A stretch of 64,000 nt of DNA from Paracoccaceae bacterium (GTDB taxonomy: Bacteria > Pseudomonadota > Alphaproteobacteria > Rhodobacterales > Rhodobacteraceae). Both the position numbers and the translations under genes were made by a program. Where the stretch lies: NCBI GenBank assembly GCA_902632125.1, contig CACPBQ010000001.1, positions 62,001 to 126,000 on the forward strand, written 5' to 3'. Positions 1 to 64,000 of the stretch are shown here, one piece after another. Position 1 is the first letter of the stretch; every line of letters begins with the position of its first letter. A model generated the notes under the pieces. The model did not search any database, was not told where the DNA came from, and saw nothing but the letters and a program-made list of their open reading frames with translations.

Positions 1-854
1 TTCGTGGTGAGGATATGTTTATCATTCAATCAACATCCAACCCAGCCAACGATAATCTTATGGAGCTTCTTATTATGGCTGATGCTCTGCGTCGCTCGTC
101 GGCAAGCCGTATAACGGCCGTGATTCCTTATTTTGGCTATGCTAGGCAAGATCGGAGATCTAAGGCCAGAACTCCTATTAGTGCTAAACTTGTGGCTAAT
201 TTATTGGTAGAGGCAGGAGTGGAAAGAGTTCTGACACTTGATCTTCATGCCACACAAATACAGGGTTTTTTTGATATACCTGTCGACAATTTATATGCAG
301 CGCCGGTATTTGCTCTAGATATCATTCATCAATTTTCTGATAGGATGAGCGATTTAATGGTCGTTTCGCCAGACGTTGGCGGGGTTGCTAGAGCTAGAGA
401 ATTAGCCAAGCGGATAAATGCACCGCTCTCCATCGTCGATAAGAGAAGAGAAAGGGCAGGAGAAGTTGCTGAAATGACAATCATCGGAGATGTCAAAGGC
501 AAAAAGTGCATTATTGTTGACGATATTTGCGATACCGCCGGCACACTTTGTAAGGCCGCCGAAGTGCTTATCGAGAATGGTGCTGCCGAAGTTCATTCTT
601 ACATCACTCACGGGGTTTTGTCTGGGCCGGCTGTTGAGCGAATTAGCAACTCGGTTATGAAATCACTAGTTATAACAGACTCAATTCAAGCGACGGATCC
701 AGTAGCAAAAGCTGCAAATATTAGAATTGTTCCCACAGCTCCAATATTTGCCCAGGCTATCTTAAATATTTGGAATGGAACCTCGGTGTCATCGTTATTT
801 GAGACTGAAACGTTAGAACCAATTTATGATGGTCAACTACAGAGATTGTTATAA
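1..854 (+). CDS. prs: ribose-phosphate pyrophosphokinase (5' partial; frame is open to the window edge)
   Basis: Translation [51 protein letters not shown]...; PRPP-binding motif [14 protein letters not shown]. The ATG at 15 is internal because the frame continues upstream. Confidence 0.97.
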
Positions 855-1013
855 AGAACTGCTCTTTTGTAAATTCTTGTCACCAAGATCTGATATCTTT
901 TGCTCTAGGCGAGTTATTCTTCGTTTCATGATGTCGTAATAGTAGGCAGTTACCAGCGCAAAAAGTAACCAAATCCAGAAAGGTGTAGAAACCGAAAAAC
1001 TCAGTATTTCCAT
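849..1013 (-). CDS. small membrane protein, 54 aa (one TM helix plus basic/coiled-coil tail), not in the ORF track
   Basis: Reverse-strand [57 protein letters not shown]; good SD (AAGGGGGATTACAAATG); same strand as and downstream of amtB. Confidence 0.6.
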
Positions 1014-1039
1014 TTGTAATCCCCCTTAAAATCGAGACG

Positions 1040-1064
1040 CAGAGACCTTTTTTGAAGGTCCCTG
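1040..1064 (+). terminator. hairpin between prs and amtB ends, candidate rho-independent terminator for the prs transcript
   Basis: CAGAGACCTT-tttttg-AAGGTCCCTG inverted repeat (one mismatch) followed by CTGTTTTTGTT on the + strand. Confidence 0.5.
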
Positions 1065-1090
1065 CTGTTTTTGTTAAATTAAACCTCTGT

Positions 1091-2440
1091 TTATCCTTTT
1101 GAAAATTCTGGATAAGCTTCCATACCAAGTTCAGACGTATCCAATCCAGCGACTTCCTCTTCTTCGCCAACACGTATGCCCATAGCAGATTTTAGAATGG
1201 TCCAAACGATACTCGAAGTAACTACAACAAATACCCCTACAATAATGATAGACGTAAATTGGATAAGGTATGAAGCATCACCGTTTGTTGCGGGTACGAC
1301 CATTGTTCCCCAAATACCTGCAAAAAGGTGGACTGGGATTGCACCTACCACGTCGTCGATTTTAAACTTATCTAACATTGGAACAGTAAAAACCACGATT
1401 AACCCACCTACAGCGCCGATCAGCGTTGCAGCACCTAAAGACGGTGTTAACGGTTCTGCAGTAATGGAAACTAATCCTGCTAAACAGCCATTTAGTATCA
1501 TAGTTAAATCAGGTTTTTTATAAAGAAACTGTGTTAACAACAGGGCAGCAATTGCACCACCCGCAGCAGCAGCATTGGTATTCGAAAAAATCCTGGAAAT
1601 ATCAGCTACGTCACCAACAGAACCCATCGCAAGTTGTGAACCTCCGTTAAAACCAAACCAACCCATCCATAATATAAATGTTCCTAGGGTAGCTATTGCT
1701 AAATTTGAACCTGGTATTGGAGTAACCTTGCCATCCTTGGCATATTTGCCAATACGAGGACCTAAAATTATTGCCCCCATGAGAGCGGCCCATCCACCAA
1801 CGGAGTGCACAACTGTTGAGCCTGCAAAGTCAAGAAAGCCCATCTCGTCTAAAAATCCCCCGCCCCATTTCCAACTAGCTTGGATCGGGTAAATAAGTCC
1901 AGTTAGAACAATTGTAAAAATTAAAAATGGCCACAATTTGATACGTTCTGCCAGAGCACCAGAAACAATAGATGCTGTAGCAGCACAAAACATCAATTGG
2001 AAAAAGAAGTCAGATCCAGTTGAAGCGTAACCATAATCATCCGCACCATCTGATGTAACACCGACCGCTTCCAAGATAGCCACGCCCCAGACGCCAGATA
2101 ATACACCGTTAAACAATCCTTCATCGCTCAACCACGTACCAAGCGGATACATCAAGTTATATCCTATAAGGTAATAAAAAATTGCGGCAAAAGAAAACAA
2201 ACTCATATTTTTAGTTAATTGCATTGTTACGTTTTTTGAACGAACCAAACCTGCTTCCAGCATAGTAAAACCTGCTGCCATCCAAAAAACAAGGAACCCA
2301 CCCATTAAAAACAGCAAACTGTTTAAAATGAAAAATGAGTCTGTTGGAACTGATACTGGTGCATTCTGTGCAAGTGATTGCGAAGCGGTCACTGCGAGAA
2401 GACTACCCACACTAAATATTTTTAAAAATGCTTTTTTCAT
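1091..2440 (-). CDS. amtB: ammonium transporter
   Basis: Signal peptide then AmtB core (GFTMLEAGLVRSKN, DFAGSTVVHSVGGWAALMGA, GWFGFNGGS, VGAIPVHLFAGIWGT); paired with glnK. Confidence 0.97.
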   Translation of the reverse strand: MKKAFLKIFSVGSLLAVTASQSLAQNAPVSVPTDSFFILNSLLFLMGGFLVFWMAAGFTMLEAGLVRSKNVTMQLTKNMSLFSFAAIFYYLIGYNLMYPLGTWLSDEGLFNGVLSGVWGVAILEAVGVTSDGADDYGYASTGSDFFFQLMFCAATASIVSGALAERIKLWPFLIFTIVLTGLIYPIQASWKWGGGFLDEMGFLDFAGSTVVHSVGGWAALMGAIILGPRIGKYAKDGKVTPIPGSNLAIATLGTFILWMGWFGFNGGSQLAMGSVGDVADISRIFSNTNAAAAGGAIAALLLTQFLYKKPDLTMILNGCLAGLVSITAEPLTPSLGAATLIGAVGGLIVVFTVPMLDKFKIDDVVGAIPVHLFAGIWGTMVVPATNGDASYLIQFTSIIIVGVFVVVTSSIVWTILKSAMGIRVGEEEEVAGLDTSELGMEAYPEFSKG

Positions 2441-2457
2441 CGAAGACTTACCTTTTT

Positions 2458-2796
2458 TTATATTGCGTCGGCGCCGGTTTCACCGGTGCGCACACGAATG
2501 GTTTGCTGAACATCAAGGACAAAAATTTTCCCATCACCGATCTTTCCGGTATGTGCAGACGTTTTTATCGTCTCAACGACTTGATCGGTCATCGATTCCT
2601 CAACAATGATTTCTAATTTAATTTTTGGAACAAAATTTACGGCGTACTCAGCACCCCGATAAATTTCTGTATGACCTGACTGAGAACCAAAACCCTTAAT
2701 TTCAGTAACCATCATACCCTTAACACCCAACGCCGTTAACGACTCTCGAACGTCTTCCAGCTTGAATGGCTTAATAGTAGCTATGATTAAATTCAT
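2458..2796 (-). CDS. glnK: nitrogen regulatory protein P-II (GlnK)
   Basis: MNLIIATIKPFKLEDVRESL...GHTEIYRGAEY (T-loop Tyr present); directly upstream of amtB. Confidence 0.97.
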   Translation of the reverse strand: MNLIIATIKPFKLEDVRESLTALGVKGMMVTEIKGFGSQSGHTEIYRGAEYAVNFVPKIKLEIIVEESMTDQVVETIKTSAHTGKIGDGKIFVLDVQQTIRVRTGETGADAI

Positions 2797-2900
2797 TTAT
2801 TTTGCCTTTCGCAATTTCGCTTGTGCCGATTAAAAAAAATTCAATTATTCTCAAATGCGAAGGTTCTGAAATAAAAATAATCCAACAAAATAGTTTTTTG

Positions 2901-2917
2901 TGCGTATTTTTTGCGCA
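2901..2917. promoter_or_regulatory. putative NtrC-type binding site upstream of glnK-amtB
   Basis: TGCGTATTTTTTGCGCA matches TGC-N11-GCA and is near palindromic; about 105 bp upstream of the glnK start. Confidence 0.4.
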
Positions 2918-3022
2918 TTTTTTTTAGTTTGATTAAAATTTAATCTATTTTTTAAATTAAAAAATTCTATTCCCACTCAACATAAAAAAAAAATAACTGT
3001 AAAAAGAAAAAAAGAGAGCAAA

Positions 3023-5173
3023 ATGGCAGGCAGTAAAAAAGAAAAACAGAAACGTAAGTCTTTGACGGCGGAAAACCGTTTTAAAAAACTATCGACAGAC
3101 TCATCTCGTAAAAAGCTTTTAAAAAACAAGAAAGCAAAACACTCCCCAAATTCAAAGCCAAACTTTTTACTTCGGGTTTTTAGAAAAATCAGAATGTTGA
3201 TTTTTAAAGTAATGTGGGGGCTTTTTTGGCGATCGAGCTTAATAGTAATCTTAGGTGTGTCGATAACAATCAGCTATTATTATTTTGGCCTAAAAGAATA
3301 TGAGATCCTTTTGGATGAGCGCTCTCGGGGGTCTGTAACACTAGAAAACAATATAGGTGAAATTTTTGCTTGGAGAGGTGATAATTTTTCAAAAAATCTT
3401 ACCGCTACTAATATTTCACCTCATTTGAGAAATGCAATATTGGCAACAGAAGACCGTAGATTTTATTCACACTTCGGTATAAGCCCCAGAGGTATCGCGA
3501 GCGCAATGTACATTAATTTAAAAGAAGGACGCGGCGCCCTATCCGGCCATGGCGGATCGACTGTCACACAGCAAACTGCAAAATTAATTTGCTTAGGCAA
3601 ACCATTTAGACAGGCCGACTGGAAAAGCGAATACGATTACGAAGCCAGTTGCAGAACGGCTTCTGTTTGGCGTAAAACAAAAGAAGCTCTTTATGCTCTA
3701 GCATTAGAATTTAAATTCTCTAAAGATGAAATTTTAACGATTTATATAAATCGTGTATTTTTAGGAGCTGGAACACGCGGTTTTGAAGCTGCTGCTCAAA
3801 GGTATTTCTCAAAGTCTGCTAAACTGGTAAATCCTTCAGAAGCCGCAATGTTGGCTGGGCTTTTAAAAGCACCTACACTCTATGCTCCCACAAATAATTT
3901 AAAACGCTCACAAGAGAGGGCTAATGTAATAATTGGCCTCATGGAAAGTCAAAAATTTCTTAGTAAAAAAGAGGCAACATATGCTCGCAACCATCCGGCA
4001 ACTTTGTCAAAACTTGCTAGGGCAAAGGCAGGAGGATATTTTGCTGACTGGGTTATGGCTAGTCTCCCTCACTATCTCACCTATAAAACAACTGAAGATG
4101 TAGTCATTAAAACAACCTTTGACCCATCTGTACAAAAAGCTGCCGAAGAAGCCATTAAAAGTGTATTTCGAAATCAAGTTGACCAACATTCTAGTGCACA
4201 AGCTGCTATCATTATTATGTCTCCAAATGGAGCGGTAAGGGCCATGGTGGGAGGTCGGGATTTGCAAGGAACTGGTCTATTTAACCGAGCAACACAGGCA
4301 TCACGGCAGACTGGATCTTTATTTAAACCTTTTGTATATGCGGCTGCGTTGGAACAGGGTTATTCCCCTACTGACTTGGTAAATGACGAACAAATTACAA
4401 TAGATTTACCAGGGTCTAGTCCTTGGAGGCCTAAAAATTATTCAAATAAATTTAAAGGACAGGTGACTCTATATAACGCATTTTCTGAGTCATTAAATAT
4501 TCCCGCGATTAAAATTTCTGAGGCCGTAGGACGTAAAAATGTATCAGATTTAGCCAAAAAATTTGAGCTATTTTCTGATCCAAATAATGGACCGGCAATA
4601 GCGCTTGGAAGTTCTGAGGCGACACTTATTGATTTAGTTGGTGCATATGCATCTATTTTAAACAGCGGCTACAAAGTAGAACCGTTTGGTTGGGAAAAGT
4701 TAGAACTTAAAAAAAATAAAAATGAGCCCCTAATGACTAAATCAGAAATAACTGACATGCAAATAATTAGCCCTGAAACTGCTAAAGGATTAATATTCAT
4801 GATGTCAGAAGTAATAAAAAATGGAACTGGGAAACGAGCACAATTTTCTGATTGGGAGTTGGCCGGAAAAACCGGAACATCGCAGGAAGCACGGGATGCA
4901 TGGTTCATAGGGTTCTCAAAAAATTATATTGCCGGTGTATGGATGGGCTATGATGATAATACGCCGCTGCGAGGGGTAACAGGAGGAGGCTTGCCAGCTG
5001 ATATCTGGCGTATCGCTATGGAAAGTATTCATTCAAATTTAAATCCAACACCTTTATTTACAGATAAACTTTACTTAACTTCTGGTTCTATGGCTCGAAG
5101 GACAGTTGGAGAATCCTTGTCTTTTGGGAGAACTTTAGGACAATTTTTCAATCGACTATTACGTTTGAATTAA
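3023..5173 (+). CDS. bifunctional class A penicillin-binding protein (PBP1A family)
   Basis: Glycosyltransferase motif ATEDRRFYSHFGISPRG, GGSTVTQQ; transpeptidase SLFK (RQTGSLFKPF) and GKTGTS; Lys-rich cytosolic N-tail then TM. Confidence 0.93.
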   Translation: MAGSKKEKQKRKSLTAENRFKKLSTDSSRKKLLKNKKAKHSPNSKPNFLLRVFRKIRMLIFKVMWGLFWRSSLIVILGVSITISYYYFGLKEYEILLDERSRGSVTLENNIGEIFAWRGDNFSKNLTATNISPHLRNAILATEDRRFYSHFGISPRGIASAMYINLKEGRGALSGHGGSTVTQQTAKLICLGKPFRQADWKSEYDYEASCRTASVWRKTKEALYALALEFKFSKDEILTIYINRVFLGAGTRGFEAAAQRYFSKSAKLVNPSEAAMLAGLLKAPTLYAPTNNLKRSQERANVIIGLMESQKFLSKKEATYARNHPATLSKLARAKAGGYFADWVMASLPHYLTYKTTEDVVIKTTFDPSVQKAAEEAIKSVFRNQVDQHSSAQAAIIIMSPNGAVRAMVGGRDLQGTGLFNRATQASRQTGSLFKPFVYAAALEQGYSPTDLVNDEQITIDLPGSSPWRPKNYSNKFKGQVTLYNAFSESLNIPAIKISEAVGRKNVSDLAKKFELFSDPNNGPAIALGSSEATLIDLVGAYASILNSGYKVEPFGWEKLELKKNKNEPLMTKSEITDMQIISPETAKGLIFMMSEVIKNGTGKRAQFSDWELAGKTGTSQEARDAWFIGFSKNYIAGVWMGYDDNTPLRGVTGGGLPADIWRIAMESIHSNLNPTPLFTDKLYLTSGSMARRTVGESLSFGRTLGQFFNRLLRLN

Positions 5174-5775
5174 ATCGATTTTTCCAAGTCTTTCATTACT
5201 TTTTCGACGTCACCGCGGCGTTTATCTAACATGGCACCTATTTCAGTCCTTTCAGATAAAAGCATGTTGATACCTTCTATAAACATATTAAAAAAAAGTA
5301 ATTTTCCAGATTTGTTTGATACTAAAAAAGAAACTGTAAATGGCTCCCACCCCTTAAGATGTGCCAAAGTTTCTACCTCAAAAAAACTTTTAATTGGACG
5401 TGATCTTTGAACAACAATTTTACCCCCAATAAACTCTCTAAATCGGCGCCCATATTTATGAGAGACATAAACAGAATAAATTTTTGTAAATCTTTCCATT
5501 TGAGATTTTGAAAGAGCTCTCGCATCATTTCCGAGAGCATAACGAGCAATCGTTGGAACATCAGCATAAGACCTAAAAATCTCTTCAAATTGCCCAACCA
5601 TAACAGCCTCTGAATTACCAGATGAAATAACTGCATTAATGTCAGCTACCAATTTCCCGACCAAAATTTCTGCATCTTTTGCACTTGCCGCTAATCCAAA
5701 AGAAGCTGCCCCTGTGAAAGCCACTGCTGCTGAAGAAAATACAAATTGCCTTCGTTTAATTAAATACTTACTCAT
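5170..5775 (-). CDS. mlaC: MlaC/Ttg2D-family phospholipid-binding protein
   Basis: Tat/Sec-like leader and MlaC fold sequence (FEEIFRSYADVPTIARYALG); 8-bp overlap with mlaA. Confidence 0.88.
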   Translation of the reverse strand: MSKYLIKRRQFVFSSAAVAFTGAASFGLAASAKDAEILVGKLVADINAVISSGNSEAVMVGQFEEIFRSYADVPTIARYALGNDARALSKSQMERFTKIYSVYVSHKYGRRFREFIGGKIVVQRSRPIKSFFEVETLAHLKGWEPFTVSFLVSNKSGKLLFFNMFIEGINMLLSERTEIGAMLDKRRGDVEKVMKDLEKSI

Positions 5776-6505
5776 TGAACTCCTCGTAAGGGTCAGAGTA
5801 CACTTCGGAAATTTCTGGATTAAGGCGAAAGCGACGGCCCTGAAGGTATGCTAATTTAGTCTGCGCGTAACTGTCCGCGCTCTCATATAAAACACTGTCA
5901 ATCGTAGAACCCAGTGCTACTCTATTTCCTAATATATTTCCAATATTAGCTGTTGATCGTAAACGAGATTGCCAGGGGTCAAAAACAAAACCCACCGGGT
6001 CTAACAGCAAATCAGCGACTTTTCCTATGGCATCTCGCTCTGTTGATGGACCCAGAAAAATGATCTCGACATAGTCTCCTTCTGCTACTCCCCATCGGTG
6101 CAGGGTTTCACCAAAATCTGTTCCCCGGGCTTTCAACCCTAATTTCTCAGATGGATCAAAGATGCCAGCAATACCCACCGTAGAATTAATTACAAATTGA
6201 CCAGTGGTTTTGCTTGCGTTTCCAAGATCACCTTGAAGAGTGTAATTTATTAAATCGTTCGGCAAACCCCAGTTTTCTGAAAAGTTTGAGATAACTGACC
6301 TAGGTTTTTGACCCAAGGCATTAGCATATGCCTTAGATGCTGGCCTCAAAACTTTTTTATCAATTACCTTATTTAGCTCATGACTTTTTCTATTGACGTT
6401 CTCATAAGGATCTTCATAGCTACCCAATTTGAAGCCAGTGGAGCAGGCCGATAAAACAAAGAGTGGTACAACGAAAAAAAATGTCAGTTTGTACAAATTT
6501 CTCAT
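5768..6505 (-). CDS. mlaA: MlaA (VacJ) family outer-membrane lipoprotein
   Basis: Lipobox LSAC; YEDPYENVNRKSHELNKVID; INSTVGIAGIFDPSEKLGL; DFGETLHRWGV. Confidence 0.93.
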   Translation of the reverse strand: MRNLYKLTFFFVVPLFVLSACSTGFKLGSYEDPYENVNRKSHELNKVIDKKVLRPASKAYANALGQKPRSVISNFSENWGLPNDLINYTLQGDLGNASKTTGQFVINSTVGIAGIFDPSEKLGLKARGTDFGETLHRWGVAEGDYVEIIFLGPSTERDAIGKVADLLLDPVGFVFDPWQSRLRSTANIGNILGNRVALGSTIDSVLYESADSYAQTKLAYLQGRRFRLNPEISEVYSDPYEEFNE

Positions 6506-6715
6506 ACTTGATCATATACACCCTTAAGCGCTATAGTCCAGCGCCTAAGAATGATTTGAAGTGACGATTTCCATTTAAATCTATATCAAAATTTTCTCGA
6601 GTAATTATCCTAAAATTTACTGTCTTTTGAAATAAAATTTGAAAACCGTTATTTTTTTCTGCTACTGTTTGAGTTATGATCAATTTCATATTTAACGCAC
6701 AAGGATAGGATTGAA

Positions 6716-7180
6716 ATGATGGGCATCTATGAAAAAAAATTAGCTGATGTTGGAATAACATTACCAGACGCCCCCGCTCCTGCTGCTAATTATGTGCCAT
6801 TTGTCCTAATCAGAAATGTACTTTATGTTTCTGGACAAATCTCCCAGAATGACGGCGGGCTTATTCTAGGAAAACTCGGTGAAAATATGACAACAGATCA
6901 AGGCGCTGAAGCTGCAAAATTTTGTGCCATAAATCTTTTAGCCCAGGTTAAATCTGCTTGCGATGGAGATCTTGATAAGTTGAAAAGAGTAATTAAACTA
7001 ACAGGCTTTGTAAATTCCACTCCTGACTTTACGCAACAACCCCAAGTTATTAACGGAGCTTCAGATCTTCTCGGAAATGTGCTTGGCGACGTAGGCAAAC
7101 ATGCGCGAGTTGCAGTTTCTGCAAATTCATTACCGCTTGGTGTGGCGGTCGAAATAGACGGTATCTTTGAAATAGCATAA
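6716..7180 (+). CDS. RidA (YjgF/YER057c/UK114) family protein
   Basis: Translation typical of the RidA family (VLYVSGQISQNDGG...VNSTPDFTQQPQVINGASDLL). Confidence 0.9.
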   Translation: MMGIYEKKLADVGITLPDAPAPAANYVPFVLIRNVLYVSGQISQNDGGLILGKLGENMTTDQGAEAAKFCAINLLAQVKSACDGDLDKLKRVIKLTGFVNSTPDFTQQPQVINGASDLLGNVLGDVGKHARVAVSANSLPLGVAVEIDGIFEIA

Positions 7181-7341
7181 TAAATAAAAATGCTTAAATC
7201 TGAGTTACTAGAAAGACAGCTTAAGATCCTTATTTCTTAGAAGAACGATAGAGTTCCTGATAAAAATTTTGCAACCGCTTCTTCGCACACTACCTCAACA
7301 ATTAACTTTTTAAGTAAAAATTTGCAGTAAGCTCATAATAT

Positions 7342-8529
7342 ATGACAGAAGATTCTATTAAAATAAAAATTATAAATTCCATCTCCAAATTGACTCGTAA
7401 TGAATGGGATGGATGTGCGGCATTTCACTTAGATAGTGGTTTAAAAAGGCCAGTAGACCCTTTTACATGTTATGATTTTTTATGTTCCTTAGAAAGAAGT
7501 GGATCAGTTGGAGAAGGTACCGGTTGGATACCTTATCATATAACAGCAACTAAACAGAACAAAGTAATTGGTGCAGTACCGCTTTATTTAAAAACTAACT
7601 CACAAGGCGAATATATATTTGATCACAATTGGGCACAAGCCTACGAACGTGCTGGAGGTCGTTACTATCCAAAGCTCCAGATGTCAGTACCTTTTACGCC
7701 TGTGACTGGACGTCGGCTTTTAGTTTCAAAAAATGCTCCTAGTCATACAGCTTCGTTATTACTACAAAGTGCTATAGGATTGTGTAAAGAGAATAAATTA
7801 TCGAGTCTCCACACGACTTTCTGTAGCAAAGAAGAATTTAACCTTGGGCAAGAACTTGGCATGCTGGGCCGAGTTTCACAACAATTCCATTGGGTGAATG
7901 ATGAATATGCAAATTTTGATGACTTTTTAAATGCATTGTCCTCTCGCAAACGAAAAAACATAAGAAAAGAACGCGCTAAAGCAAATAATTTTGGTGGTCA
8001 GATAGAAATTTTAACTGGTTCAGAAATTAAAAGAGAGCATTGGAGTTATATTTGGGAATTCTATCAAAATACCGGTGCTAAGAAGTGGGGAATACCATAT
8101 TTGACACGACAATTTTTTGATGAAATTCACGAAACTATGCGCTCTAACATCCTTCTTATATTAGCAAAAAAAGAAGAAAAATATATTGCAGGCGCTCTGA
8201 ATTTTATCGGCTCCGATACCCTGTTTGGCCGATACTGGGGATGTATAGAAGATCATCCATTTCTACATTTTGAAATTTGTTATTATAGAGCTATTGAATT
8301 CGCTATATCGCAAGGCCTGAAAAAAGTTGAAGCTGGAGCACAAGGTGAGCATAAACTCGCGCGAGGTTATATTCCAACAGAAACATTTTCTCTGCACTGG
8401 ATAGGTGAGAAAAGGTTTAGAATGGCAGTTGAAGACTATTTGATTTCAGAAAAAGACGCTGTAAAACAAGATATAAAAATATTATCTCATTTTGCGCCGT
8501 TTAAAAAAGGAGATGACAAAAATGCTTGA
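7342..8529 (+). CDS. GNAT-fold protein, DUF482/peptidogalycan biosynthesis-like
   Basis: DHNWAQAYERAGGRYYPKLQMSVPFTPVTGRR, SSRKRKNIRKERAKA, FGRYWGC, KVEAGAQGEHKLARGY are characteristic of DUF482. Confidence 0.85.
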   Translation: MTEDSIKIKIINSISKLTRNEWDGCAAFHLDSGLKRPVDPFTCYDFLCSLERSGSVGEGTGWIPYHITATKQNKVIGAVPLYLKTNSQGEYIFDHNWAQAYERAGGRYYPKLQMSVPFTPVTGRRLLVSKNAPSHTASLLLQSAIGLCKENKLSSLHTTFCSKEEFNLGQELGMLGRVSQQFHWVNDEYANFDDFLNALSSRKRKNIRKERAKANNFGGQIEILTGSEIKREHWSYIWEFYQNTGAKKWGIPYLTRQFFDEIHETMRSNILLILAKKEEKYIAGALNFIGSDTLFGRYWGCIEDHPFLHFEICYYRAIEFAISQGLKKVEAGAQGEHKLARGYIPTETFSLHWIGEKRFRMAVEDYLISEKDAVKQDIKILSHFAPFKKGDDKNA

Positions 8530-8794
8530 AAATTTAGATGCGCTAACGAAAAATGGATGGGAGAAAAGCAACGACGGTTTGGCGATAAAGAAATCTTTTG
8601 TTTTTCCAAATTTTATTGAAGCTCTGGGCTGGATGGTCAAAGCTGGAGTTTGGGCTGAGAAATATAATCATCATCCAGAGTGGGTTAATGTATACAAGAC
8701 TGTAAATGTTTTGCTAACTACGCATGATAAAGGACGCATCACAAGTTTAGATGTCAAATTAGCTGAACAGATGGATAAACTTTATGAATCCTGA
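8522..8794 (+). CDS. phhB: 4a-hydroxytetrahydrobiopterin dehydratase (pterin-4a-carbinolamine dehydratase)
   Basis: AEKYNHHPEWVNVYKTVNVLLTTHDKGRITSLD; start revised from 8492 to ATG 8522 because AAGGAG lies 9 nt upstream. Confidence 0.92.
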   Translation: MLENLDALTKNGWEKSNDGLAIKKSFVFPNFIEALGWMVKAGVWAEKYNHHPEWVNVYKTVNVLLTTHDKGRITSLDVKLAEQMDKLYES

Positions 8795-9279
8795 AGTTTC
8801 AACAAAACAGCTTCTGCGCTCGACCCTGTAACAACACCAGAAGCATCATCCAGATAGGCGTAAACTATTTTCTCGTTATCTACGATAAAAGCACAACGTT
8901 TAGACCGATTATAAAAACCGATTGGGGGAACAGTAAATTCTGTTCCAATTGACTTGGTAAAATCACTGGCAGGATCAGCCAACATTTTTATACCAGCATC
9001 ACTGGCTCCTGTAATCTCGCCCCATTTCGACATAACAAAAGGATCATTTACTGATATGCAGATTATCTCATCAACGCCTTCGTCCTTAATAAGAGAACTT
9101 TTCTCAATAAAACCGGGCAAGTGCTTGCTGCTACAAGTATTTGTGAACGCTCCCGGCAGGGCAAAAATAACCGCTTTTTTTCCCTTTAAAAGTTCGGATA
9201 ACTCAATTTGTGAAACGCCGTCAGATCCAAAGTAAGAAAGAGTAGCATTTGGTAATTTTTGTCCGACTGAGATTTCCAT
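8782..9279 (-). CDS. peroxiredoxin (Prx5/redoxin type)
   Basis: VIFALPGAFTNTCSSKHLPGFIE active-site region; 13-bp convergent overlap with phhB. Confidence 0.92.
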   Translation of the reverse strand: MEISVGQKLPNATLSYFGSDGVSQIELSELLKGKKAVIFALPGAFTNTCSSKHLPGFIEKSSLIKDEGVDEIICISVNDPFVMSKWGEITGASDAGIKMLADPASDFTKSIGTEFTVPPIGFYNRSKRCAFIVDNEKIVYAYLDDASGVVTGSSAEAVLLKLQDS

Positions 9280-9365
9280 TTACGGCCTTTAAGACATTGT
9301 TGTTTTTTTCAAAACTACATATAGAATAAATTGAGATTTTGACTACTTAAAAATGTGAGAGCTAC

Positions 9366-10574
9366 ATGGAAACCACCATTGTTGTAGGTGCCGGTCAAGC
9401 CGGCGCGGAAGTGGTATCGAAATTGAGAGATCTGGGTTATGATGATCGAATTATATTAATTGGCCAAGAAAATTATCTACCCTATCAAAGACCCCCTCTT
9501 TCAAAAAAATATATGGCGGGAGAAATGGCATTGGAGCGATTATTTCTTCGACCTAAAGAATTCTATAATAATGAAGGTATTGAACTTCACATTGGAAAAT
9601 CAGCTCTCAAAATAAACCCAGACGAACAAAACATAAACTTGTTGGATCGCGTTTTGAAATATGATCACTTAGTACTTACCACTGGTTCTGAACCTCGTGA
9701 ATTGCCGCATTATTCTACGAGCAACATAAAAAACCTGTTTACTATGCGAGATTTGACAGATGCAAACTCAATAGAACCTTTTATGAAGATAGGAATGCGC
9801 TTATTAATCGTAGGCGGAGGTTATATTGGATTGGAAGCAGCAGCAACTGCACAAAAATTTGGGGTAGACGTTACGCTAGTTGAACTTCAAGACCGTATTT
9901 TGAAGCGCGTCGCTGCAAAAGAAACTTCGGATTATATTCGCTCTCTACATATTTCAAAAGGGGTGAAAATAAAAGAAGCTACCGGTTTAGAAAAACTCAC
10001 GATAAAAAGAGATAAAGTCGTAAGCGCATCTTTTACAGACAATTCAAACATAAATGTTGATTTTGTAATTGTTGGAATAGGTATAACCCCAAATACAAAA
10101 TTGGCAGAAGATACTGATATAACAGTCAATAATGGAATATTCGTAAATGAAAGATGTCAGACCTCTATTTCAAATATATACGCTGCTGGCGACTGTGCTT
10201 CTTTTAATTATAAAAATACTTTAGTCAGACTGGAAAGTGTTGGAAACGCTATCGATCAGGCCACTATTGTTGCGCAAAACATTTTGAGAAAAAATGCAAC
10301 TTACCTTCCCAAACCTTGGTTTTGGTCTGATCAATACGATCTAAAGTTACAAATAGCAGGTTTAAATACAGGCTATGACAATGTCGTTGTGAGAGGAGAC
10401 AAAAGTAAACAGTTATCACATTGGTACTTTAAGGGATCTGAACTGCTTGCAATCGATGCTTTAAATGACCCACGGGCCTATATGATTGGTAAAAAGCTAA
10501 TCGAAGCAAACAAATCACCCTCAAAAGAACAAATAAAAGATCAAGATTTTAATTTAAAAGCTCTTTTAAAATAG
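9366..10574 (+). CDS. FAD-dependent NAD(P)/ferredoxin reductase (rhodocoxin reductase-like)
   Basis: TIVVGAGQAGAEVVSKLRDLG, YQRPPLSKKYMAGEM, LLIVGGGYIGLEAAATA, IYAAGDCAS. Confidence 0.92.
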   Translation: METTIVVGAGQAGAEVVSKLRDLGYDDRIILIGQENYLPYQRPPLSKKYMAGEMALERLFLRPKEFYNNEGIELHIGKSALKINPDEQNINLLDRVLKYDHLVLTTGSEPRELPHYSTSNIKNLFTMRDLTDANSIEPFMKIGMRLLIVGGGYIGLEAAATAQKFGVDVTLVELQDRILKRVAAKETSDYIRSLHISKGVKIKEATGLEKLTIKRDKVVSASFTDNSNINVDFVIVGIGITPNTKLAEDTDITVNNGIFVNERCQTSISNIYAAGDCASFNYKNTLVRLESVGNAIDQATIVAQNILRKNATYLPKPWFWSDQYDLKLQIAGLNTGYDNVVVRGDKSKQLSHWYFKGSELLAIDALNDPRAYMIGKKLIEANKSPSKEQIKDQDFNLKALLK

Positions 10575-11155
10575 TGCGTATTATAAGTGGTATCAATAAA
10601 GGAAGAAATTTAATAGACCTTGGTAAAGGTGACCCGTCGGCAAGTTTGAGACCAACAAGTGACCGCGTTAGAGAGTCGATTTTTAACGTTATAAATAGTG
10701 GAAAATTTGGCAGTAAAATTGAAAATTGCTATATTTTAGATCTTTTTGCTGGGACTGGAGCTTTGGGTCTAGAAGCTCTATCCCGTGGAGCAAAGTCAGT
10801 TGTGTTTATCGACAACGGAGCGCAAGCGATACAATTTCTAAAACAAAATATTTCTATTTGCGGTGTTCAAAACAAGGCTAAAATCATCAAAACAGACGCC
10901 ACAAAAAAATTGCCGAAACTTTCAAATCGAAGTTTTGATACAATTTTTGTTGATCCGCCCTATGGAAAGGGATTTGGAGAACAATCTTTAAAAATTCTTG
11001 AAGAATGCAGACTAGTAAATGAAGAAACGCTAATTGTTCTGGAAGAAGGCCACCAGATAAATGCAATCGAAAACTTTAATATTAGCGATTGTCGTAGATA
11101 TGGCAGTAGTTATGCTCACTTTTTGACCATTAATAAGTATCAGTCAGGTAATTAG
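10574..11155 (+). CDS. rsmD: 16S rRNA (guanine(966)-N(2))-methyltransferase
   Basis: MRIISGINKGRNL, RPTSDRVRESIFNVI, LDLFAGTGALGLEALSRGA, FVDPPYGKG; GTG start. Confidence 0.95.
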   Translation: MRIISGINKGRNLIDLGKGDPSASLRPTSDRVRESIFNVINSGKFGSKIENCYILDLFAGTGALGLEALSRGAKSVVFIDNGAQAIQFLKQNISICGVQNKAKIIKTDATKKLPKLSNRSFDTIFVDPPYGKGFGEQSLKILEECRLVNEETLIVLEEGHQINAIENFNISDCRRYGSSYAHFLTINKYQSGN

Positions 11156-11961
11156 TATGTTGGATGAAACCTATTTCTCGGCGAAAGAGTAAAAATCTCG
11201 CATCCATCATTGGTCACGCCTACTGAATGCTCAAATTGAGCTGACAGTGTTTTATCACGGGTCACTGCTGTCCAGCCATCCGATAAAAGTTTAGTCTCAG
11301 GTCTTCCCAAATTAACCATTGGCTCAATTGTAAAAAACATACCCTCTTCCAACCGAGCACCTATTCCTGGCCGACCATAATGTAAAACATTTGGTGGAGC
11401 ATGGAAAACTCTACCCAGGCCATGTCCACAAAAATCTCTCACCACAGACATACGATTTTTTTCTACAAACTCTTGAATTGCGTGGCCAATATCACCAAAA
11501 GTAATACCTGGCCTAACAACGTCTATTCCCTTAAATAAAGCATCGTGAGTAACTTGTATTAGACGTTCAGCTTTTCGGGCCAAATTACCAGCTACAAACA
11601 TTCTAGAAGTATCCCCATACCAACCTTTGTAGATAAGAGTAACGTCTATATTGAGTATATCGCCATCTTTCAGTTTTTTCTCAGAAGGGATCCCATGGCA
11701 AACGACGTGATTAATACTAATACAACTTGCATGCCGGTAGCCCTTATATCCAATAGTTGCAGATTTAGCGCCTATTTTAGAAACTTTATTTTCAATTATT
11801 CTATCAATTTCAGCAGTGGACTGGCCGGGATAAACAAATTCGCCAATCTCGTCTAATATTTGTGCTGCTAATTTTCCGGCTTTTTGCATTCCCAAAAAAT
11901 CATCTTTTGAGTACAGGTCAATCCCATCCTTTGTAAGACCAATACCGTTAATTTTTTTCAC
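11152..11961 (-). CDS. map: type I methionyl aminopeptidase
   Basis: HASCISINHVVCHGIPS, VDVTLIYKGWYGDTSRMF-like metal ligands, FCGHGLGRVFHAPPNVLHYG, EEGMFFTIEPMV. Confidence 0.97.
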   Translation of the reverse strand: MKKINGIGLTKDGIDLYSKDDFLGMQKAGKLAAQILDEIGEFVYPGQSTAEIDRIIENKVSKIGAKSATIGYKGYRHASCISINHVVCHGIPSEKKLKDGDILNIDVTLIYKGWYGDTSRMFVAGNLARKAERLIQVTHDALFKGIDVVRPGITFGDIGHAIQEFVEKNRMSVVRDFCGHGLGRVFHAPPNVLHYGRPGIGARLEEGMFFTIEPMVNLGRPETKLLSDGWTAVTRDKTLSAQFEHSVGVTNDGCEIFTLSPRNRFHPTY

Positions 11962-12002
11962 TTTAATTTTCCTCTAAACCATATTTACGAAATTGATCAA
12001 AA

Positions 12003-12698
12003 TCAAATATCCACCACAATAGGTTTTCCTAATTTTACTCCAAATTTTGTTACCTGAGTGTCGTAGCAAATCAGTTGAATACCAGATTTTAACGCCGCTT
12101 TTATGTTAGCATCATATATACTATCTATATCAGCGGCAATACGTACTCGAGCAACATCGCCTCGCATACATAAAAAAAACAAAACTGAGACATGCCCAGA
12201 TGTAACCATTTTTGAAAGATCCTTTAGATGTTTACTCCCTCTTTTTGTTATTGAGTCTGGAAATTCCGCTACGCCTTTATCCCGCATCAAAGTCACACTT
12301 TTTATTTCCAAAAAAGTTTGTTGTTTTGCTGACGTCAATAGAAAGTCAATTCTGCTGTTGTCACTATATTTTACTTCCTGTTTAAATTGTTGATAATCTA
12401 ATTCAGATATTTCTTTGTTTTCCAATGCTTCTTTGACAACAGTGTTTGCAATATTCGTATCGATACAAACCATTCGATCTTCAAATTCAGCCAAACGCCA
12501 ACCGTATTTCAATTTCTTTTTGGGGTCATCATTTGGCTCCAACCACACTGTAGTGCCCGGTGTTGCTAAACCCAGCATAGAACCAGGGTTAGGGCAGTGA
12601 GCAATTACTTTCCTTCCATCCTCTAAAATAACATCAGCCAAAAATCGTTTATAGCGTTTGATTAATTTACCTTTGATAAGATTAGCTTTAAATTGCAT
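12003..12698 (-). CDS. sfsA: DNA/RNA nuclease SfsA
   Basis: LIKRYKRFLADVILEDGRKVIAHCPNPGSMLGL, SRIDFLL, FLEIKSVTL; start moved to MQFKANLIKG. Confidence 0.95.
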   Translation of the reverse strand: MQFKANLIKGKLIKRYKRFLADVILEDGRKVIAHCPNPGSMLGLATPGTTVWLEPNDDPKKKLKYGWRLAEFEDRMVCIDTNIANTVVKEALENKEISELDYQQFKQEVKYSDNSRIDFLLTSAKQQTFLEIKSVTLMRDKGVAEFPDSITKRGSKHLKDLSKMVTSGHVSVLFFLCMRGDVARVRIAADIDSIYDANIKAALKSGIQLICYDTQVTKFGVKLGKPIVVDI

Positions 12699-12743
12699 AT
12701 TTGAAAGTATATGCCCCCTCAGATGGAATGTTAAGGACAAACC

Positions 12744-13460
12744 ATGGAACAACCAAACGCCTCTATGCTTGTAATCGGCGATGAGCTTCTTTCAGGAAGA
12801 ACTCAAGATGCCAATCTGCATCATCTAGCAAAAGAACTGACCAGAATAGGCGTAAATTTATCAGAGGCACGTTTTATAAGAGATGATTCCAAGGTCATCG
12901 TGTCCAATATCATCGAATTGAGCAAAAAATTTGATTATTTATTCACATCTGGAGGAATAGGACCCACCCACGACGACATCACGACAGATTGTGTTGCAAG
13001 AGCTTTTGACAAGAAAGTTTCTGTTCGACCTGACGCATTCGAAATTTTGAAAAAATATTATGATAGAAAAGGTATAGAATTGAATGAGGCAAGACTTCGA
13101 ATGGCTAGAATTCCCGAAACAGCAGATTTAATTGAAAACCCAATTTCTGCAGCTCCTGGATATATAATTGAAAATGTTTACGTAATGGCAGGTGTTCCAA
13201 AAATATTTCAATCCATGTTAAAAAACATTTTACCAAAACTTAAGAAAGGATCACCTACATTTTCAATTTCAGTCAAACTATTTAAGGGTGAAGGTGATTT
13301 AGCTTTAGAATTGGAGAAAATAGTAAGTGCATTTGAAAATTTAAATTTTGGCTCCTACCCGTTCAGTGAGAAAGGGACCTATGGCACAAATATAGTTATC
13401 AGAGGAAAAGATAAAAATTTGATTACAAAGGCTGAAGAAAAAGTTCGCGCATTGGCATGA
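12744..13460 (+). CDS. molybdopterin-binding (MoaB/CinA N-terminal-like) protein
   Basis: VIGDELLSGRTQDANLHHLAKEL, FTSGGIGPTHDDITTDCVARAF; no CinA deamidase domain. Confidence 0.9.
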   Translation: MEQPNASMLVIGDELLSGRTQDANLHHLAKELTRIGVNLSEARFIRDDSKVIVSNIIELSKKFDYLFTSGGIGPTHDDITTDCVARAFDKKVSVRPDAFEILKKYYDRKGIELNEARLRMARIPETADLIENPISAAPGYIIENVYVMAGVPKIFQSMLKNILPKLKKGSPTFSISVKLFKGEGDLALELEKIVSAFENLNFGSYPFSEKGTYGTNIVIRGKDKNLITKAEEKVRALA

Positions 13461-14185
13461 GTTTTGAAACCAAAAAAAATGAATTTTTAAAACTGCTTGA
13501 GAAAACTTGGCCTCCGCAAAAAGTAATTTACTTCGCCGATTGGACAATACGTATAAGTGATGGAGCCGGAAAGCGTGCATCAGCTATTAGTTTAGAAGGA
13601 AGTTGGGAAGAAGCTTCTTTTAAAAAATTAAAAAATTTTTTAAAAAAACTGGGCAAATCTGAAATTTTTATGATCTATCAACCGGACAGTGTGTTCGAAA
13701 ACGAACTCGATAAACTAAATTATCAAATTGTTGATAAAAGCTGTATTTTTGAAATTGCAGTACCTGAGCTAATTAAAAATAAACCACCACCAATCAGTAT
13801 GTTTTCGATTTGGCCACCACTTAATATTCAAAAAGTGCTTTGGAATTCTAATGGTGTTGGTTGGCAAAGACAGGCTGTAATGTATCGAGCCAAACAACCA
13901 AAAACAACTATATTAGGGCGCTGGAGCGATAATCCCGTAGCCTCAGCTTTTGTGGTGAAAAGTGGGAATGTGGGTTTTTTACATGCACTTGTCGTCGACC
14001 AGAATTTTAGACGCCAAGGCGTGGCTAGAGCTTTGATGCAGCACGCCGGACAATGGGCAAATAAACATAATTGCAAAAGATTAATGGTAGTAACAACTGA
14101 AGCAAATACTGCTGCCACTAGCCTTTATACTTCACTTGAATTCCAACTTGTGAATAAATATCACTATCGCATTCCAAAGGCCTAA
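13457..14185 (+). CDS. GNAT family N-acetyltransferase
   Basis: C-terminal LHALVVDQNFRRQGVARALMQHAGQWANKHNCKRLMVVTTEANTAATSLYTSLEF. Confidence 0.9.
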   Translation: MSFETKKNEFLKLLEKTWPPQKVIYFADWTIRISDGAGKRASAISLEGSWEEASFKKLKNFLKKLGKSEIFMIYQPDSVFENELDKLNYQIVDKSCIFEIAVPELIKNKPPPISMFSIWPPLNIQKVLWNSNGVGWQRQAVMYRAKQPKTTILGRWSDNPVASAFVVKSGNVGFLHALVVDQNFRRQGVARALMQHAGQWANKHNCKRLMVVTTEANTAATSLYTSLEFQLVNKYHYRIPKA

Positions 14186-14187
14186 AA

Positions 14188-14760
14188 ATGAAAACAAAAA
14201 ATCTTACAACATCATTGAATTTGCCGCCCGTTGATCCTCTTCCTGAGGGAGTTCAAAAATATTTTAACGCATGCCAAGAAAAACTTGGGCTTATTCCAAA
14301 CGTTTTGAAAGCCCACTCTTTCAACATCGATAAGTTAAATGCCTTCTCTGGTTTGTATAATGAATTGATGCTGGCAGATAGTAATTTATCAAAATTAGAA
14401 AGAGAAATGATAGCCGTCGTTGTTTCTTCAATCAACCGGTGTTTTTATTGCCTAACCGCTCATGGCGCTGCCGTAAGAGAGTTATCTGATGACCCAATAC
14501 TAGGGGAAAAACTTGTAATGAACTTTAGAACTGCTGACTTGGATTCTCGCTGCAAAGTCATGCTTGAGTTTGCCGAAAAAGTAACAATTGAAAGCCATAA
14601 AATTGATGAAATTGACCGTCAAAATTTGCGGGATGTAGGTTTTAATGATGCAGACATTTGGGATATAACCAATATTACAGCTTTTTTTAATATGAGCAAC
14701 CGCGTAGCAAGCGCTTTGAATATGAAACCCAACGATGATTATCACTCAAAAAATCGTTAA
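14188..14760 (+). CDS. peroxidase-related / AhpD-like carboxymuconolactone decarboxylase family protein
   Basis: SKLEREMIAVVVSSINRCFYCLTAHG (CxxC-x3-H motif). Confidence 0.88.
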   Translation: MKTKNLTTSLNLPPVDPLPEGVQKYFNACQEKLGLIPNVLKAHSFNIDKLNAFSGLYNELMLADSNLSKLEREMIAVVVSSINRCFYCLTAHGAAVRELSDDPILGEKLVMNFRTADLDSRCKVMLEFAEKVTIESHKIDEIDRQNLRDVGFNDADIWDITNITAFFNMSNRVASALNMKPNDDYHSKNR

Positions 14761-15652
14761 CGTATTCGTAAAGATTTTGGTAAGTTCTTTTTTTTCAACA
14801 GGCACTTATCTCTTCGCACTAGAATTACCAACCTCAGCAAAGTTAGTCTTTTCTGACAAAAATGACTTTAAAAATATCTCGGTCGAAATTTCAGTTTGGG
14901 ATAAAAAGAATGGCATTTCTACGCTGGACTTCACAGGCACAACCGAAACAAAAGTTTATCAAATTGATGGTACGTCATTAACGCTTGATCAGATGTTACA
15001 ACCAATGATTTCAAATTTAAGTGCTAAGCAATTCAGTATTGAACTTTATTGTAATACTAAAGTTTGTGGAGGGTTCAATTTTCGTAAAAACCTTACAGTT
15101 TCCAATCCTCCTTTTATGCTTATAAACGTTGCAAACTATTCAGTAATTACAGCTATAAAAAACAATGCAGCTATTTCTATCATTGCAAGCAAACTTGGAA
15201 ACACAATCTACTTACAAATTATTTTGATTGGAACGGCTGAAGATGATCTAGTTTTAAATCAGAAAAAGCCGTCAAAAGATAATTATGGCGCTAAGTTGGT
15301 AGAAAATGGAGCAATTGTCCTTGATGATTTAGTTTACCGAAGTGGATCGTCTGATTTAGGCGAAGGTCCATTTGACAGTTTATTGGCTTTAGCTAAATTT
15401 TTAAATTCACGCCCCGGGTCTTCAATAGTATTAGTGGGGCACAGCGATACTGTTGGAGAATTAAATAAAAATATTCAACTATCAAAAAATCGTGCAGAAG
15501 CTGTAGTAGATAGATTGATCAAACGGTATAATATTGATCCAAATAGAATATCGGCTCAGGGTATTGGATTTCTTTCACCAAGAACTAATAACTCAACGGA
15601 AGACACAAGGAAAAAAAATAGGCGCGTTGAAGCAATTTTAATAATGCCTTAA
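14735..15652 (+). CDS. OmpA-family C-terminal domain protein
   Basis: SSIVLVGHSDTVGELNKNIQLSKNRAEAVVDRLI...RRVEAILI; N-terminal hydrophobic leader. Confidence 0.85.
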   Translation: MIITQKIVNVFVKILVSSFFSTGTYLFALELPTSAKLVFSDKNDFKNISVEISVWDKKNGISTLDFTGTTETKVYQIDGTSLTLDQMLQPMISNLSAKQFSIELYCNTKVCGGFNFRKNLTVSNPPFMLINVANYSVITAIKNNAAISIIASKLGNTIYLQIILIGTAEDDLVLNQKKPSKDNYGAKLVENGAIVLDDLVYRSGSSDLGEGPFDSLLALAKFLNSRPGSSIVLVGHSDTVGELNKNIQLSKNRAEAVVDRLIKRYNIDPNRISAQGIGFLSPRTNNSTEDTRKKNRRVEAILIMP

Positions 15653-15843
15653 GCAAAGCATCATTTTTTCGAAATTTTTATAGTGAAAAATATCAGACAT
15701 ACTTTCATTTACTGCGCACGAAGCAAATAGTTTATACACACTGCTAATGCATCTCAAATTGGGACTTATTTAAATCTAACTGTTGCCTACTTCAGCCCTC
15801 AAAAAAATTTTAATAGAAAGGGTTTGTTAGGCACCAAAAAATA

Positions 15844-16509
15844 TTAAAACTTCGAAGGTCGTTTTTTTGGTCGCGGAATGGAGTTAATGTTATCGTGTAA
15901 ATTCACTTTTTCCAAGGATGAGTTTGTAAAATCTTTTAAAGTAGGCCGTTTTCTTGGTCGTGGAATTGGATTAACGCTCTTATCAAATTTTACCTTCTCC
16001 GAAGATATTTTTTTAGGAACTCTAACAGATAGTAAAATTGAGTTTAAGTAAGCTTTTGCTCGGAATGTAGGTAAATTTTTCCCCTTTGGAACATAATAGT
16101 TCGCCATAAAAACATAGTTGTCCTTTATTCGCAAAATACGCTGAGACTTTTCATCGATCATAGCGTTCAAATCCTTATCTTTTTGAAAACTAATGTATGA
16201 TTTATTAAAATCGTCTTCGACAATCAATCCTGCGTTCTGAGGTTGGCCTAAATTTAGATAACTCAAAGTCACAAATGATTTATTGTTGGTGTGGGGATTG
16301 CAATTCGAAAAGAATACAACACCATAATTCTCTACTTCCGATTTTAGTTGTTTTATTTCGCATAGACCTGGTGGGATATTCCCAGATACTCCAGATTTAA
16401 ACTTAAACTCTGAAATCGAAATAACGTTCTTATTTTGACCTTGAAAGCCAAAATCACTAGCACAGCCCGATATAAAGCTTAAAATTATAACTGTCAGAAA
16501 ACGGTTCAT
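15844..16509 (-). CDS. putative lipoprotein with C-terminal tandem IPRP(R/K)KRP repeats
   Basis: Lipobox FISGC; two C-terminal copies NPIPRPRKRP / NSIPRPKKRP. Confidence 0.65.
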   Translation of the reverse strand: MNRFLTVIILSFISGCASDFGFQGQNKNVISISEFKFKSGVSGNIPPGLCEIKQLKSEVENYGVVFFSNCNPHTNNKSFVTLSYLNLGQPQNAGLIVEDDFNKSYISFQKDKDLNAMIDEKSQRILRIKDNYVFMANYYVPKGKNLPTFRAKAYLNSILLSVRVPKKISSEKVKFDKSVNPIPRPRKRPTLKDFTNSSLEKVNLHDNINSIPRPKKRPSKF

Positions 16510-16539
16510 TTAAATCAATTTATAACCTTATTGAATTCA

Positions 16540-17436
16540 TTACTTTGGTTCTTTAAACTCAAACGCTGGTAAAAGACTACCAAAATAAAACCTTGCCCAC
16601 AGAGTGTAAATTAAAATTATGAAAGCCGTAGAAACAAATAAAGCTACGCCCATAGTTGCAGATTTTGGATCTAGATAAGTTAACCAAAATGCCATGCCAT
16701 CCAGGTTTCCATGAATACCAAAAAAAACTAGAGAAACTGTATTCCCACCCCAGTGGAGGCCAAATGCTAAAGCTATATTGCCTGTGTGAAGTGTCACAAA
16801 ACAGAGCAAGCATCCCACAACAAAAGTATTTAAACAATAATACCATGCGTTGACACCGTATGATTGAGCGTCGAAATGCAATAAACCAAATAAAAGAGAG
16901 GGAAGAATAACAGCATATAAATAGCTAGCGCTTCTCGACCAAATTATTTGTAGCAAATAACCGCGAAAAACTAACTCTTCAGCAGCTGCTTGAACAAAAA
17001 TTAATAGCACAATCGGAAGAAGCCATTTAATCCAATCAGATAAAAGCAAAACTGTATTTTGTTCATAATAAATATAATTTCTTACTAACGGTACATATTG
17101 TAATACAGTCTCAACACCTATACCCAAAAACAGCATTGCAAAAAAGCCTTTGAGTAAAAGTTGTAAATTTAATTTACTAGAAGAGCCGAAAAGTTTAACC
17201 ATTGGGATACGGTGAATGAACCGCATAGCTATCCAAACACCAATCCAAATCGGTACAAAAGTTAAGAGCACAAAAAGAAGATTTAAAGGTGAACGTCCTA
17301 AACCATCAGAAAAGGAGCAGATAGTTGTTATTGAACAAATCATACCGATTACAAACGATCCAAGAATATAAAATACAGAAATTATGAAAAAGCCTAGTGC
17401 AATTTTTCTTTTTTGAATTTCTCGACTAGCTTGCAA
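16540..17436 (-). CDS. CPBP (CAAX/Abi) family intramembrane metalloprotease
   Basis: AAAEELVFRGYLLQII, SLLFGLLHF, LHWGGNTV motifs in a multi-TM protein. Confidence 0.92.
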   Translation of the reverse strand: MQASREIQKRKIALGFFIISVFYILGSFVIGMICSITTICSFSDGLGRSPLNLLFVLLTFVPIWIGVWIAMRFIHRIPMVKLFGSSSKLNLQLLLKGFFAMLFLGIGVETVLQYVPLVRNYIYYEQNTVLLLSDWIKWLLPIVLLIFVQAAAEELVFRGYLLQIIWSRSASYLYAVILPSLLFGLLHFDAQSYGVNAWYYCLNTFVVGCLLCFVTLHTGNIALAFGLHWGGNTVSLVFFGIHGNLDGMAFWLTYLDPKSATMGVALFVSTAFIILIYTLWARFYFGSLLPAFEFKEPK

Positions 17437-17612
17437 AATGAGCCCCTTATTTAAATTCTTTCGCCTCGGGTAAGGCGTTTTTGAACTTAAATACCTTGTT
17501 TCGACTAAGTCTATATAAATTTAAATAGTTTTAAAAATTTGTTATTGTTAGCAGTAGGACGTAATTGCATTTTTGACGCAATCCGCTTAAGACTATTGCG
17601 TGTAAAGTTCGA

Positions 17613-18521
17613 TTGTGTGGAAAAATAATGAACTGGATTAGTAATTATGTTCGTCCCAGAATAAATTCAATTTTTTCAAGGCGAGAAACCCCAGATAACC
17701 TATGGTCCAAATGCACCTCATGCGGCACAATGCTTTTCCACCGTGAATTGAGCGAAAATCTTAATGTTTGCACAGAGTGCGGACATCACATGCCAATAAC
17801 ACCTAGAGATAGATTTGCTAATTTATTTGACGGGGGAATTTTTATAGAAATAAAGGTTCCAAAACCAATAATTGATCCATTGCAATTTAAAGATCAAAAA
17901 AAATATCCTGACCGTATGAAATCTGCTCAAAAATCGACAGGCGAGGCGGAAGCTATGTTAATTGCCGAAGGTGAAATGGGTAGAACTCCAGTTGTGATTG
18001 CAGCGCAAGATTTTTCTTTTATGGGTGGCTCAATGGGTATGTATGTTGGCAATGCCATTGTTAAAGCTGCAGAACGTGCTGTTGAGCTCAAACGTCCTCT
18101 GATTTTATTTTCAGCAGCGGGTGGCGCGCGAATGCAAGAAGGTATTTTAAGTTTAATGCAAATGCCCAGAACGACTGTTGCAATTCAAATGCTTAAAGAA
18201 GCAAAACTGCCCTATATTGTTGTTTTGACCCATCCTACTACAGGAGGGGTTACCGCATCTTATGCTATGCTTGGTGATATTCATATTGCCGAACCAAACG
18301 CATTGATTTGTTTTGCCGGCCCGAGAGTAATAGAACAAACTATCCGAGAAAAATTACCTGAAGGATTTCAACGCGCCGAGTATCTTTTAGATCACGGCAT
18401 GTTAGATCGCGTAACTTCTAGATTAGAAATGCGCGAGGAATTAATCACAATTATCCGTCTACTCACTAAAAACTCACCACAAATTAAGGGTGATTTACCT
18501 TCACCGGCGCAGGAAGCTTAG
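17613..18521 (+). CDS. accD: acetyl-CoA carboxylase carboxyltransferase subunit beta
   Basis: C4 zinc finger [54 protein letters not shown] 17628 is an alternative start. Confidence 0.96.
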
Positions 18522-18534
18522 AAGCGTCTAAAAG

Positions 18535-19809
18535 ATGAGAAATTTAGACTCTGATTTCATTTTAAATCGTATGATGTCTCTACATCCAAAGGTTATTGAT
18601 TTAACGCTGGATCGCGTGTGGTGTCTTCTAGATGCCTTGGGTAATCCCCAAAATAAACTCCCCAAGGTTATTCACATTGCTGGAACAAATGGTAAAGGCA
18701 GTACTCTATCAATGATACGGGCAGGACTTAATGAAATTGGTCTAAAAACCCATGCATATACTTCACCTCATTTGGTTCGTTTCCATGAACGTATTCAGCT
18801 AAACGATAATTTTATTGCTGAAAAAAAATTAGCTGAAATTTTAGGTGAGTGTTATTCAGCAAACAAAGAAGAACCAATAACATTTTTCGAAATCACCACT
18901 TGCGCTGCAATCTTGGCAATGTCTCGCACCCATGCAGACTATGTTTTATTGGAAGTTGGCTTAGGAGGAAGATTAGATGCTACAAACGTTGTGGCAAATC
19001 CCGAACTCACGATTATTACGCCAGTTTCATTAGACCATCAGCAATTCCTGGGAAACACTATTAAAAAAATCTCAAGTGAGAAAGCAGGAATAATAAAACC
19101 TTTCTGTCCAGTTGTTATTGGGAAGCAAGATAAAAATGCGTTCCGGGTGATAAGTGAAAAAGCATCCGAAAAAAAAGCCCCCATTTTCAGTTACGATCTG
19201 CAATGGCGGATCAGAGAAGTAACGGATGGTATTTTATATGAAGATGAAAATACAACGGTGAATCTACCCAAACCAAATCTTTTAGGAGGACATCAAATTC
19301 AAAATGCGGGTATGGCTATAGCAGCTTTAAATCAACTAACAGAGAAATATGAAGCCTTTAAAGGTGCGGTTTCCAAAGCCAAATGGCCAGCGCGCATGCA
19401 AAAGCTAAGTAATGGGCCAATAGTTGATGCTCTTGGTCATTCAAATGTTTGGCTTGATGGTGGACATAACCCTGCCGCTGGAGAAGCATTGGCAAATTAC
19501 TTATCTACTCAGAACAAAAAACCAACTGTTTTAATTTGTGGCATGTTAAAAACAAAAGATGTCGCGGGTTACCTTTCTCCATTTTCAAAAGTAGTGAATT
19601 TCCTAGCAGCGATCAGCATCCCAAATGAAATAAATACACTTCCCGCTGACGAAACAGCTAAGAAAGCAAAAGAAATAGGTATTAAATCTGAAAGCTTTAC
19701 TTCAATTTATGAGGGAGTTCAGTTTGTGGCTAATAAATACCCTCGTTGTCAGGTTTTGATCTGTGGGTCACTATATTTAGCAGGGCGAATACTCAGCGAA
19801 AACCAATAA
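18535..19809 (+). CDS. folC: bifunctional folylpolyglutamate synthase/dihydrofolate synthase
   Basis: IHIAGTNGKGSTLSMI, YTSPHLVRFHERIQLN, LEVGLGGRLDATNVV, SLDHQQFLGNTI. Confidence 0.96.
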   Translation: MRNLDSDFILNRMMSLHPKVIDLTLDRVWCLLDALGNPQNKLPKVIHIAGTNGKGSTLSMIRAGLNEIGLKTHAYTSPHLVRFHERIQLNDNFIAEKKLAEILGECYSANKEEPITFFEITTCAAILAMSRTHADYVLLEVGLGGRLDATNVVANPELTIITPVSLDHQQFLGNTIKKISSEKAGIIKPFCPVVIGKQDKNAFRVISEKASEKKAPIFSYDLQWRIREVTDGILYEDENTTVNLPKPNLLGGHQIQNAGMAIAALNQLTEKYEAFKGAVSKAKWPARMQKLSNGPIVDALGHSNVWLDGGHNPAAGEALANYLSTQNKKPTVLICGMLKTKDVAGYLSPFSKVVNFLAAISIPNEINTLPADETAKKAKEIGIKSESFTSIYEGVQFVANKYPRCQVLICGSLYLAGRILSENQ

Positions 19810-19927
19810 ATTTGAAAAAAAACGAATCACTTATGTTGACTGATTCGAATCAATTTGTCATTAATAGTACAACGCTGCTTTAAACCTAAAGATAGATAAC
19901 TTGGGATAATGCGGTTTTGTACAGGCA

Positions 19928-19954
19928 AAGGCTCAGTCTATAAGACTGAGCCTT
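19928..19954. terminator. strong perfect hairpin between folC and zapE (likely bidirectional terminator)
   Basis: AAGGCTCAGTCT-ATA-AGACTGAGCCTT, 12-bp perfect stem, 3-nt loop; only weak flanking T-tracts. Confidence 0.6.
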
Positions 19955-19959
19955 ACTCT

Positions 19960-21051
19960 TTAATCGGTAAAGATAAGCTTCTTACCCCAACTTTCAGATT
20001 GCATTTCATTTAGTCGACTTACTGTCCGCTCAAACTCAAAAGCACCTTCTCCTTCCAAGTATAAATACTCTGGTTGAGCAGCAGCCGAGCATATAAAAAC
20101 GATACCAGCCTCATAGACGGTATCGATCAAGGTTACAAAACGCTTTGCCTCGTTAAAATTGGATCTTCCTAATTTGGGAATGTTTGCAACGATTAAAACT
20201 CTCACGCTATCAACAATTGCTAAGAAATCCGCAGGACCACGGTTTTCTCCACAAAGTTCCGAGAAAGTGAACTTAGCAACTCCGTTTGAATAAAAAGGAA
20301 ATTTAATTTCCCTTTTATTTACTGTGATATGAAAATCTTGATTTTCGTTGCCTGATAAATCCATCCAAAGATCATTCAACTTTTTTGTGGATGCTGAGTC
20401 TAGTGGACTGAAATAAACTGGAGCTCCACGTAATTTAATTTGCCTATAGTCAGTTTTACTCGCTAAATTTAAAATATTTAACTCTTTTTCAATTAGTTCT
20501 ATGAATGGAAGAAAAAGCTGCCGATTTAGGCCATTCTTATAAAGGTCCGAGGGTATTCTATTTGACGTCGTTACAATCTTTACTCCCCCATCTAACAGCA
20601 GAGTAAATAATCTTCCAACGATCATAGCATCTGTAATATCCTTTATCTGCATTTCATCTAAAGCTAAAACTTTAAAGTTTTTTATTACTCTATTAGCTAC
20701 TACAGCCAAAGGATCCTTTTTCCCCAAGCTTCGGGCTTCATGCAAGGATGTATGGATTTCTTGCATGAACGCATGGAAGTGTACTCTGCGTTTTGAAACC
20801 AAAAGATTTTCTACAAATAAATCCATAAGCATGGACTTGCCACGCCCTACACCGCCCCAAATATAAGCACCTTTCAAATTATCGGACTTTTTAAAAAAAA
20901 GAGATTTTGCTTTATTTTTTGAAACTGCATGAATAAATTTTTCCAGCTCTTCCAATATTTTTCTTTGCTCTGGATCATCATCAAGAGATCCCTCAGAAAC
21001 CATTCTTTCATATGCATCAATCAGATTTTTCATTTTATCAATTTGGCTCAA
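19960..21051 (-). CDS. zapE: cell division protein ZapE (AFG1-like ATPase)
   Basis: GAYIWGGVGRGKSMLMDLF, HFHAFMQEIH, LALDEMQIKDITDAMIVGRLF, VTTSNRIPSDLYKNGLNRQLFLPFI. Confidence 0.95.
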   Translation of the reverse strand: MSQIDKMKNLIDAYERMVSEGSLDDDPEQRKILEELEKFIHAVSKNKAKSLFFKKSDNLKGAYIWGGVGRGKSMLMDLFVENLLVSKRRVHFHAFMQEIHTSLHEARSLGKKDPLAVVANRVIKNFKVLALDEMQIKDITDAMIVGRLFTLLLDGGVKIVTTSNRIPSDLYKNGLNRQLFLPFIELIEKELNILNLASKTDYRQIKLRGAPVYFSPLDSASTKKLNDLWMDLSGNENQDFHITVNKREIKFPFYSNGVAKFTFSELCGENRGPADFLAIVDSVRVLIVANIPKLGRSNFNEAKRFVTLIDTVYEAGIVFICSAAAQPEYLYLEGEGAFEFERTVSRLNEMQSESWGKKLIFTD

Positions 21052-21129
21052 GCCTTTCGATTAATTTTAGACTAAGTTAATTAAAATATATAATCTCATC
21101 GGCCGAGTATTAATCAAAGAAATTCAATT

Positions 21130-22041
21130 TCAATTGCCTGGATAAATACCATCTATAATCTCTCGCGCATGAGTAAAAGGAAGCGAATGGGAGCCATTGC
21201 GAATAACCACATTATTAATACTAGAATTCCAACTGAAAAGAACCTCCTTACATTGAATCGGGATCACTGTGTCACAGTCACCCCAAAATGCCAGAATTTC
21301 AAAATCAGCGTTGCGCAAAGCTTTATGATCATCATAGCTATCTTTTGAAAGAATGCCTTTTATACTTGCCAAGACCGATGGCACAAATCCTTTATAAAGT
21401 AACTCGGTTAATTGCCGCTCAACGATATTGGGAACAGAACTTTTAATATCTTTATCCTTTTTAATTGATCGAGCATGTTGCAGTCCAAAAAATGTTAAAA
21501 ATAAACCCCATCCGAACAACGGGATTTTTGCTACCCTAGCAGAAATTCCAAGATTATGCCCGGTTCCTGCAGGTGCTATTAGAATCAATCTTTTTAATCT
21601 TTCTGGATTACGGGCGGAATAAGAAGCTGCGATCACTCCTCCCATAGAATAACCTACCATTTCAAACTTTTGCTTCTTTATTTCAAGTTTATTTAAAAGC
21701 TCTTCTAACTGATTAACAAAAAATGCCTTATCTTGTTTTGCTATGGGTCGGTCAGAATATCCCCTCCCATAATGGTCATAAACTAGAACACGCTTTCCAA
21801 TATTAGCATAGTGACTTGCTAAACCCTCGAATACAAAACTTGGTGTAGTTAATCCGTGTACGCAAACTACTAGGTCGCCGGTGTCAGCTCCTAGCCAACG
21901 ATAATGAACAAGACCTTTGGATAAAGTAACAAAATTGCCGGGTGCCTGGGCTCTTTCCTTGTCGCCTAGTTTTTTTTTGGTTACTTCTTTCAATATCGGT
22001 AACAAGAAGAATACTGAAAAAAGTAAGAAAGAAATAATCAA
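21130..22041 (-). CDS. alpha/beta hydrolase
   Basis: VCVHGLTTPSFVFEGL, YDHYGRGYSDRP, MVGYSMGGVIAASYSA nucleophile elbow. Confidence 0.9.
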   Translation of the reverse strand: MIISFLLFSVFFLLPILKEVTKKKLGDKERAQAPGNFVTLSKGLVHYRWLGADTGDLVVCVHGLTTPSFVFEGLASHYANIGKRVLVYDHYGRGYSDRPIAKQDKAFFVNQLEELLNKLEIKKQKFEMVGYSMGGVIAASYSARNPERLKRLILIAPAGTGHNLGISARVAKIPLFGWGLFLTFFGLQHARSIKKDKDIKSSVPNIVERQLTELLYKGFVPSVLASIKGILSKDSYDDHKALRNADFEILAFWGDCDTVIPIQCKEVLFSWNSSINNVVIRNGSHSLPFTHAREIIDGIYPGN

Positions 22042-22949
22042 TTATTTTCCAACCATGTCTGTAGAATAAAGTTCGCCGTCATCAAATCTAAATGCGCTCC
22101 TCCCCCATTTTTAAAAAGAGTAATCTCATCATCGGAAGAACGACGAAATGCCTGAATATTGTAAAAGTCAGATATCACATTTTCTTTCCTGATTACTCCG
22201 CGAGAAATTGGTATTTTTAATTCACCTATATGGTCAATAGTTGTGTCAAAACTATCAACAAAGATATTTGATCTTTGTAGTGTCCTATCATCAGCTTCAC
22301 GCATATCGGGACGGTAAGCTCCAATTAAATCGATATGTTGCCCAGCTTTTAACCATTTTCCATTTATCAAGGGCTCATTTGACATGGTTGCCGCTGAAAT
22401 AATATCAGCCGCTGAAATAGCCGTCTTCAGGTCATTTACAGCTTTTGTGTTTGAGAATTTATCTGCAAATTGTTGTGCATGTTCTGAGGTCCTGTTCCAA
22501 ACAGAAAACTGAGCATTTGGGAAAACATCTCCATAGGCTTGCCTAAGGCTATGTGCAACAGTACCAGCACCCAAAATTAAAATATTTTGACTGTTACGTC
22601 TTGCCAGTAATTTAGCCGCAAGGATGCTGTCACCAGCCGTCTTCCATTTTGTCACTAAATGAAAATCAATAACAGCGTTTAGTTCCCCAGTTTTGTCATC
22701 AAATAAATTTACTGCACCATTTATTGCTGGTTTTTTTAAATCTTTATTACCTGGAAATATTGTTGCAGATTTTATAGCAATTCCTATCCCATCAATCCAA
22801 GCCGCTCTCGAAAGTAATGTATCATTATTTCGGTATAAAAACGTATCAGATATTTCTGCCTTTTTGAGCTGATGACCTACCTCAATAGCTTCAGTTAATC
22901 CTTTCCAACTCAGAATAGGATCACAATCCTGGTAAGATATCATGTGCAC
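22038..22949 (-). CDS. ornithine cyclodeaminase/mu-crystallin family protein
   Basis: KWKTAGDSILAAKLLARRNSQNILILGAGTVAHSL, SAADIISAATMSNEPLI, HIDLIGAYRPDMREAD. Confidence 0.9.
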   Translation of the reverse strand: MHMISYQDCDPILSWKGLTEAIEVGHQLKKAEISDTFLYRNNDTLLSRAAWIDGIGIAIKSATIFPGNKDLKKPAINGAVNLFDDKTGELNAVIDFHLVTKWKTAGDSILAAKLLARRNSQNILILGAGTVAHSLRQAYGDVFPNAQFSVWNRTSEHAQQFADKFSNTKAVNDLKTAISAADIISAATMSNEPLINGKWLKAGQHIDLIGAYRPDMREADDRTLQRSNIFVDSFDTTIDHIGELKIPISRGVIRKENVISDFYNIQAFRRSSDDEITLFKNGGGAHLDLMTANFILQTWLENN

Positions 22950-23093
22950 CTTGGAAACTCCATTTTGCGTTATTAAAATTACAAACTACAGGCAATCGTC
23001 TCATTTATAAATCTTTCACATGTCAATATGTCTAAAAATTCAGTCATAGATAGCATTAAAAGAGGTTGACAAAATAAATTTTTTCAAAGCTTC

Positions 23094-23537
23094 TTACTTA
23101 TTAACACGAACCATTTTCTCAAAATTATCCAAAAAGCGTATTCGATCTTGCTTTGAAAAAGTTTTTCCGCTTCCTTGAAAGAAAGGATTTGAAGCCCGCA
23201 AATCCGAACTTAAATCCCTTAAAGCCAATGAATTACCAATATTTGCCGGATTCAATTCTTCACCGTTGGGTTTAAGAACTTTCAAGCCTTTTTTAATGCA
23301 GTGATCTGCCAAAATTATATCAGAAGTTATAACCAAATCATTCATTTCACCATTATCAACAATCCATTTATCAGCAGCGTCTGCTGCAGCAGAAACAAAA
23401 ATACTTTGGATTAAAGGATTCAAACTTGGTCGTACTCCACCATTGGATACAAGAAAAACCTCAAGTCCATTTCTGGTAGCAACTCGTTCTATTTCTTTTT
23501 TGACGGGGCAGGCATCAGCGTCGACATATACTTTCAT
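23094..23537 (-). CDS. YaiI/YqxD family (UPF0178/DUF188) protein
   Basis: MKVYVDADACPVKKEIERVATRNGLEVFLVSNG; AADAADKWIVDNGEMNDLVITSDIILA. Confidence 0.94.
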   Translation of the reverse strand: MKVYVDADACPVKKEIERVATRNGLEVFLVSNGGVRPSLNPLIQSIFVSAAADAADKWIVDNGEMNDLVITSDIILADHCIKKGLKVLKPNGEELNPANIGNSLALRDLSSDLRASNPFFQGSGKTFSKQDRIRFLDNFEKMVRVNK

Positions 23538-23590
23538 ATTCCAATCAAAAAAAACTGTCTTTTATTTTTATATTATTTTTTAAAATTCAT

Positions 23591-24424
23591 CTATCCTTCG
23601 TTTAGTAAATTGGAGTGAAATGCAATATGATCGTCTATAAATGTTGATACAAAAAAATAACTATGGTCGTAACCAGATTGCATTCTAAATTCCCCTGGTT
23701 GTCTTCGCTCCATCATTGCATTAGCCAATTTTTCTGGCCTCAACAAATCAATAAATTGGTCCTTATTACCTACGTCAATTAAGACGTTTCCATTGAAGCC
23801 TTGATTTAACATTACAATGCTGGAGTCATGCTTTAGCCACGCTCGCTCATTATTACCAAGATACGCTGACAATTGTTTTCTACCCCAATCAGCTCCAGTT
23901 GGATTACAAATAGGCGCTAAGGCAGAAATTGATTTAAAACGATCTGGCGTACCCATACCAATTGTCAACGCACCGTGCCCCCCCATGGAATGGCCCATTA
24001 TAGATTGACGGGCCATATCAACATTAAAGTTATTAAGTAAAACCTCTGTTAAATCGATCGTAATATAATCCCACATTTTAAAATTATCATTCCAAGGTTT
24101 CTCCGTTGCATTTAAATAAAATCCTGCACCCTGCCCGAGGTCATAGTCCTCGTCGTCAGGCACATTATTACCTCTTGGTGATGTATCAGGAAAAACTATC
24201 CCGACGCCAAACTCTTCAGCAGCGGACTGAGCACCAGCTTTTGTCATAGCGTTTTCGTGCGTACAAGTTAAACCAGATAGATACCAAACCAGTGGCACCG
24301 GCTCACTAGTGGCAAGTGAAGGCAAAAATAAACCAAAAACCATGTCACATTTACAAGAATCTGACCAATGCTGATAAACGCCCTGCATTCCCTCAAAACA
24401 CTTATTTTCTGACTGTATTTTCAT
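23591..24424 (-). CDS. fghA: S-formylglutathione hydrolase
   Basis: LVWYLSGLTCTHENAMTKAGAQ, FPDTSPRGNNVPDDEDYDLGQGAGFYLNAT, IMGHSMGGHGALTIG. Confidence 0.97.
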   Translation of the reverse strand: MKIQSENKCFEGMQGVYQHWSDSCKCDMVFGLFLPSLATSEPVPLVWYLSGLTCTHENAMTKAGAQSAAEEFGVGIVFPDTSPRGNNVPDDEDYDLGQGAGFYLNATEKPWNDNFKMWDYITIDLTEVLLNNFNVDMARQSIMGHSMGGHGALTIGMGTPDRFKSISALAPICNPTGADWGRKQLSAYLGNNERAWLKHDSSIVMLNQGFNGNVLIDVGNKDQFIDLLRPEKLANAMMERRQPGEFRMQSGYDHSYFFVSTFIDDHIAFHSNLLNEG

Positions 24425-24488
24425 AAAAGATCCTCAGAATGGTTCCACAAAATTTAATATCTAAAAGACACTGGTATTCAATATAAAG

Positions 24489-25424
24489 CTAATTGATACT
24501 GCTTACCCAAGCTATGGTAAAAGAAACAGTAAAGATTGAAAATACTGTAGATAAGAAAATGGCAGCAGATGCACGTTTGGGAGCTACATTATAATGCTCA
24601 GCCACCATAAATATATTTCCCGCCACAGGAAGAGATGCTGCAGCAATCATCACAGTTGCTGCATATAATTCAACTTCAAAGACGTAAAACACAGCAACAC
24701 AAACAGCTAAAGGATGTAAAATTAATTTACAAAAGCTTAGCCATGCAGCAGTTTCAAATTTCTCTGCTGATTTTTGCGCTAAAGAGGCTCCAATTGCAAA
24801 CAAAGCGCCAGGTGTGGCTGCCGATCCCAACATTATAATAAAATCACTCACAGGCCCGGGAAGCGACCAACCGCTCGCAGACCATAATAAACCGCAAATA
24901 ATTGAAACAATCATTGGGTTCTTCAATAAACCAATTAGCAATCGGTAAAAAAGAAAGATGTCTAATTTTTTATCTTTGCTAACCACAATTATCAAAATTA
25001 TCAGTGACCCAAAAACAATCAAATCCACAGCTAGTATAATCATAATAAAACCAACTGCTTTTGCACCCATTAAAATAGCGAGCATAGGTATACCCAAAAA
25101 ACCTACGTTCCCAATCACAGAACATTGCGCTTCAACCGCAGCCTCAGAAGAGGGCTTATTTTTGAACATCGCAACAGCAGTTGCTAAAAGATAAACTACT
25201 ATCGAAGCGGATAGGTAAGCTAATATGAACTCAGGGTCATAGAGTTCACCCAAAGAAAGGTCAGAAGAAAACCTAAAAAGCATGGCCGAAAGGGCAAAAT
25301 AAAAGACAAACCTTGTCAGATATGTTGTAGCCTCAGCTGAAAAAAACTTAACGATAGCCGCTGAATAGCCAAGACCGATAAGAGCAAAAAACGGTATTGT
25401 CTTATAAAAAATTTCAATCATCAA
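24489..25424 (-). CDS. AEC family transporter (auxin efflux carrier-like)
   Basis: About 10 hydrophobic segments; GNVGFLGIPMLAILMG; LAASLPVAGN-like C-terminal motif. Confidence 0.88.
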   Translation of the reverse strand: MMIEIFYKTIPFFALIGLGYSAAIVKFFSAEATTYLTRFVFYFALSAMLFRFSSDLSLGELYDPEFILAYLSASIVVYLLATAVAMFKNKPSSEAAVEAQCSVIGNVGFLGIPMLAILMGAKAVGFIMIILAVDLIVFGSLIILIIVVSKDKKLDIFLFYRLLIGLLKNPMIVSIICGLLWSASGWSLPGPVSDFIIMLGSAATPGALFAIGASLAQKSAEKFETAAWLSFCKLILHPLAVCVAVFYVFEVELYAATVMIAAASLPVAGNIFMVAEHYNVAPKRASAAIFLSTVFSIFTVSFTIAWVSSIN

Positions 25425-25470
25425 TTTGCGTTTTCAAATTAGATATAAGATTTGAACTAAGCAAAGAATT

Positions 25471-26583
25471 CTAAAAAACAACAACACTTCTTATGCTCTT
25501 TCCCTCATGCATCAGGTCAAAACCTTCATTTATATTATCAAGAGAAAAACTGTGAGTAATCATGGGGTCTATTTGAATTTTCCCTTCCATGTACCAATCT
25601 ACTATCTTAGGAACATCTGTCCGACCTCGTGCTCCCCCGAATGCCGTACCTTTCCAAACTCGTCCCGTAACTAATTGAAAAGGCCTGGTCGAGATTTCTG
25701 CACCTGCTGGAGCAACTCCAATTATTATACTTTCGCCCCAGCCTTTGTGAGCACTTTCGAGGGCGGTTCGCATTACGCTAACATTTCCTGTGGCATCAAA
25801 AGTATAATCTGCCCCCCCTCTCGTTAAATCAACTAAATGGGCAACTAAGTCATCCTTGATATCCGACGGATTAACAAAATCGGTCATTCCAAATTTTTCA
25901 GCCATTGCACGTTTGCTAGAATTTAAATCAACTCCAACTATTTGATCTGCTCCTGCGAGCCTCAAACCCTGAATTACATTTAAACCTATACCACCAAGGC
26001 CAAAAACTATAGTACGGCTTCCAATTTCAACTTTTGCCGTATTCATTACGGCACCAATTCCAGTAGTAACGCCACAGCCTATGTAGCAAACTTTTTCAAA
26101 TGGAGCTTTTGGATTTATTTTAGCTAAGGCTATTTCTGGTAAAACTGTGTGGTTAGAAAAAGTTGAGCATCCCATATAGTGCAAAATAGGATTTCCGTTT
26201 GACATACTAAAGCGACTAGTTCCGTCAGGCATAAGTCCTTTGCCCTGAGTTTCACGTATTGCTTGGCAAAGATTTGTTTTGGGATTTAAGCAATACTCGC
26301 ATTCCCTACACTCAGGCGTGTAAAGCGGTATAACATGATCGCCAACTTTTAGGTCTTTAACACCAGGGCCTAGTTCCACTACCACCCCAGCGCCTTCATG
26401 ACCAAGTATTGCCGGAAACAAACCTTCTGGATCAGCTCCTGAGAGGGTAAATTCATCAGTATGACAAATACCAGTAGCTTTGATTTCAATTAGGACTTCT
26501 CCATCTTTGGGGCCTTCCAAATTTACTTCCATAACCTCGAGAGGTTTTCCTGCTTCTAAAGCAACGGCCGCCTTTGTTTTCAT
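25471..26583 (-). CDS. frmA: S-(hydroxymethyl)glutathione dehydrogenase / class III alcohol dehydrogenase
   Basis: [70 protein letters not shown]; start moved to [17 protein letters not shown] (SD GGGGGGAGAG). Confidence 0.96.
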
Positions 26584-26923
26584 CTCTCCCCCCATTAACA
26601 ATTCACCAAGTTTAGAATGAACGGTTGAAACCAACTTGCCAAGAGGAATCTTTTTGATGTGATGTAATGAATAAAAACTAATTCACCTAAATTCTATATA
26701 AAGGAAGCTTTATATCACTCAAATAATCCAAGATCGTAGGTAAAAGCTCGGAGTTTTTTGAGCAGATCTTAATCTATAGAAATATTGGACGGAGAAGAAA
26801 TAAACTTCAATAAAGTAAAACGTTTTAAAGTTATTGAATCTTTAAACAAATTAAATCTTTTCTTATTGCATACGAATAAGAATGGAAAATTTTAATTGTT
26901 TATTGGTATTAAATTCAAGTATA

Positions 26924-26938
26924 GAACAAATAGTGAAC
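26924..26938. promoter_or_regulatory. putative alphaproteobacterial LexA/SOS box upstream of imuB
   Basis: GAACAAATAGTGAAC = GAAC-N7-GAAC, 18 bp upstream of the imuB ATG. Confidence 0.75.
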
Positions 26939-26956
26939 AAAAGTTAAAGTTTTAAA

Positions 26957-28603
26957 ATGCCTAATCGTCGAATTATTGCAATCTGGTTACCATATATGGG
27001 AGCCGAACGTATTTTGCGCAAAAACCAACACAACTCAGAAACACCAATTGCTGTTGTAGTCAAAAAATCTCAAGGTGAAATTATCACTTCTATCTCTGCT
27101 ACTGCGCAATCTGAAGGCCTTTTTATTGGACAATCTCTACGTGATGCTAGCGCTATTTGCCCACATTTATTCGTGCAAACTCAAAATTCGCATGCGGAAA
27201 CTCAATTCCTGAGGAGTATTTGTAGATGGTCTAGCAAGTTTAGTCCATGGGTAGCACCAGAAGGAAATATGGGATTAATCATGGATATAACAGGATGTTC
27301 ACACTTATTTGGTGGTGAAAATAAAATGATAAACCATATTTTGCTTGCCTATGACGAGTTAAATTTAACAACTAAAATAGGATGTGCAGACACAGTAGGA
27401 GCAGCATGGGCAGTCTCTCGATATTCTGAAGAAACATTACAAAGTTACCGAAATGGTGATGCTATTGAGCAAGAAGCACGAGCAACACGTTCTCGTTCTG
27501 CGAAGCGCTCTTTAAAGAATATATCAAATGATTTAAAAATTAATAAAAGTAGCAAATATTTTATTGTACCACCTGGCAAAATACGACAGTCAATCTCCAA
27601 TTTTCCAGTTGCAGCTCTTAGACTAGAAATCCAAACCCAAAATACATTAGCCCAACTTGGACTACGCCAAATTGGGGACATTATAAAACAACCAAGGGCA
27701 AGTATTAATCGCAGATTTGGCTTTAATTTACTAAAAAGAGTTGACCAAGCACTAGGAAACCTACCAGAACCTATCTCACCATTACAGCCAGAGCTAAATT
27801 TTGGTGTAAGAATTAGTTTTCCTGATCCAATCGGATTAAAACCTGACATTATAGCCGGTCTTGATCGTATATTAGACCGCCTTTGTTCTAATTTAAAAAA
27901 GAAAAATCTGGGCGCACAAAAAATTTTATTACAAGCTTTCCAAACTAATAGTACAACAAAAAGCATCGAAGTGGGATTAGCCCAGCCCTCGAACTCTTTT
28001 AGGCATATTCGTGATCTACTCATAGTTAAACTTGACGGTTTGGATATCCAATTTGGGATTGATATTTTACGATTAGAAGCCACTAGAACCGAAATGTTCA
28101 CCAAAGATAAGCACATTGGACATTTAGTGGTAAGTAAGAACAATAAGTCTCGCACTGAAAAAAACATAAAACCGGAAAACTTGATCTCCAAATTAGGTGT
28201 TAGAATTGGCTTAGAAAGCATTATACGATTACATCCGGCGACAAGTAATATACCTGAAAAAACATACAATGTATTGTCAGCCGCATGGTCTGAGCCAGCA
28301 AAAGAGTGGCCAAAACCAATATCTTATCGACCAGTCCAATTATGGAGTCCCGAAATTATCAATGCCCCTGACAAACCAAACCCTTTATCAGAATTCAAAT
28401 GGCGTGGAAAAATATGGTATATTACTGAGAGCCGTGGGCCAGAACGAATTTCACCTGAATGGTGGCTAGATGACCCAAAGTGGCGTAGTGGAGTTCGGGA
28501 CTACTGGTTTGTTCAGTGTGATACAGGCGATCGCTTATGGATTTATTATGCTCACGGCGGATTAATGTCATCTGGCTGGTTTTGCCAAGGCAAATTTTCA
28601 TAA
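26957..28603 (+). CDS. imuB: ImuB-type Y-family DNA polymerase-like protein (DNA damage mutagenesis)
   Basis: RRIIAIWLPYMGAERI, ITSISATAQSEGLFIGQSLRDASAICPHL, LIMDITGCSHLFGGE, C-terminal DRLWIYYAHGGLMSSGWFCQGKF; the acidic polymerase residues are replaced, as in ImuB. Confidence 0.93.
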   Translation: MPNRRIIAIWLPYMGAERILRKNQHNSETPIAVVVKKSQGEIITSISATAQSEGLFIGQSLRDASAICPHLFVQTQNSHAETQFLRSICRWSSKFSPWVAPEGNMGLIMDITGCSHLFGGENKMINHILLAYDELNLTTKIGCADTVGAAWAVSRYSEETLQSYRNGDAIEQEARATRSRSAKRSLKNISNDLKINKSSKYFIVPPGKIRQSISNFPVAALRLEIQTQNTLAQLGLRQIGDIIKQPRASINRRFGFNLLKRVDQALGNLPEPISPLQPELNFGVRISFPDPIGLKPDIIAGLDRILDRLCSNLKKKNLGAQKILLQAFQTNSTTKSIEVGLAQPSNSFRHIRDLLIVKLDGLDIQFGIDILRLEATRTEMFTKDKHIGHLVVSKNNKSRTEKNIKPENLISKLGVRIGLESIIRLHPATSNIPEKTYNVLSAAWSEPAKEWPKPISYRPVQLWSPEIINAPDKPNPLSEFKWRGKIWYITESRGPERISPEWWLDDPKWRSGVRDYWFVQCDTGDRLWIYYAHGGLMSSGWFCQGKFS

Positions 28604-28671
28604 TGCAATCAGAGTATAAATCTTTGTTTCACTAAAGGCTCTGCCTCATCAAACTAAAGGTAAATCAGATT

Positions 28672-28854
28672 TCAGCCACTGGGCACAGGCTCTGGTAAAA
28701 TATCCAAATTTTCAGGAATTTTAAGCTCCGGAGCTGGAGCAACCAATATTCCCTGCCCCATGTCTATATCATAGCGATCAACCACTTCACCATTATTCGA
28801 ACTACACCCCGAACAAAAAATCAAAAATATAATTAGAAAAATAGATATACGCAT
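28672..28854 (-). CDS. short lipoprotein (60 aa), possibly a reduced DUF3035/BamF-like protein
   Basis: Lipobox FCSGC; PAPELKIPENLDILPEPVPSG resembles the N-terminal part of DUF3035; follows lspA. Confidence 0.55.
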   Translation of the reverse strand: MRISIFLIIFLIFCSGCSSNNGEVVDRYDIDMGQGILVAPAPELKIPENLDILPEPVPSG

Positions 28855-28914
28855 TTATTTGTGAATTCTCCTAAAAATTTAAATAAAATAAAATGATAAT
28901 TTATCCAAATTATT

Positions 28915-29385
28915 TCATTCTCTTTCACTTCCCGGGAATAAAGCTAAACCAACCGCCCCTATAAAAATAAAAACATCTGCGAAGTTAAATACAAATGGAT
29001 TATAAATACCGCAGCAAGACATATTCAAAAAGTCGGCAACAGCGCCATCATAAATAATGCGATCAAAAGCATTAGCTAACGCACCACCACATAATAGGGC
29101 TGCAAAACTTACTTGCAGTTTACTCACATTTGCTCGGTATATCCATAAAATTATCAAGCTACTAATAATAATTGATAGTGCTATTAGAAAATATGATTTT
29201 AGTTCGCTTTGCTGCCCAAAGAGGCCAAAATTAACACCATAATTCCAACCCATTCGAAAATTCACAAAGGGAGGAAATACATCAATTGAATTTAATGAAA
29301 TTAAATTTAGCCAAAAAACAACAAACCATTTAGAGAATTGATCAATGCAAAACGCGGTTATTAATATTAGATAAAATTTTTTCAT
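28915..29385 (-). CDS. lspA: signal peptidase II (lipoprotein signal peptidase)
   Basis: ITAFCIDQFSKWFVV, NYGVNFGLF, GGALANAFDRIIYDGAVADFLN, FNFADVFIFIGAV. Confidence 0.95.
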   Translation of the reverse strand: MKKFYLILITAFCIDQFSKWFVVFWLNLISLNSIDVFPPFVNFRMGWNYGVNFGLFGQQSELKSYFLIALSIIISSLIILWIYRANVSKLQVSFAALLCGGALANAFDRIIYDGAVADFLNMSCCGIYNPFVFNFADVFIFIGAVGLALFPGSERE

Positions 29386-29386
29386 T

Positions 29387-30979
29387 TCAGTGCCTAAAAT
29401 GTCTTACACCGGTGAAAGCCATAGCCAAGTTGGCTTCGTCTGCAGCTTTTATAATCTCTTCATCTCGCATTGAACCTCCTGGCTGTATAATCGCCGTGGC
29501 TCCCGCCTCCGCAGCGACCATAAGCCCGTCAGAAAATGGGAAAAAAGCATCAGAAGCGACAGCAGAACCCTTAGTCAACGGAAAATCCAGAGCTAAGGTT
29601 TCTGCCATTTCAACCGATTTTTGCGCTGCTATTCGACAGCTGTCAACTCTACTCATCTGTCCAGCTCCAATACCAACAGTCGCGTTATTTTTTGCATAAA
29701 CAATAGCATTCGATTTTACATGCTTTGCAACTTTCCAGGCAAAAAGCATATCTTCTAACTCTAAATCGGTAGGTTTTCGTTTGGTAACGATATCAAGTTT
29801 TGTTTTCAAAACAATTTCAGTATCTGCATCTTGTACTAAAAACCCCCCAGATACATTTCGAATTGTTTTCCTCTTATCTTTTGGGCTCTTTATACCGCCT
29901 GTAGTAAGAAGCCTGAGATTCTTATTTTTTGCAAATATTTCCAAGGCCTCTTCTGTTGCACCTGGCGCAATAACAACTTCAGTAAAAATACTACAAATTT
30001 CTTCCGCAGTTGATCGATCCAAAATCTGGTTCAGGGCGACTACACCTCCAAATGCGCTCGTTCGGTCACAATTAAAGGCAGATTTATAGGCTTCTTTCAA
30101 ATTTGCACTGGTTGCGACCCCACAGGGGTTGGCGTGCTTTATAATCGCGCATGCTGATTTTGCTGATTGTTCAAACTCACAAACCAACTCAAATGCAGCA
30201 TCGGTGTCGTTAATGTTATTGTAAGATAATTCTTTACCTTGATGCTGAATAGCAGAAGCCAAACCAAAACTGCTATCATCATTTTTATAAAACGCAGCTC
30301 TTTGGTGAGGGTTTTCACCATATCTAAGACTTTGGACTAATGAACCTACTTCTATCATTTGCTGAGGATGATCGTCTTTTTCCTGCTCATTCATCCATCT
30401 AGAAATAGATGCATCATAACTTGCAGTATGAGCATAAGCTTTATAGGCCATTTTTTTTCTAAAACTGAGGCTTGTGAAACCCTTATTAATATTAAGCTCA
30501 TTTAAAAAAATGTCATAGTCTGATGTATCCGTTATGACAGTTACGTACTTATGATTTTTTGCTCCTGCACGGATCATTGCTGGACCACCAACATCGATAT
30601 TTTCAATACATGTTTCATAATCGGCCCCACGAGCCACAGCATTTTTAAAAGGATATAAATTAACAACCAATAAATCTATTTTGCTTATCTTATGTTTTTT
30701 CATTGCTGAGATATGACTGCTTTCGTCACGTAAAGCTAAAAGACCACCGTGTACTTTCGGATGTAATGTCTTTACTCGGCCATTCATCATTTCTGGAAAT
30801 TTTGTCAATTCAGAGATATCTTTTACCGGTATATTCGAGGCTCTCAAGGCCTCAGCACTACCTCCTGTGGATATAATTTCAATCCCGTGCGCACACAAGG
30901 CATCTGCGATTTTAGTAATGTCTGTTTTGTCCGATACTGAAAGTAAAGCACGTTTTATTGGATAAAGATCGCTCATCAA
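29387..30979 (-). CDS. purH: bifunctional AICAR formyltransferase/IMP cyclohydrolase
   Basis: [68 protein letters not shown]. Confidence 0.98.
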
Positions 30980-31005
30980 TTTTCCTATTCGTAAAATATT
31001 TCAAT

Positions 31006-32712
31006 TCACTTTGAAAAAAAATCTCCAACTGACAAGTCCTTGTCGAGAGCTCTAGTAAGTGACCAATTAATTTTTGTTCCATACTCCGCGAGCTCCGTAG
31101 ATAAAATCAGCTTTTTTGACTCTAGTGGTTCAAATAAACCATTCTCAAAAAAAATAGTGGGTTCTAACTGCAAATATGAATCCAAACTATAATTGAAAAA
31201 CCACAACTCACCATTTTTCAGAGCTAAACTTACACGATTATTTTCACGGTCGAAACGTACCCTGACATTTGGATGCAAATGAAATGCCGCTTTTACTGAC
31301 ATTTGAGTACTACCACTTTTTTTAAAGATTCTATCGAACCGTCTTTTATGAGAATCCTCGATTGCTATCATTAAGTCCTCTCCCTCAAAGGACTGGCCAT
31401 CTTGAGAGAGTTTTAATTTTCTAACATGAGTGAGACCAAAGTTTTTAACATAACCATCATGTGCACCTTCAAAAATCTTTGTGCCTTCATTATATGAAAT
31501 CTCTTTTGGTACAGTTCGAGGTCCATTAAGGATAACTTTTTTTGGCACTTGAAGCCAACCTTCATCACTACGAAACTCACTACTATCATGATTGTCTATA
31601 TGGACAGTGCAATGAGAACTCGTGCGACGACTAGAAAAACTCAAATCGGAACCAAAAAGATATCCAGGACCACAACTAGTGAAAACCCTTCTTTGCCCTG
31701 AAACCATTTCAAAAGCTAAGGTAGAAGCATCAGCCTTTACAGCCTCTTTACCCATAAGCGGTGGTGCTGCATCAATAATTACACTTGTTCGCGAATTTGA
31801 TAACTTTACATATCCAACATTAGTTTCGCTCAAAGATATTTCTCGGCTCTCAGCATGACTTAAGGCCTGGTCTAATTGCCCATCGACGTCGCCGCAACTA
31901 CCATGAAATCTTGGTAAGCCTGCATCAGAATGTCTCAAATTTCGAACAATTAGAGCTAGTTTTTCTATTGTCTCTAAATGGGTGGCAGATGGGTTCCATT
32001 TTGAATCCTTAAGCGCAAGTTTAGCCCAGATTAAACTTGTGAGAATGTTCAAAATATCTTGAGAATTCCTAGAGAAAACAATTTCCTCACTATTAATAAG
32101 ATGATGACATTCATCGGCAAGTGCCCTGGTAGCAGGCTCTATAAATTTCTCCATATTCTTTAAATAGCATCCTGCATAAATCAAACCTAACAAAGCCTCA
32201 AACCTAGGTAATCCACTAGGCCCACTCATCGCTCGCTTAGATAAAAATTTAGCCTGCCTTGCCAATAAAAGATTAAATTTTTGGAGTTTTGTTTCGGAAC
32301 ACCCTTGCGTAAGAAATAAATAATGATGCGTCCAACGAACTAAACGCATTCCCGTCAACGCTGGTGTCCAACCAGGACCAAAACCAGAACTATACTTATT
32401 TATCCATGAATGTAACCAATTTTGTGCAAGAAGCCTGGCTTCTACACTTGCCAGGGCGGCCAAGTCATCTAACCAGGTAAAACTATGTAGCTTGTAATAG
32501 AAGTCTTTTTCGTCAGTCTTAAAATTCCAAACTTCGTCAGTTTGCTGGATAACTTGTCCTACAAAATTAATTTTCCCTTCTACCATATCGCGGCCAACGG
32601 ATATTTTACCCAGGGAACGAGGCTCTGTTTCAAAAATAAATTCTGAATCAGATTTAGACATGCAAATTGTAAAGGCATAAAATCTGTCTATAAAAGCGTT
32701 CAAGAAACTCAA
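31006..32712 (-). CDS. heparinase II/III family protein
   Basis: GPGWTPALTGMRLVRWTHHYLFL; FHGSCGDVDGQLDQAL; VKAAFHLHPNVRVRFD. Confidence 0.88.
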   Translation of the reverse strand: MSFLNAFIDRFYAFTICMSKSDSEFIFETEPRSLGKISVGRDMVEGKINFVGQVIQQTDEVWNFKTDEKDFYYKLHSFTWLDDLAALASVEARLLAQNWLHSWINKYSSGFGPGWTPALTGMRLVRWTHHYLFLTQGCSETKLQKFNLLLARQAKFLSKRAMSGPSGLPRFEALLGLIYAGCYLKNMEKFIEPATRALADECHHLINSEEIVFSRNSQDILNILTSLIWAKLALKDSKWNPSATHLETIEKLALIVRNLRHSDAGLPRFHGSCGDVDGQLDQALSHAESREISLSETNVGYVKLSNSRTSVIIDAAPPLMGKEAVKADASTLAFEMVSGQRRVFTSCGPGYLFGSDLSFSSRRTSSHCTVHIDNHDSSEFRSDEGWLQVPKKVILNGPRTVPKEISYNEGTKIFEGAHDGYVKNFGLTHVRKLKLSQDGQSFEGEDLMIAIEDSHKRRFDRIFKKSGSTQMSVKAAFHLHPNVRVRFDRENNRVSLALKNGELWFFNYSLDSYLQLEPTIFFENGLFEPLESKKLILSTELAEYGTKINWSLTRALDKDLSVGDFFSK

Positions 32713-32783
32713 AATTAGCTCATTTTGTTAAATAAATCATAGTGATTATTTCGAAAATTTTGCATTGCAAATTTTTCTTTCGT

Positions 32784-34073
32784 TTAGGGTTTATTTGGTT
32801 TTTTTTGTAAATAACATATATAAAAACCATCTAAACCGTCCTTTTCTATCGAACTGGCTGGTACAATTCTAATATCACCAGAGTTCAAAACCCAAGCCTT
32901 AGGAATAGTTTGGTCTATTTTTTTTAGCTTTTTTATTACGAATTGATCATTTCGCTCTAGAAACTTCTCAATTTGGCATTCACCCTCATCTGGCAAAAGG
33001 GAACATGTCACATAAATTACAAGTCCGTTATCCTCTACAATTGAAGAAGCATGATCGAGTAATCTAGCCTGAATTTCCATTAGCTCAAAAAAATCAGACC
33101 CATCTTTACAATAGACTAAGTCTGGATGACGCCTAATTGTCCCGGTTGCACTACACGGAGCATCCAATAATACGATATCAAATTTATCAGTAATATTGAA
33201 AGCATCACTTTCTATTATATTTGCGCTGAGCCCACACCTTTCTAAATTCTCTCTTAATAATTGTAAGCGACTAGATGAAATATCCACCGAAGTAACATCT
33301 GCGCCAAGAGAAGCGAGTTGAAGCGTCTTTGCACCTGGTGCAGCACATAAATCTAGTACTCTTTTACCACTCAAATTACCTAATAGCCTAATTGGAATAG
33401 ATGCTGCTGCATCTTGAACCCACCAATCCCCTTCTTTGAATCCTGGCAGAGCGGATATTTGTTTGCCACTTTTCAAGCGGATGCTTTCTTGAAAAACAAT
33501 TCTACCGTCTAACTCTTTAGCCCAACCTGTAATTTTACGTGGATCTTTTAGGGTAATATCTACAGGCGGTGTAAAACTTTGTATTTTTTCAATTTCGATT
33601 ACTGTATTTTTCCCATAGGCAGAAATTAAGGGGCCCCTCAACCACTTGGGCAACCTTGAAATATTCCCGACGTTATTCCACTCCTCGATTTCAGAAGATG
33701 ATAGCTGTCGCAAAACAGCATTTACCAATCCTTTCATTGGCCTACTTCTTTTATTGGAAGCCGTGTAATTTACTGCCTCGTTGACAATCGCATGAGACGC
33801 ACCGCCGGTAGCTAGCTCAGTCAAACTTAGTCTTAGAGTATTTTTAACTCTTAATTTTGGATCTTTTTTGAGGTATTTTTTTAATAGCTTATCGCTGCGT
33901 TCTAAATTACGCAAAGTATCCATTACTAATCTTTGGACAAAAGCTTTTTCATTGGGTTGAAGATTTTTAAGCATCCCGAGAGCCCTCAGCTCACGAAAAC
34001 TTTTTTGGTTTCCTAAAATCTCATTCAAAATATCTATCGCAACAAAACGAGGCTTACTTCTCGATGGATTCAT
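32784..34073 (-). CDS. rsmB: 16S rRNA (cytosine-C5) methyltransferase, RsmB/NOP family
   Basis: GWWVQDAAASIPIRLLG, VLDLCAAPGAKTLQLASLGA, VLLDAPCSATGTIRRHPD, VIYVTCSLLPDEGE. Confidence 0.95.
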   Translation of the reverse strand: MNPSRSKPRFVAIDILNEILGNQKSFRELRALGMLKNLQPNEKAFVQRLVMDTLRNLERSDKLLKKYLKKDPKLRVKNTLRLSLTELATGGASHAIVNEAVNYTASNKRSRPMKGLVNAVLRQLSSSEIEEWNNVGNISRLPKWLRGPLISAYGKNTVIEIEKIQSFTPPVDITLKDPRKITGWAKELDGRIVFQESIRLKSGKQISALPGFKEGDWWVQDAAASIPIRLLGNLSGKRVLDLCAAPGAKTLQLASLGADVTSVDISSSRLQLLRENLERCGLSANIIESDAFNITDKFDIVLLDAPCSATGTIRRHPDLVYCKDGSDFFELMEIQARLLDHASSIVEDNGLVIYVTCSLLPDEGECQIEKFLERNDQFVIKKLKKIDQTIPKAWVLNSGDIRIVPASSIEKDGLDGFYICYLQKKPNKP

Positions 34074-34139
34074 TAAGAAACTTTCTTGAAAGAATTTTGA
34101 CGCTGCTATATCAGTCTAGTAGGATCAAGGAAAGTTTAT

Positions 34140-34316
34140 ATGCCTAAAAAAGATAAAGAACTTCCACCAGAAGCTTTAAGAGCACTAGAAGAGGCTGAGA
34201 AGCGTCGTTTGGAAAAAAAAGATATAAATTTACCAAAAGAACTTGGTGGCCGTGAAGGTGTGGAACCTGTCAGATATGGAGATTGGGAAAAAAAAGGCAT
34301 TGCAGTTGATTTCTAG
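34140..34316 (+). CDS. DUF1674 / succinate dehydrogenase assembly factor 4-like protein, 58 aa (not in ORF track)
   Basis: MPKKDKELPPEALRALEEAEKRRLEKKDINLPKELGGREGVEPVRYGDWEKKGIAVDF*: canonical C-terminal GGREGxEPxRYGDWExKGxxxDF motif. Confidence 0.95.
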   Translation: MPKKDKELPPEALRALEEAEKRRLEKKDINLPKELGGREGVEPVRYGDWEKKGIAVDF

Positions 34317-34318
34317 GG

Positions 34319-35227
34319 TCAAACCAATTTGTAGCCTTGCTGTAATCTGAACCCTAAAAGAAAAACATCTGACTTTTGAGCAGATTTACCCGGCCTCTGC
34401 GCCTCAGTTATCTCAACTGCCTTATGACCACATGCAATTGAAAAACCCCTATCTAAAACTGTCCCAGGCTCATTTTTTTGGTCAATGACCTTCGAAGCTA
34501 ACAATTTGATCCGCTCTCCATTTATTTCTGTCCAAGCTCCTGGATAAGGCGATAAAGCTCTAATTTTCTGGTCGATAATTTTAGCAGGCAATGACCAGTC
34601 AATTTTTGCTTCAGACTTATGGATCTTACTTGCATATGTGACACCAACAGCGGCCTGGCTCTGCAATTTATAATCAGATAAATTTTCCAGCACTTCAATT
34701 ATAAGCTGTGAACCTACTAAACTTAATTTTTCTGATAAAATTTTTGCAGTATCATTTTCTGTAATTTGGACTTTCTTGGAAGATAGGATTGGACCTGTAT
34801 CCAGCCCCTCATCCATTTTCATGATGCAAACGCCTGTCTCTTCATCTCCCTCCATAATTGCTCTTTGAATTGGTGCAGCCCCACGCCAACGCGGCAAAAG
34901 TGATGCATGTATATTCAAGCAGCCAAGCCTTGGAGATAATAGAATTTTGCTAGGTAGTATTAGACCATAGGCAACTACAATAGCTATATCAGCCTTTAAC
35001 TCCCTAAAAATATTTTGGTCTTTTTCAGATTCAAAATTCTTTGGGTTATGTACAGTTAGACCTAGATTAAGCGCTTCTTTGTGAACATCACTGAGGTTTA
35101 CTTTTCTGCCACGCCCCGAGGGCCGAGGTGGCTGCGAATAAACCGCGCATATTTGGTGGTTACTCCGATACAAAGCCTTAAGAGCAGGAACAGAAAACTT
35201 TGGTGTTCCCATGAAAACTAATTTCAT
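34319..35227 (-). CDS. fmt: methionyl-tRNA formyltransferase
   Basis: MKLVFMGTPKFSVPALKAL, LNIHASLLPRWRGAAPIQRAI, MDEGLDTGPIL. Confidence 0.97.
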   Translation of the reverse strand: MKLVFMGTPKFSVPALKALYRSNHQICAVYSQPPRPSGRGRKVNLSDVHKEALNLGLTVHNPKNFESEKDQNIFRELKADIAIVVAYGLILPSKILLSPRLGCLNIHASLLPRWRGAAPIQRAIMEGDEETGVCIMKMDEGLDTGPILSSKKVQITENDTAKILSEKLSLVGSQLIIEVLENLSDYKLQSQAAVGVTYASKIHKSEAKIDWSLPAKIIDQKIRALSPYPGAWTEINGERIKLLASKVIDQKNEPGTVLDRGFSIACGHKAVEITEAQRPGKSAQKSDVFLLGFRLQQGYKLV

Positions 35228-35718
35228 TTTTTCTTCTTCACCTTCCTAAGCAATATATCTCTTTTGACCCTAGATAAGTGGTCAAAAAACATTTTCCCAT
35301 TCAAATGATCAATTTGATGTTGAATAGATGTTGCCCAGAGCCCTGTAAAATCCTTCCTATCGATAAAGCCCTTTTTATTTAAAAATCTTACAGTAACTTT
35401 TTTAGGCCTTTTGATTTTTGCAGATATACCCCTCAAATTTGGACTAGCTTCCTCTGTCTCACTATACTCCAACGATGCTTGAAGAATCTCAGGATTAGCA
35501 AGTTTTACAGGCTTACTTCGGGTTTCTGAGGCATCAATAACAGCTAAACGCAAGTTTACGCCAATTTGTGGAGCCGCTAGACCAATGCCAGGCATCGCAT
35601 TCATTGTATCTATCATATCGTCCCAAATCAAAATTACATCTTCTGTGATTTCCGTTATCTCATCAGCTCTAGATCGAAGTCTTTTATCAGGCCATTTCAA
35701 GAACCTTTTGACCGCCAT
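35224..35718 (-). CDS. peptide deformylase paralogue with degenerate active site
   Basis: PDF fold (GIGLAAPQIGV) but EGCLS is replaced by EASPN and HEIDH by HQIDH; basic KVKKKK tail; between def and fmt. Confidence 0.92.
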   Translation of the reverse strand: MAVKRFLKWPDKRLRSRADEITEITEDVILIWDDMIDTMNAMPGIGLAAPQIGVNLRLAVIDASETRSKPVKLANPEILQASLEYSETEEASPNLRGISAKIKRPKKVTVRFLNKKGFIDRKDFTGLWATSIQHQIDHLNGKMFFDHLSRVKRDILLRKVKKKK

Positions 35719-36251
35719 TATTCAACACCGCGTAATTTTTCACGTTTGAATTTCTTCATTTTACGCGTTATTAGCTGTCTCTTCATAGGTCCTAAATAGT
35801 CAATAAACAATTTTCCGTTTAAATGATCAATTTCATGTTGTATGCAAGTCGACTTTAGACCAGAAAACTCTTCGGAATGTTGTTTTCCTTTTAAATCAAC
35901 CCACTCCACTTGCACAAGCTCTGGTCGCGTAATCTCAGCAAAATGTTCAGGAATCGAAAGACATCCTTCTTCATAAATACTTTTTTCTTCAGAGCAGGCA
36001 GTTATTAATGGATTAATCATAACAATTGGATCCGGTTCTTCGTTCTCTTTTTTGGCACAATCCATTACAAATATTCGTTCTAATACACCAATCTGAGGAG
36101 CAGCCAAGCCAATCCCTGGTGCATCATACATAGTCGCCATCATATCTTCTGTTAATTCAATAACGGCATCAGTTATGCGCTCAACTTCTACGGATTTTTT
36201 TTTCAATCGTGCATCTGGGTGTAAAACAATAGGTCTGATCATCATACTCAT
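35718..36251 (-). CDS. def: peptide deformylase (canonical)
   Basis: GIGLAAPQIGV, EEGCLSIPEH, QHEIDHLNGKLFIDYL. Confidence 0.98.
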   Translation of the reverse strand: MSMMIRPIVLHPDARLKKKSVEVERITDAVIELTEDMMATMYDAPGIGLAAPQIGVLERIFVMDCAKKENEEPDPIVMINPLITACSEEKSIYEEGCLSIPEHFAEITRPELVQVEWVDLKGKQHSEEFSGLKSTCIQHEIDHLNGKLFIDYLGPMKRQLITRKMKKFKREKLRGVE

Positions 36252-36346
36252 CTAGGATAATATTAGCTACAAAGCAACGGCTCTGTCCAATTGAACAAAA
36301 CAATGTTAATGACCAGATCTGACACCTAATCTTTCAAGGTACATTT

Positions 36347-37519
36347 ATGAATTTTGATGAGAAAATCGAACGTCGTCGTACTCACTCTGACAAATGGGAC
36401 ATGATGGAAAGTAAATATGGCGTATCATCTAAAGATGGAATACCCATGTGGGTTGCTGATATGGACTTTAGACCACCTGAATGTGTTCAAAAAGCAATCG
36501 AAAATTTATCTAATCATGGAGTCTATGGGTACTATGGCGATGACACTTCATACCGAAAAGCAATAAAATGGTGGATGAAAAACCGCCATGGTTGGGAGCT
36601 GGATACCGAATGGATTTTTAGCACGCACGGTTTAGTCAACGGGGCCGCTGTCTGCATTGAAACATTCAGCAATCCTGGTGATCATATTGTTCTATTTACA
36701 CCAGTCTACCACTCATTTTTTAAAGTAATAAAAGCTGCTAATCGTGAAATTTTAGAGTGCCCATTGATTAAAAACCATGGAAGATATGAGTTTGATTTTA
36801 ATTCTTATGATAATTTGATGACGGGTAAGGAAAAAATTGTGCTTTTATGTTCTCCTCATAATCCAGGTGGACGGGTTTGGTCGAAGGAAGAATTGAAACA
36901 AGTTGCGGATTTTACGAAACGCCACAATCTCATTTTGATATCAGACGAAATACACCACGATATTGTATATCCTGGCGCTATTCATATCCCCATGGCGAAT
37001 GTTGATGAAGAAATTTCTGATCGGCTAATTATGATGACAGCGACGACAAAGACCTTCAACATTGCGGGAGCACATACTGGAAACGTCATTATACCGGATA
37101 AAAATTTAAGACAAAAGTTTGCTAAAAGAATGTCAGCACTGGGTATGAGTCCAAATAGCTTTGGATTGTTTATGGCTAAGGCCGCCTACAGCCCGGATGG
37201 AGCTGTTTGGGTTGATGAACTAATAAAATATTTGGATAAAAATCGACAGATATTTGATAACGCTATAGAAAAAATACCAGGATTAGAGACAATGAAGTTG
37301 GAAGGAACATATTTAGCTTGGGTAGATTTCTCAAAAACGGGGATGGAGCAAATGGAATTCGTGAATAGAGTTCAAAAGGTAGCAAAAATTGCGGCAAATT
37401 TAGGCCCAACATTTGGCAAAAACGGTCATAGTTTTCTAAGATTTAATTTCGCTACAACACGTGACAATGTTAGAACCGCAGTCGAACGTTTAGACCGTGC
37501 TTTTTCCGATCTACAATAA
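36347..37519 (+). CDS. MalY/PatB family pyridoxal phosphate-dependent aminotransferase (cystathionine beta-lyase-like)
   Basis: DKWDMMESKYG...IPMWVADMDFRPPECVQKAI, LLCSPHNPGGRVW, LISDEIHHDIVYPG, ATTKTFNIAG. Confidence 0.94.
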   Translation: MNFDEKIERRRTHSDKWDMMESKYGVSSKDGIPMWVADMDFRPPECVQKAIENLSNHGVYGYYGDDTSYRKAIKWWMKNRHGWELDTEWIFSTHGLVNGAAVCIETFSNPGDHIVLFTPVYHSFFKVIKAANREILECPLIKNHGRYEFDFNSYDNLMTGKEKIVLLCSPHNPGGRVWSKEELKQVADFTKRHNLILISDEIHHDIVYPGAIHIPMANVDEEISDRLIMMTATTKTFNIAGAHTGNVIIPDKNLRQKFAKRMSALGMSPNSFGLFMAKAAYSPDGAVWVDELIKYLDKNRQIFDNAIEKIPGLETMKLEGTYLAWVDFSKTGMEQMEFVNRVQKVAKIAANLGPTFGKNGHSFLRFNFATTRDNVRTAVERLDRAFSDLQ

Positions 37520-37861
37520 TCGAGGTATTAGTGCGACGGGACTAGTTTCTTGATAAAAGTCCTTAGGCACAGAAGTTTGCGTATTAGTATTTCGCTTATA
37601 TTCGAAGTAAACAATCCCATTTTCTTCTTTAGACGCAACAATTAAACACTGTTTTAAATGTTTATCCCCATCATAAAAATCTACGAGGCCTCTCATCATG
37701 GGAGCCTTCGCCGCTTCGACACAAAATCCACTTTTTTTAAGTTGCAGTACAGGATAACGATTTTTATTAAACTCCACACGAAGACGATTTTTCTTGCCTG
37801 AATCAGTCTTTTGAGCAGCTTCTAATCCAGCAATAACTTCTTTTGATAAAAAAGTACTCAT
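37511..37861 (-). CDS. conserved hypothetical protein (Rhodobacterales-type)
   Basis: 116-aa ORF with normal codon usage, convergent 9-bp overlap; I recall similar uncharacterised proteins in Rhodobacteraceae. Confidence 0.7.
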   Translation of the reverse strand: MSTFLSKEVIAGLEAAQKTDSGKKNRLRVEFNKNRYPVLQLKKSGFCVEAAKAPMMRGLVDFYDGDKHLKQCLIVASKEENGIVYFEYKRNTNTQTSVPKDFYQETSPVALIPRLL

Positions 37862-38029
37862 ATAAACCTTTTTTGTTAATAAACTGAAAAGTCTTTTATT
37901 TTACTTCCTTATGTTACCAAACAACTTCTTCTTTTTAAAGAACAAGGGTTATTATTCTAGTTAACCTTTTCACTTTAAACTATACTCTATCAGAAATTCC
38001 AATTCTAGCGAGCTTAAAGAAACTTCGAG

Positions 38030-39202
38030 ATGCCATTTTTAATAAAAGTGATAGTTCTGACATTTGTCCTACATTCCACAGCCTTCGGGAAATGTGGAGG
38101 TGATTTCTACCAGTTCCTTGAAGAAATTAAAGAAGAGTCTTTGGAAATCGGTTATACAGAACAAATTGTAAATACATTTTTTGACGGCGTTTCACTAAAT
38201 CCCTTAGTCTTGGAAGCTGATCAAGCACAGGGTATATTTCTGAAGCCGTTTAACGAATTTGCCCCGCGGTTAATAAATAATTATCGGATTTACCATGGCA
38301 AAAAGAACCTAAAAAAATATTCTTCAACCTTTGACAAAATAGAAAAAATTTATGGTGTTTCTAGAGGTGTTCTAACGTCTTTTTGGGCCTTGGAGACTGA
38401 CTTTGGTTTAGTTCAAGGAAACTTCAATACTCTCGACGCCTTGGTAACCCTGGCTTTTGATTGCAGACGGCCACAGCTTTTTCGCCCCCAAATTTTTGCT
38501 GCACTAGAATTATTTACCCGAAATGAATTCAATCCAAACGAAACAAAAGGCGCCTGGGCAGGAGAAATTGGAATGGTTCAAATGTTGCCAAAAGACATTT
38601 TAGAAAATGGGGTTGATGCAGACGGAGACGGAAAAATTAATCTTCAAAGTTCAGCAAGTGATGCTTTATTTAGTGCTGCTAGAATGCTAAAAAGTTTGGG
38701 TTGGCAAGCAAATGAGCCTTGGTTACAGGAGGTGAAATTAGCTCAAGAAATAGATTGGTTTGAGACCGGTACGGACAAGAAAAAAACTATTGGAGAGTGG
38801 AAAAACTTAAGAATAACGGGTAAATATTCTGATTTGCCGGACGGTCCGGGTGACGCCTCTTTGATCTTACCGCAAGGCCACAAAGGACCAAAATTTCTAG
38901 CCTATTCCAATTTCAATGTATTTTTCCAATGGAATAAGAGCTTCATTTACGTTTTGACTGCTGCCCATTTTGCAAATCAACTTGAAGGATCTCCACCTTT
39001 CACCCCAGGCTCTCCAGACAAAGGCCTCAACAAGAACCAAATGATGCTTCTACAAACCAAGTTAAAAAAGCTTGGTTATCAGGTTGGTGAAATTGATGGC
39101 ATTCTTGGGTCAAAAACTAGAAGATCCGTTCAGGAGTTACAGAGGACCCTAAACCTACCAGCTGATGCATGGCCAACAATCGAATTACTAGAAACTCTGT
39201 AG
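38030..39202 (+). CDS. lytic murein transglycosylase (MltB-like) with C-terminal peptidoglycan-binding domain
   Basis: FWALETDFGLVQGNFNTLDAL, GEIGMVQMLPKDILENGVDADGDGKINL; PG_binding_1 LQTKLKKLGYQVGEIDGILGSKTRRSVQELQ. Confidence 0.94.
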   Translation: MPFLIKVIVLTFVLHSTAFGKCGGDFYQFLEEIKEESLEIGYTEQIVNTFFDGVSLNPLVLEADQAQGIFLKPFNEFAPRLINNYRIYHGKKNLKKYSSTFDKIEKIYGVSRGVLTSFWALETDFGLVQGNFNTLDALVTLAFDCRRPQLFRPQIFAALELFTRNEFNPNETKGAWAGEIGMVQMLPKDILENGVDADGDGKINLQSSASDALFSAARMLKSLGWQANEPWLQEVKLAQEIDWFETGTDKKKTIGEWKNLRITGKYSDLPDGPGDASLILPQGHKGPKFLAYSNFNVFFQWNKSFIYVLTAAHFANQLEGSPPFTPGSPDKGLNKNQMMLLQTKLKKLGYQVGEIDGILGSKTRRSVQELQRTLNLPADAWPTIELLETL

Positions 39203-39207
39203 AAGGG

Positions 39208-42200
39208 TCAAGCAACTAAGCTTTCAGCCTTCTTTAAATCAACTGAAACTAACTGGCTCACACCCTGTTCCTGCATTGTAACCCCGAATAGTCTATCCAT
39301 TCTCGACATCGTGATTGCATGATGAGTTATGATCATAAATCGCGTATCAGTTTGACGACACATCTCATCGAGAAGTTCACAAAACCGCGAAACGTTCGCG
39401 TCATCCAAAGGAGCGTCAACCTCGTCTAGAACACAAATTGGGGCTGGGTTAGCTAAGAAAACTGCAAATATCAATGCCAACGCCGTCAAGGTTTGCTCTC
39501 CACCTGATAATAATGATAAAGCTGCTAATTTTTTACCAGGCGGTTGGCACATAATTTCGAGCCCAGCTTCGAGAGGATCATCACTTTCTACAAATTCTAA
39601 ATTTGCTTCACCGCCACCGAAAAGATGCTTAAAAAGCATAGAAAAATTTGAGTTTACTTGTTCAAAGGCGGTAAGAAGCCTTTCACGACCCTCGCTATTG
39701 AGGCTAGCTATACCCGTCCTAAGTGTTTTGATTGCTTGTTCTAAGTCTGCCTTTTCTGCAAATAGTTTTTCATGTTCCTCACTAACTTCTTTTGCGTCAT
39801 CCTCCGCCCGAAGATTTACAGATCCTAATGCTTCTCGCTGTCGCTTTATTTGACCAACTTTTGTTTCTAACGTATCTGCGCTTGGTAAATTTTCACCATC
39901 CAGTTGAAATTCCTCAAGCAAGCTTTCAACCGATAGTCCAAGAGCTTCTCGTATTCGATCTGAAGCTAATTTCAAATTCTGTCGCGCTGCGTCAGATTTT
40001 GCATCACACCTCGCTCTATCTTCGCGTGCCTCCGATGCGACTCTTTCCGCTTCACGTTCCTCTTTAAGAACTGTATTCAACTTTGTCTCGGCCAGAGAAA
40101 GTGAGTCATCAGCTTCAGCTTTTTTCTTTTCAGTTTCCGAAATTGCCAAAACTAAATTTTTACGTTTTTCTTTAATTTTTGAGGGTGTTTTTGAGGCTTC
40201 TTCTAATTCCCACTGTGAGCTATTTTTTCGATCAATTAGTTCCGAAATTCTTTTCTCAGCCGTATCAAGTCGATGAGACCAACCGCTAATTTCTTTTTGC
40301 AACTCTTGAGCTCTCTTAAGTTGTATTTCTCCTTCACGTCTTACCTCGTCATGAAGAGAACGCTTTGTCATCATAGTTACTCGAGCGGCCTCCACATTTA
40401 GTTTGACCTCTTCAACTTGAGAACGCATTGCATTTAAATCTTCGAGCTCAACAAAACTCTTGTTGGCCGAAGCAACTTGTTTTTTTGACAGTTGAGCCTC
40501 TTCTTCATAACGGCGTTTTGATATTTGATAGTTCTCTAATTGTGCTTGTATTAAACTTTTGTCAGACTCCACTTTATTCAATTTTTTGACTGCATCATTT
40601 ACTTCTTGGTCCGCATCTCGCCTTGCAAGCCTTGCAGTTTTTTCTTGCTCACTAACTTTTAAAAGTTTCGCAACCAAATCTTCATGTTTAACACGAGCAG
40701 TCCCTAATTTTTTTTCTAAAACCCCTAATTGAGAATCTAAATCCTCCAATGTATTGACCTGTTGAATTTGTAATGCTGCTGCAGATGGCATATCGCCTGC
40801 CCAAATTTTAAAACCATCCCAACGCCACAAATCGCCTTCTAAGCTGACTAGTCGCTGCCCTGGCTGTAATAACTCATGTAAACTATCGCCTTGCTCACGA
40901 TCAACTAAACCAACATATTTTAGTCGCCTGCTGAGAACCGTAGGTATTTCAACTACATCAGTAAGAAATTTTATACCCTTTGGTAACTGATTTTTGACAG
41001 AAGAATACTCATTCAACTTAACCCACCCAGTTTCATTTTTTTCACTTGATATAGGTGCTCGCAAATCATCAGCCAAAGCTGCTCCAAAAGCTTTCTCAAA
41101 ACCAACTTCAACTCTAACTTCATCAATGATATGAGACTTTTTATTAGAATTTTTTTCAATGAGTTTTTCTAGTGCCATAAATTCGGCTCGGATCGCCTTA
41201 GCTTCTCCTTCTACTTCTGAGCGTTCAAGATTTGCAGCCTCTTCGTTAGATTGCAAAGAAAAACGTTTTTCTTCTAATTGTAAAAGTTGCTCTTCGCATT
41301 TAGATGCGTGTTCTTTTGCAGATTTCTCTTCTAGAACTACATCTGCAACAAGCTTTTCCATTCGCTCTAGTTCAACTAAAGCCTCATTAACTTTTTTATC
41401 AATATTAGCAACTTCTTGATTGTTTTTATTCAAAGCATTTTGACTATCTAACAAAAAACGTTCTAATGACTGATGACGGGCCGCTAATCGTGCCATGTCT
41501 TCGGTTAATTCTGACAGATTAATTTCTTTATCATTCAGAATAGTAGCCGCCTCTTGAACTTCAGAAGAAGCAGTTTCAAGTTCTTCTTCATGTGAACTAA
41601 GCGAAACCTTTAGCGCTTCTTGCTCCTTTGACAAAATCTTGATTGTCTCTAGGGCATCGTTATTCAGACTGTCCTCACGATCAATATCTTGCCCGAGTTG
41701 CTCTATACGAGAAGACAATGTTTCAATTCTGTTTTTTGCTTGGCGCTCTTGCTCTTCCAAAGTTTCCTGCTCAACAATTGAACGTTGAAGCATTGCTGAA
41801 ATAACAGAAGCTTCTTCTCTAAGTGGAGGCACATTCTCACTGGCTATTTCTCGGACTCGTTTTGCTTTGGCAACAAGTGCTTCTGCCTCTGCTGCTATCT
41901 TTGTGTGTGCAATCAATTCATTATCAGCATCAAAGTTTGCTTTATCTGCGTCCCTCCAACGACAATATAATAATGTACCTTCTACTTCACGCAATTGTTC
42001 ACCGAGCACTCTGTACCTTGCTGCTTGTTTCGCTTGTCTTGCAAGTTGTCCTAGCTGGTTTGCTAATTGGTCTAAAACATCTTCTACCCGGACTAAATTT
42101 GTTTCAGCTGCATTTAGTTTAAGTTCTGCTTCATGGCGACGCTGATAAAGACCAGAAATACCAGCTGCCTCTTCTAGAACACGACGGCGACTCTTTGGTT

Positions 42201-42666
42201 TTGCATTAATTAATTCTGCTATTTGACCCTGTCTTACTAATGCTGGGGAATGTGCTCCTGTAGATGCATCAGCAAATAACATTTGCACATCGCGAGCCCG
42301 CACATCCTGCCCATTACTTTTATATGCACTACCCGCCTCACGAGTTATCCGACGTACTATCTCTAAATTGTCTTCATTATTGAAAATACTTGGTGCTGCA
42401 CGTTCTGAATTATCTAAATGCAAAGCGACTTCGGCAAAGTTACGCGCAGGTCGTGTTGCAGCGCCGGCAAAAATAACATCTTCCATACCACCGCCCCGCA
42501 TGGCGGTAGGACGGTTTTCACCCATTACCCAACGTAAAGCCTCTAATAAATTAGATTTGCCACATCCATTTGGACCAACCACCCCAGTCAAACCGTCTTT
42601 AATGATAAGCTCAGTAGGATCTACAAAGCTTTTGAAGCCTGATAACCTTAATTTACTAAATTGCAA
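39208..42666 (-). CDS. smc: chromosome segregation protein SMC
   Basis: KLRLSGFKSFVDPTELIIKDGLTGVVGPNGCGKSNLLEALRWVMGE, LSLLSGGEQTLTALALIFAVF, VLDEVDAPLDDANV; start likely TTG at 42666 with AAGGA SD, not ATG 42795. Confidence 0.97.
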   Translation of the reverse strand: MQFSKLRLSGFKSFVDPTELIIKDGLTGVVGPNGCGKSNLLEALRWVMGENRPTAMRGGGMEDVIFAGAATRPARNFAEVALHLDNSERAAPSIFNNEDNLEIVRRITREAGSAYKSNGQDVRARDVQMLFADASTGAHSPALVRQGQIAELINAKPKSRRRVLEEAAGISGLYQRRHEAELKLNAAETNLVRVEDVLDQLANQLGQLARQAKQAARYRVLGEQLREVEGTLLYCRWRDADKANFDADNELIAHTKIAAEAEALVAKAKRVREIASENVPPLREEASVISAMLQRSIVEQETLEEQERQAKNRIETLSSRIEQLGQDIDREDSLNNDALETIKILSKEQEALKVSLSSHEEELETASSEVQEAATILNDKEINLSELTEDMARLAARHQSLERFLLDSQNALNKNNQEVANIDKKVNEALVELERMEKLVADVVLEEKSAKEHASKCEEQLLQLEEKRFSLQSNEEAANLERSEVEGEAKAIRAEFMALEKLIEKNSNKKSHIIDEVRVEVGFEKAFGAALADDLRAPISSEKNETGWVKLNEYSSVKNQLPKGIKFLTDVVEIPTVLSRRLKYVGLVDREQGDSLHELLQPGQRLVSLEGDLWRWDGFKIWAGDMPSAAALQIQQVNTLEDLDSQLGVLEKKLGTARVKHEDLVAKLLKVSEQEKTARLARRDADQEVNDAVKKLNKVESDKSLIQAQLENYQISKRRYEEEAQLSKKQVASANKSFVELEDLNAMRSQVEEVKLNVEAARVTMMTKRSLHDEVRREGEIQLKRAQELQKEISGWSHRLDTAEKRISELIDRKNSSQWELEEASKTPSKIKEKRKNLVLAISETEKKKAEADDSLSLAETKLNTVLKEEREAERVASEAREDRARCDAKSDAARQNLKLASDRIREALGLSVESLLEEFQLDGENLPSADTLETKVGQIKRQREALGSVNLRAEDDAKEVSEEHEKLFAEKADLEQAIKTLRTGIASLNSEGRERLLTAFEQVNSNFSMLFKHLFGGGEANLEFVESDDPLEAGLEIMCQPPGKKLAALSLLSGGEQTLTALALIFAVFLANPAPICVLDEVDAPLDDANVSRFCELLDEMCRQTDTRFMIITHHAITMSRMDRLFGVTMQEQGVSQLVSVDLKKAESLVA

Positions 42667-42802
42667 TTTTAGCGATTCCTTAGTAATTTCCTGCTGATAA
42701 TAATTATTGCTTTTAAATATGACTACCCCATATCGTACATTTAACACAATTTTACACAATATGTTGCAAATTTTTAAATTACATATACTAGGCAAAGTGT
42801 AA

Positions 42803-43255
42803 ATGAGAGTTTGTATAGAATATGCGTCCCCAAGACATCCAGATATTAAAAAAATTCTTCAATCGAGCCACCAATTAATGCAAGACCTATACCCTGATGA
42901 AACAAATTCATATCTTTCAATTGACGAATTGTGTTCTCCCAATATTCACTTTTTAGGAGCAAGACAAAATGAGAAATATTACGGATGCGGCGCATTAGAA
43001 GTGAAGCCCGATTATGGAGAGCTAAAATCATTTTTTGTGGAACCGGATTTTAGAAGAAAAGGAATTGCCACCTTAATAATGCAAGAGATATTAATCACTT
43101 CTACAAAATTAAATTTAAATACACTGAAACTTGAAACAGGTGTTGGATTAGACGATGCATTGAAATTATACAAACGGTTTGACTTTGAATTATGTGAACC
43201 GTTTGGAAATTATCTTGAAAACGGGTTCTCTATTTTTATGAAAAGAAACTTGTGA
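42803..43255 (+). CDS. GNAT family N-acetyltransferase
   Basis: KSFFVEPDFRRKGIATLIMQEIL...LKLETGVGLDDALKLYKRFDFE. Confidence 0.92.
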   Translation: MRVCIEYASPRHPDIKKILQSSHQLMQDLYPDETNSYLSIDELCSPNIHFLGARQNEKYYGCGALEVKPDYGELKSFFVEPDFRRKGIATLIMQEILITSTKLNLNTLKLETGVGLDDALKLYKRFDFELCEPFGNYLENGFSIFMKRNL

Positions 43256-43315
43256 TAGTACTTCACCAAAAATTTGTTGGGCTCATTATCCCTTTTCCAA
43301 AAACAGTGATAGAAA

Positions 43316-44164
43316 TTAAACGTGAATTCTGGTCAGTAGTTCAACTAATTCACTTCGTTCATTTTCCAAATCGTCCAAAACATTAAAGTGATGTTTTCCT
43401 TTAGATATTATTTTTGAACAGGACCAAGTATGACTTAAATATTTTGCCTGTGATATAAAGGCAGGGCGTTCGTGTTCGCCAACAAATACGGTAACCGGCA
43501 CATTTAATTTCGAATGTAATGCCGGGCTTTCTCTTTTTGCACTATCCACGGTCAATTTAAGTTTTTGGTTCATACTTGTTTTCAGAAGAGGTCTTAAATC
43601 CGCTATTGGTGAGATCGGCACTACATGACACAACCTTTTCAATAAATCTGTTCTTAATTTAGAGCCGGACCACTGATCATTCGAAACCATTCTCGAAACC
43701 AAATGCCCCCCCGCAGAATGGCCGGTTAGTGAAATAAATCCTTCATATTTATCCAATACATAGCATATTAGATCTTTTATTTGCCCATTTATATCGGAAA
43801 TTTTTACATTTGGACATAGATCGTAGGAAGGAATTATAAATCTAAATCCATGAGCTAAAACACCGGATGCGAAGTGAGACCAATATGACTTATCAAAATC
43901 AATCCAGTAACCCCCATGAACAAATACAACTGTTCCCAAGGGTTTTTTTTGAGGTAAAAAAAGATCGAATTTTTGTCGAATTGAGGGGCCATAAGAAATG
44001 TCCAACTTCGCCAATCCACTCTTTAAACTAACTTTTCTGAATAGTGCAGCTTTTGCTATCCAATCTTGAACTATTTCTTCTGAATTAGCTATGAAGGCAG
44101 CGTTTGCATATGCTTCGTCATTTTCGTTTATATTTGTCATAATAATTAATACCGCTATAGACAA
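43316..44164 (-). CDS. alpha/beta hydrolase (BD-FAE/kynurenine formamidase-like)
   Basis: VVFVHGGYWIDFDKSYWSHFASGVLAHGF, ISLTGHSAGGHLVSRM. Confidence 0.88.
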   Translation of the reverse strand: MSIAVLIIMTNINENDEAYANAAFIANSEEIVQDWIAKAALFRKVSLKSGLAKLDISYGPSIRQKFDLFLPQKKPLGTVVFVHGGYWIDFDKSYWSHFASGVLAHGFRFIIPSYDLCPNVKISDINGQIKDLICYVLDKYEGFISLTGHSAGGHLVSRMVSNDQWSGSKLRTDLLKRLCHVVPISPIADLRPLLKTSMNQKLKLTVDSAKRESPALHSKLNVPVTVFVGEHERPAFISQAKYLSHTWSCSKIISKGKHHFNVLDDLENERSELVELLTRIHV

Positions 44165-44215
44165 AATAAGGCAGAATTGGTTTTGTTATGTCAAAGTAAA
44201 AATAGGAGATTGGGA

Positions 44216-45694
44216 ATGTTAGATGATTTGACAAACTTGCAAGCCTTACTGAAAGATCCAACTCTTTTGGCCACAAAAGGTTATCTAGCTGGTGAGTGGT
44301 GCGAAGGACAAGATGGCCAAACCTTCCCAGTATACAATCCTGCTCGCGGTGACGTGATAATCGATGTTGCAGATATATCAAGAACCCAGACAGCTGAAGC
44401 TATTTCTATTGCTGAAAAAGCTCAAAAATTATGGGCTGCTAGACCAGCCAAAGAACGCAGCAATTTACTTCGAAACTGGTATAATTTGATGATGGAAAAT
44501 CAAGAGGATTTAGCAATCGTCCTGACTGCTGAACAAGGTAAACCTATTGAGGAAGCAAAGGGTGAGATTGCCTACGGCGCTTCTTTTATCGAATTTTTTG
44601 CTGAAGAAGCAAAAAGAGTTCACGGAGAAACAATACCAGGCCATCAAAGTGACAAACGAATTACCGTTTTAAAACAACCCGTTGGCGTTGCAGCATCTAT
44701 TACACCTTGGAATTTTCCAAATGCTATGATCACTAGGAAAGCAGGACCAGCACTAGCAGCTGGATGTGCTTTTGTTGCGCGGCCTGCTGCAGAAACTCCA
44801 TTATCCGCACTGGCTATGGGCGTTCTAGCCGATAGAGCAGGTCTTCCAAAAGGAATTTTATCAATAATTCCATCCTCGCGATCATCTGAAATTGGAAAAG
44901 AATTCTGCGAAAACCCAATTATCAGAAAACTTACTTTTACAGGTTCAACCGAGGTCGGCAGAATTCTACTTAAACAAGCGTCTGAACAAATTATGAAGTG
45001 CTCAATGGAATTGGGGGGAAATGCCCCATTTATTGTCTTTGACGATGCAGACATTGATGCTGCCGTCGAAGGGGCAATTATGTGTAAATTTAGAAATAAT
45101 GGACAAACATGTGTTTGCGCCAATCGTATTTACGTTCAATCAGGAGTTTATAACGAATTTGCTAAAAAATTATCATTAGCTGTTTCACAAATGAAGGTTG
45201 GGGATGGCTTAGCTATTGGAACTGCACTTGGACCTCTAATAAACAGCGCAGCTATACAGAAAGTGCAGGAACATATTGAAGATGCAAAGTCAAAGGGAGC
45301 GCAGGTTATATTAGGAGGCGAAACAATCCAAGGGCCAGGTAACTTTTTAACACCAACAATTGTAACACAAGCAAGAAGAGATATGCTCGTATCAAAAGAG
45401 GAAACATTCGGCCCATTCGCACCACTTTTTGAATTTGAAAATGAAGATGAAGTTATAGAATTAGCAAACGACACTATATTTGGCTTGGCTTCTTACTTTT
45501 ATGCAAAAGATTTAAGCCGCGTCTATAAGGTCGCAGAAGCTTTAGAATATGGGATCGTAGGCGTGAATACAGGAATTATCTCAACAGAAGTCGCTCCGTT
45601 TGGAGGAGTAAAACAATCTGGACTGGGTAGAGAGGGTAGTCACCATGGAATAGATGACTACCTGGAAATGAAGTATATCTGCATGTCGGTTTAA
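44216..45694 (+). CDS. gabD: NAD(P)-dependent succinate-semialdehyde dehydrogenase
   Basis: FTGSTEVGRILLKQA, MELGGNAPFIVFDDADIDAAVEG, NNGQTCVCANRIYVQ, APFGGVKQSGLGREGSHHGIDDYLEMKYI; start moved to MLDDL (SD AGGAGATTGGG). Confidence 0.95.
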   Translation: MLDDLTNLQALLKDPTLLATKGYLAGEWCEGQDGQTFPVYNPARGDVIIDVADISRTQTAEAISIAEKAQKLWAARPAKERSNLLRNWYNLMMENQEDLAIVLTAEQGKPIEEAKGEIAYGASFIEFFAEEAKRVHGETIPGHQSDKRITVLKQPVGVAASITPWNFPNAMITRKAGPALAAGCAFVARPAAETPLSALAMGVLADRAGLPKGILSIIPSSRSSEIGKEFCENPIIRKLTFTGSTEVGRILLKQASEQIMKCSMELGGNAPFIVFDDADIDAAVEGAIMCKFRNNGQTCVCANRIYVQSGVYNEFAKKLSLAVSQMKVGDGLAIGTALGPLINSAAIQKVQEHIEDAKSKGAQVILGGETIQGPGNFLTPTIVTQARRDMLVSKEETFGPFAPLFEFENEDEVIELANDTIFGLASYFYAKDLSRVYKVAEALEYGIVGVNTGIISTEVAPFGGVKQSGLGREGSHHGIDDYLEMKYICMSV

Positions 45695-45766
45695 ATATTG
45701 TGAATTAGGAACAAAGTAAATTACCAGATGCAGTTTCAGGCACAGCTTTAGTTATCAAGGTCGCTA

Positions 45767-46672
45767 ATGGTTTCAAAGCGTAAAGTTAATAATATAAACG
45801 GTTGGATAATTATCGACAAACCTGCCGGCATCACATCAACCGGTGTGGTGAGTAAAATAAAGCGGGCTTTTAACGCAAAAAAAGTTGGACATGCTGGTAC
45901 GCTAGATCCAGATGCCACAGGTGTTTTGCCAATTGCTCTAGGTGAAGCAACAAAAACTATTCCCCACATCATGGATGAGATAAAATCATATCATTTTTGT
46001 ATAAAATTCGGTGAAGCAACGGATACTGATGACGCAACCGGTGAGATTATTAACACAAGCAATAATCGTCCAAAAGACGATAAGATCTCTGCTCTTTTAC
46101 CGAAATATACAGGGTTTATAGAGCAAACACCTCCTAATTATTCAGCAATCAAAGTTAAAGGAGTTCGAGCCTATGATTTAGCCCGTTCAGGAAAAAATTT
46201 AAATTTAAAAGCTCGCTCCCTCTTTGTGAAAGAGCTTAAGTTTTTAGAGCGCGTTGATGATGATCACGCTTTACTTCAGTTGACATGTGGAAAAGGTGGA
46301 TATGTGAGATCAATCGCTCGAGATCTTGGCAAAGACTTAAAATGTTTTGCCCATGTAAAATGGCTAAAACGCATATGGTCAGGACCATTTGAATTAAAAA
46401 ATTCTATTTCACTTAATAAACTTGACGAAGTACGAGAATTACCTTCCTTGAAACGACTTTTACAGCCACTTGAAGTTGGCTTGCAAAACTTACCTTTTGT
46501 AACATGCAGCACAAAAGATGTGGGTCACATAGCAAATGGAAGATCGATTATTGTCAGGCCAACGGAGATTGAGGCAAACAAAATATGTTGGATTGAATGT
46601 AATGGAAGAGCATTAGCTCTAGGAACCGTAAAAGACAGTCAGTTTTATCCATCACGTGTCCTCAATATTTAA
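45767..46672 (+). CDS. truB: tRNA pseudouridine(55) synthase
   Basis: GWIIIDKPAGITSTGVVSKIKRAFNAKKVGHAGTLDPDATGVLPIALGEATK. Confidence 0.97.
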   Translation: MVSKRKVNNINGWIIIDKPAGITSTGVVSKIKRAFNAKKVGHAGTLDPDATGVLPIALGEATKTIPHIMDEIKSYHFCIKFGEATDTDDATGEIINTSNNRPKDDKISALLPKYTGFIEQTPPNYSAIKVKGVRAYDLARSGKNLNLKARSLFVKELKFLERVDDDHALLQLTCGKGGYVRSIARDLGKDLKCFAHVKWLKRIWSGPFELKNSISLNKLDEVRELPSLKRLLQPLEVGLQNLPFVTCSTKDVGHIANGRSIIVRPTEIEANKICWIECNGRALALGTVKDSQFYPSRVLNI

Positions 46673-46692
46673 AACTAAATTGAGATCAAATC

Positions 46693-47229
46693 ATGAAAAA
46701 TCCAAATTTAATTATAAAATATTATCAAAACGAAGACGCAAATTCCAAAGCTGTCTATTCAAGTTGTGAAAAATACAGATATAGTCTTACTCGCATTTGG
46801 AATAAGAAAGCAGAAAAATTGCATTTTGTAATGCTCAATCCTTCCACGGCGACAGAAATTCAAAACGACCCTACAGTTGAACGATGTGAACGAAGAGCGC
46901 GTACTTTAAATTTTGGATCTTTCAGGGTCACTAATATCTTTGCATGGAGAGATACAGATCCAAAAAAAATGAAACGTGCGAAAGATCCTGTGGGCGTGCA
47001 GAATAACAAAGCTATTCTTGATGGGTGCCAATGGTCGGATTGTACTATTGCCGCCTGGGGTAACCATGGCTTACATTTAGACAGAGGAAATTACGTAATA
47101 GAATTATTAAAAAAATGTGGCAAACCGATTTTCCACTTGGGCATTTCTAAAGTTGGCCAACCCAAACACCCTCTTTATATCTCATATAATATCCTTCCAA
47201 CAGTGTGGCTAGGCAATAATAAAGTTTAA
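46693..47229 (+). CDS. DUF1643 domain-containing protein
   Basis: YRYSLTRIWNKKAEKLHFVMLNPSTATEIQNDPTVERCERRA...FRVTNIFAWRDTDPK...AAWGNHG. Confidence 0.92.
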   Translation: MKNPNLIIKYYQNEDANSKAVYSSCEKYRYSLTRIWNKKAEKLHFVMLNPSTATEIQNDPTVERCERRARTLNFGSFRVTNIFAWRDTDPKKMKRAKDPVGVQNNKAILDGCQWSDCTIAAWGNHGLHLDRGNYVIELLKKCGKPIFHLGISKVGQPKHPLYISYNILPTVWLGNNKV

Positions 47230-47349
47230 CCCAAAAAGTTTTTTGATTCAGAATACAGCCTGACAAAAACCAAATATTTTACTATTTGGACTTTCCAATT
47301 AAAAAAAAATGAGATACGCCCGTGATCTTATTAAAACCTTGAGAATCTC

Positions 47350-47369
47350 GGCTGGACGTCATCCCGGCC
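47350..47369 (+). promoter_or_regulatory. hairpin in the rpsO 5' leader, candidate S15 autoregulatory element
   Basis: GGCTGG-ACGTCATC-CCGGCC stem (one G-U pair) upstream of the AGGAG SD of rpsO. Confidence 0.35.
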
Positions 47370-47403
47370 TACGCTATAAAATTTGACCTAACAGGAGAAT
47401 TAG

Positions 47404-47673
47404 ATGTCGATAACTGCTGAAGAAAAAGCGAAAGTCATAAGTGATTTTGCAACTAAAAAGGGCGACACTGGGTCACCCGAAGTCCAAATCGCAATTTTAA
47501 CTTCAAGAATAAATACTTTGACAGAACATTTCAAAGAACATCAAAAAGATAACCATGGCCGTCGAGGCCTCTTGAAGATGGTTGCCCAAAGAAGAAAACT
47601 TCTAGATTATCTTAAAGGTAAAGAAGAGACACGTTATCAAACTGTGATTAAAAAGCTCGGAATACGACGTTAA
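47404..47673 (+). CDS. rpsO: 30S ribosomal protein S15
   Basis: [71 protein letters not shown]. Confidence 0.99.
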
Positions 47674-47803
47674 AAATATAAAACTCTCTGGGAAAATTAT
47701 TGAGAAATCAAGTTCATTTTATTCGCAACTACTGCATTTGAATAAATCATTTCCTTTTCGATAAAACTAATATAATTGCCATTCATCTGAAATCTGGCGC
47801 CCA

Positions 47804-47873
47804 GACCCAGCGCCCGAAATACAAGATACTGGGTCAGAGGGAATCCGCCCTCTACGTTAAAGGCCTTTCGGCC
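47804..47873 (+). promoter_or_regulatory. structured pnp 5' leader with three consecutive hairpins
   Basis: GACCCAG...CTGGGTC; AGAGGG-AATCCG-CCCTCT; GGCC-TTTC-GGCC, ending before the AGGAAG SD. Confidence 0.5.
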
Positions 47874-47889
47874 ATTTTAGGAAGATAAG

Positions 47890-50037
47890 ATGTTTAAAGA
47901 ATTTAAAAAAAATATGAAATGGGGTGAGGAAACCCTAACACTAGAAACTGGAAAAGTAGCTCGTCAAGCCGATGGTACTGTGATCGCAACTTTGGGTGAA
48001 ACTTCTGTAATGGCAAATGTGACATTTGCAAAGGAAATGAAAGAAGGACAGGACTTCTTCCCTCTGACAGTTCACTATCAAGAAAAGTATTATGCAGCTG
48101 GGAAAATACCTGGGGGATTTTTTAAAAGAGAAGCTCGCCCTACTGAAAAAGAAACTCTCACTGCACGTTTGATCGATCGACCCATGCGTCCATTGTTCGT
48201 TGAAGGCTTCAAGCATGAAGTTTTAGTTATGTGCACAGTATTATCCCATGATTTAGTTAATGATCCAGATATTGTCGCTTTGATTGCGGCCTCAGCTGCT
48301 TTAACCATCTCTGGAGTGCCATTTATGGGACCCGTAGGTGCCGCAAGGGTAGGGTATGTCGACGGCGAATATATCTTGAACCCAGAAGTTGAAGATATGG
48401 ATCAGCTTAGAACCAACCCCGAGCAGAGACTAGATTTGGTCGTGGCCGGCACAAAAGATGCAGTGATGATGGTTGAGTCCGAAGCTTATGAATTAACTGA
48501 AGATGAAATGTTGGGAGCAGTAAATTTTGCTCATGAACAAATCCAACCTGTGATTGATCTCATAATTGAATTAGCCGAAGACGCAGCAAATGAACCTTTT
48601 GATTTCAAAGCTCCTGATTATTCGGATCTGTATAACGCGATTAAAAAGGCAGGCGAGAAAAGCATGCGAAGTGCTTTTTCTTTAAAGGATAAACAGGAGA
48701 GAGTAGCTGCAGTATCAGACGCGAGAGAGTCTATAAGATCTAGCCTAGACGAAGACCAATTAGAAGATCCTAATTTGGGATCAGCTATGAAAAAACTAGA
48801 AGCCTCAATATTAAGAGGGGATGTTGTAAAAACGGGCAAACGTATCGATGGAAGAAAGACAACTGATGTTCGAGACATCGTTTGTGAGACAGGTTTTCTT
48901 CCAAGAACCCATGGATCAGCTCTTTTCACTAGAGGAGAAACACAAGGACTAGTTGTAACGACCCTCGGTACTGGAGACGATGAGCAAATAATCGACGCTC
49001 TGCATGGTAACTTTCGGTCTAATTTTCTTCTGCATTATAACTTTCCTCCATACTCAGTAGGTGAAGTTGGTAGAGTGGGCTCACCCGGTCGAAGAGAGAT
49101 AGGCCACGGCAAACTGGCATGGAGAGCTTTACAAGCGGTCTTGCCAGCTGCGACCGACTTTCCATACACTATACGTGTTGTTTCTGAAATTACAGAATCA
49201 AACGGATCATCATCTATGGCATCTGTTTGCGGCGGTTCACTTTCCATGATGGATGCTGGCGTGCCACTCAAAGCTCCGGTAGCGGGTGTTGCAATGGGCT
49301 TGATACTAGAAGAAGACAATTCATATGCAATCTTAACAGACATTTTAGGCGACGAAGATCACCTAGGCGATATGGATTTTAAAGTAGCTGGTACAGAAAA
49401 TGGTATTACTTCACTTCAAATGGATATCAAAGTTGCAGGTATTACCCCCGAAATTATGAAAAATGCCCTTGCACAGGCAAAGGATGGCAGAATGCACATC
49501 CTCGGAGAAATGTCTAAATCTATTTCTGAGGCCGGGTCATTCTCTGTTCATGCGCCCAAAATAGAGACCATGCAAATTCCTACCGATAAAATCCGAGAAG
49601 TTATTGGTTCAGGAGGAAAAGTAATAAGAGAAATAGTGGAGACATCAGGAGCCAAAGTTGATATCAACGACGATGGACAAATCAAGATCGCTTCCAATGA
49701 CGCAGACGCTATAAAGAATGCTTACGATATGATATACTCAATTGTAGCTGAACCAGAAGTTGGCGAAATATACACTGGTAAGGTTGTCAAGGTTGTCGAT
49801 TTTGGCGCATTTGTAAACTTCTTTGGCAAAAGAGATGGCTTGGTGCATGTTAGTCAGATAGAAAATCGCCGCATAAATCATCCATCTGATGTTCTTAAGG
49901 AAGGTCAGGAAGTTAAAGTAAAGCTACTTGGCTTTGATGACAGAGGCAAAGTTCGGTTGTCTATGAAAGTAGTAGACCAAGAGACTGGTGAGGAAATAAA
50001 AGAAGATAAAAAAGAAAAAAGCGACGATAAAGAGTAA
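47890..50037 (+). CDS. pnp: polyribonucleotide nucleotidyltransferase
   Basis: RNase PH domains, KH ([30 protein letters not shown]) and S1 ([33 protein letters not shown]). Confidence 0.99.
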
Positions 50038-50058
50038 AATCCAAACTCGTTAGTTCAC

Positions 50059-50091
50059 AAGCCCCAAAGCAAATGTTTTGGGGCTTTTTTT
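50059..50091 (+). terminator. rho-independent terminator downstream of pnp
   Basis: AAGCCCCAAA-gcaaatgt-TTTGGGGCTT followed by TTTTT. Confidence 0.92.
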
Positions 50092-50122
50092 ATGGATGCA
50101 TTTTTTTAAAAATAAATTAACG

Positions 50123-51094
50123 TTACAGATTTGCTGATCTTGCTCGTAATTTTATTAAACTAAGTACAATATCTATAGTTGGAGTTGGTGTCTTTGTTAT
50201 GAGACCTAATTCTTGAATTGAGGTTACAAGGGCATCTATTTCCATAGGACGCCCTTGATCAAGATCTTGCAACATAGACGTTCTGTGAGCACCTACCGCA
50301 GCGCCACCATCTATTCTTCTTTCAACATCAATCGGAAATTTGACACCAAGCTTTTCAGCTATTGATTGCGCTTCAATCATCATTTTTCTAGCTACATCTC
50401 TAGTGCCGATATCGGTACATAAAACATCTAAAGTTGCATGAGTTAGAGCAGAAATGGGATTAAACGAAAGATTGCCCCACAATTTTACCCAGATTTCATC
50501 CCGAAGTTTGGGACGAACGGGTGCTTTCAAACCTGCTTCAATTAAGGCTTTAGAAAGTTTAAGAGCTCGGTCAGACTTTGAACCATCTGGCTCCCCTAAA
50601 GAAAACCGATTGCCCTCTAAATGTTTTATGACGCCAGGTTCTATCACTTCCGCTGCTGGATAAACAACGCAGCCTAAAACTTTATCAGGACCAAAACCAT
50701 CCCATTGAATATTTCCTGGATCAACTGAATTTACTCTTGTGCCTTCAAACTCACCACCAACTTTATGAAAATACCACCAAGGAATGCCATTCACACCATA
50801 CACTATGGTAGTTTTTTCGTCGATCAAAGGTTCCATTCTATTAACCACTGATGGCACCGAGTGTGCCTTTAATGTAATAATAACATAATCTTGTGGTCCT
50901 AGATCCTCAGGATTTTCAGAAGCCGTCACAGGGACTGTAATATCACTTTCTTCTTCGATCAGCCGCAAACCTTTTTTTTTCATAGCTTCCAAATGCGGCC
51001 CGCGTGCAACCAAACTGACATCAGCACCTACTCGTGCCAATTTTACGCCCAATAAACCACCAATTGCACCCGCGCCAAAAATACAAATTTTCAT
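50123..51094 (-). CDS. ketopantoate reductase family protein (2-dehydropantoate 2-reductase-like)
   Basis: MKICIFGAGAIGGLLGVKLARVGADVSLVARGPHLEAM; VKLWGNLSFNPISALTHATLDVL. Confidence 0.9.
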   Translation of the reverse strand: MKICIFGAGAIGGLLGVKLARVGADVSLVARGPHLEAMKKKGLRLIEEESDITVPVTASENPEDLGPQDYVIITLKAHSVPSVVNRMEPLIDEKTTIVYGVNGIPWWYFHKVGGEFEGTRVNSVDPGNIQWDGFGPDKVLGCVVYPAAEVIEPGVIKHLEGNRFSLGEPDGSKSDRALKLSKALIEAGLKAPVRPKLRDEIWVKLWGNLSFNPISALTHATLDVLCTDIGTRDVARKMMIEAQSIAEKLGVKFPIDVERRIDGGAAVGAHRTSMLQDLDQGRPMEIDALVTSIQELGLITKTPTPTIDIVLSLIKLRARSANL

Positions 51095-51103
51095 GATTTT
51101 TCC

Positions 51104-52627
51104 TTATAAAAGGCCAAGCTTTTCAGCCATTCCTATCCTTTGCATTTTACCTGTTGCGCCTTTTGGAATTTCATCCAAAATTACAACACAGCGTGGAACT
51201 TTAAAATCAGCCATCCTTTCTTTAGCAAAGCTTTTGATATCCTTGTCATCACATTTACTATCATTCGCCAGAACAACAGCTGCAGCAACCTCCTCTCCAA
51301 GCTTGGGATGAGGTAACGCAAACGTAACAACTTGATCAATTTCAGGATGGTCCAATAAAATACTATCTATTTCTAGTGGTGATATCTTTTCGCCACCCCT
51401 ATTAATTATTTCCTTTAATCTTCCAGTTAAATAAAGGAACCCATCTTCATCAAAAGCACCTTGATCACCAGTACGGAACCAACGTTTTCCTTCAATTTCA
51501 AAAAAGCTTTTTTGATTAGCATCTATGTTATTTTCATAACCAGGCGTCACATTATTACCAGAAATTACGACCTCACCTGTGCCATCAATCAGATAATCGT
51601 CAGCTTCGTCCGCAATTCTAACAGAAGGACCCGCCGGTTTACCAACGGAACCAGGCTTCTGTTTGTCTAAAAGATTGCAACACATTTGATGCGTCGCTTC
51701 AGTCATTCCATAAGCCTCAATAACTGGGGCACTAAAGCTTTCTTCCAAGTCACGCATGACTTGGGCTGGTAGGCTTGCAGAGGACGATCTCAAAAACCTG
51801 AGTGGATTATTTTTTATGATTTTAGAATTACGATTGGAACGAGCTAAAATAGCCTGATGCATTGTGGGAACAGCAGTGTACCAAGTTGGTTTAGCTCTAT
51901 CCAAATTAGAAAAGAAAGAAAGAGCATTAAAGCCTGATGAACACCAAATCGAGGCTCCAACAGATAATGAAGCTGAAACTGCAGCAATAAGCCCATGAAT
52001 GTGGAAAAGCGGCATAACATTTAAACACCTATCTGAGGAGGATAGGGATAAAGATTTTGCAATATTTGATGCTGATGCAGCTACATTTGATTGTAACAAA
52101 GGCACTATCTTAGGCCTAGAAGTCGTTCCCGACGTGTGAAGAATTAAAGCAACATCATTTTCACTTACGACTTCGTCTTCGAGCAACTCTTCATTTTCGT
52201 CACCCATTAAAGAAAATAATCCTGCTATTCGGTCATTTTCTAAAAGACGTATAATTTTAATACCCAAACGCTCCGCTGCCACTGAAGCAGCACCATCATA
52301 ACCCTCATTTACAACAATAGCTTTAGCTTTAAGATCATCTAAATAGAAATTAAATTCATCTTCACGATAACTTGGGTTTAAGGGCGCAGTAATTGCACAC
52401 TGAGCAATCGTCGCGAAAGCACTAGCCATAGTAGGTCCATTTGGAAGAACAATTGCAACGCGATCCTTTTTTGATATGCCGCTTTTACGTAAGAAAGTTT
52501 TTACCTTTTCTGATAGCTCTCGCAAAGTACCATATGTAAGCCACTCTTTGTTTGAGGCTCCGATGGCTTGCGAAGTGGATAAATGCTCAGACAAAAACCC
52601 AGAAATCGTTTGTGACATCCAAAACAA
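51104..52627 (-). CDS. AMP-dependent acyl-CoA synthetase/ligase family protein
   Basis: ALILHTSGTTSRPKIVPL, AYGMTEATHQMC, RWFRTGDQGAFDEDGFLYLTGRLKEIINRGGEKISPLEID, PKGATGKMQR. Confidence 0.93.
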   Translation of the reverse strand: MFWMSQTISGFLSEHLSTSQAIGASNKEWLTYGTLRELSEKVKTFLRKSGISKKDRVAIVLPNGPTMASAFATIAQCAITAPLNPSYREDEFNFYLDDLKAKAIVVNEGYDGAASVAAERLGIKIIRLLENDRIAGLFSLMGDENEELLEDEVVSENDVALILHTSGTTSRPKIVPLLQSNVAASASNIAKSLSLSSSDRCLNVMPLFHIHGLIAAVSASLSVGASIWCSSGFNALSFFSNLDRAKPTWYTAVPTMHQAILARSNRNSKIIKNNPLRFLRSSSASLPAQVMRDLEESFSAPVIEAYGMTEATHQMCCNLLDKQKPGSVGKPAGPSVRIADEADDYLIDGTGEVVISGNNVTPGYENNIDANQKSFFEIEGKRWFRTGDQGAFDEDGFLYLTGRLKEIINRGGEKISPLEIDSILLDHPEIDQVVTFALPHPKLGEEVAAAVVLANDSKCDDKDIKSFAKERMADFKVPRCVVILDEIPKGATGKMQRIGMAEKLGLL

Positions 52628-52711
52628 TCCTTACTAAATCTAAAACTCAACGCACGTAGTAGTGCAAAGCAATAATAGCTTCCAGCTAAATTAAATTTTT
52701 CAACTGATAGA

Positions 52712-55216
52712 CTAACCGTCTTGTCTAATAGCCTCATTTCTGGGGTCGTATGGACTGTCACAGGTAACTTCCGCATCCCATAAAGAGTTTAACATTTTAA
52801 CTTTCAGTTTTTGACCTTCCTGAGCAAGGTCTGGTCTTATATAACCCATACCGATTGATTTACCGAAAACCACTGAATAACCACCCGAAGTCAAACGGCC
52901 AACTTTTGTATCGTTATCCAAATACAACGCTTCTCGACCCCATGGATCTGCATCATTGGGTCCATCTATCAAAAGAGTGACACATTTTGACCTCACACCA
53001 GTTTTTTCCATGCTCTCTTTTCCAAGAAATTCTTTCTCCAAATCAATAAACCTTGACAAATCAGCTTCCAAAGGCGTTGCATCTCTACCTAACTCAGTAC
53101 CAAACGCACGATATGACTTTTCCTGTCGTAACCAGTTTTGGGCACGCGCTCCAACTAATTTTAGGCCATACTCAGGTCCGGCTAACAGCAATCGATCCCA
53201 TAAATAGTTTTGCATTTCGATGGGATGGTGAAGCTCCCATCCTAATTCACCGGTATAGGCAACTCTAATCGCATTCACTGGGCACATTCCAATTTCGATC
53301 GTTTTTGATGAAAGCCATGGAAATTTTTTGTTTGAAAGCGCACTTTCAACATCAGCTTCATTTAGTACAGACTTTAATAGATCTCGCGATTTTGGACCTG
53401 CGATTGCAAAAACGCCCCATTGGGAAGTAACATCGTGAATTTCAATATAACCAAACTCTTCCATTTTATCTTGAGCCGCTTTACTCAGATAATCACTGTC
53501 ATAAGAACTCCAAGCTCCTGCTGATACTAAATAATAACTATCCTCAGCCAGCCTCACTATAGTGTATTCTGTTCGCGTCGTTCCATGATCAGTTAATGCA
53601 TACGTCAAATTAATGCGCCCAACTTTTGGAAGCTTATTACACGTAAACCAATTAAGAAAGTTTGTTGCACCTGGGCCTTTCACCATGTGCTTTGTAAATG
53701 CCGTCGCATCAATTAAACCAACACCTTCACGGACGGCTTTAGCTTCCTCTAAAGAATAATGCCACCATGCGCCACGGCGGAAACTTCTTGATTTAGTATC
53801 GAAATCTTCCTCAGCATCTGCCGGCCCATAATAATTAGCTCTCTCCCAACCGTTAACTTGGCCAAATTGAGCTCCTAACCTTTTTTGTCTCTCATATGCC
53901 GGTGCTGTTCTAAGAGGTCTACAAGCCTCTCTTTCTTCATCAGGATGGTGTAAAATAAATACATGTTCATAGCATTCTTCATTTTTTCTGGTCGCATATT
54001 CAGTTGTCATCCAGCTGCCATACCTTTTAGGGTCGAGAGATGCCATATCTATTTCAGCCTCCCCTTCAACCATCATTTGAGCCAAGTAATAGCCCGTTCC
54101 GCCAGCCGCAGTAATTCCAAATGAAAATCCCTCTGCAAGCCACATATTTCGCAAACCAGGAGCCGGACCTACCAGGGGATTACCGTCTGGCGTATAACAT
54201 ATTGGGCCATTAAAATCATCTTTCAAACCAGCTGTTTCAGATGAAGGAATGCGGTGAATCATCGACATGTACTCCGCTTCAATCCTGTCTAAATCCAGCG
54301 GGAACAAATCAGCTCGAAAACTATCTGGGACACCATATTCAAAACGTGCTGGGGCATTCCTTTCATAAGGCCCTAGTATCCAACCACCCCTTTCTTCTCG
54401 AACATACCACTTAGCATCTGCGTCTCGCAGCACAGGATGTTCTGAATTACCGGCACTCCGGAAATCAACAAGAGCAGGATCTGGCTCAGTTACTATGAAC
54501 TGGTGTTCTACAGGAATTGCAGGTATTTTAATACCCAATAATTTTGCTGTGCGTTGTGCATGATTGCCCGTAGCGGTAACAACATGCTCTGCCGTAATGA
54601 CTAGTTCTTCTTTAGATGCGACAAGATTACCCCCCTGCTCTTCCATCTTGGTACACGTAACTTTCCAATTCCTACCATCCCATATATAGCCATCAACTTG
54701 CCATTTTCGTTCAATTAAAACATCACGTTGTCTGGCACCTTTAGCCATAGCCATCGTAACATCAGCTGGGTTTATGTAACCATCAGTTGGATGGTAAATT
54801 GCTCCAACTAAATCTTTGGTATTTACAAGTGGCCAGCGTTCTTTGATTTCGTTGGGTGTAAGCCATTCGTATGGGACTTCACAAGTTTCTGCGGTTGAAG
54901 CGTAGAGCATGTACTCATCCATGCGATCCTGAGTTTGCGCCATACGCAAATTGCCAACGACTGAAAACCCGGCATTCAAACCTGTCTCTGCTTCGAGAGT
55001 TTTATAGTAGTCAACTGAATACTTATGTATGTGCGTAGTTGCATATGACATGTTAAACAATGGTAACAGACCGGCAGCATGCCACGTTGATCCTGACGTA
55101 AGTTCGTCTCGTTCAAGCAACATAACATCTTGCCAACCTGCTTTGGCTAGGTGGTAGGCAATCGAAGTTCCTACTGCACCGCCACCCACGACTAAAGCTT
55201 TAACATGCGATTTCAT
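52712..55216 (-). CDS. FAD-dependent oxidoreductase with C-terminal GcvT domain (dimethylglycine/sarcosine dehydrogenase-like)
   Basis: ALVVGGGAVGTSIAYHLAKAGW, ERDELTSGSTWHAAGLLP, GGTGYYLAQM; GcvT part YTGELGWELHHPIE, SYRAFGTELGRDATPLEA; start revised to MKSHVKALVV. Confidence 0.93.
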   Translation of the reverse strand: MKSHVKALVVGGGAVGTSIAYHLAKAGWQDVMLLERDELTSGSTWHAAGLLPLFNMSYATTHIHKYSVDYYKTLEAETGLNAGFSVVGNLRMAQTQDRMDEYMLYASTAETCEVPYEWLTPNEIKERWPLVNTKDLVGAIYHPTDGYINPADVTMAMAKGARQRDVLIERKWQVDGYIWDGRNWKVTCTKMEEQGGNLVASKEELVITAEHVVTATGNHAQRTAKLLGIKIPAIPVEHQFIVTEPDPALVDFRSAGNSEHPVLRDADAKWYVREERGGWILGPYERNAPARFEYGVPDSFRADLFPLDLDRIEAEYMSMIHRIPSSETAGLKDDFNGPICYTPDGNPLVGPAPGLRNMWLAEGFSFGITAAGGTGYYLAQMMVEGEAEIDMASLDPKRYGSWMTTEYATRKNEECYEHVFILHHPDEEREACRPLRTAPAYERQKRLGAQFGQVNGWERANYYGPADAEEDFDTKSRSFRRGAWWHYSLEEAKAVREGVGLIDATAFTKHMVKGPGATNFLNWFTCNKLPKVGRINLTYALTDHGTTRTEYTIVRLAEDSYYLVSAGAWSSYDSDYLSKAAQDKMEEFGYIEIHDVTSQWGVFAIAGPKSRDLLKSVLNEADVESALSNKKFPWLSSKTIEIGMCPVNAIRVAYTGELGWELHHPIEMQNYLWDRLLLAGPEYGLKLVGARAQNWLRQEKSYRAFGTELGRDATPLEADLSRFIDLEKEFLGKESMEKTGVRSKCVTLLIDGPNDADPWGREALYLDNDTKVGRLTSGGYSVVFGKSIGMGYIRPDLAQEGQKLKVKMLNSLWDAEVTCDSPYDPRNEAIRQDG

Positions 55217-55472
55217 AAACTTGCTCCCCAGCACCAATTCCAACTTTTCTATTATTAAGAAAAAATCAACTATTAGCCTAGTCGACGCAACAATAAAGAA
55301 AAGCGACTTTTCGAGCACCAGATAATTTTTAATGAACCAAAGATCAAAATATAAAAACGAACTCAAGGTTTTTCTCAAAATTTACAGTCTTTCGTATTTT
55401 TCATGTACGGTTTATAAAATTTAAATAAATCACGGTTTCGAATCAAAAAGTTAAGAATTTATAGGTAGGTAA

Positions 55473-56516
<1,044 letters not shown>

Positions 56517-56542
56517 TATTTGTCAGCAGCAAAGAGGATTAA

Positions 56543-57451
56543 TTGGCTAGGCCTAATTCCAAAGAAACGGATAACTTAGCACCGTTTAGATATATAAGTA
56601 CCGGTATAATTGTTTTCTTTCTTTTTGCTTTATTTTTAATATGGCGCCTTGATAATCCACGAGTTGAAAAGCTTAGAGCGGAAGTCATTGATTATATTTT
56701 GCCAAAATTTGAATGGGTAATGGCTCCAGCGACAGGCCTTATCCGTATAACTCAAGACTTTAGAAGTTATCAATCTTTATACGAACAGAATCAAGAGCTT
56801 AGGAGAGAACTGCAGCAGATGAAAAGCTGGAAAGAAGCAGCCCTTCAATTGGAACAAGAAAATGCCCGATTGTTGGATTTAAATAATCTTCAACTTGATC
56901 CAAAACTTACTCACATTTCCAGCATTGTTTTAGCAGATAGCGGTTCTCCATTTCGACAGTCAGTTCTTGTAAATGTTGGAGTACAAGATGGTATTCAAGA
57001 TGGATGGGCAGCTATGGACGGACTAGGGTTAGTAGGGCGCATTTCTGGCGTTGGTAGTAAAACAGCTCGCGTCTTGCTTTTAACCGATACTGCTTCCATA
57101 ATTCCTGCTACCATCCAACCATCCGGACAACGGGCTCTGATCGCAGGTGATAATTCAATTGCACCGACGGTAGAGTTTTTAGAGAATGCTGATTTAGTTA
57201 GGCCTGGAGATCGAGTTGAAACCTCTGGAAGTGGCGGGATTTTTCCTCCAAACCTGCTAATTGGACGGTTATCACTAGACCCCTCCGGCCGGTTACGTGT
57301 ACGTCTTGCAGCAGATTATGAACGACTTGAATTTTTGAGAGTTTTGAGGAATTTTGGAACCGAGCCAATTGATAACCCAGGTAATCTAATCATAAATAAA
57401 AGTTTGAAGTCATTATCTGTTGACCAAAGCACTGAGGCAAACGGAACATAA
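56543..57451 (+). CDS. mreC: rod shape-determining protein MreC
   Basis: TM then coiled coil then beta domain; GLVGRISGVGSKTARVLLLTD; TTG start; follows mreB. Confidence 0.93.
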   Translation: MARPNSKETDNLAPFRYISTGIIVFFLFALFLIWRLDNPRVEKLRAEVIDYILPKFEWVMAPATGLIRITQDFRSYQSLYEQNQELRRELQQMKSWKEAALQLEQENARLLDLNNLQLDPKLTHISSIVLADSGSPFRQSVLVNVGVQDGIQDGWAAMDGLGLVGRISGVGSKTARVLLLTDTASIIPATIQPSGQRALIAGDNSIAPTVEFLENADLVRPGDRVETSGSGGIFPPNLLIGRLSLDPSGRLRVRLAADYERLEFLRVLRNFGTEPIDNPGNLIINKSLKSLSVDQSTEANGT

Positions 57452-57453
57452 AT

Positions 57454-57969
57454 ATGAATATTAAAAGTTTTTTCCATCAATTTATATATTTTTGCATTGG
57501 ATTGTTGATAATTTTTTTCCAAATTCTGCCTCTACAGACCACCCCACAGACTTGGTCTGGACCTAATATCCTTTTAGTATTTTTCGCGGCTATCGTTTCC
57601 AAAAGGCCTGAATTCATTTCAAGTTTTCTCATCGCTAGCGTTTTTTTAATAGAAGATTTTTTTCTGATGCGCCCACCAGGTTTAATGTCTGCCTTGACGG
57701 TACTTGGTTTTTATTTTTTAAGGAGAAAATTTCAAAATCAGGAAGTTAATTCTTTCATATTTGGCTGGGGAAGTGTAGCTTCTTGGCTCACTATTATTCT
57801 ACTGGTTTATTACTTTATTTCTGTATTATTATTTATTCCATCAGCAGGGTTCAAATTGACACTGATGGAACTGCTAATGACCTTGGCGCTTTATCCAATT
57901 TTTTCCATTCTGATTGGTAGCTTTGATAAATTGAACCTGACAAAAACCGAAAAGATAATCCAAAGTTGA
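57454..57969 (+). CDS. mreD: rod shape-determining protein MreD
   Basis: Polytopic small membrane protein between mreC and mrdA. Confidence 0.85.
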   Translation: MNIKSFFHQFIYFCIGLLIIFFQILPLQTTPQTWSGPNILLVFFAAIVSKRPEFISSFLIASVFLIEDFFLMRPPGLMSALTVLGFYFLRRKFQNQEVNSFIFGWGSVASWLTIILLVYYFISVLLFIPSAGFKLTLMELLMTLALYPIFSILIGSFDKLNLTKTEKIIQS

Positions 57970-59922
57970 TTGATTATGGCAGATAGAATCCAACTAAACC
58001 AAAAAAGTTATGCCAAACTTTCCAGGCGAGGCGTAATTCTTGGTAGTTTACAGACTGCTTTCATAGCCACCTTGGCTTTTAGAATGCGAAAATTGCAAGT
58101 GGAGGATGCAAGTAATTATCGATTACTGGCAGATGAGAACCGAATTAACATAAGATTAATTGCTCCTTCCAGGGGGGAAGTCTATGACCGCAACGGTAAG
58201 ATAATTGCGCGAAATGAACAAAGTTTCAGAATTACGATTGTGAAAGAAGACGCAGGAGATATCGAACAAGCATTGTTCTCTTTAAGCAACTTAATAAAAA
58301 TATCCCAAAGCGATGCAAAGAGAATAATTGAAGAAACCAAAAGAAGTGCCCCCTTTTTGCCAGTCACAGTACGAGATCAACTTAGTTTTGACGAAATAGC
58401 TAGAATTGCAGCGAATACTCCTAATTTACCAGGAGTATCTGTCGAACAGGGATTATCGAGGGTGTACCCTTCATTTGAAAGTTATGCTCACGTTGTAGGA
58501 TATGTTGGGCCAGTGAGCGATAGTGATCTTCAAGGAGGTAACGAAACCAATCCACTTCTAAAAATTCCTCGATTTCAAGTTGGTAAGGTTGGTGTCGAAA
58601 AACATTATGAAGATATTTTGAGGGGTAGTGCGGGTGTAATGAAAGTAGAGGTTAATGCACTAGGCCGCGTCATGAGAAACCTTAGTAGAAAAGAGGGAAA
58701 ACCAGGGAATAATATCCAACTAACTGTTGATACTGCATTACAATCTTACATTCAAGCTAGGTTAGGTTCAGAAAGTGCCTCCGCTGTTGTTATAAATTGT
58801 AAAAATGGTGAAATTCTTGCTATTGCTTCATCTCCAAGCTATGACCCAAATAAATTTGTTAAGGGCATTTCATATTCGGATTTCAATGAACTTAGGGATA
58901 ACGAATTAAGGCCTTTGGCTTCAAAAACTGTTCAAGATGCCTATCCACCAGGATCAACCTTTAAAATTGTTACTGCCCTTTCAGCTTTAGAAGCAAACAT
59001 AATTGGGCCAAAAGATACTTTTACTTGTAGTGGAAAAATGGAAATTTCTAATAGGTTTTTTCACTGTTGGAAAAACAGTGGCCATGGAACGATGAACCTT
59101 GAAAAATCTCTTAGTGAAAGCTGTGATGTCTATTTCTATGAATTAGCTCTCAAAGTTGGAATTGAACAAATTAACAAAATGGCAACTAAACTGGGGTTGG
59201 GAGTAAAACATGATGTTCCAATGTCTGCAATTACAAAAGGTCTAATGCCTAGCCGGGAATGGAAGCTAAATTACAGGAAGCAAGAATGGTTAGTCGGAGA
59301 TACTGTCAATGCATCAATTGGGCAAGGTTATGTCCTTTCTTCTCCACTTCAATTAGCTGTTATGGCTGCTCGTTTGGCAAGTGGTAAAAAAGTCAACCCG
59401 ATATTAACTAAGTCAATAAATGGACAAAATGTTCACAATCTTTCAAATATTGAAGATTTGGATATAGACAAGTCGTATCTTAAAATTATTAGAAAAGCAC
59501 TTTTCGAGGCTAGTAATGACAGGAGGGGTACAGCCTATGGATCTCGCGTCATCGATAATACGTATCGAATGGCAGGTAAAACTGGCACCAGTCAGGTGAG
59601 GAATATAACAGACGCGGAGCGAGAAAATGGCGTTACTAAAAACGAGGATTTACCTTGGAAAAGAAGAGATCATGGGCTCTTCATCAATTTTGCGCCATAT
59701 AATAAACCAGAAATAGCCGTTGCAGTAGTCGTAGAACATGGCGGAGCTGGCTCAAAATCCGCGGCTCCCATTGCTCGTGACATTACCTTGCAAGCACTTT
59801 TTAAAGGAAACCCACCTTTAGAAGTTTATCCTGCTAAAGATCGATCAGCAGTCTTTGAACGACAAAATAAACTTGGCGAAGTTTTAAAAGAATTAGAGAT
59901 ATTTAGAGAAAATAAAGTATGA
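57970..59922 (+). CDS. mrdA: penicillin-binding protein 2
   Basis: APSRGEVYDRNGKIIARN, AYPPGSTFKIVTALSALEA, GKTGTSQV. Confidence 0.96.
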   Translation: MIMADRIQLNQKSYAKLSRRGVILGSLQTAFIATLAFRMRKLQVEDASNYRLLADENRINIRLIAPSRGEVYDRNGKIIARNEQSFRITIVKEDAGDIEQALFSLSNLIKISQSDAKRIIEETKRSAPFLPVTVRDQLSFDEIARIAANTPNLPGVSVEQGLSRVYPSFESYAHVVGYVGPVSDSDLQGGNETNPLLKIPRFQVGKVGVEKHYEDILRGSAGVMKVEVNALGRVMRNLSRKEGKPGNNIQLTVDTALQSYIQARLGSESASAVVINCKNGEILAIASSPSYDPNKFVKGISYSDFNELRDNELRPLASKTVQDAYPPGSTFKIVTALSALEANIIGPKDTFTCSGKMEISNRFFHCWKNSGHGTMNLEKSLSESCDVYFYELALKVGIEQINKMATKLGLGVKHDVPMSAITKGLMPSREWKLNYRKQEWLVGDTVNASIGQGYVLSSPLQLAVMAARLASGKKVNPILTKSINGQNVHNLSNIEDLDIDKSYLKIIRKALFEASNDRRGTAYGSRVIDNTYRMAGKTGTSQVRNITDAERENGVTKNEDLPWKRRDHGLFINFAPYNKPEIAVAVVVEHGGAGSKSAAPIARDITLQALFKGNPPLEVYPAKDRSAVFERQNKLGEVLKELEIFRENKV

Positions 59923-61067
59923 CTTATCTCGAATATAAAGTCAGGGCTGTTCCAAGAGGTTTTAAAAAACTATTTTATTTGAATTGGCCAATAATTTTGC
60001 TCCTTTGTGCAGCAACTGCAATAGGCGTTATTATGTTGACTTCCATAGCTGGTATTAGTTGGGATCCATGGGCTTCTGCACAGCTTAAACGCTTTTTCGT
60101 GGGATTTATTCTAATGATTAGCATTGCAATGGTGCCAATTTGGTTTTGGAAAAGTATGTCTGTGTTGGCTTATATTACCTCGTTAGGACTTTTAGTTCTT
60201 GTAGAATTTTTTGGCTCAACTGGTATGGGTGCGCAAAGATGGTTGGATTTAGGTTTCATTACCTTACAGCCTTCTGAAATGGCCAAAATTACGTTGATAA
60301 TGGTATTAGCTTTTTATTACGATTGGTTGCCAGACCAGAATGTTTCGAAACCACAATGGATAATAGCACCACTAGCACTAATTTTTTTACCGTTTTTTCT
60401 TGTCCTTCAACAGCCCGACTTAGGAACTGCTTTACTAATTGTTTTAGGCGGAGGTGCTATGATGTTTTTAGCTGGAATTCACTGGGGATATTTCGGGGCA
60501 GCTCTATCTTTAAGTGTGGGCGGAGCTTTAATCATTTTACAAAGTCGTGGCAAAGATTGGCAGCTTTTAAATGATTATCAATATCGCCGAATTGATACAT
60601 TTATTGATCCATCGTCTGATCCATTAGGAGCAGGATACCATATTACACAATCGAAAATAGCACTCGGTTCTGGCGGTTGGACAGGCAGAGGTTTCGGACA
60701 GGGAACTCAATCTAGGTTAAATTTCCTGCCGGAAAAACACACTGATTTTATTTTTACGACACTAGCAGAAGAATTCGGCTTTATTGGTGGAATTTCTCTA
60801 TTGGCAATTTATGCCCTTATCGTCGCATTTTCTATTATTGCGGCTATCAGTAATAAGGATCGCTTCTCATCATTACTTATTTATGGTGTAACGGTAACTT
60901 TTTTTCTTTATTTCGCTGTGAATATGGCAATGGTAATGGGCTTAGCTCCAGTTGTAGGGGTGCCCCTGCCTTTAGTTAGCTATGGTGGTTCGTCTTTATT
61001 GGTACTTATGGCAGCCTTTGGACTATTGCAGTCAGCACACGTGCATAAACCCCGAGGGGTGATATGA
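59919..61067 (+). CDS. rodA: rod shape-determining protein RodA (SEDS glycosyltransferase)
   Basis: QPSEMAKITLIM, QQPDLGTALLI, GWTGRGFGQGTQSRLNFLPEKHTDFIFTTLAEEFGFIGG, GVPLPLVSYGGSSLL. Confidence 0.97.
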   Translation: MTYLEYKVRAVPRGFKKLFYLNWPIILLLCAATAIGVIMLTSIAGISWDPWASAQLKRFFVGFILMISIAMVPIWFWKSMSVLAYITSLGLLVLVEFFGSTGMGAQRWLDLGFITLQPSEMAKITLIMVLAFYYDWLPDQNVSKPQWIIAPLALIFLPFFLVLQQPDLGTALLIVLGGGAMMFLAGIHWGYFGAALSLSVGGALIILQSRGKDWQLLNDYQYRRIDTFIDPSSDPLGAGYHITQSKIALGSGGWTGRGFGQGTQSRLNFLPEKHTDFIFTTLAEEFGFIGGISLLAIYALIVAFSIIAAISNKDRFSSLLIYGVTVTFFLYFAVNMAMVMGLAPVVGVPLPLVSYGGSSLLVLMAAFGLLQSAHVHKPRGVI

Positions 61068-61996
61068 TAAATATTTTATTCGCAGCAGTCACAGAAAGGT
61101 GGGATCAATACCAAAAACCTCTAAGAAAGGAACTAGATTTAACAGGACTTGAATATAAATTATCCAAAAAGTTACCTCCGTCAAAAGTAGACTACATCAT
61201 TTATGCTCCCAATAGTTCAATAAAAGATTTCTCAGTTTTTACAAATCTTAAAGCAGTTTTAAATTTGTGGGCAGGAGTCGAGGATGTCGTTAAAAACAAA
61301 ACTTTAAAAGTGCCATTAGCTAGGATGGTTGATAAAGGCCTGACCCAAGGTATGAAAGAATGGGTTTTAGGCCATGTCTTGCGATATCACCTGAATATTG
61401 ACTTACATATTTTTGGACAAGATGGCCATTGGCGAGATTGGTCCGCACCCCCACTCGCAAGTAACCGAACTGTAACTATTTTAGGCTTGGGCGCGCTTGG
61501 AGCCGAATGTGCAAATACCTTGGCGGAGATTGGGTTCAAAGTGCGTGGATGGAGTTTAAGTAAAAAAGAAATTAATAGTGTTAAGTGTTACCATGGTTTT
61601 AAAGAACTAGAAAATTCGTTAGTCGAATCTGAAATAGTTGTCTTACTTTTACCAGCCACTGCCAATACAGAAAATATTATCAATACAAAAACTATCTCGC
61701 ATTTATCAGATAAAGCTATAATAATTAATCCAGGTAGAGGTACATTAATTGATGAAAAAGCACTCCTTAAAAGCTTAGACGAGGGAAAACTTGCGCATGC
61801 TACTCTAGATGTATTTCGGGAAGAACCTTTACCTGCAGACCATCAATTTTGGCAGCATCCAAAAATAACTGTTACGCCTCATATAGCGAGTGAAACTAGA
61901 CCAAGAACTGCCTCTCAAGTAATTGCGACTAATATAGACAGGTTTGAAAAAGGGAAACCATTGCTTTATCAAGTAAATATAAATGCTGGATACTAA
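61064..61996 (+). CDS. glyoxylate/hydroxypyruvate reductase A-like 2-hydroxyacid dehydrogenase
   Basis: VTILGLGALGAECANTLAEIGFKVRGWS, INPGRGTLIDEKALLKSLDEGKLAHATLDVFREEPLP, TPHIASETRPRTA. Confidence 0.93.
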   Translation: MINILFAAVTERWDQYQKPLRKELDLTGLEYKLSKKLPPSKVDYIIYAPNSSIKDFSVFTNLKAVLNLWAGVEDVVKNKTLKVPLARMVDKGLTQGMKEWVLGHVLRYHLNIDLHIFGQDGHWRDWSAPPLASNRTVTILGLGALGAECANTLAEIGFKVRGWSLSKKEINSVKCYHGFKELENSLVESEIVVLLLPATANTENIINTKTISHLSDKAIIINPGRGTLIDEKALLKSLDEGKLAHATLDVFREEPLPADHQFWQHPKITVTPHIASETRPRTASQVIATNIDRFEKGKPLLYQVNINAGY

Positions 61997-62008
61997 CGTC
62001 CGAAAATT

Positions 62009-64000
62009 TTAGGCCTTATTAGCTTTTACTGCGCTAAATTTGAACTCAGGAATTTTCCCATATGGATCCAATGCGGAGTTAGTTAAAATATTTGCCGCTG
62101 CTTCTACGTATGCGAAGGGAAGAAAGACCATATCTTCAGAAACTGCCCGATCCATTCGAGCCATCACTACAATACTTCCGCGTTTTGTAGTTAAACGAAC
62201 GTGACCACCAGGCTCAATACCTAATTTTCGCAAAGTTTTAGGGTGCATTGAACAATTAGCCTCAGGTTCGACAGCATCTAGTACACTAGCTCTTCGTGTC
62301 ATCGAACCAGTATGCCAATGCTCCAACTGACGACCGGTAGTAAGTATCATAGGAAACTCGGAGTCAGGCACATCATCGGGAGCAATAATACTAGCAGGAG
62401 TAAAACGTGCACGACCGTTTTGCCGGGGAAATCCAGTCCCAAAAACAATTGCTTGACCTGGATCATCTTCTGAGAGGGAAGGATAGGTAACCGCATTTTC
62501 ACTTTCCAGCCGCTCCCACGTGATATTATCGAGAGACCGCATATTGAGTTTCATTTCGGCAAAGACGTCAGATGGACATTCATAACCCCAATCGAGACCC
62601 ATTCTTTTTGCTAGCTGCACTTCAACCCACCAATCTTCTTTTGCATCACCAGGTGCAGGAACAGCTTTACGACCCATTTGAACCTGGCGGTTTGTATTAG
62701 TAACAGTCCCACTTTTTTCAGCAAAAGCACTTGCGGGGAGTATAACATCTGCATAATTTGCAGTTTCCGTAAGAAAGATGTCCTGGACTACTAAATGTTT
62801 GAGTTTAGATAGAGCATCACGTGCATGCTCAACATCGGGGTCGGACATCGCCGGATTCTCACCTAGAATATACATTCCTTGGATCGATCCATGATGAACT
62901 GCATCCATTATCTCAGTAACTGTTAGTCCTCTCTGTGATGAGAAGTCTCCCGAGTTCCAAACTTCCGTAAAAGCATTACGAACGCCGTCATCAGTTACCG
63001 TTTGATAGTCAGGCAAAAACATTGGGATCAATCCAGCGTCAGAGGCACCTTGCACATTGTTTTGTCCCCTCAGCGGATGAAGACCGGTCCCCGGGCGGCC
63101 AACCTGTCCAGTCATTAAAGCGAGGGAAATCAGGCATCTGCTATTATCTGTGCCGTGAACATGCTGGGACACACCCATACCCCAGAAAATCATTCCCGCT
63201 TTCGCCCCTGCAAACGTTCTAGCAACATCACGCAATACATCAGGTTTTATTCCACAAATTTCTGCCATTTTTTCAGGTGAGAAATCCTTTAGATGCTCTT
63301 TTTCAGCATCCCAGTTTTCAGTATAGGCTTCTATGTACTGCCTATCATAAAGTTTTTCTTCGACAATAACATTCATTATTGCGTTGAGCATCGATACATC
63401 AGCCCCAGGTCGAAATTGGAGCATATGGGAAGCATGGCGTTTAAGTGCTTGTCCACGTGGATCCATCACAATGAGTTTGCCGCCCCTTTTAGTAAATTGC
63501 TTGAAGTAGGTGGCTGCGACCGGATGATTTTCTATAGGGTTAGCGCCAATTACGATTGCTACATCTGCATTTTCAATTTCATTGAAGGTTGCAGTGACTG
63601 CTGCTGAACCAACATTCTCCATCAGAGCTGCAACTGATGATGCGTGACAAAGTCTGGTGCAATGATCAACATTGTTATGTCCAAACCCCTGGCGAATAAA
63701 TTTTTGAAAAAGATAGGCCTCTTCATTGGTACACTTTGCGCTACCAAATCCTGCAACAGATGCACCGCCTATACTTTCTTTTAGAGTCTTAAAGCCACCG
63801 GCAGCAAAATCTAATGCTTCATCCCAAGTAACTTCACGGAAAAATTCCTGCCAGTTCGAAGGATCAACATTCAAACCTTTCGGAGGAGCGCCACTCCTTC
63901 TGATCAAAGGTTTTGTAAGGCGATGATTGTGATGAATGTAGTCAAAGCCAAAGCGTCCTTTGACACATAATCTCCCTTCATTTGCTGGACCATTAATACC
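62009..64000 (-). CDS. fdhA: formate dehydrogenase alpha subunit (molybdopterin oxidoreductase; 5' partial, continues beyond window end)
   Basis: Frame open to the edge: GINGPANEGRLCVKGRFGFDYIHHNHRLTKPLIRRSG...; VDHCTRLCHASSVAAL (Cys active site); VGRPGTGLHPLRGQNNVQGASDAG. Confidence 0.94.
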   Translation of the reverse strand, partial: GINGPANEGRLCVKGRFGFDYIHHNHRLTKPLIRRSGAPPKGLNVDPSNWQEFFREVTWDEALDFAAGGFKTLKESIGGASVAGFGSAKCTNEEAYLFQKFIRQGFGHNNVDHCTRLCHASSVAALMENVGSAAVTATFNEIENADVAIVIGANPIENHPVAATYFKQFTKRGGKLIVMDPRGQALKRHASHMLQFRPGADVSMLNAIMNVIVEEKLYDRQYIEAYTENWDAEKEHLKDFSPEKMAEICGIKPDVLRDVARTFAGAKAGMIFWGMGVSQHVHGTDNSRCLISLALMTGQVGRPGTGLHPLRGQNNVQGASDAGLIPMFLPDYQTVTDDGVRNAFTEVWNSGDFSSQRGLTVTEIMDAVHHGSIQGMYILGENPAMSDPDVEHARDALSKLKHLVVQDIFLTETANYADVILPASAFAEKSGTVTNTNRQVQMGRKAVPAPGDAKEDWWVEVQLAKRMGLDWGYECPSDVFAEMKLNMRSLDNITWERLESENAVTYPSLSEDDPGQAIVFGTGFPRQNGRARFTPASIIAPDDVPDSEFPMILTTGRQLEHWHTGSMTRRASVLDAVEPEANCSMHPKTLRKLGIEPGGHVRLTTKRGSIVVMARMDRAVSEDMVFLPFAYVEAAANILTNSALDPYGKIPEFKFSAVKANKA

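Follow-up and report, generated by a model that had tools for sequence, protein, structure and literature searches.

A family-wide, constrained pseudo-deformylase encoded between def and fmt in Rhodobacteraceae

The gene def2, located between a canonical peptide deformylase (PDF) gene and fmt in a Rhodobacteraceae genome, encodes a constrained pseudo-deformylase, i.e., an ancient, PDF-derived protein that is under strong purifying selection and is not a product of decay. Judged from its active-site residues, the protein has very probably lost deformylase activity. The reading of its role that is favored here, with a probability of about one half, is that Def2 would dock at the exit-tunnel site of Def and bind nascent N-termini without hydrolyzing them.

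The def2 locus and the replaced active-site residues

On the minus strand of the window, i.e., the 64-kb stretch of DNA that was analyzed, three co-directional genes follow each other in the order def1, def2, fmt. These genes and the features of def2 discussed below are:

35718–36251, minus strand: def1, canonical peptide deformylase of 177 aa; intact open reading frame with GIGLAAPQ, EGCLS and HEIDH
35224–35718, minus strand: def2, pseudo-peptide-deformylase of 164 aa (P0002); intact open reading frame, PF01327, PDF fold, family-wide orthologues
35566–35589, minus strand: intact motif I of def2, GIGLAAPQ, with Gln50 kept in the alignment
35437–35451, minus strand: degenerate motif II of def2, EASPN for EGCLS (Cys90 to Ser, Leu91 to Pro, Ser92 to Asn), with S90 and P91 invariant in 189 orthologues
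35305–35319, minus strand: degenerate motif III of def2, HQIDH for HEIDH (Glu133 to Gln, both metal His kept), with Q133, H132 and H136 invariant (n = 189)
35230–35271, minus strand: basic C-terminal helix of def2, counterpart of the ribosome-docking helix of E. coli PDF; helix 150–163 in the model, with K/R at 150, 157 and 160
34319–35227, minus strand: fmt, methionyl-tRNA formyltransferase (TIGR00460 at 293.7 bits)

A first-pass annotation of this DNA had reported the intact reading frames, their motifs and the 1-bp overlap between def1 and def2 (TAATG), all of which were reproduced exactly. It had also described def2 as translationally coupled, which is borne out by the 4-bp overlap between def2 and fmt (ATGA, 35224–35227) and by the overlap with the stop of the upstream PDF gene, retained in 65 of 81 loci (4 bp in 56, 1 bp in nine). 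In 92 of 181 loci, 10 bp or less separate the end of def2 from the start of fmt, the position of which is a rough estimate. The neighbor of def2 is always def1 or a third PDF paralogue, called mid, and fmt is usually found downstream of def2. In the source genome, a 1.9-Mb assembly of 79 contigs that is approximately 70% complete, def1 and def2 are the only PDF-family genes found. Between fmt and an rsmB-like gene, a further short frame that is missing from the list of open reading frames runs on the opposite strand (34163–34320); by eye it resembles a DUF1674/SdhAF4-type protein.

PDFs were gathered by family-wide, genus-wide and named-genome searches, giving 189 distinct Def2 proteins, and all of them were aligned to one profile; residues are numbered as in E. 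coli PDF (sequence verified against 1BS4). Of the three motifs that mark active PDFs, Def2 has the first, with Gln50 in 189/189, and deviates in the second and third. Ser90, Pro91 and Gln133 are each found in all 189 orthologues, position 129 is Ser in approximately 100% and position 92 is Asn in 97% of them. The corresponding residues in def1 and outgroup PDFs (n = 245) are Cys90, Leu91, Glu133, Cys129 and Ser92, in all or in 98% of the sequences. Def2 shows no variation at His132, His136, Asp135, Gln50, Gly45 or Glu88. An unaltered motif I is seen in def2 of the window and in most orthologues; in six genomes from one sub-clade of the source genus (L097–L102), its first Gly is missing and SCIGLASSQ, SCIGLACNQ or SCVGLACNQ is found instead of PGIGLAAPQ, while S90, P91, Q133 and Q50 stay.

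In established PDF enzymology, Cys90 is a metal ligand and Glu133 the general base, i.e., the catalytic Glu. The backbone NH of residue 91, which contributes to holding the formyl oxygen, has no equivalent in proline. The first-pass annotation had noticed a Cys-to-Ser change of the metal ligand and a Glu-to-Gln change of the catalytic residue, and the E. coli-numbered alignment places these at C90 and E133; the L91P, S92N and C129S changes were missing from it. It had further raised the question whether the two degenerate motifs are conserved jointly, and S90, P91 and Q133 indeed occur together in 189/189 orthologues, in line with its view that deformylase activity is unlikely. Because the metal-ligand Cys, the formyl-oxygen residue and the catalytic Glu are replaced jointly and without exception, the protein has very likely lost the chemistry of a deformylase. 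Complete conservation of S90, P91 and Q133, together with the absence of internal stops among the orthologues listed, argues that this signature results neither from chance nor from decay.

It is improbable that Def2 is still a deformylase, either a slow one or one that is active with an unusual metal or under an unusual condition, as has been proposed for odd type 3 PDFs. The fold and motif I are intact, and deviations in the motifs are not always fatal to activity according to Lamberioux et al. (2025; PMC12690207). However, every orthologue has lost a metal ligand together with the catalytic Glu, and the cluster already contains a canonical def1. A new catalytic activity on another substrate, with the two His and Ser or other residues as ligands, is unlikely as well. 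Neither the metal His pair nor D135, E88 or Q50 varies, and the replacements S90-P91-N92 and Q133 are fixed or nearly so, as would be expected for a re-tooled active site; on the other hand, the general base is lost, and around the site the alignment shows no Cys, Asp, Glu or His that has become newly fixed as a ligand.

Distribution, phylogeny and selective constraint

Of 246 near-complete genomes from its order, 239 gave a def2 match in a profile search, as did 83 of 101 genomes sampled one per genus. The profile scores form two separate groups, with E-values of at most 1e-67 for def2 and at least 1e-54 for the other group. In other alphaproteobacterial orders, def2 was found in none of 332 genomes. 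All 27 family members sampled have a PDF that matches a DNA pattern for QHQxDHxxG, whereas no such PDF is present in any of 372 other proteobacteria. Nine matches to this pattern outside the Rhodobacteraceae were inspected as candidates for HQxDH PDFs of separate origin in the rest of the phylum and proved to be other proteins or chance frames.

Since def2 is missing from seven of the 246 near-complete genomes, it is not indispensable; the main text of the Tn-seq study of R. sphaeroides makes no mention of deformylases. Genomes without def2 retain a canonical def, mostly with fmt nearby, and no def2 remnants were found between def1 and fmt in these genomes. In the def1 portion of the tree, where support is weak in places, several of them branch between genomes that carry def2, and this interspersion makes repeated loss of def2 likely. 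The space between def1 and fmt measures 0.28–0.95 kb in four genomes without def2 (L202, L213, L214 and L218); in L202 it is occupied by an unrelated open reading frame that by eye resembles a SAM-dependent methyltransferase.

def2 is a vertically inherited core gene. A phage origin was considered and no viral relative was found. As for a plasmid origin, one of the matches listed reaches orthologue-level identity, and it is located on a 1.58-Mb Pseudorhodobacter replicon; the other plasmid matches listed are at most approximately 42% identical and are therefore ordinary PDFs. This mode of inheritance, with no viral match and that single plasmid record, also counts against the idea that Def2 protects against natural PDF inhibitors, as an inhibitor-binding decoy or as a resistant copy. 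Accessory PDFs of Vibrio confer resistance to actinonin, and marine bacteria make PDF inhibitors (both PMC12690207). Nevertheless, this explanation is very improbable, as a resistant copy would have to be active and hydroxamates chelate the metal, which the Def2 site may not hold.

Constraint on def2 is comparable to that on its neighbors in two sub-clades of the source genus, as shown by the median dN/dS (NG86) of each (def2, 0.10 and 0.13; def1, 0.07 and 0.09; fmt, 0.12 and 0.15); these values are approximate because dS amounts to 0.7–1.1. Mean pairwise identity over 83 genomes is 66% for def2 vs 70% for def1. The tree of 189 Def2 proteins has a total length of approximately 35 substitutions per site, and the invariance at positions 90, 91 and 133 can thus not be due to drift. 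In a tree built from def2, def1, mid and outgroup PDFs, def2 forms a single clade with a support of 100/100. Its stem is long (1.12) and its internal branches are ordinary, which points to one burst of change followed by constraint. No intermediates retaining Cys90 or Glu133 were seen, the deepest def2 branches included.

That def2 is a functionless, decaying duplicate is hardly credible. Its catalytic residues are gone and some genomes do without it; against this stand the dN/dS of approximately 0.1, the invariant replacements, the lack of remnants and an identity close to that of def1. Random decay among orthologues, which the first-pass annotation had named as the outcome that would speak against a functional paralogue, is thus not what is found, and frameshifts are likewise absent from the def2 orthologues.

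Fold, C-terminal helix and proposed role

Def2 matches PF01327 over the whole domain (138 bits vs a cut-off of 22.8), and its AlphaFold2 model has a pLDDT of 95.5 and a pTM of 0.90. The best Foldseek matches of this model are E. coli PDF structures (E 6.6e-19, TM 0.90–0.93, approximately 40% identity). Mean entropy in the cleft is 0.43 bits vs 1.01 bits elsewhere in the protein (permutation p = 0.0006), and as its positions are more conserved than the remainder, the cleft is still under selection. It is less conserved than the cleft of def1, of which the mean entropy is 0.16. Outside the cleft, W31, M41, A58, A73 and F143 are conserved specifically in def2.

The C-terminal helix of E. coli PDF contacts uL22 by L149, K150, R153 and K157, and 23S rRNA by K160 and R163 (PMC12690207). 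In Def2, positions 150 and 157 are Lys or Arg in all orthologues and Lys160 is present in 97%, and in def1, too, Lys or Arg is almost invariably found at 150, 157 and 160; position 153 is mostly Met in def1 as well as in def2. The median net charge of the C-terminal stretch is +8 in def1, +6 in def2 and -1 in the third paralogue, mid. A basic KVKKKK tail had been singled out by the first-pass annotation; it is present, but it is not unusual, being the end of a basic helix common to both PDFs. The conserved helix residues suggest that Def2 docks at the ribosome. Judging by its sequence, Def2 would be suited to the ribosomal site of def1, in contrast to the third copy.

Together, these elements outline how the favored reading, ribosome docking and binding without hydrolysis, could work. 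Def, Def2 and Fmt would be made from one mRNA, with the overlapping genes keeping their translation matched. The C-terminal helix of Def2 would dock at the exit-tunnel site of Def, at uL22 and 23S rRNA, and the remaining cleft would hold the N-terminus of the nascent chain without cutting it. As a consequence, deformylation of some chains might be delayed or spared, or access of Def might be buffered. Residue invariance, cleft conservation, dN/dS, the single clade, the basic helix, the gene overlaps and the fold match were counted in favor of this proposal. Counted against it are the loss of Cys90, which may abolish metal binding in Def2, and the change of Leu91 to Pro, by which formyl recognition could be weak because the NH thought to contact the formyl oxygen is removed. 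Some PDFs with altered motifs, such as that of T. brucei, are active according to Lamberioux et al. (PMC12690207), which was also counted against it, as was the absence of def2 from seven near-complete genomes. If docking at the exit tunnel does take place, Def2 would be a non-catalytic factor devoted to N-terminal processing and kept throughout a marine family of major ecological importance. Its sequence suggests a dead enzyme put to new use at the ribosome.

Replacement of Glu by Gln in an HExxH site is the change made in the laboratory to obtain substrate-trapping metalloproteases. A more specific version of the favored reading has a fairly low probability: Def2 might be a naturally fixed, family-wide substrate-trap deformylase that, docked at the ribosome, binds formyl-Met N-termini uncleaved and so keeps or times formylation on chosen chains.

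One of the two main rivals, the other being a new catalytic activity, is the rather unlikely explanation that Def2 is dead and acts via Def1 or Fmt, as a heteromeric partner, a chaperone or a stoichiometric regulator, instead of acting on ribosomes or nascent chains. It would fit the constant position of def2 beside def1 or mid, its usual place ahead of fmt and its translational coupling, and the conserved residues outside the cleft (W31, M41, A58, A73 and F143) could form an interface. However, a partnership alone does not account for the conserved basic helix and cleft residues, and the gene order fits simple co-translation equally well. Evidence of Def binding, which the first-pass annotation had put forward beside ribosome binding, was not found, and we know of no hetero-oligomeric PDF.

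Relation to known deformylases and to the third paralogue

Def2 shares with the type 1 enzyme E. coli Def (1BS4/1ICJ) the fold, motif I, both metal His and the basic C-terminal helix. It differs from it in the fixed or nearly fixed replacements of Cys90 by Ser, Leu91 by Pro, Ser92 by Asn and Glu133 by Gln, and in a shorter C-terminus. The inactive type 3 accessory PDFs of S. aureus and S. pneumoniae resemble Def2 in having changed motifs beside a working PDF, but as they are described, motifs I and II are changed (PMC12690207), whereas in Def2 these are motifs II and III. Def2 of V. cholerae and the integron PDFs are, like the rhodobacteraceal def2, Def paralogues with altered residues near the active site, but they keep the three motifs and are active (PMC12690207).

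Clustered PDF genes have been reported in 98.1% of Rhodobacterales reference species, with three copies in 62.5% of genomes and a rationale that was called elusive (Lamberioux et al., 2025; PMC12690207). These are the def2-bearing clusters described here, and the sections of that paper drawn on here make no mention of the loss of catalytic residues in one copy. As one clustered copy has an invariantly disabled active site, this published puzzle becomes testable. A search for literature on Roseobacter deformylases yielded nothing relevant. PDF-derived pseudoenzymes are already known; a family-wide, triply disabled and coupled form appears to be undescribed in the literature searched. In annotation, TIGR00079 calls def2 a peptide deformylase (129 bits vs a cut-off of 104), and def2 genes annotated in this way should not be counted as active enzymes. 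No def2-specific NCBIfam equivalog scored above its cut-off, the only hits being the general TIGR00079 and, for one orthologue, NF001159.

The third PDF gene, mid, is located between def1 and def2 in 94 of 189 distinct loci and is not present in the source genome. It has Arg44 (GRGLAAPQ) in 95 of 95 sequences and mostly intact motifs II and III (L004–L085, L116–L195), it lacks the basic ribosome-docking helix residues at 150, 157 and 160, and it evolves fast, with a pairwise identity of 52% vs 72% for def1. The mid gene probably encodes a working deformylase whose specificity for substrates or inhibitors has changed. One genome (G327; loci L206/L222) carries def1, mid and fmt, with a 4-bp overlap, and no def2; the two accessory copies thus need not occur together.
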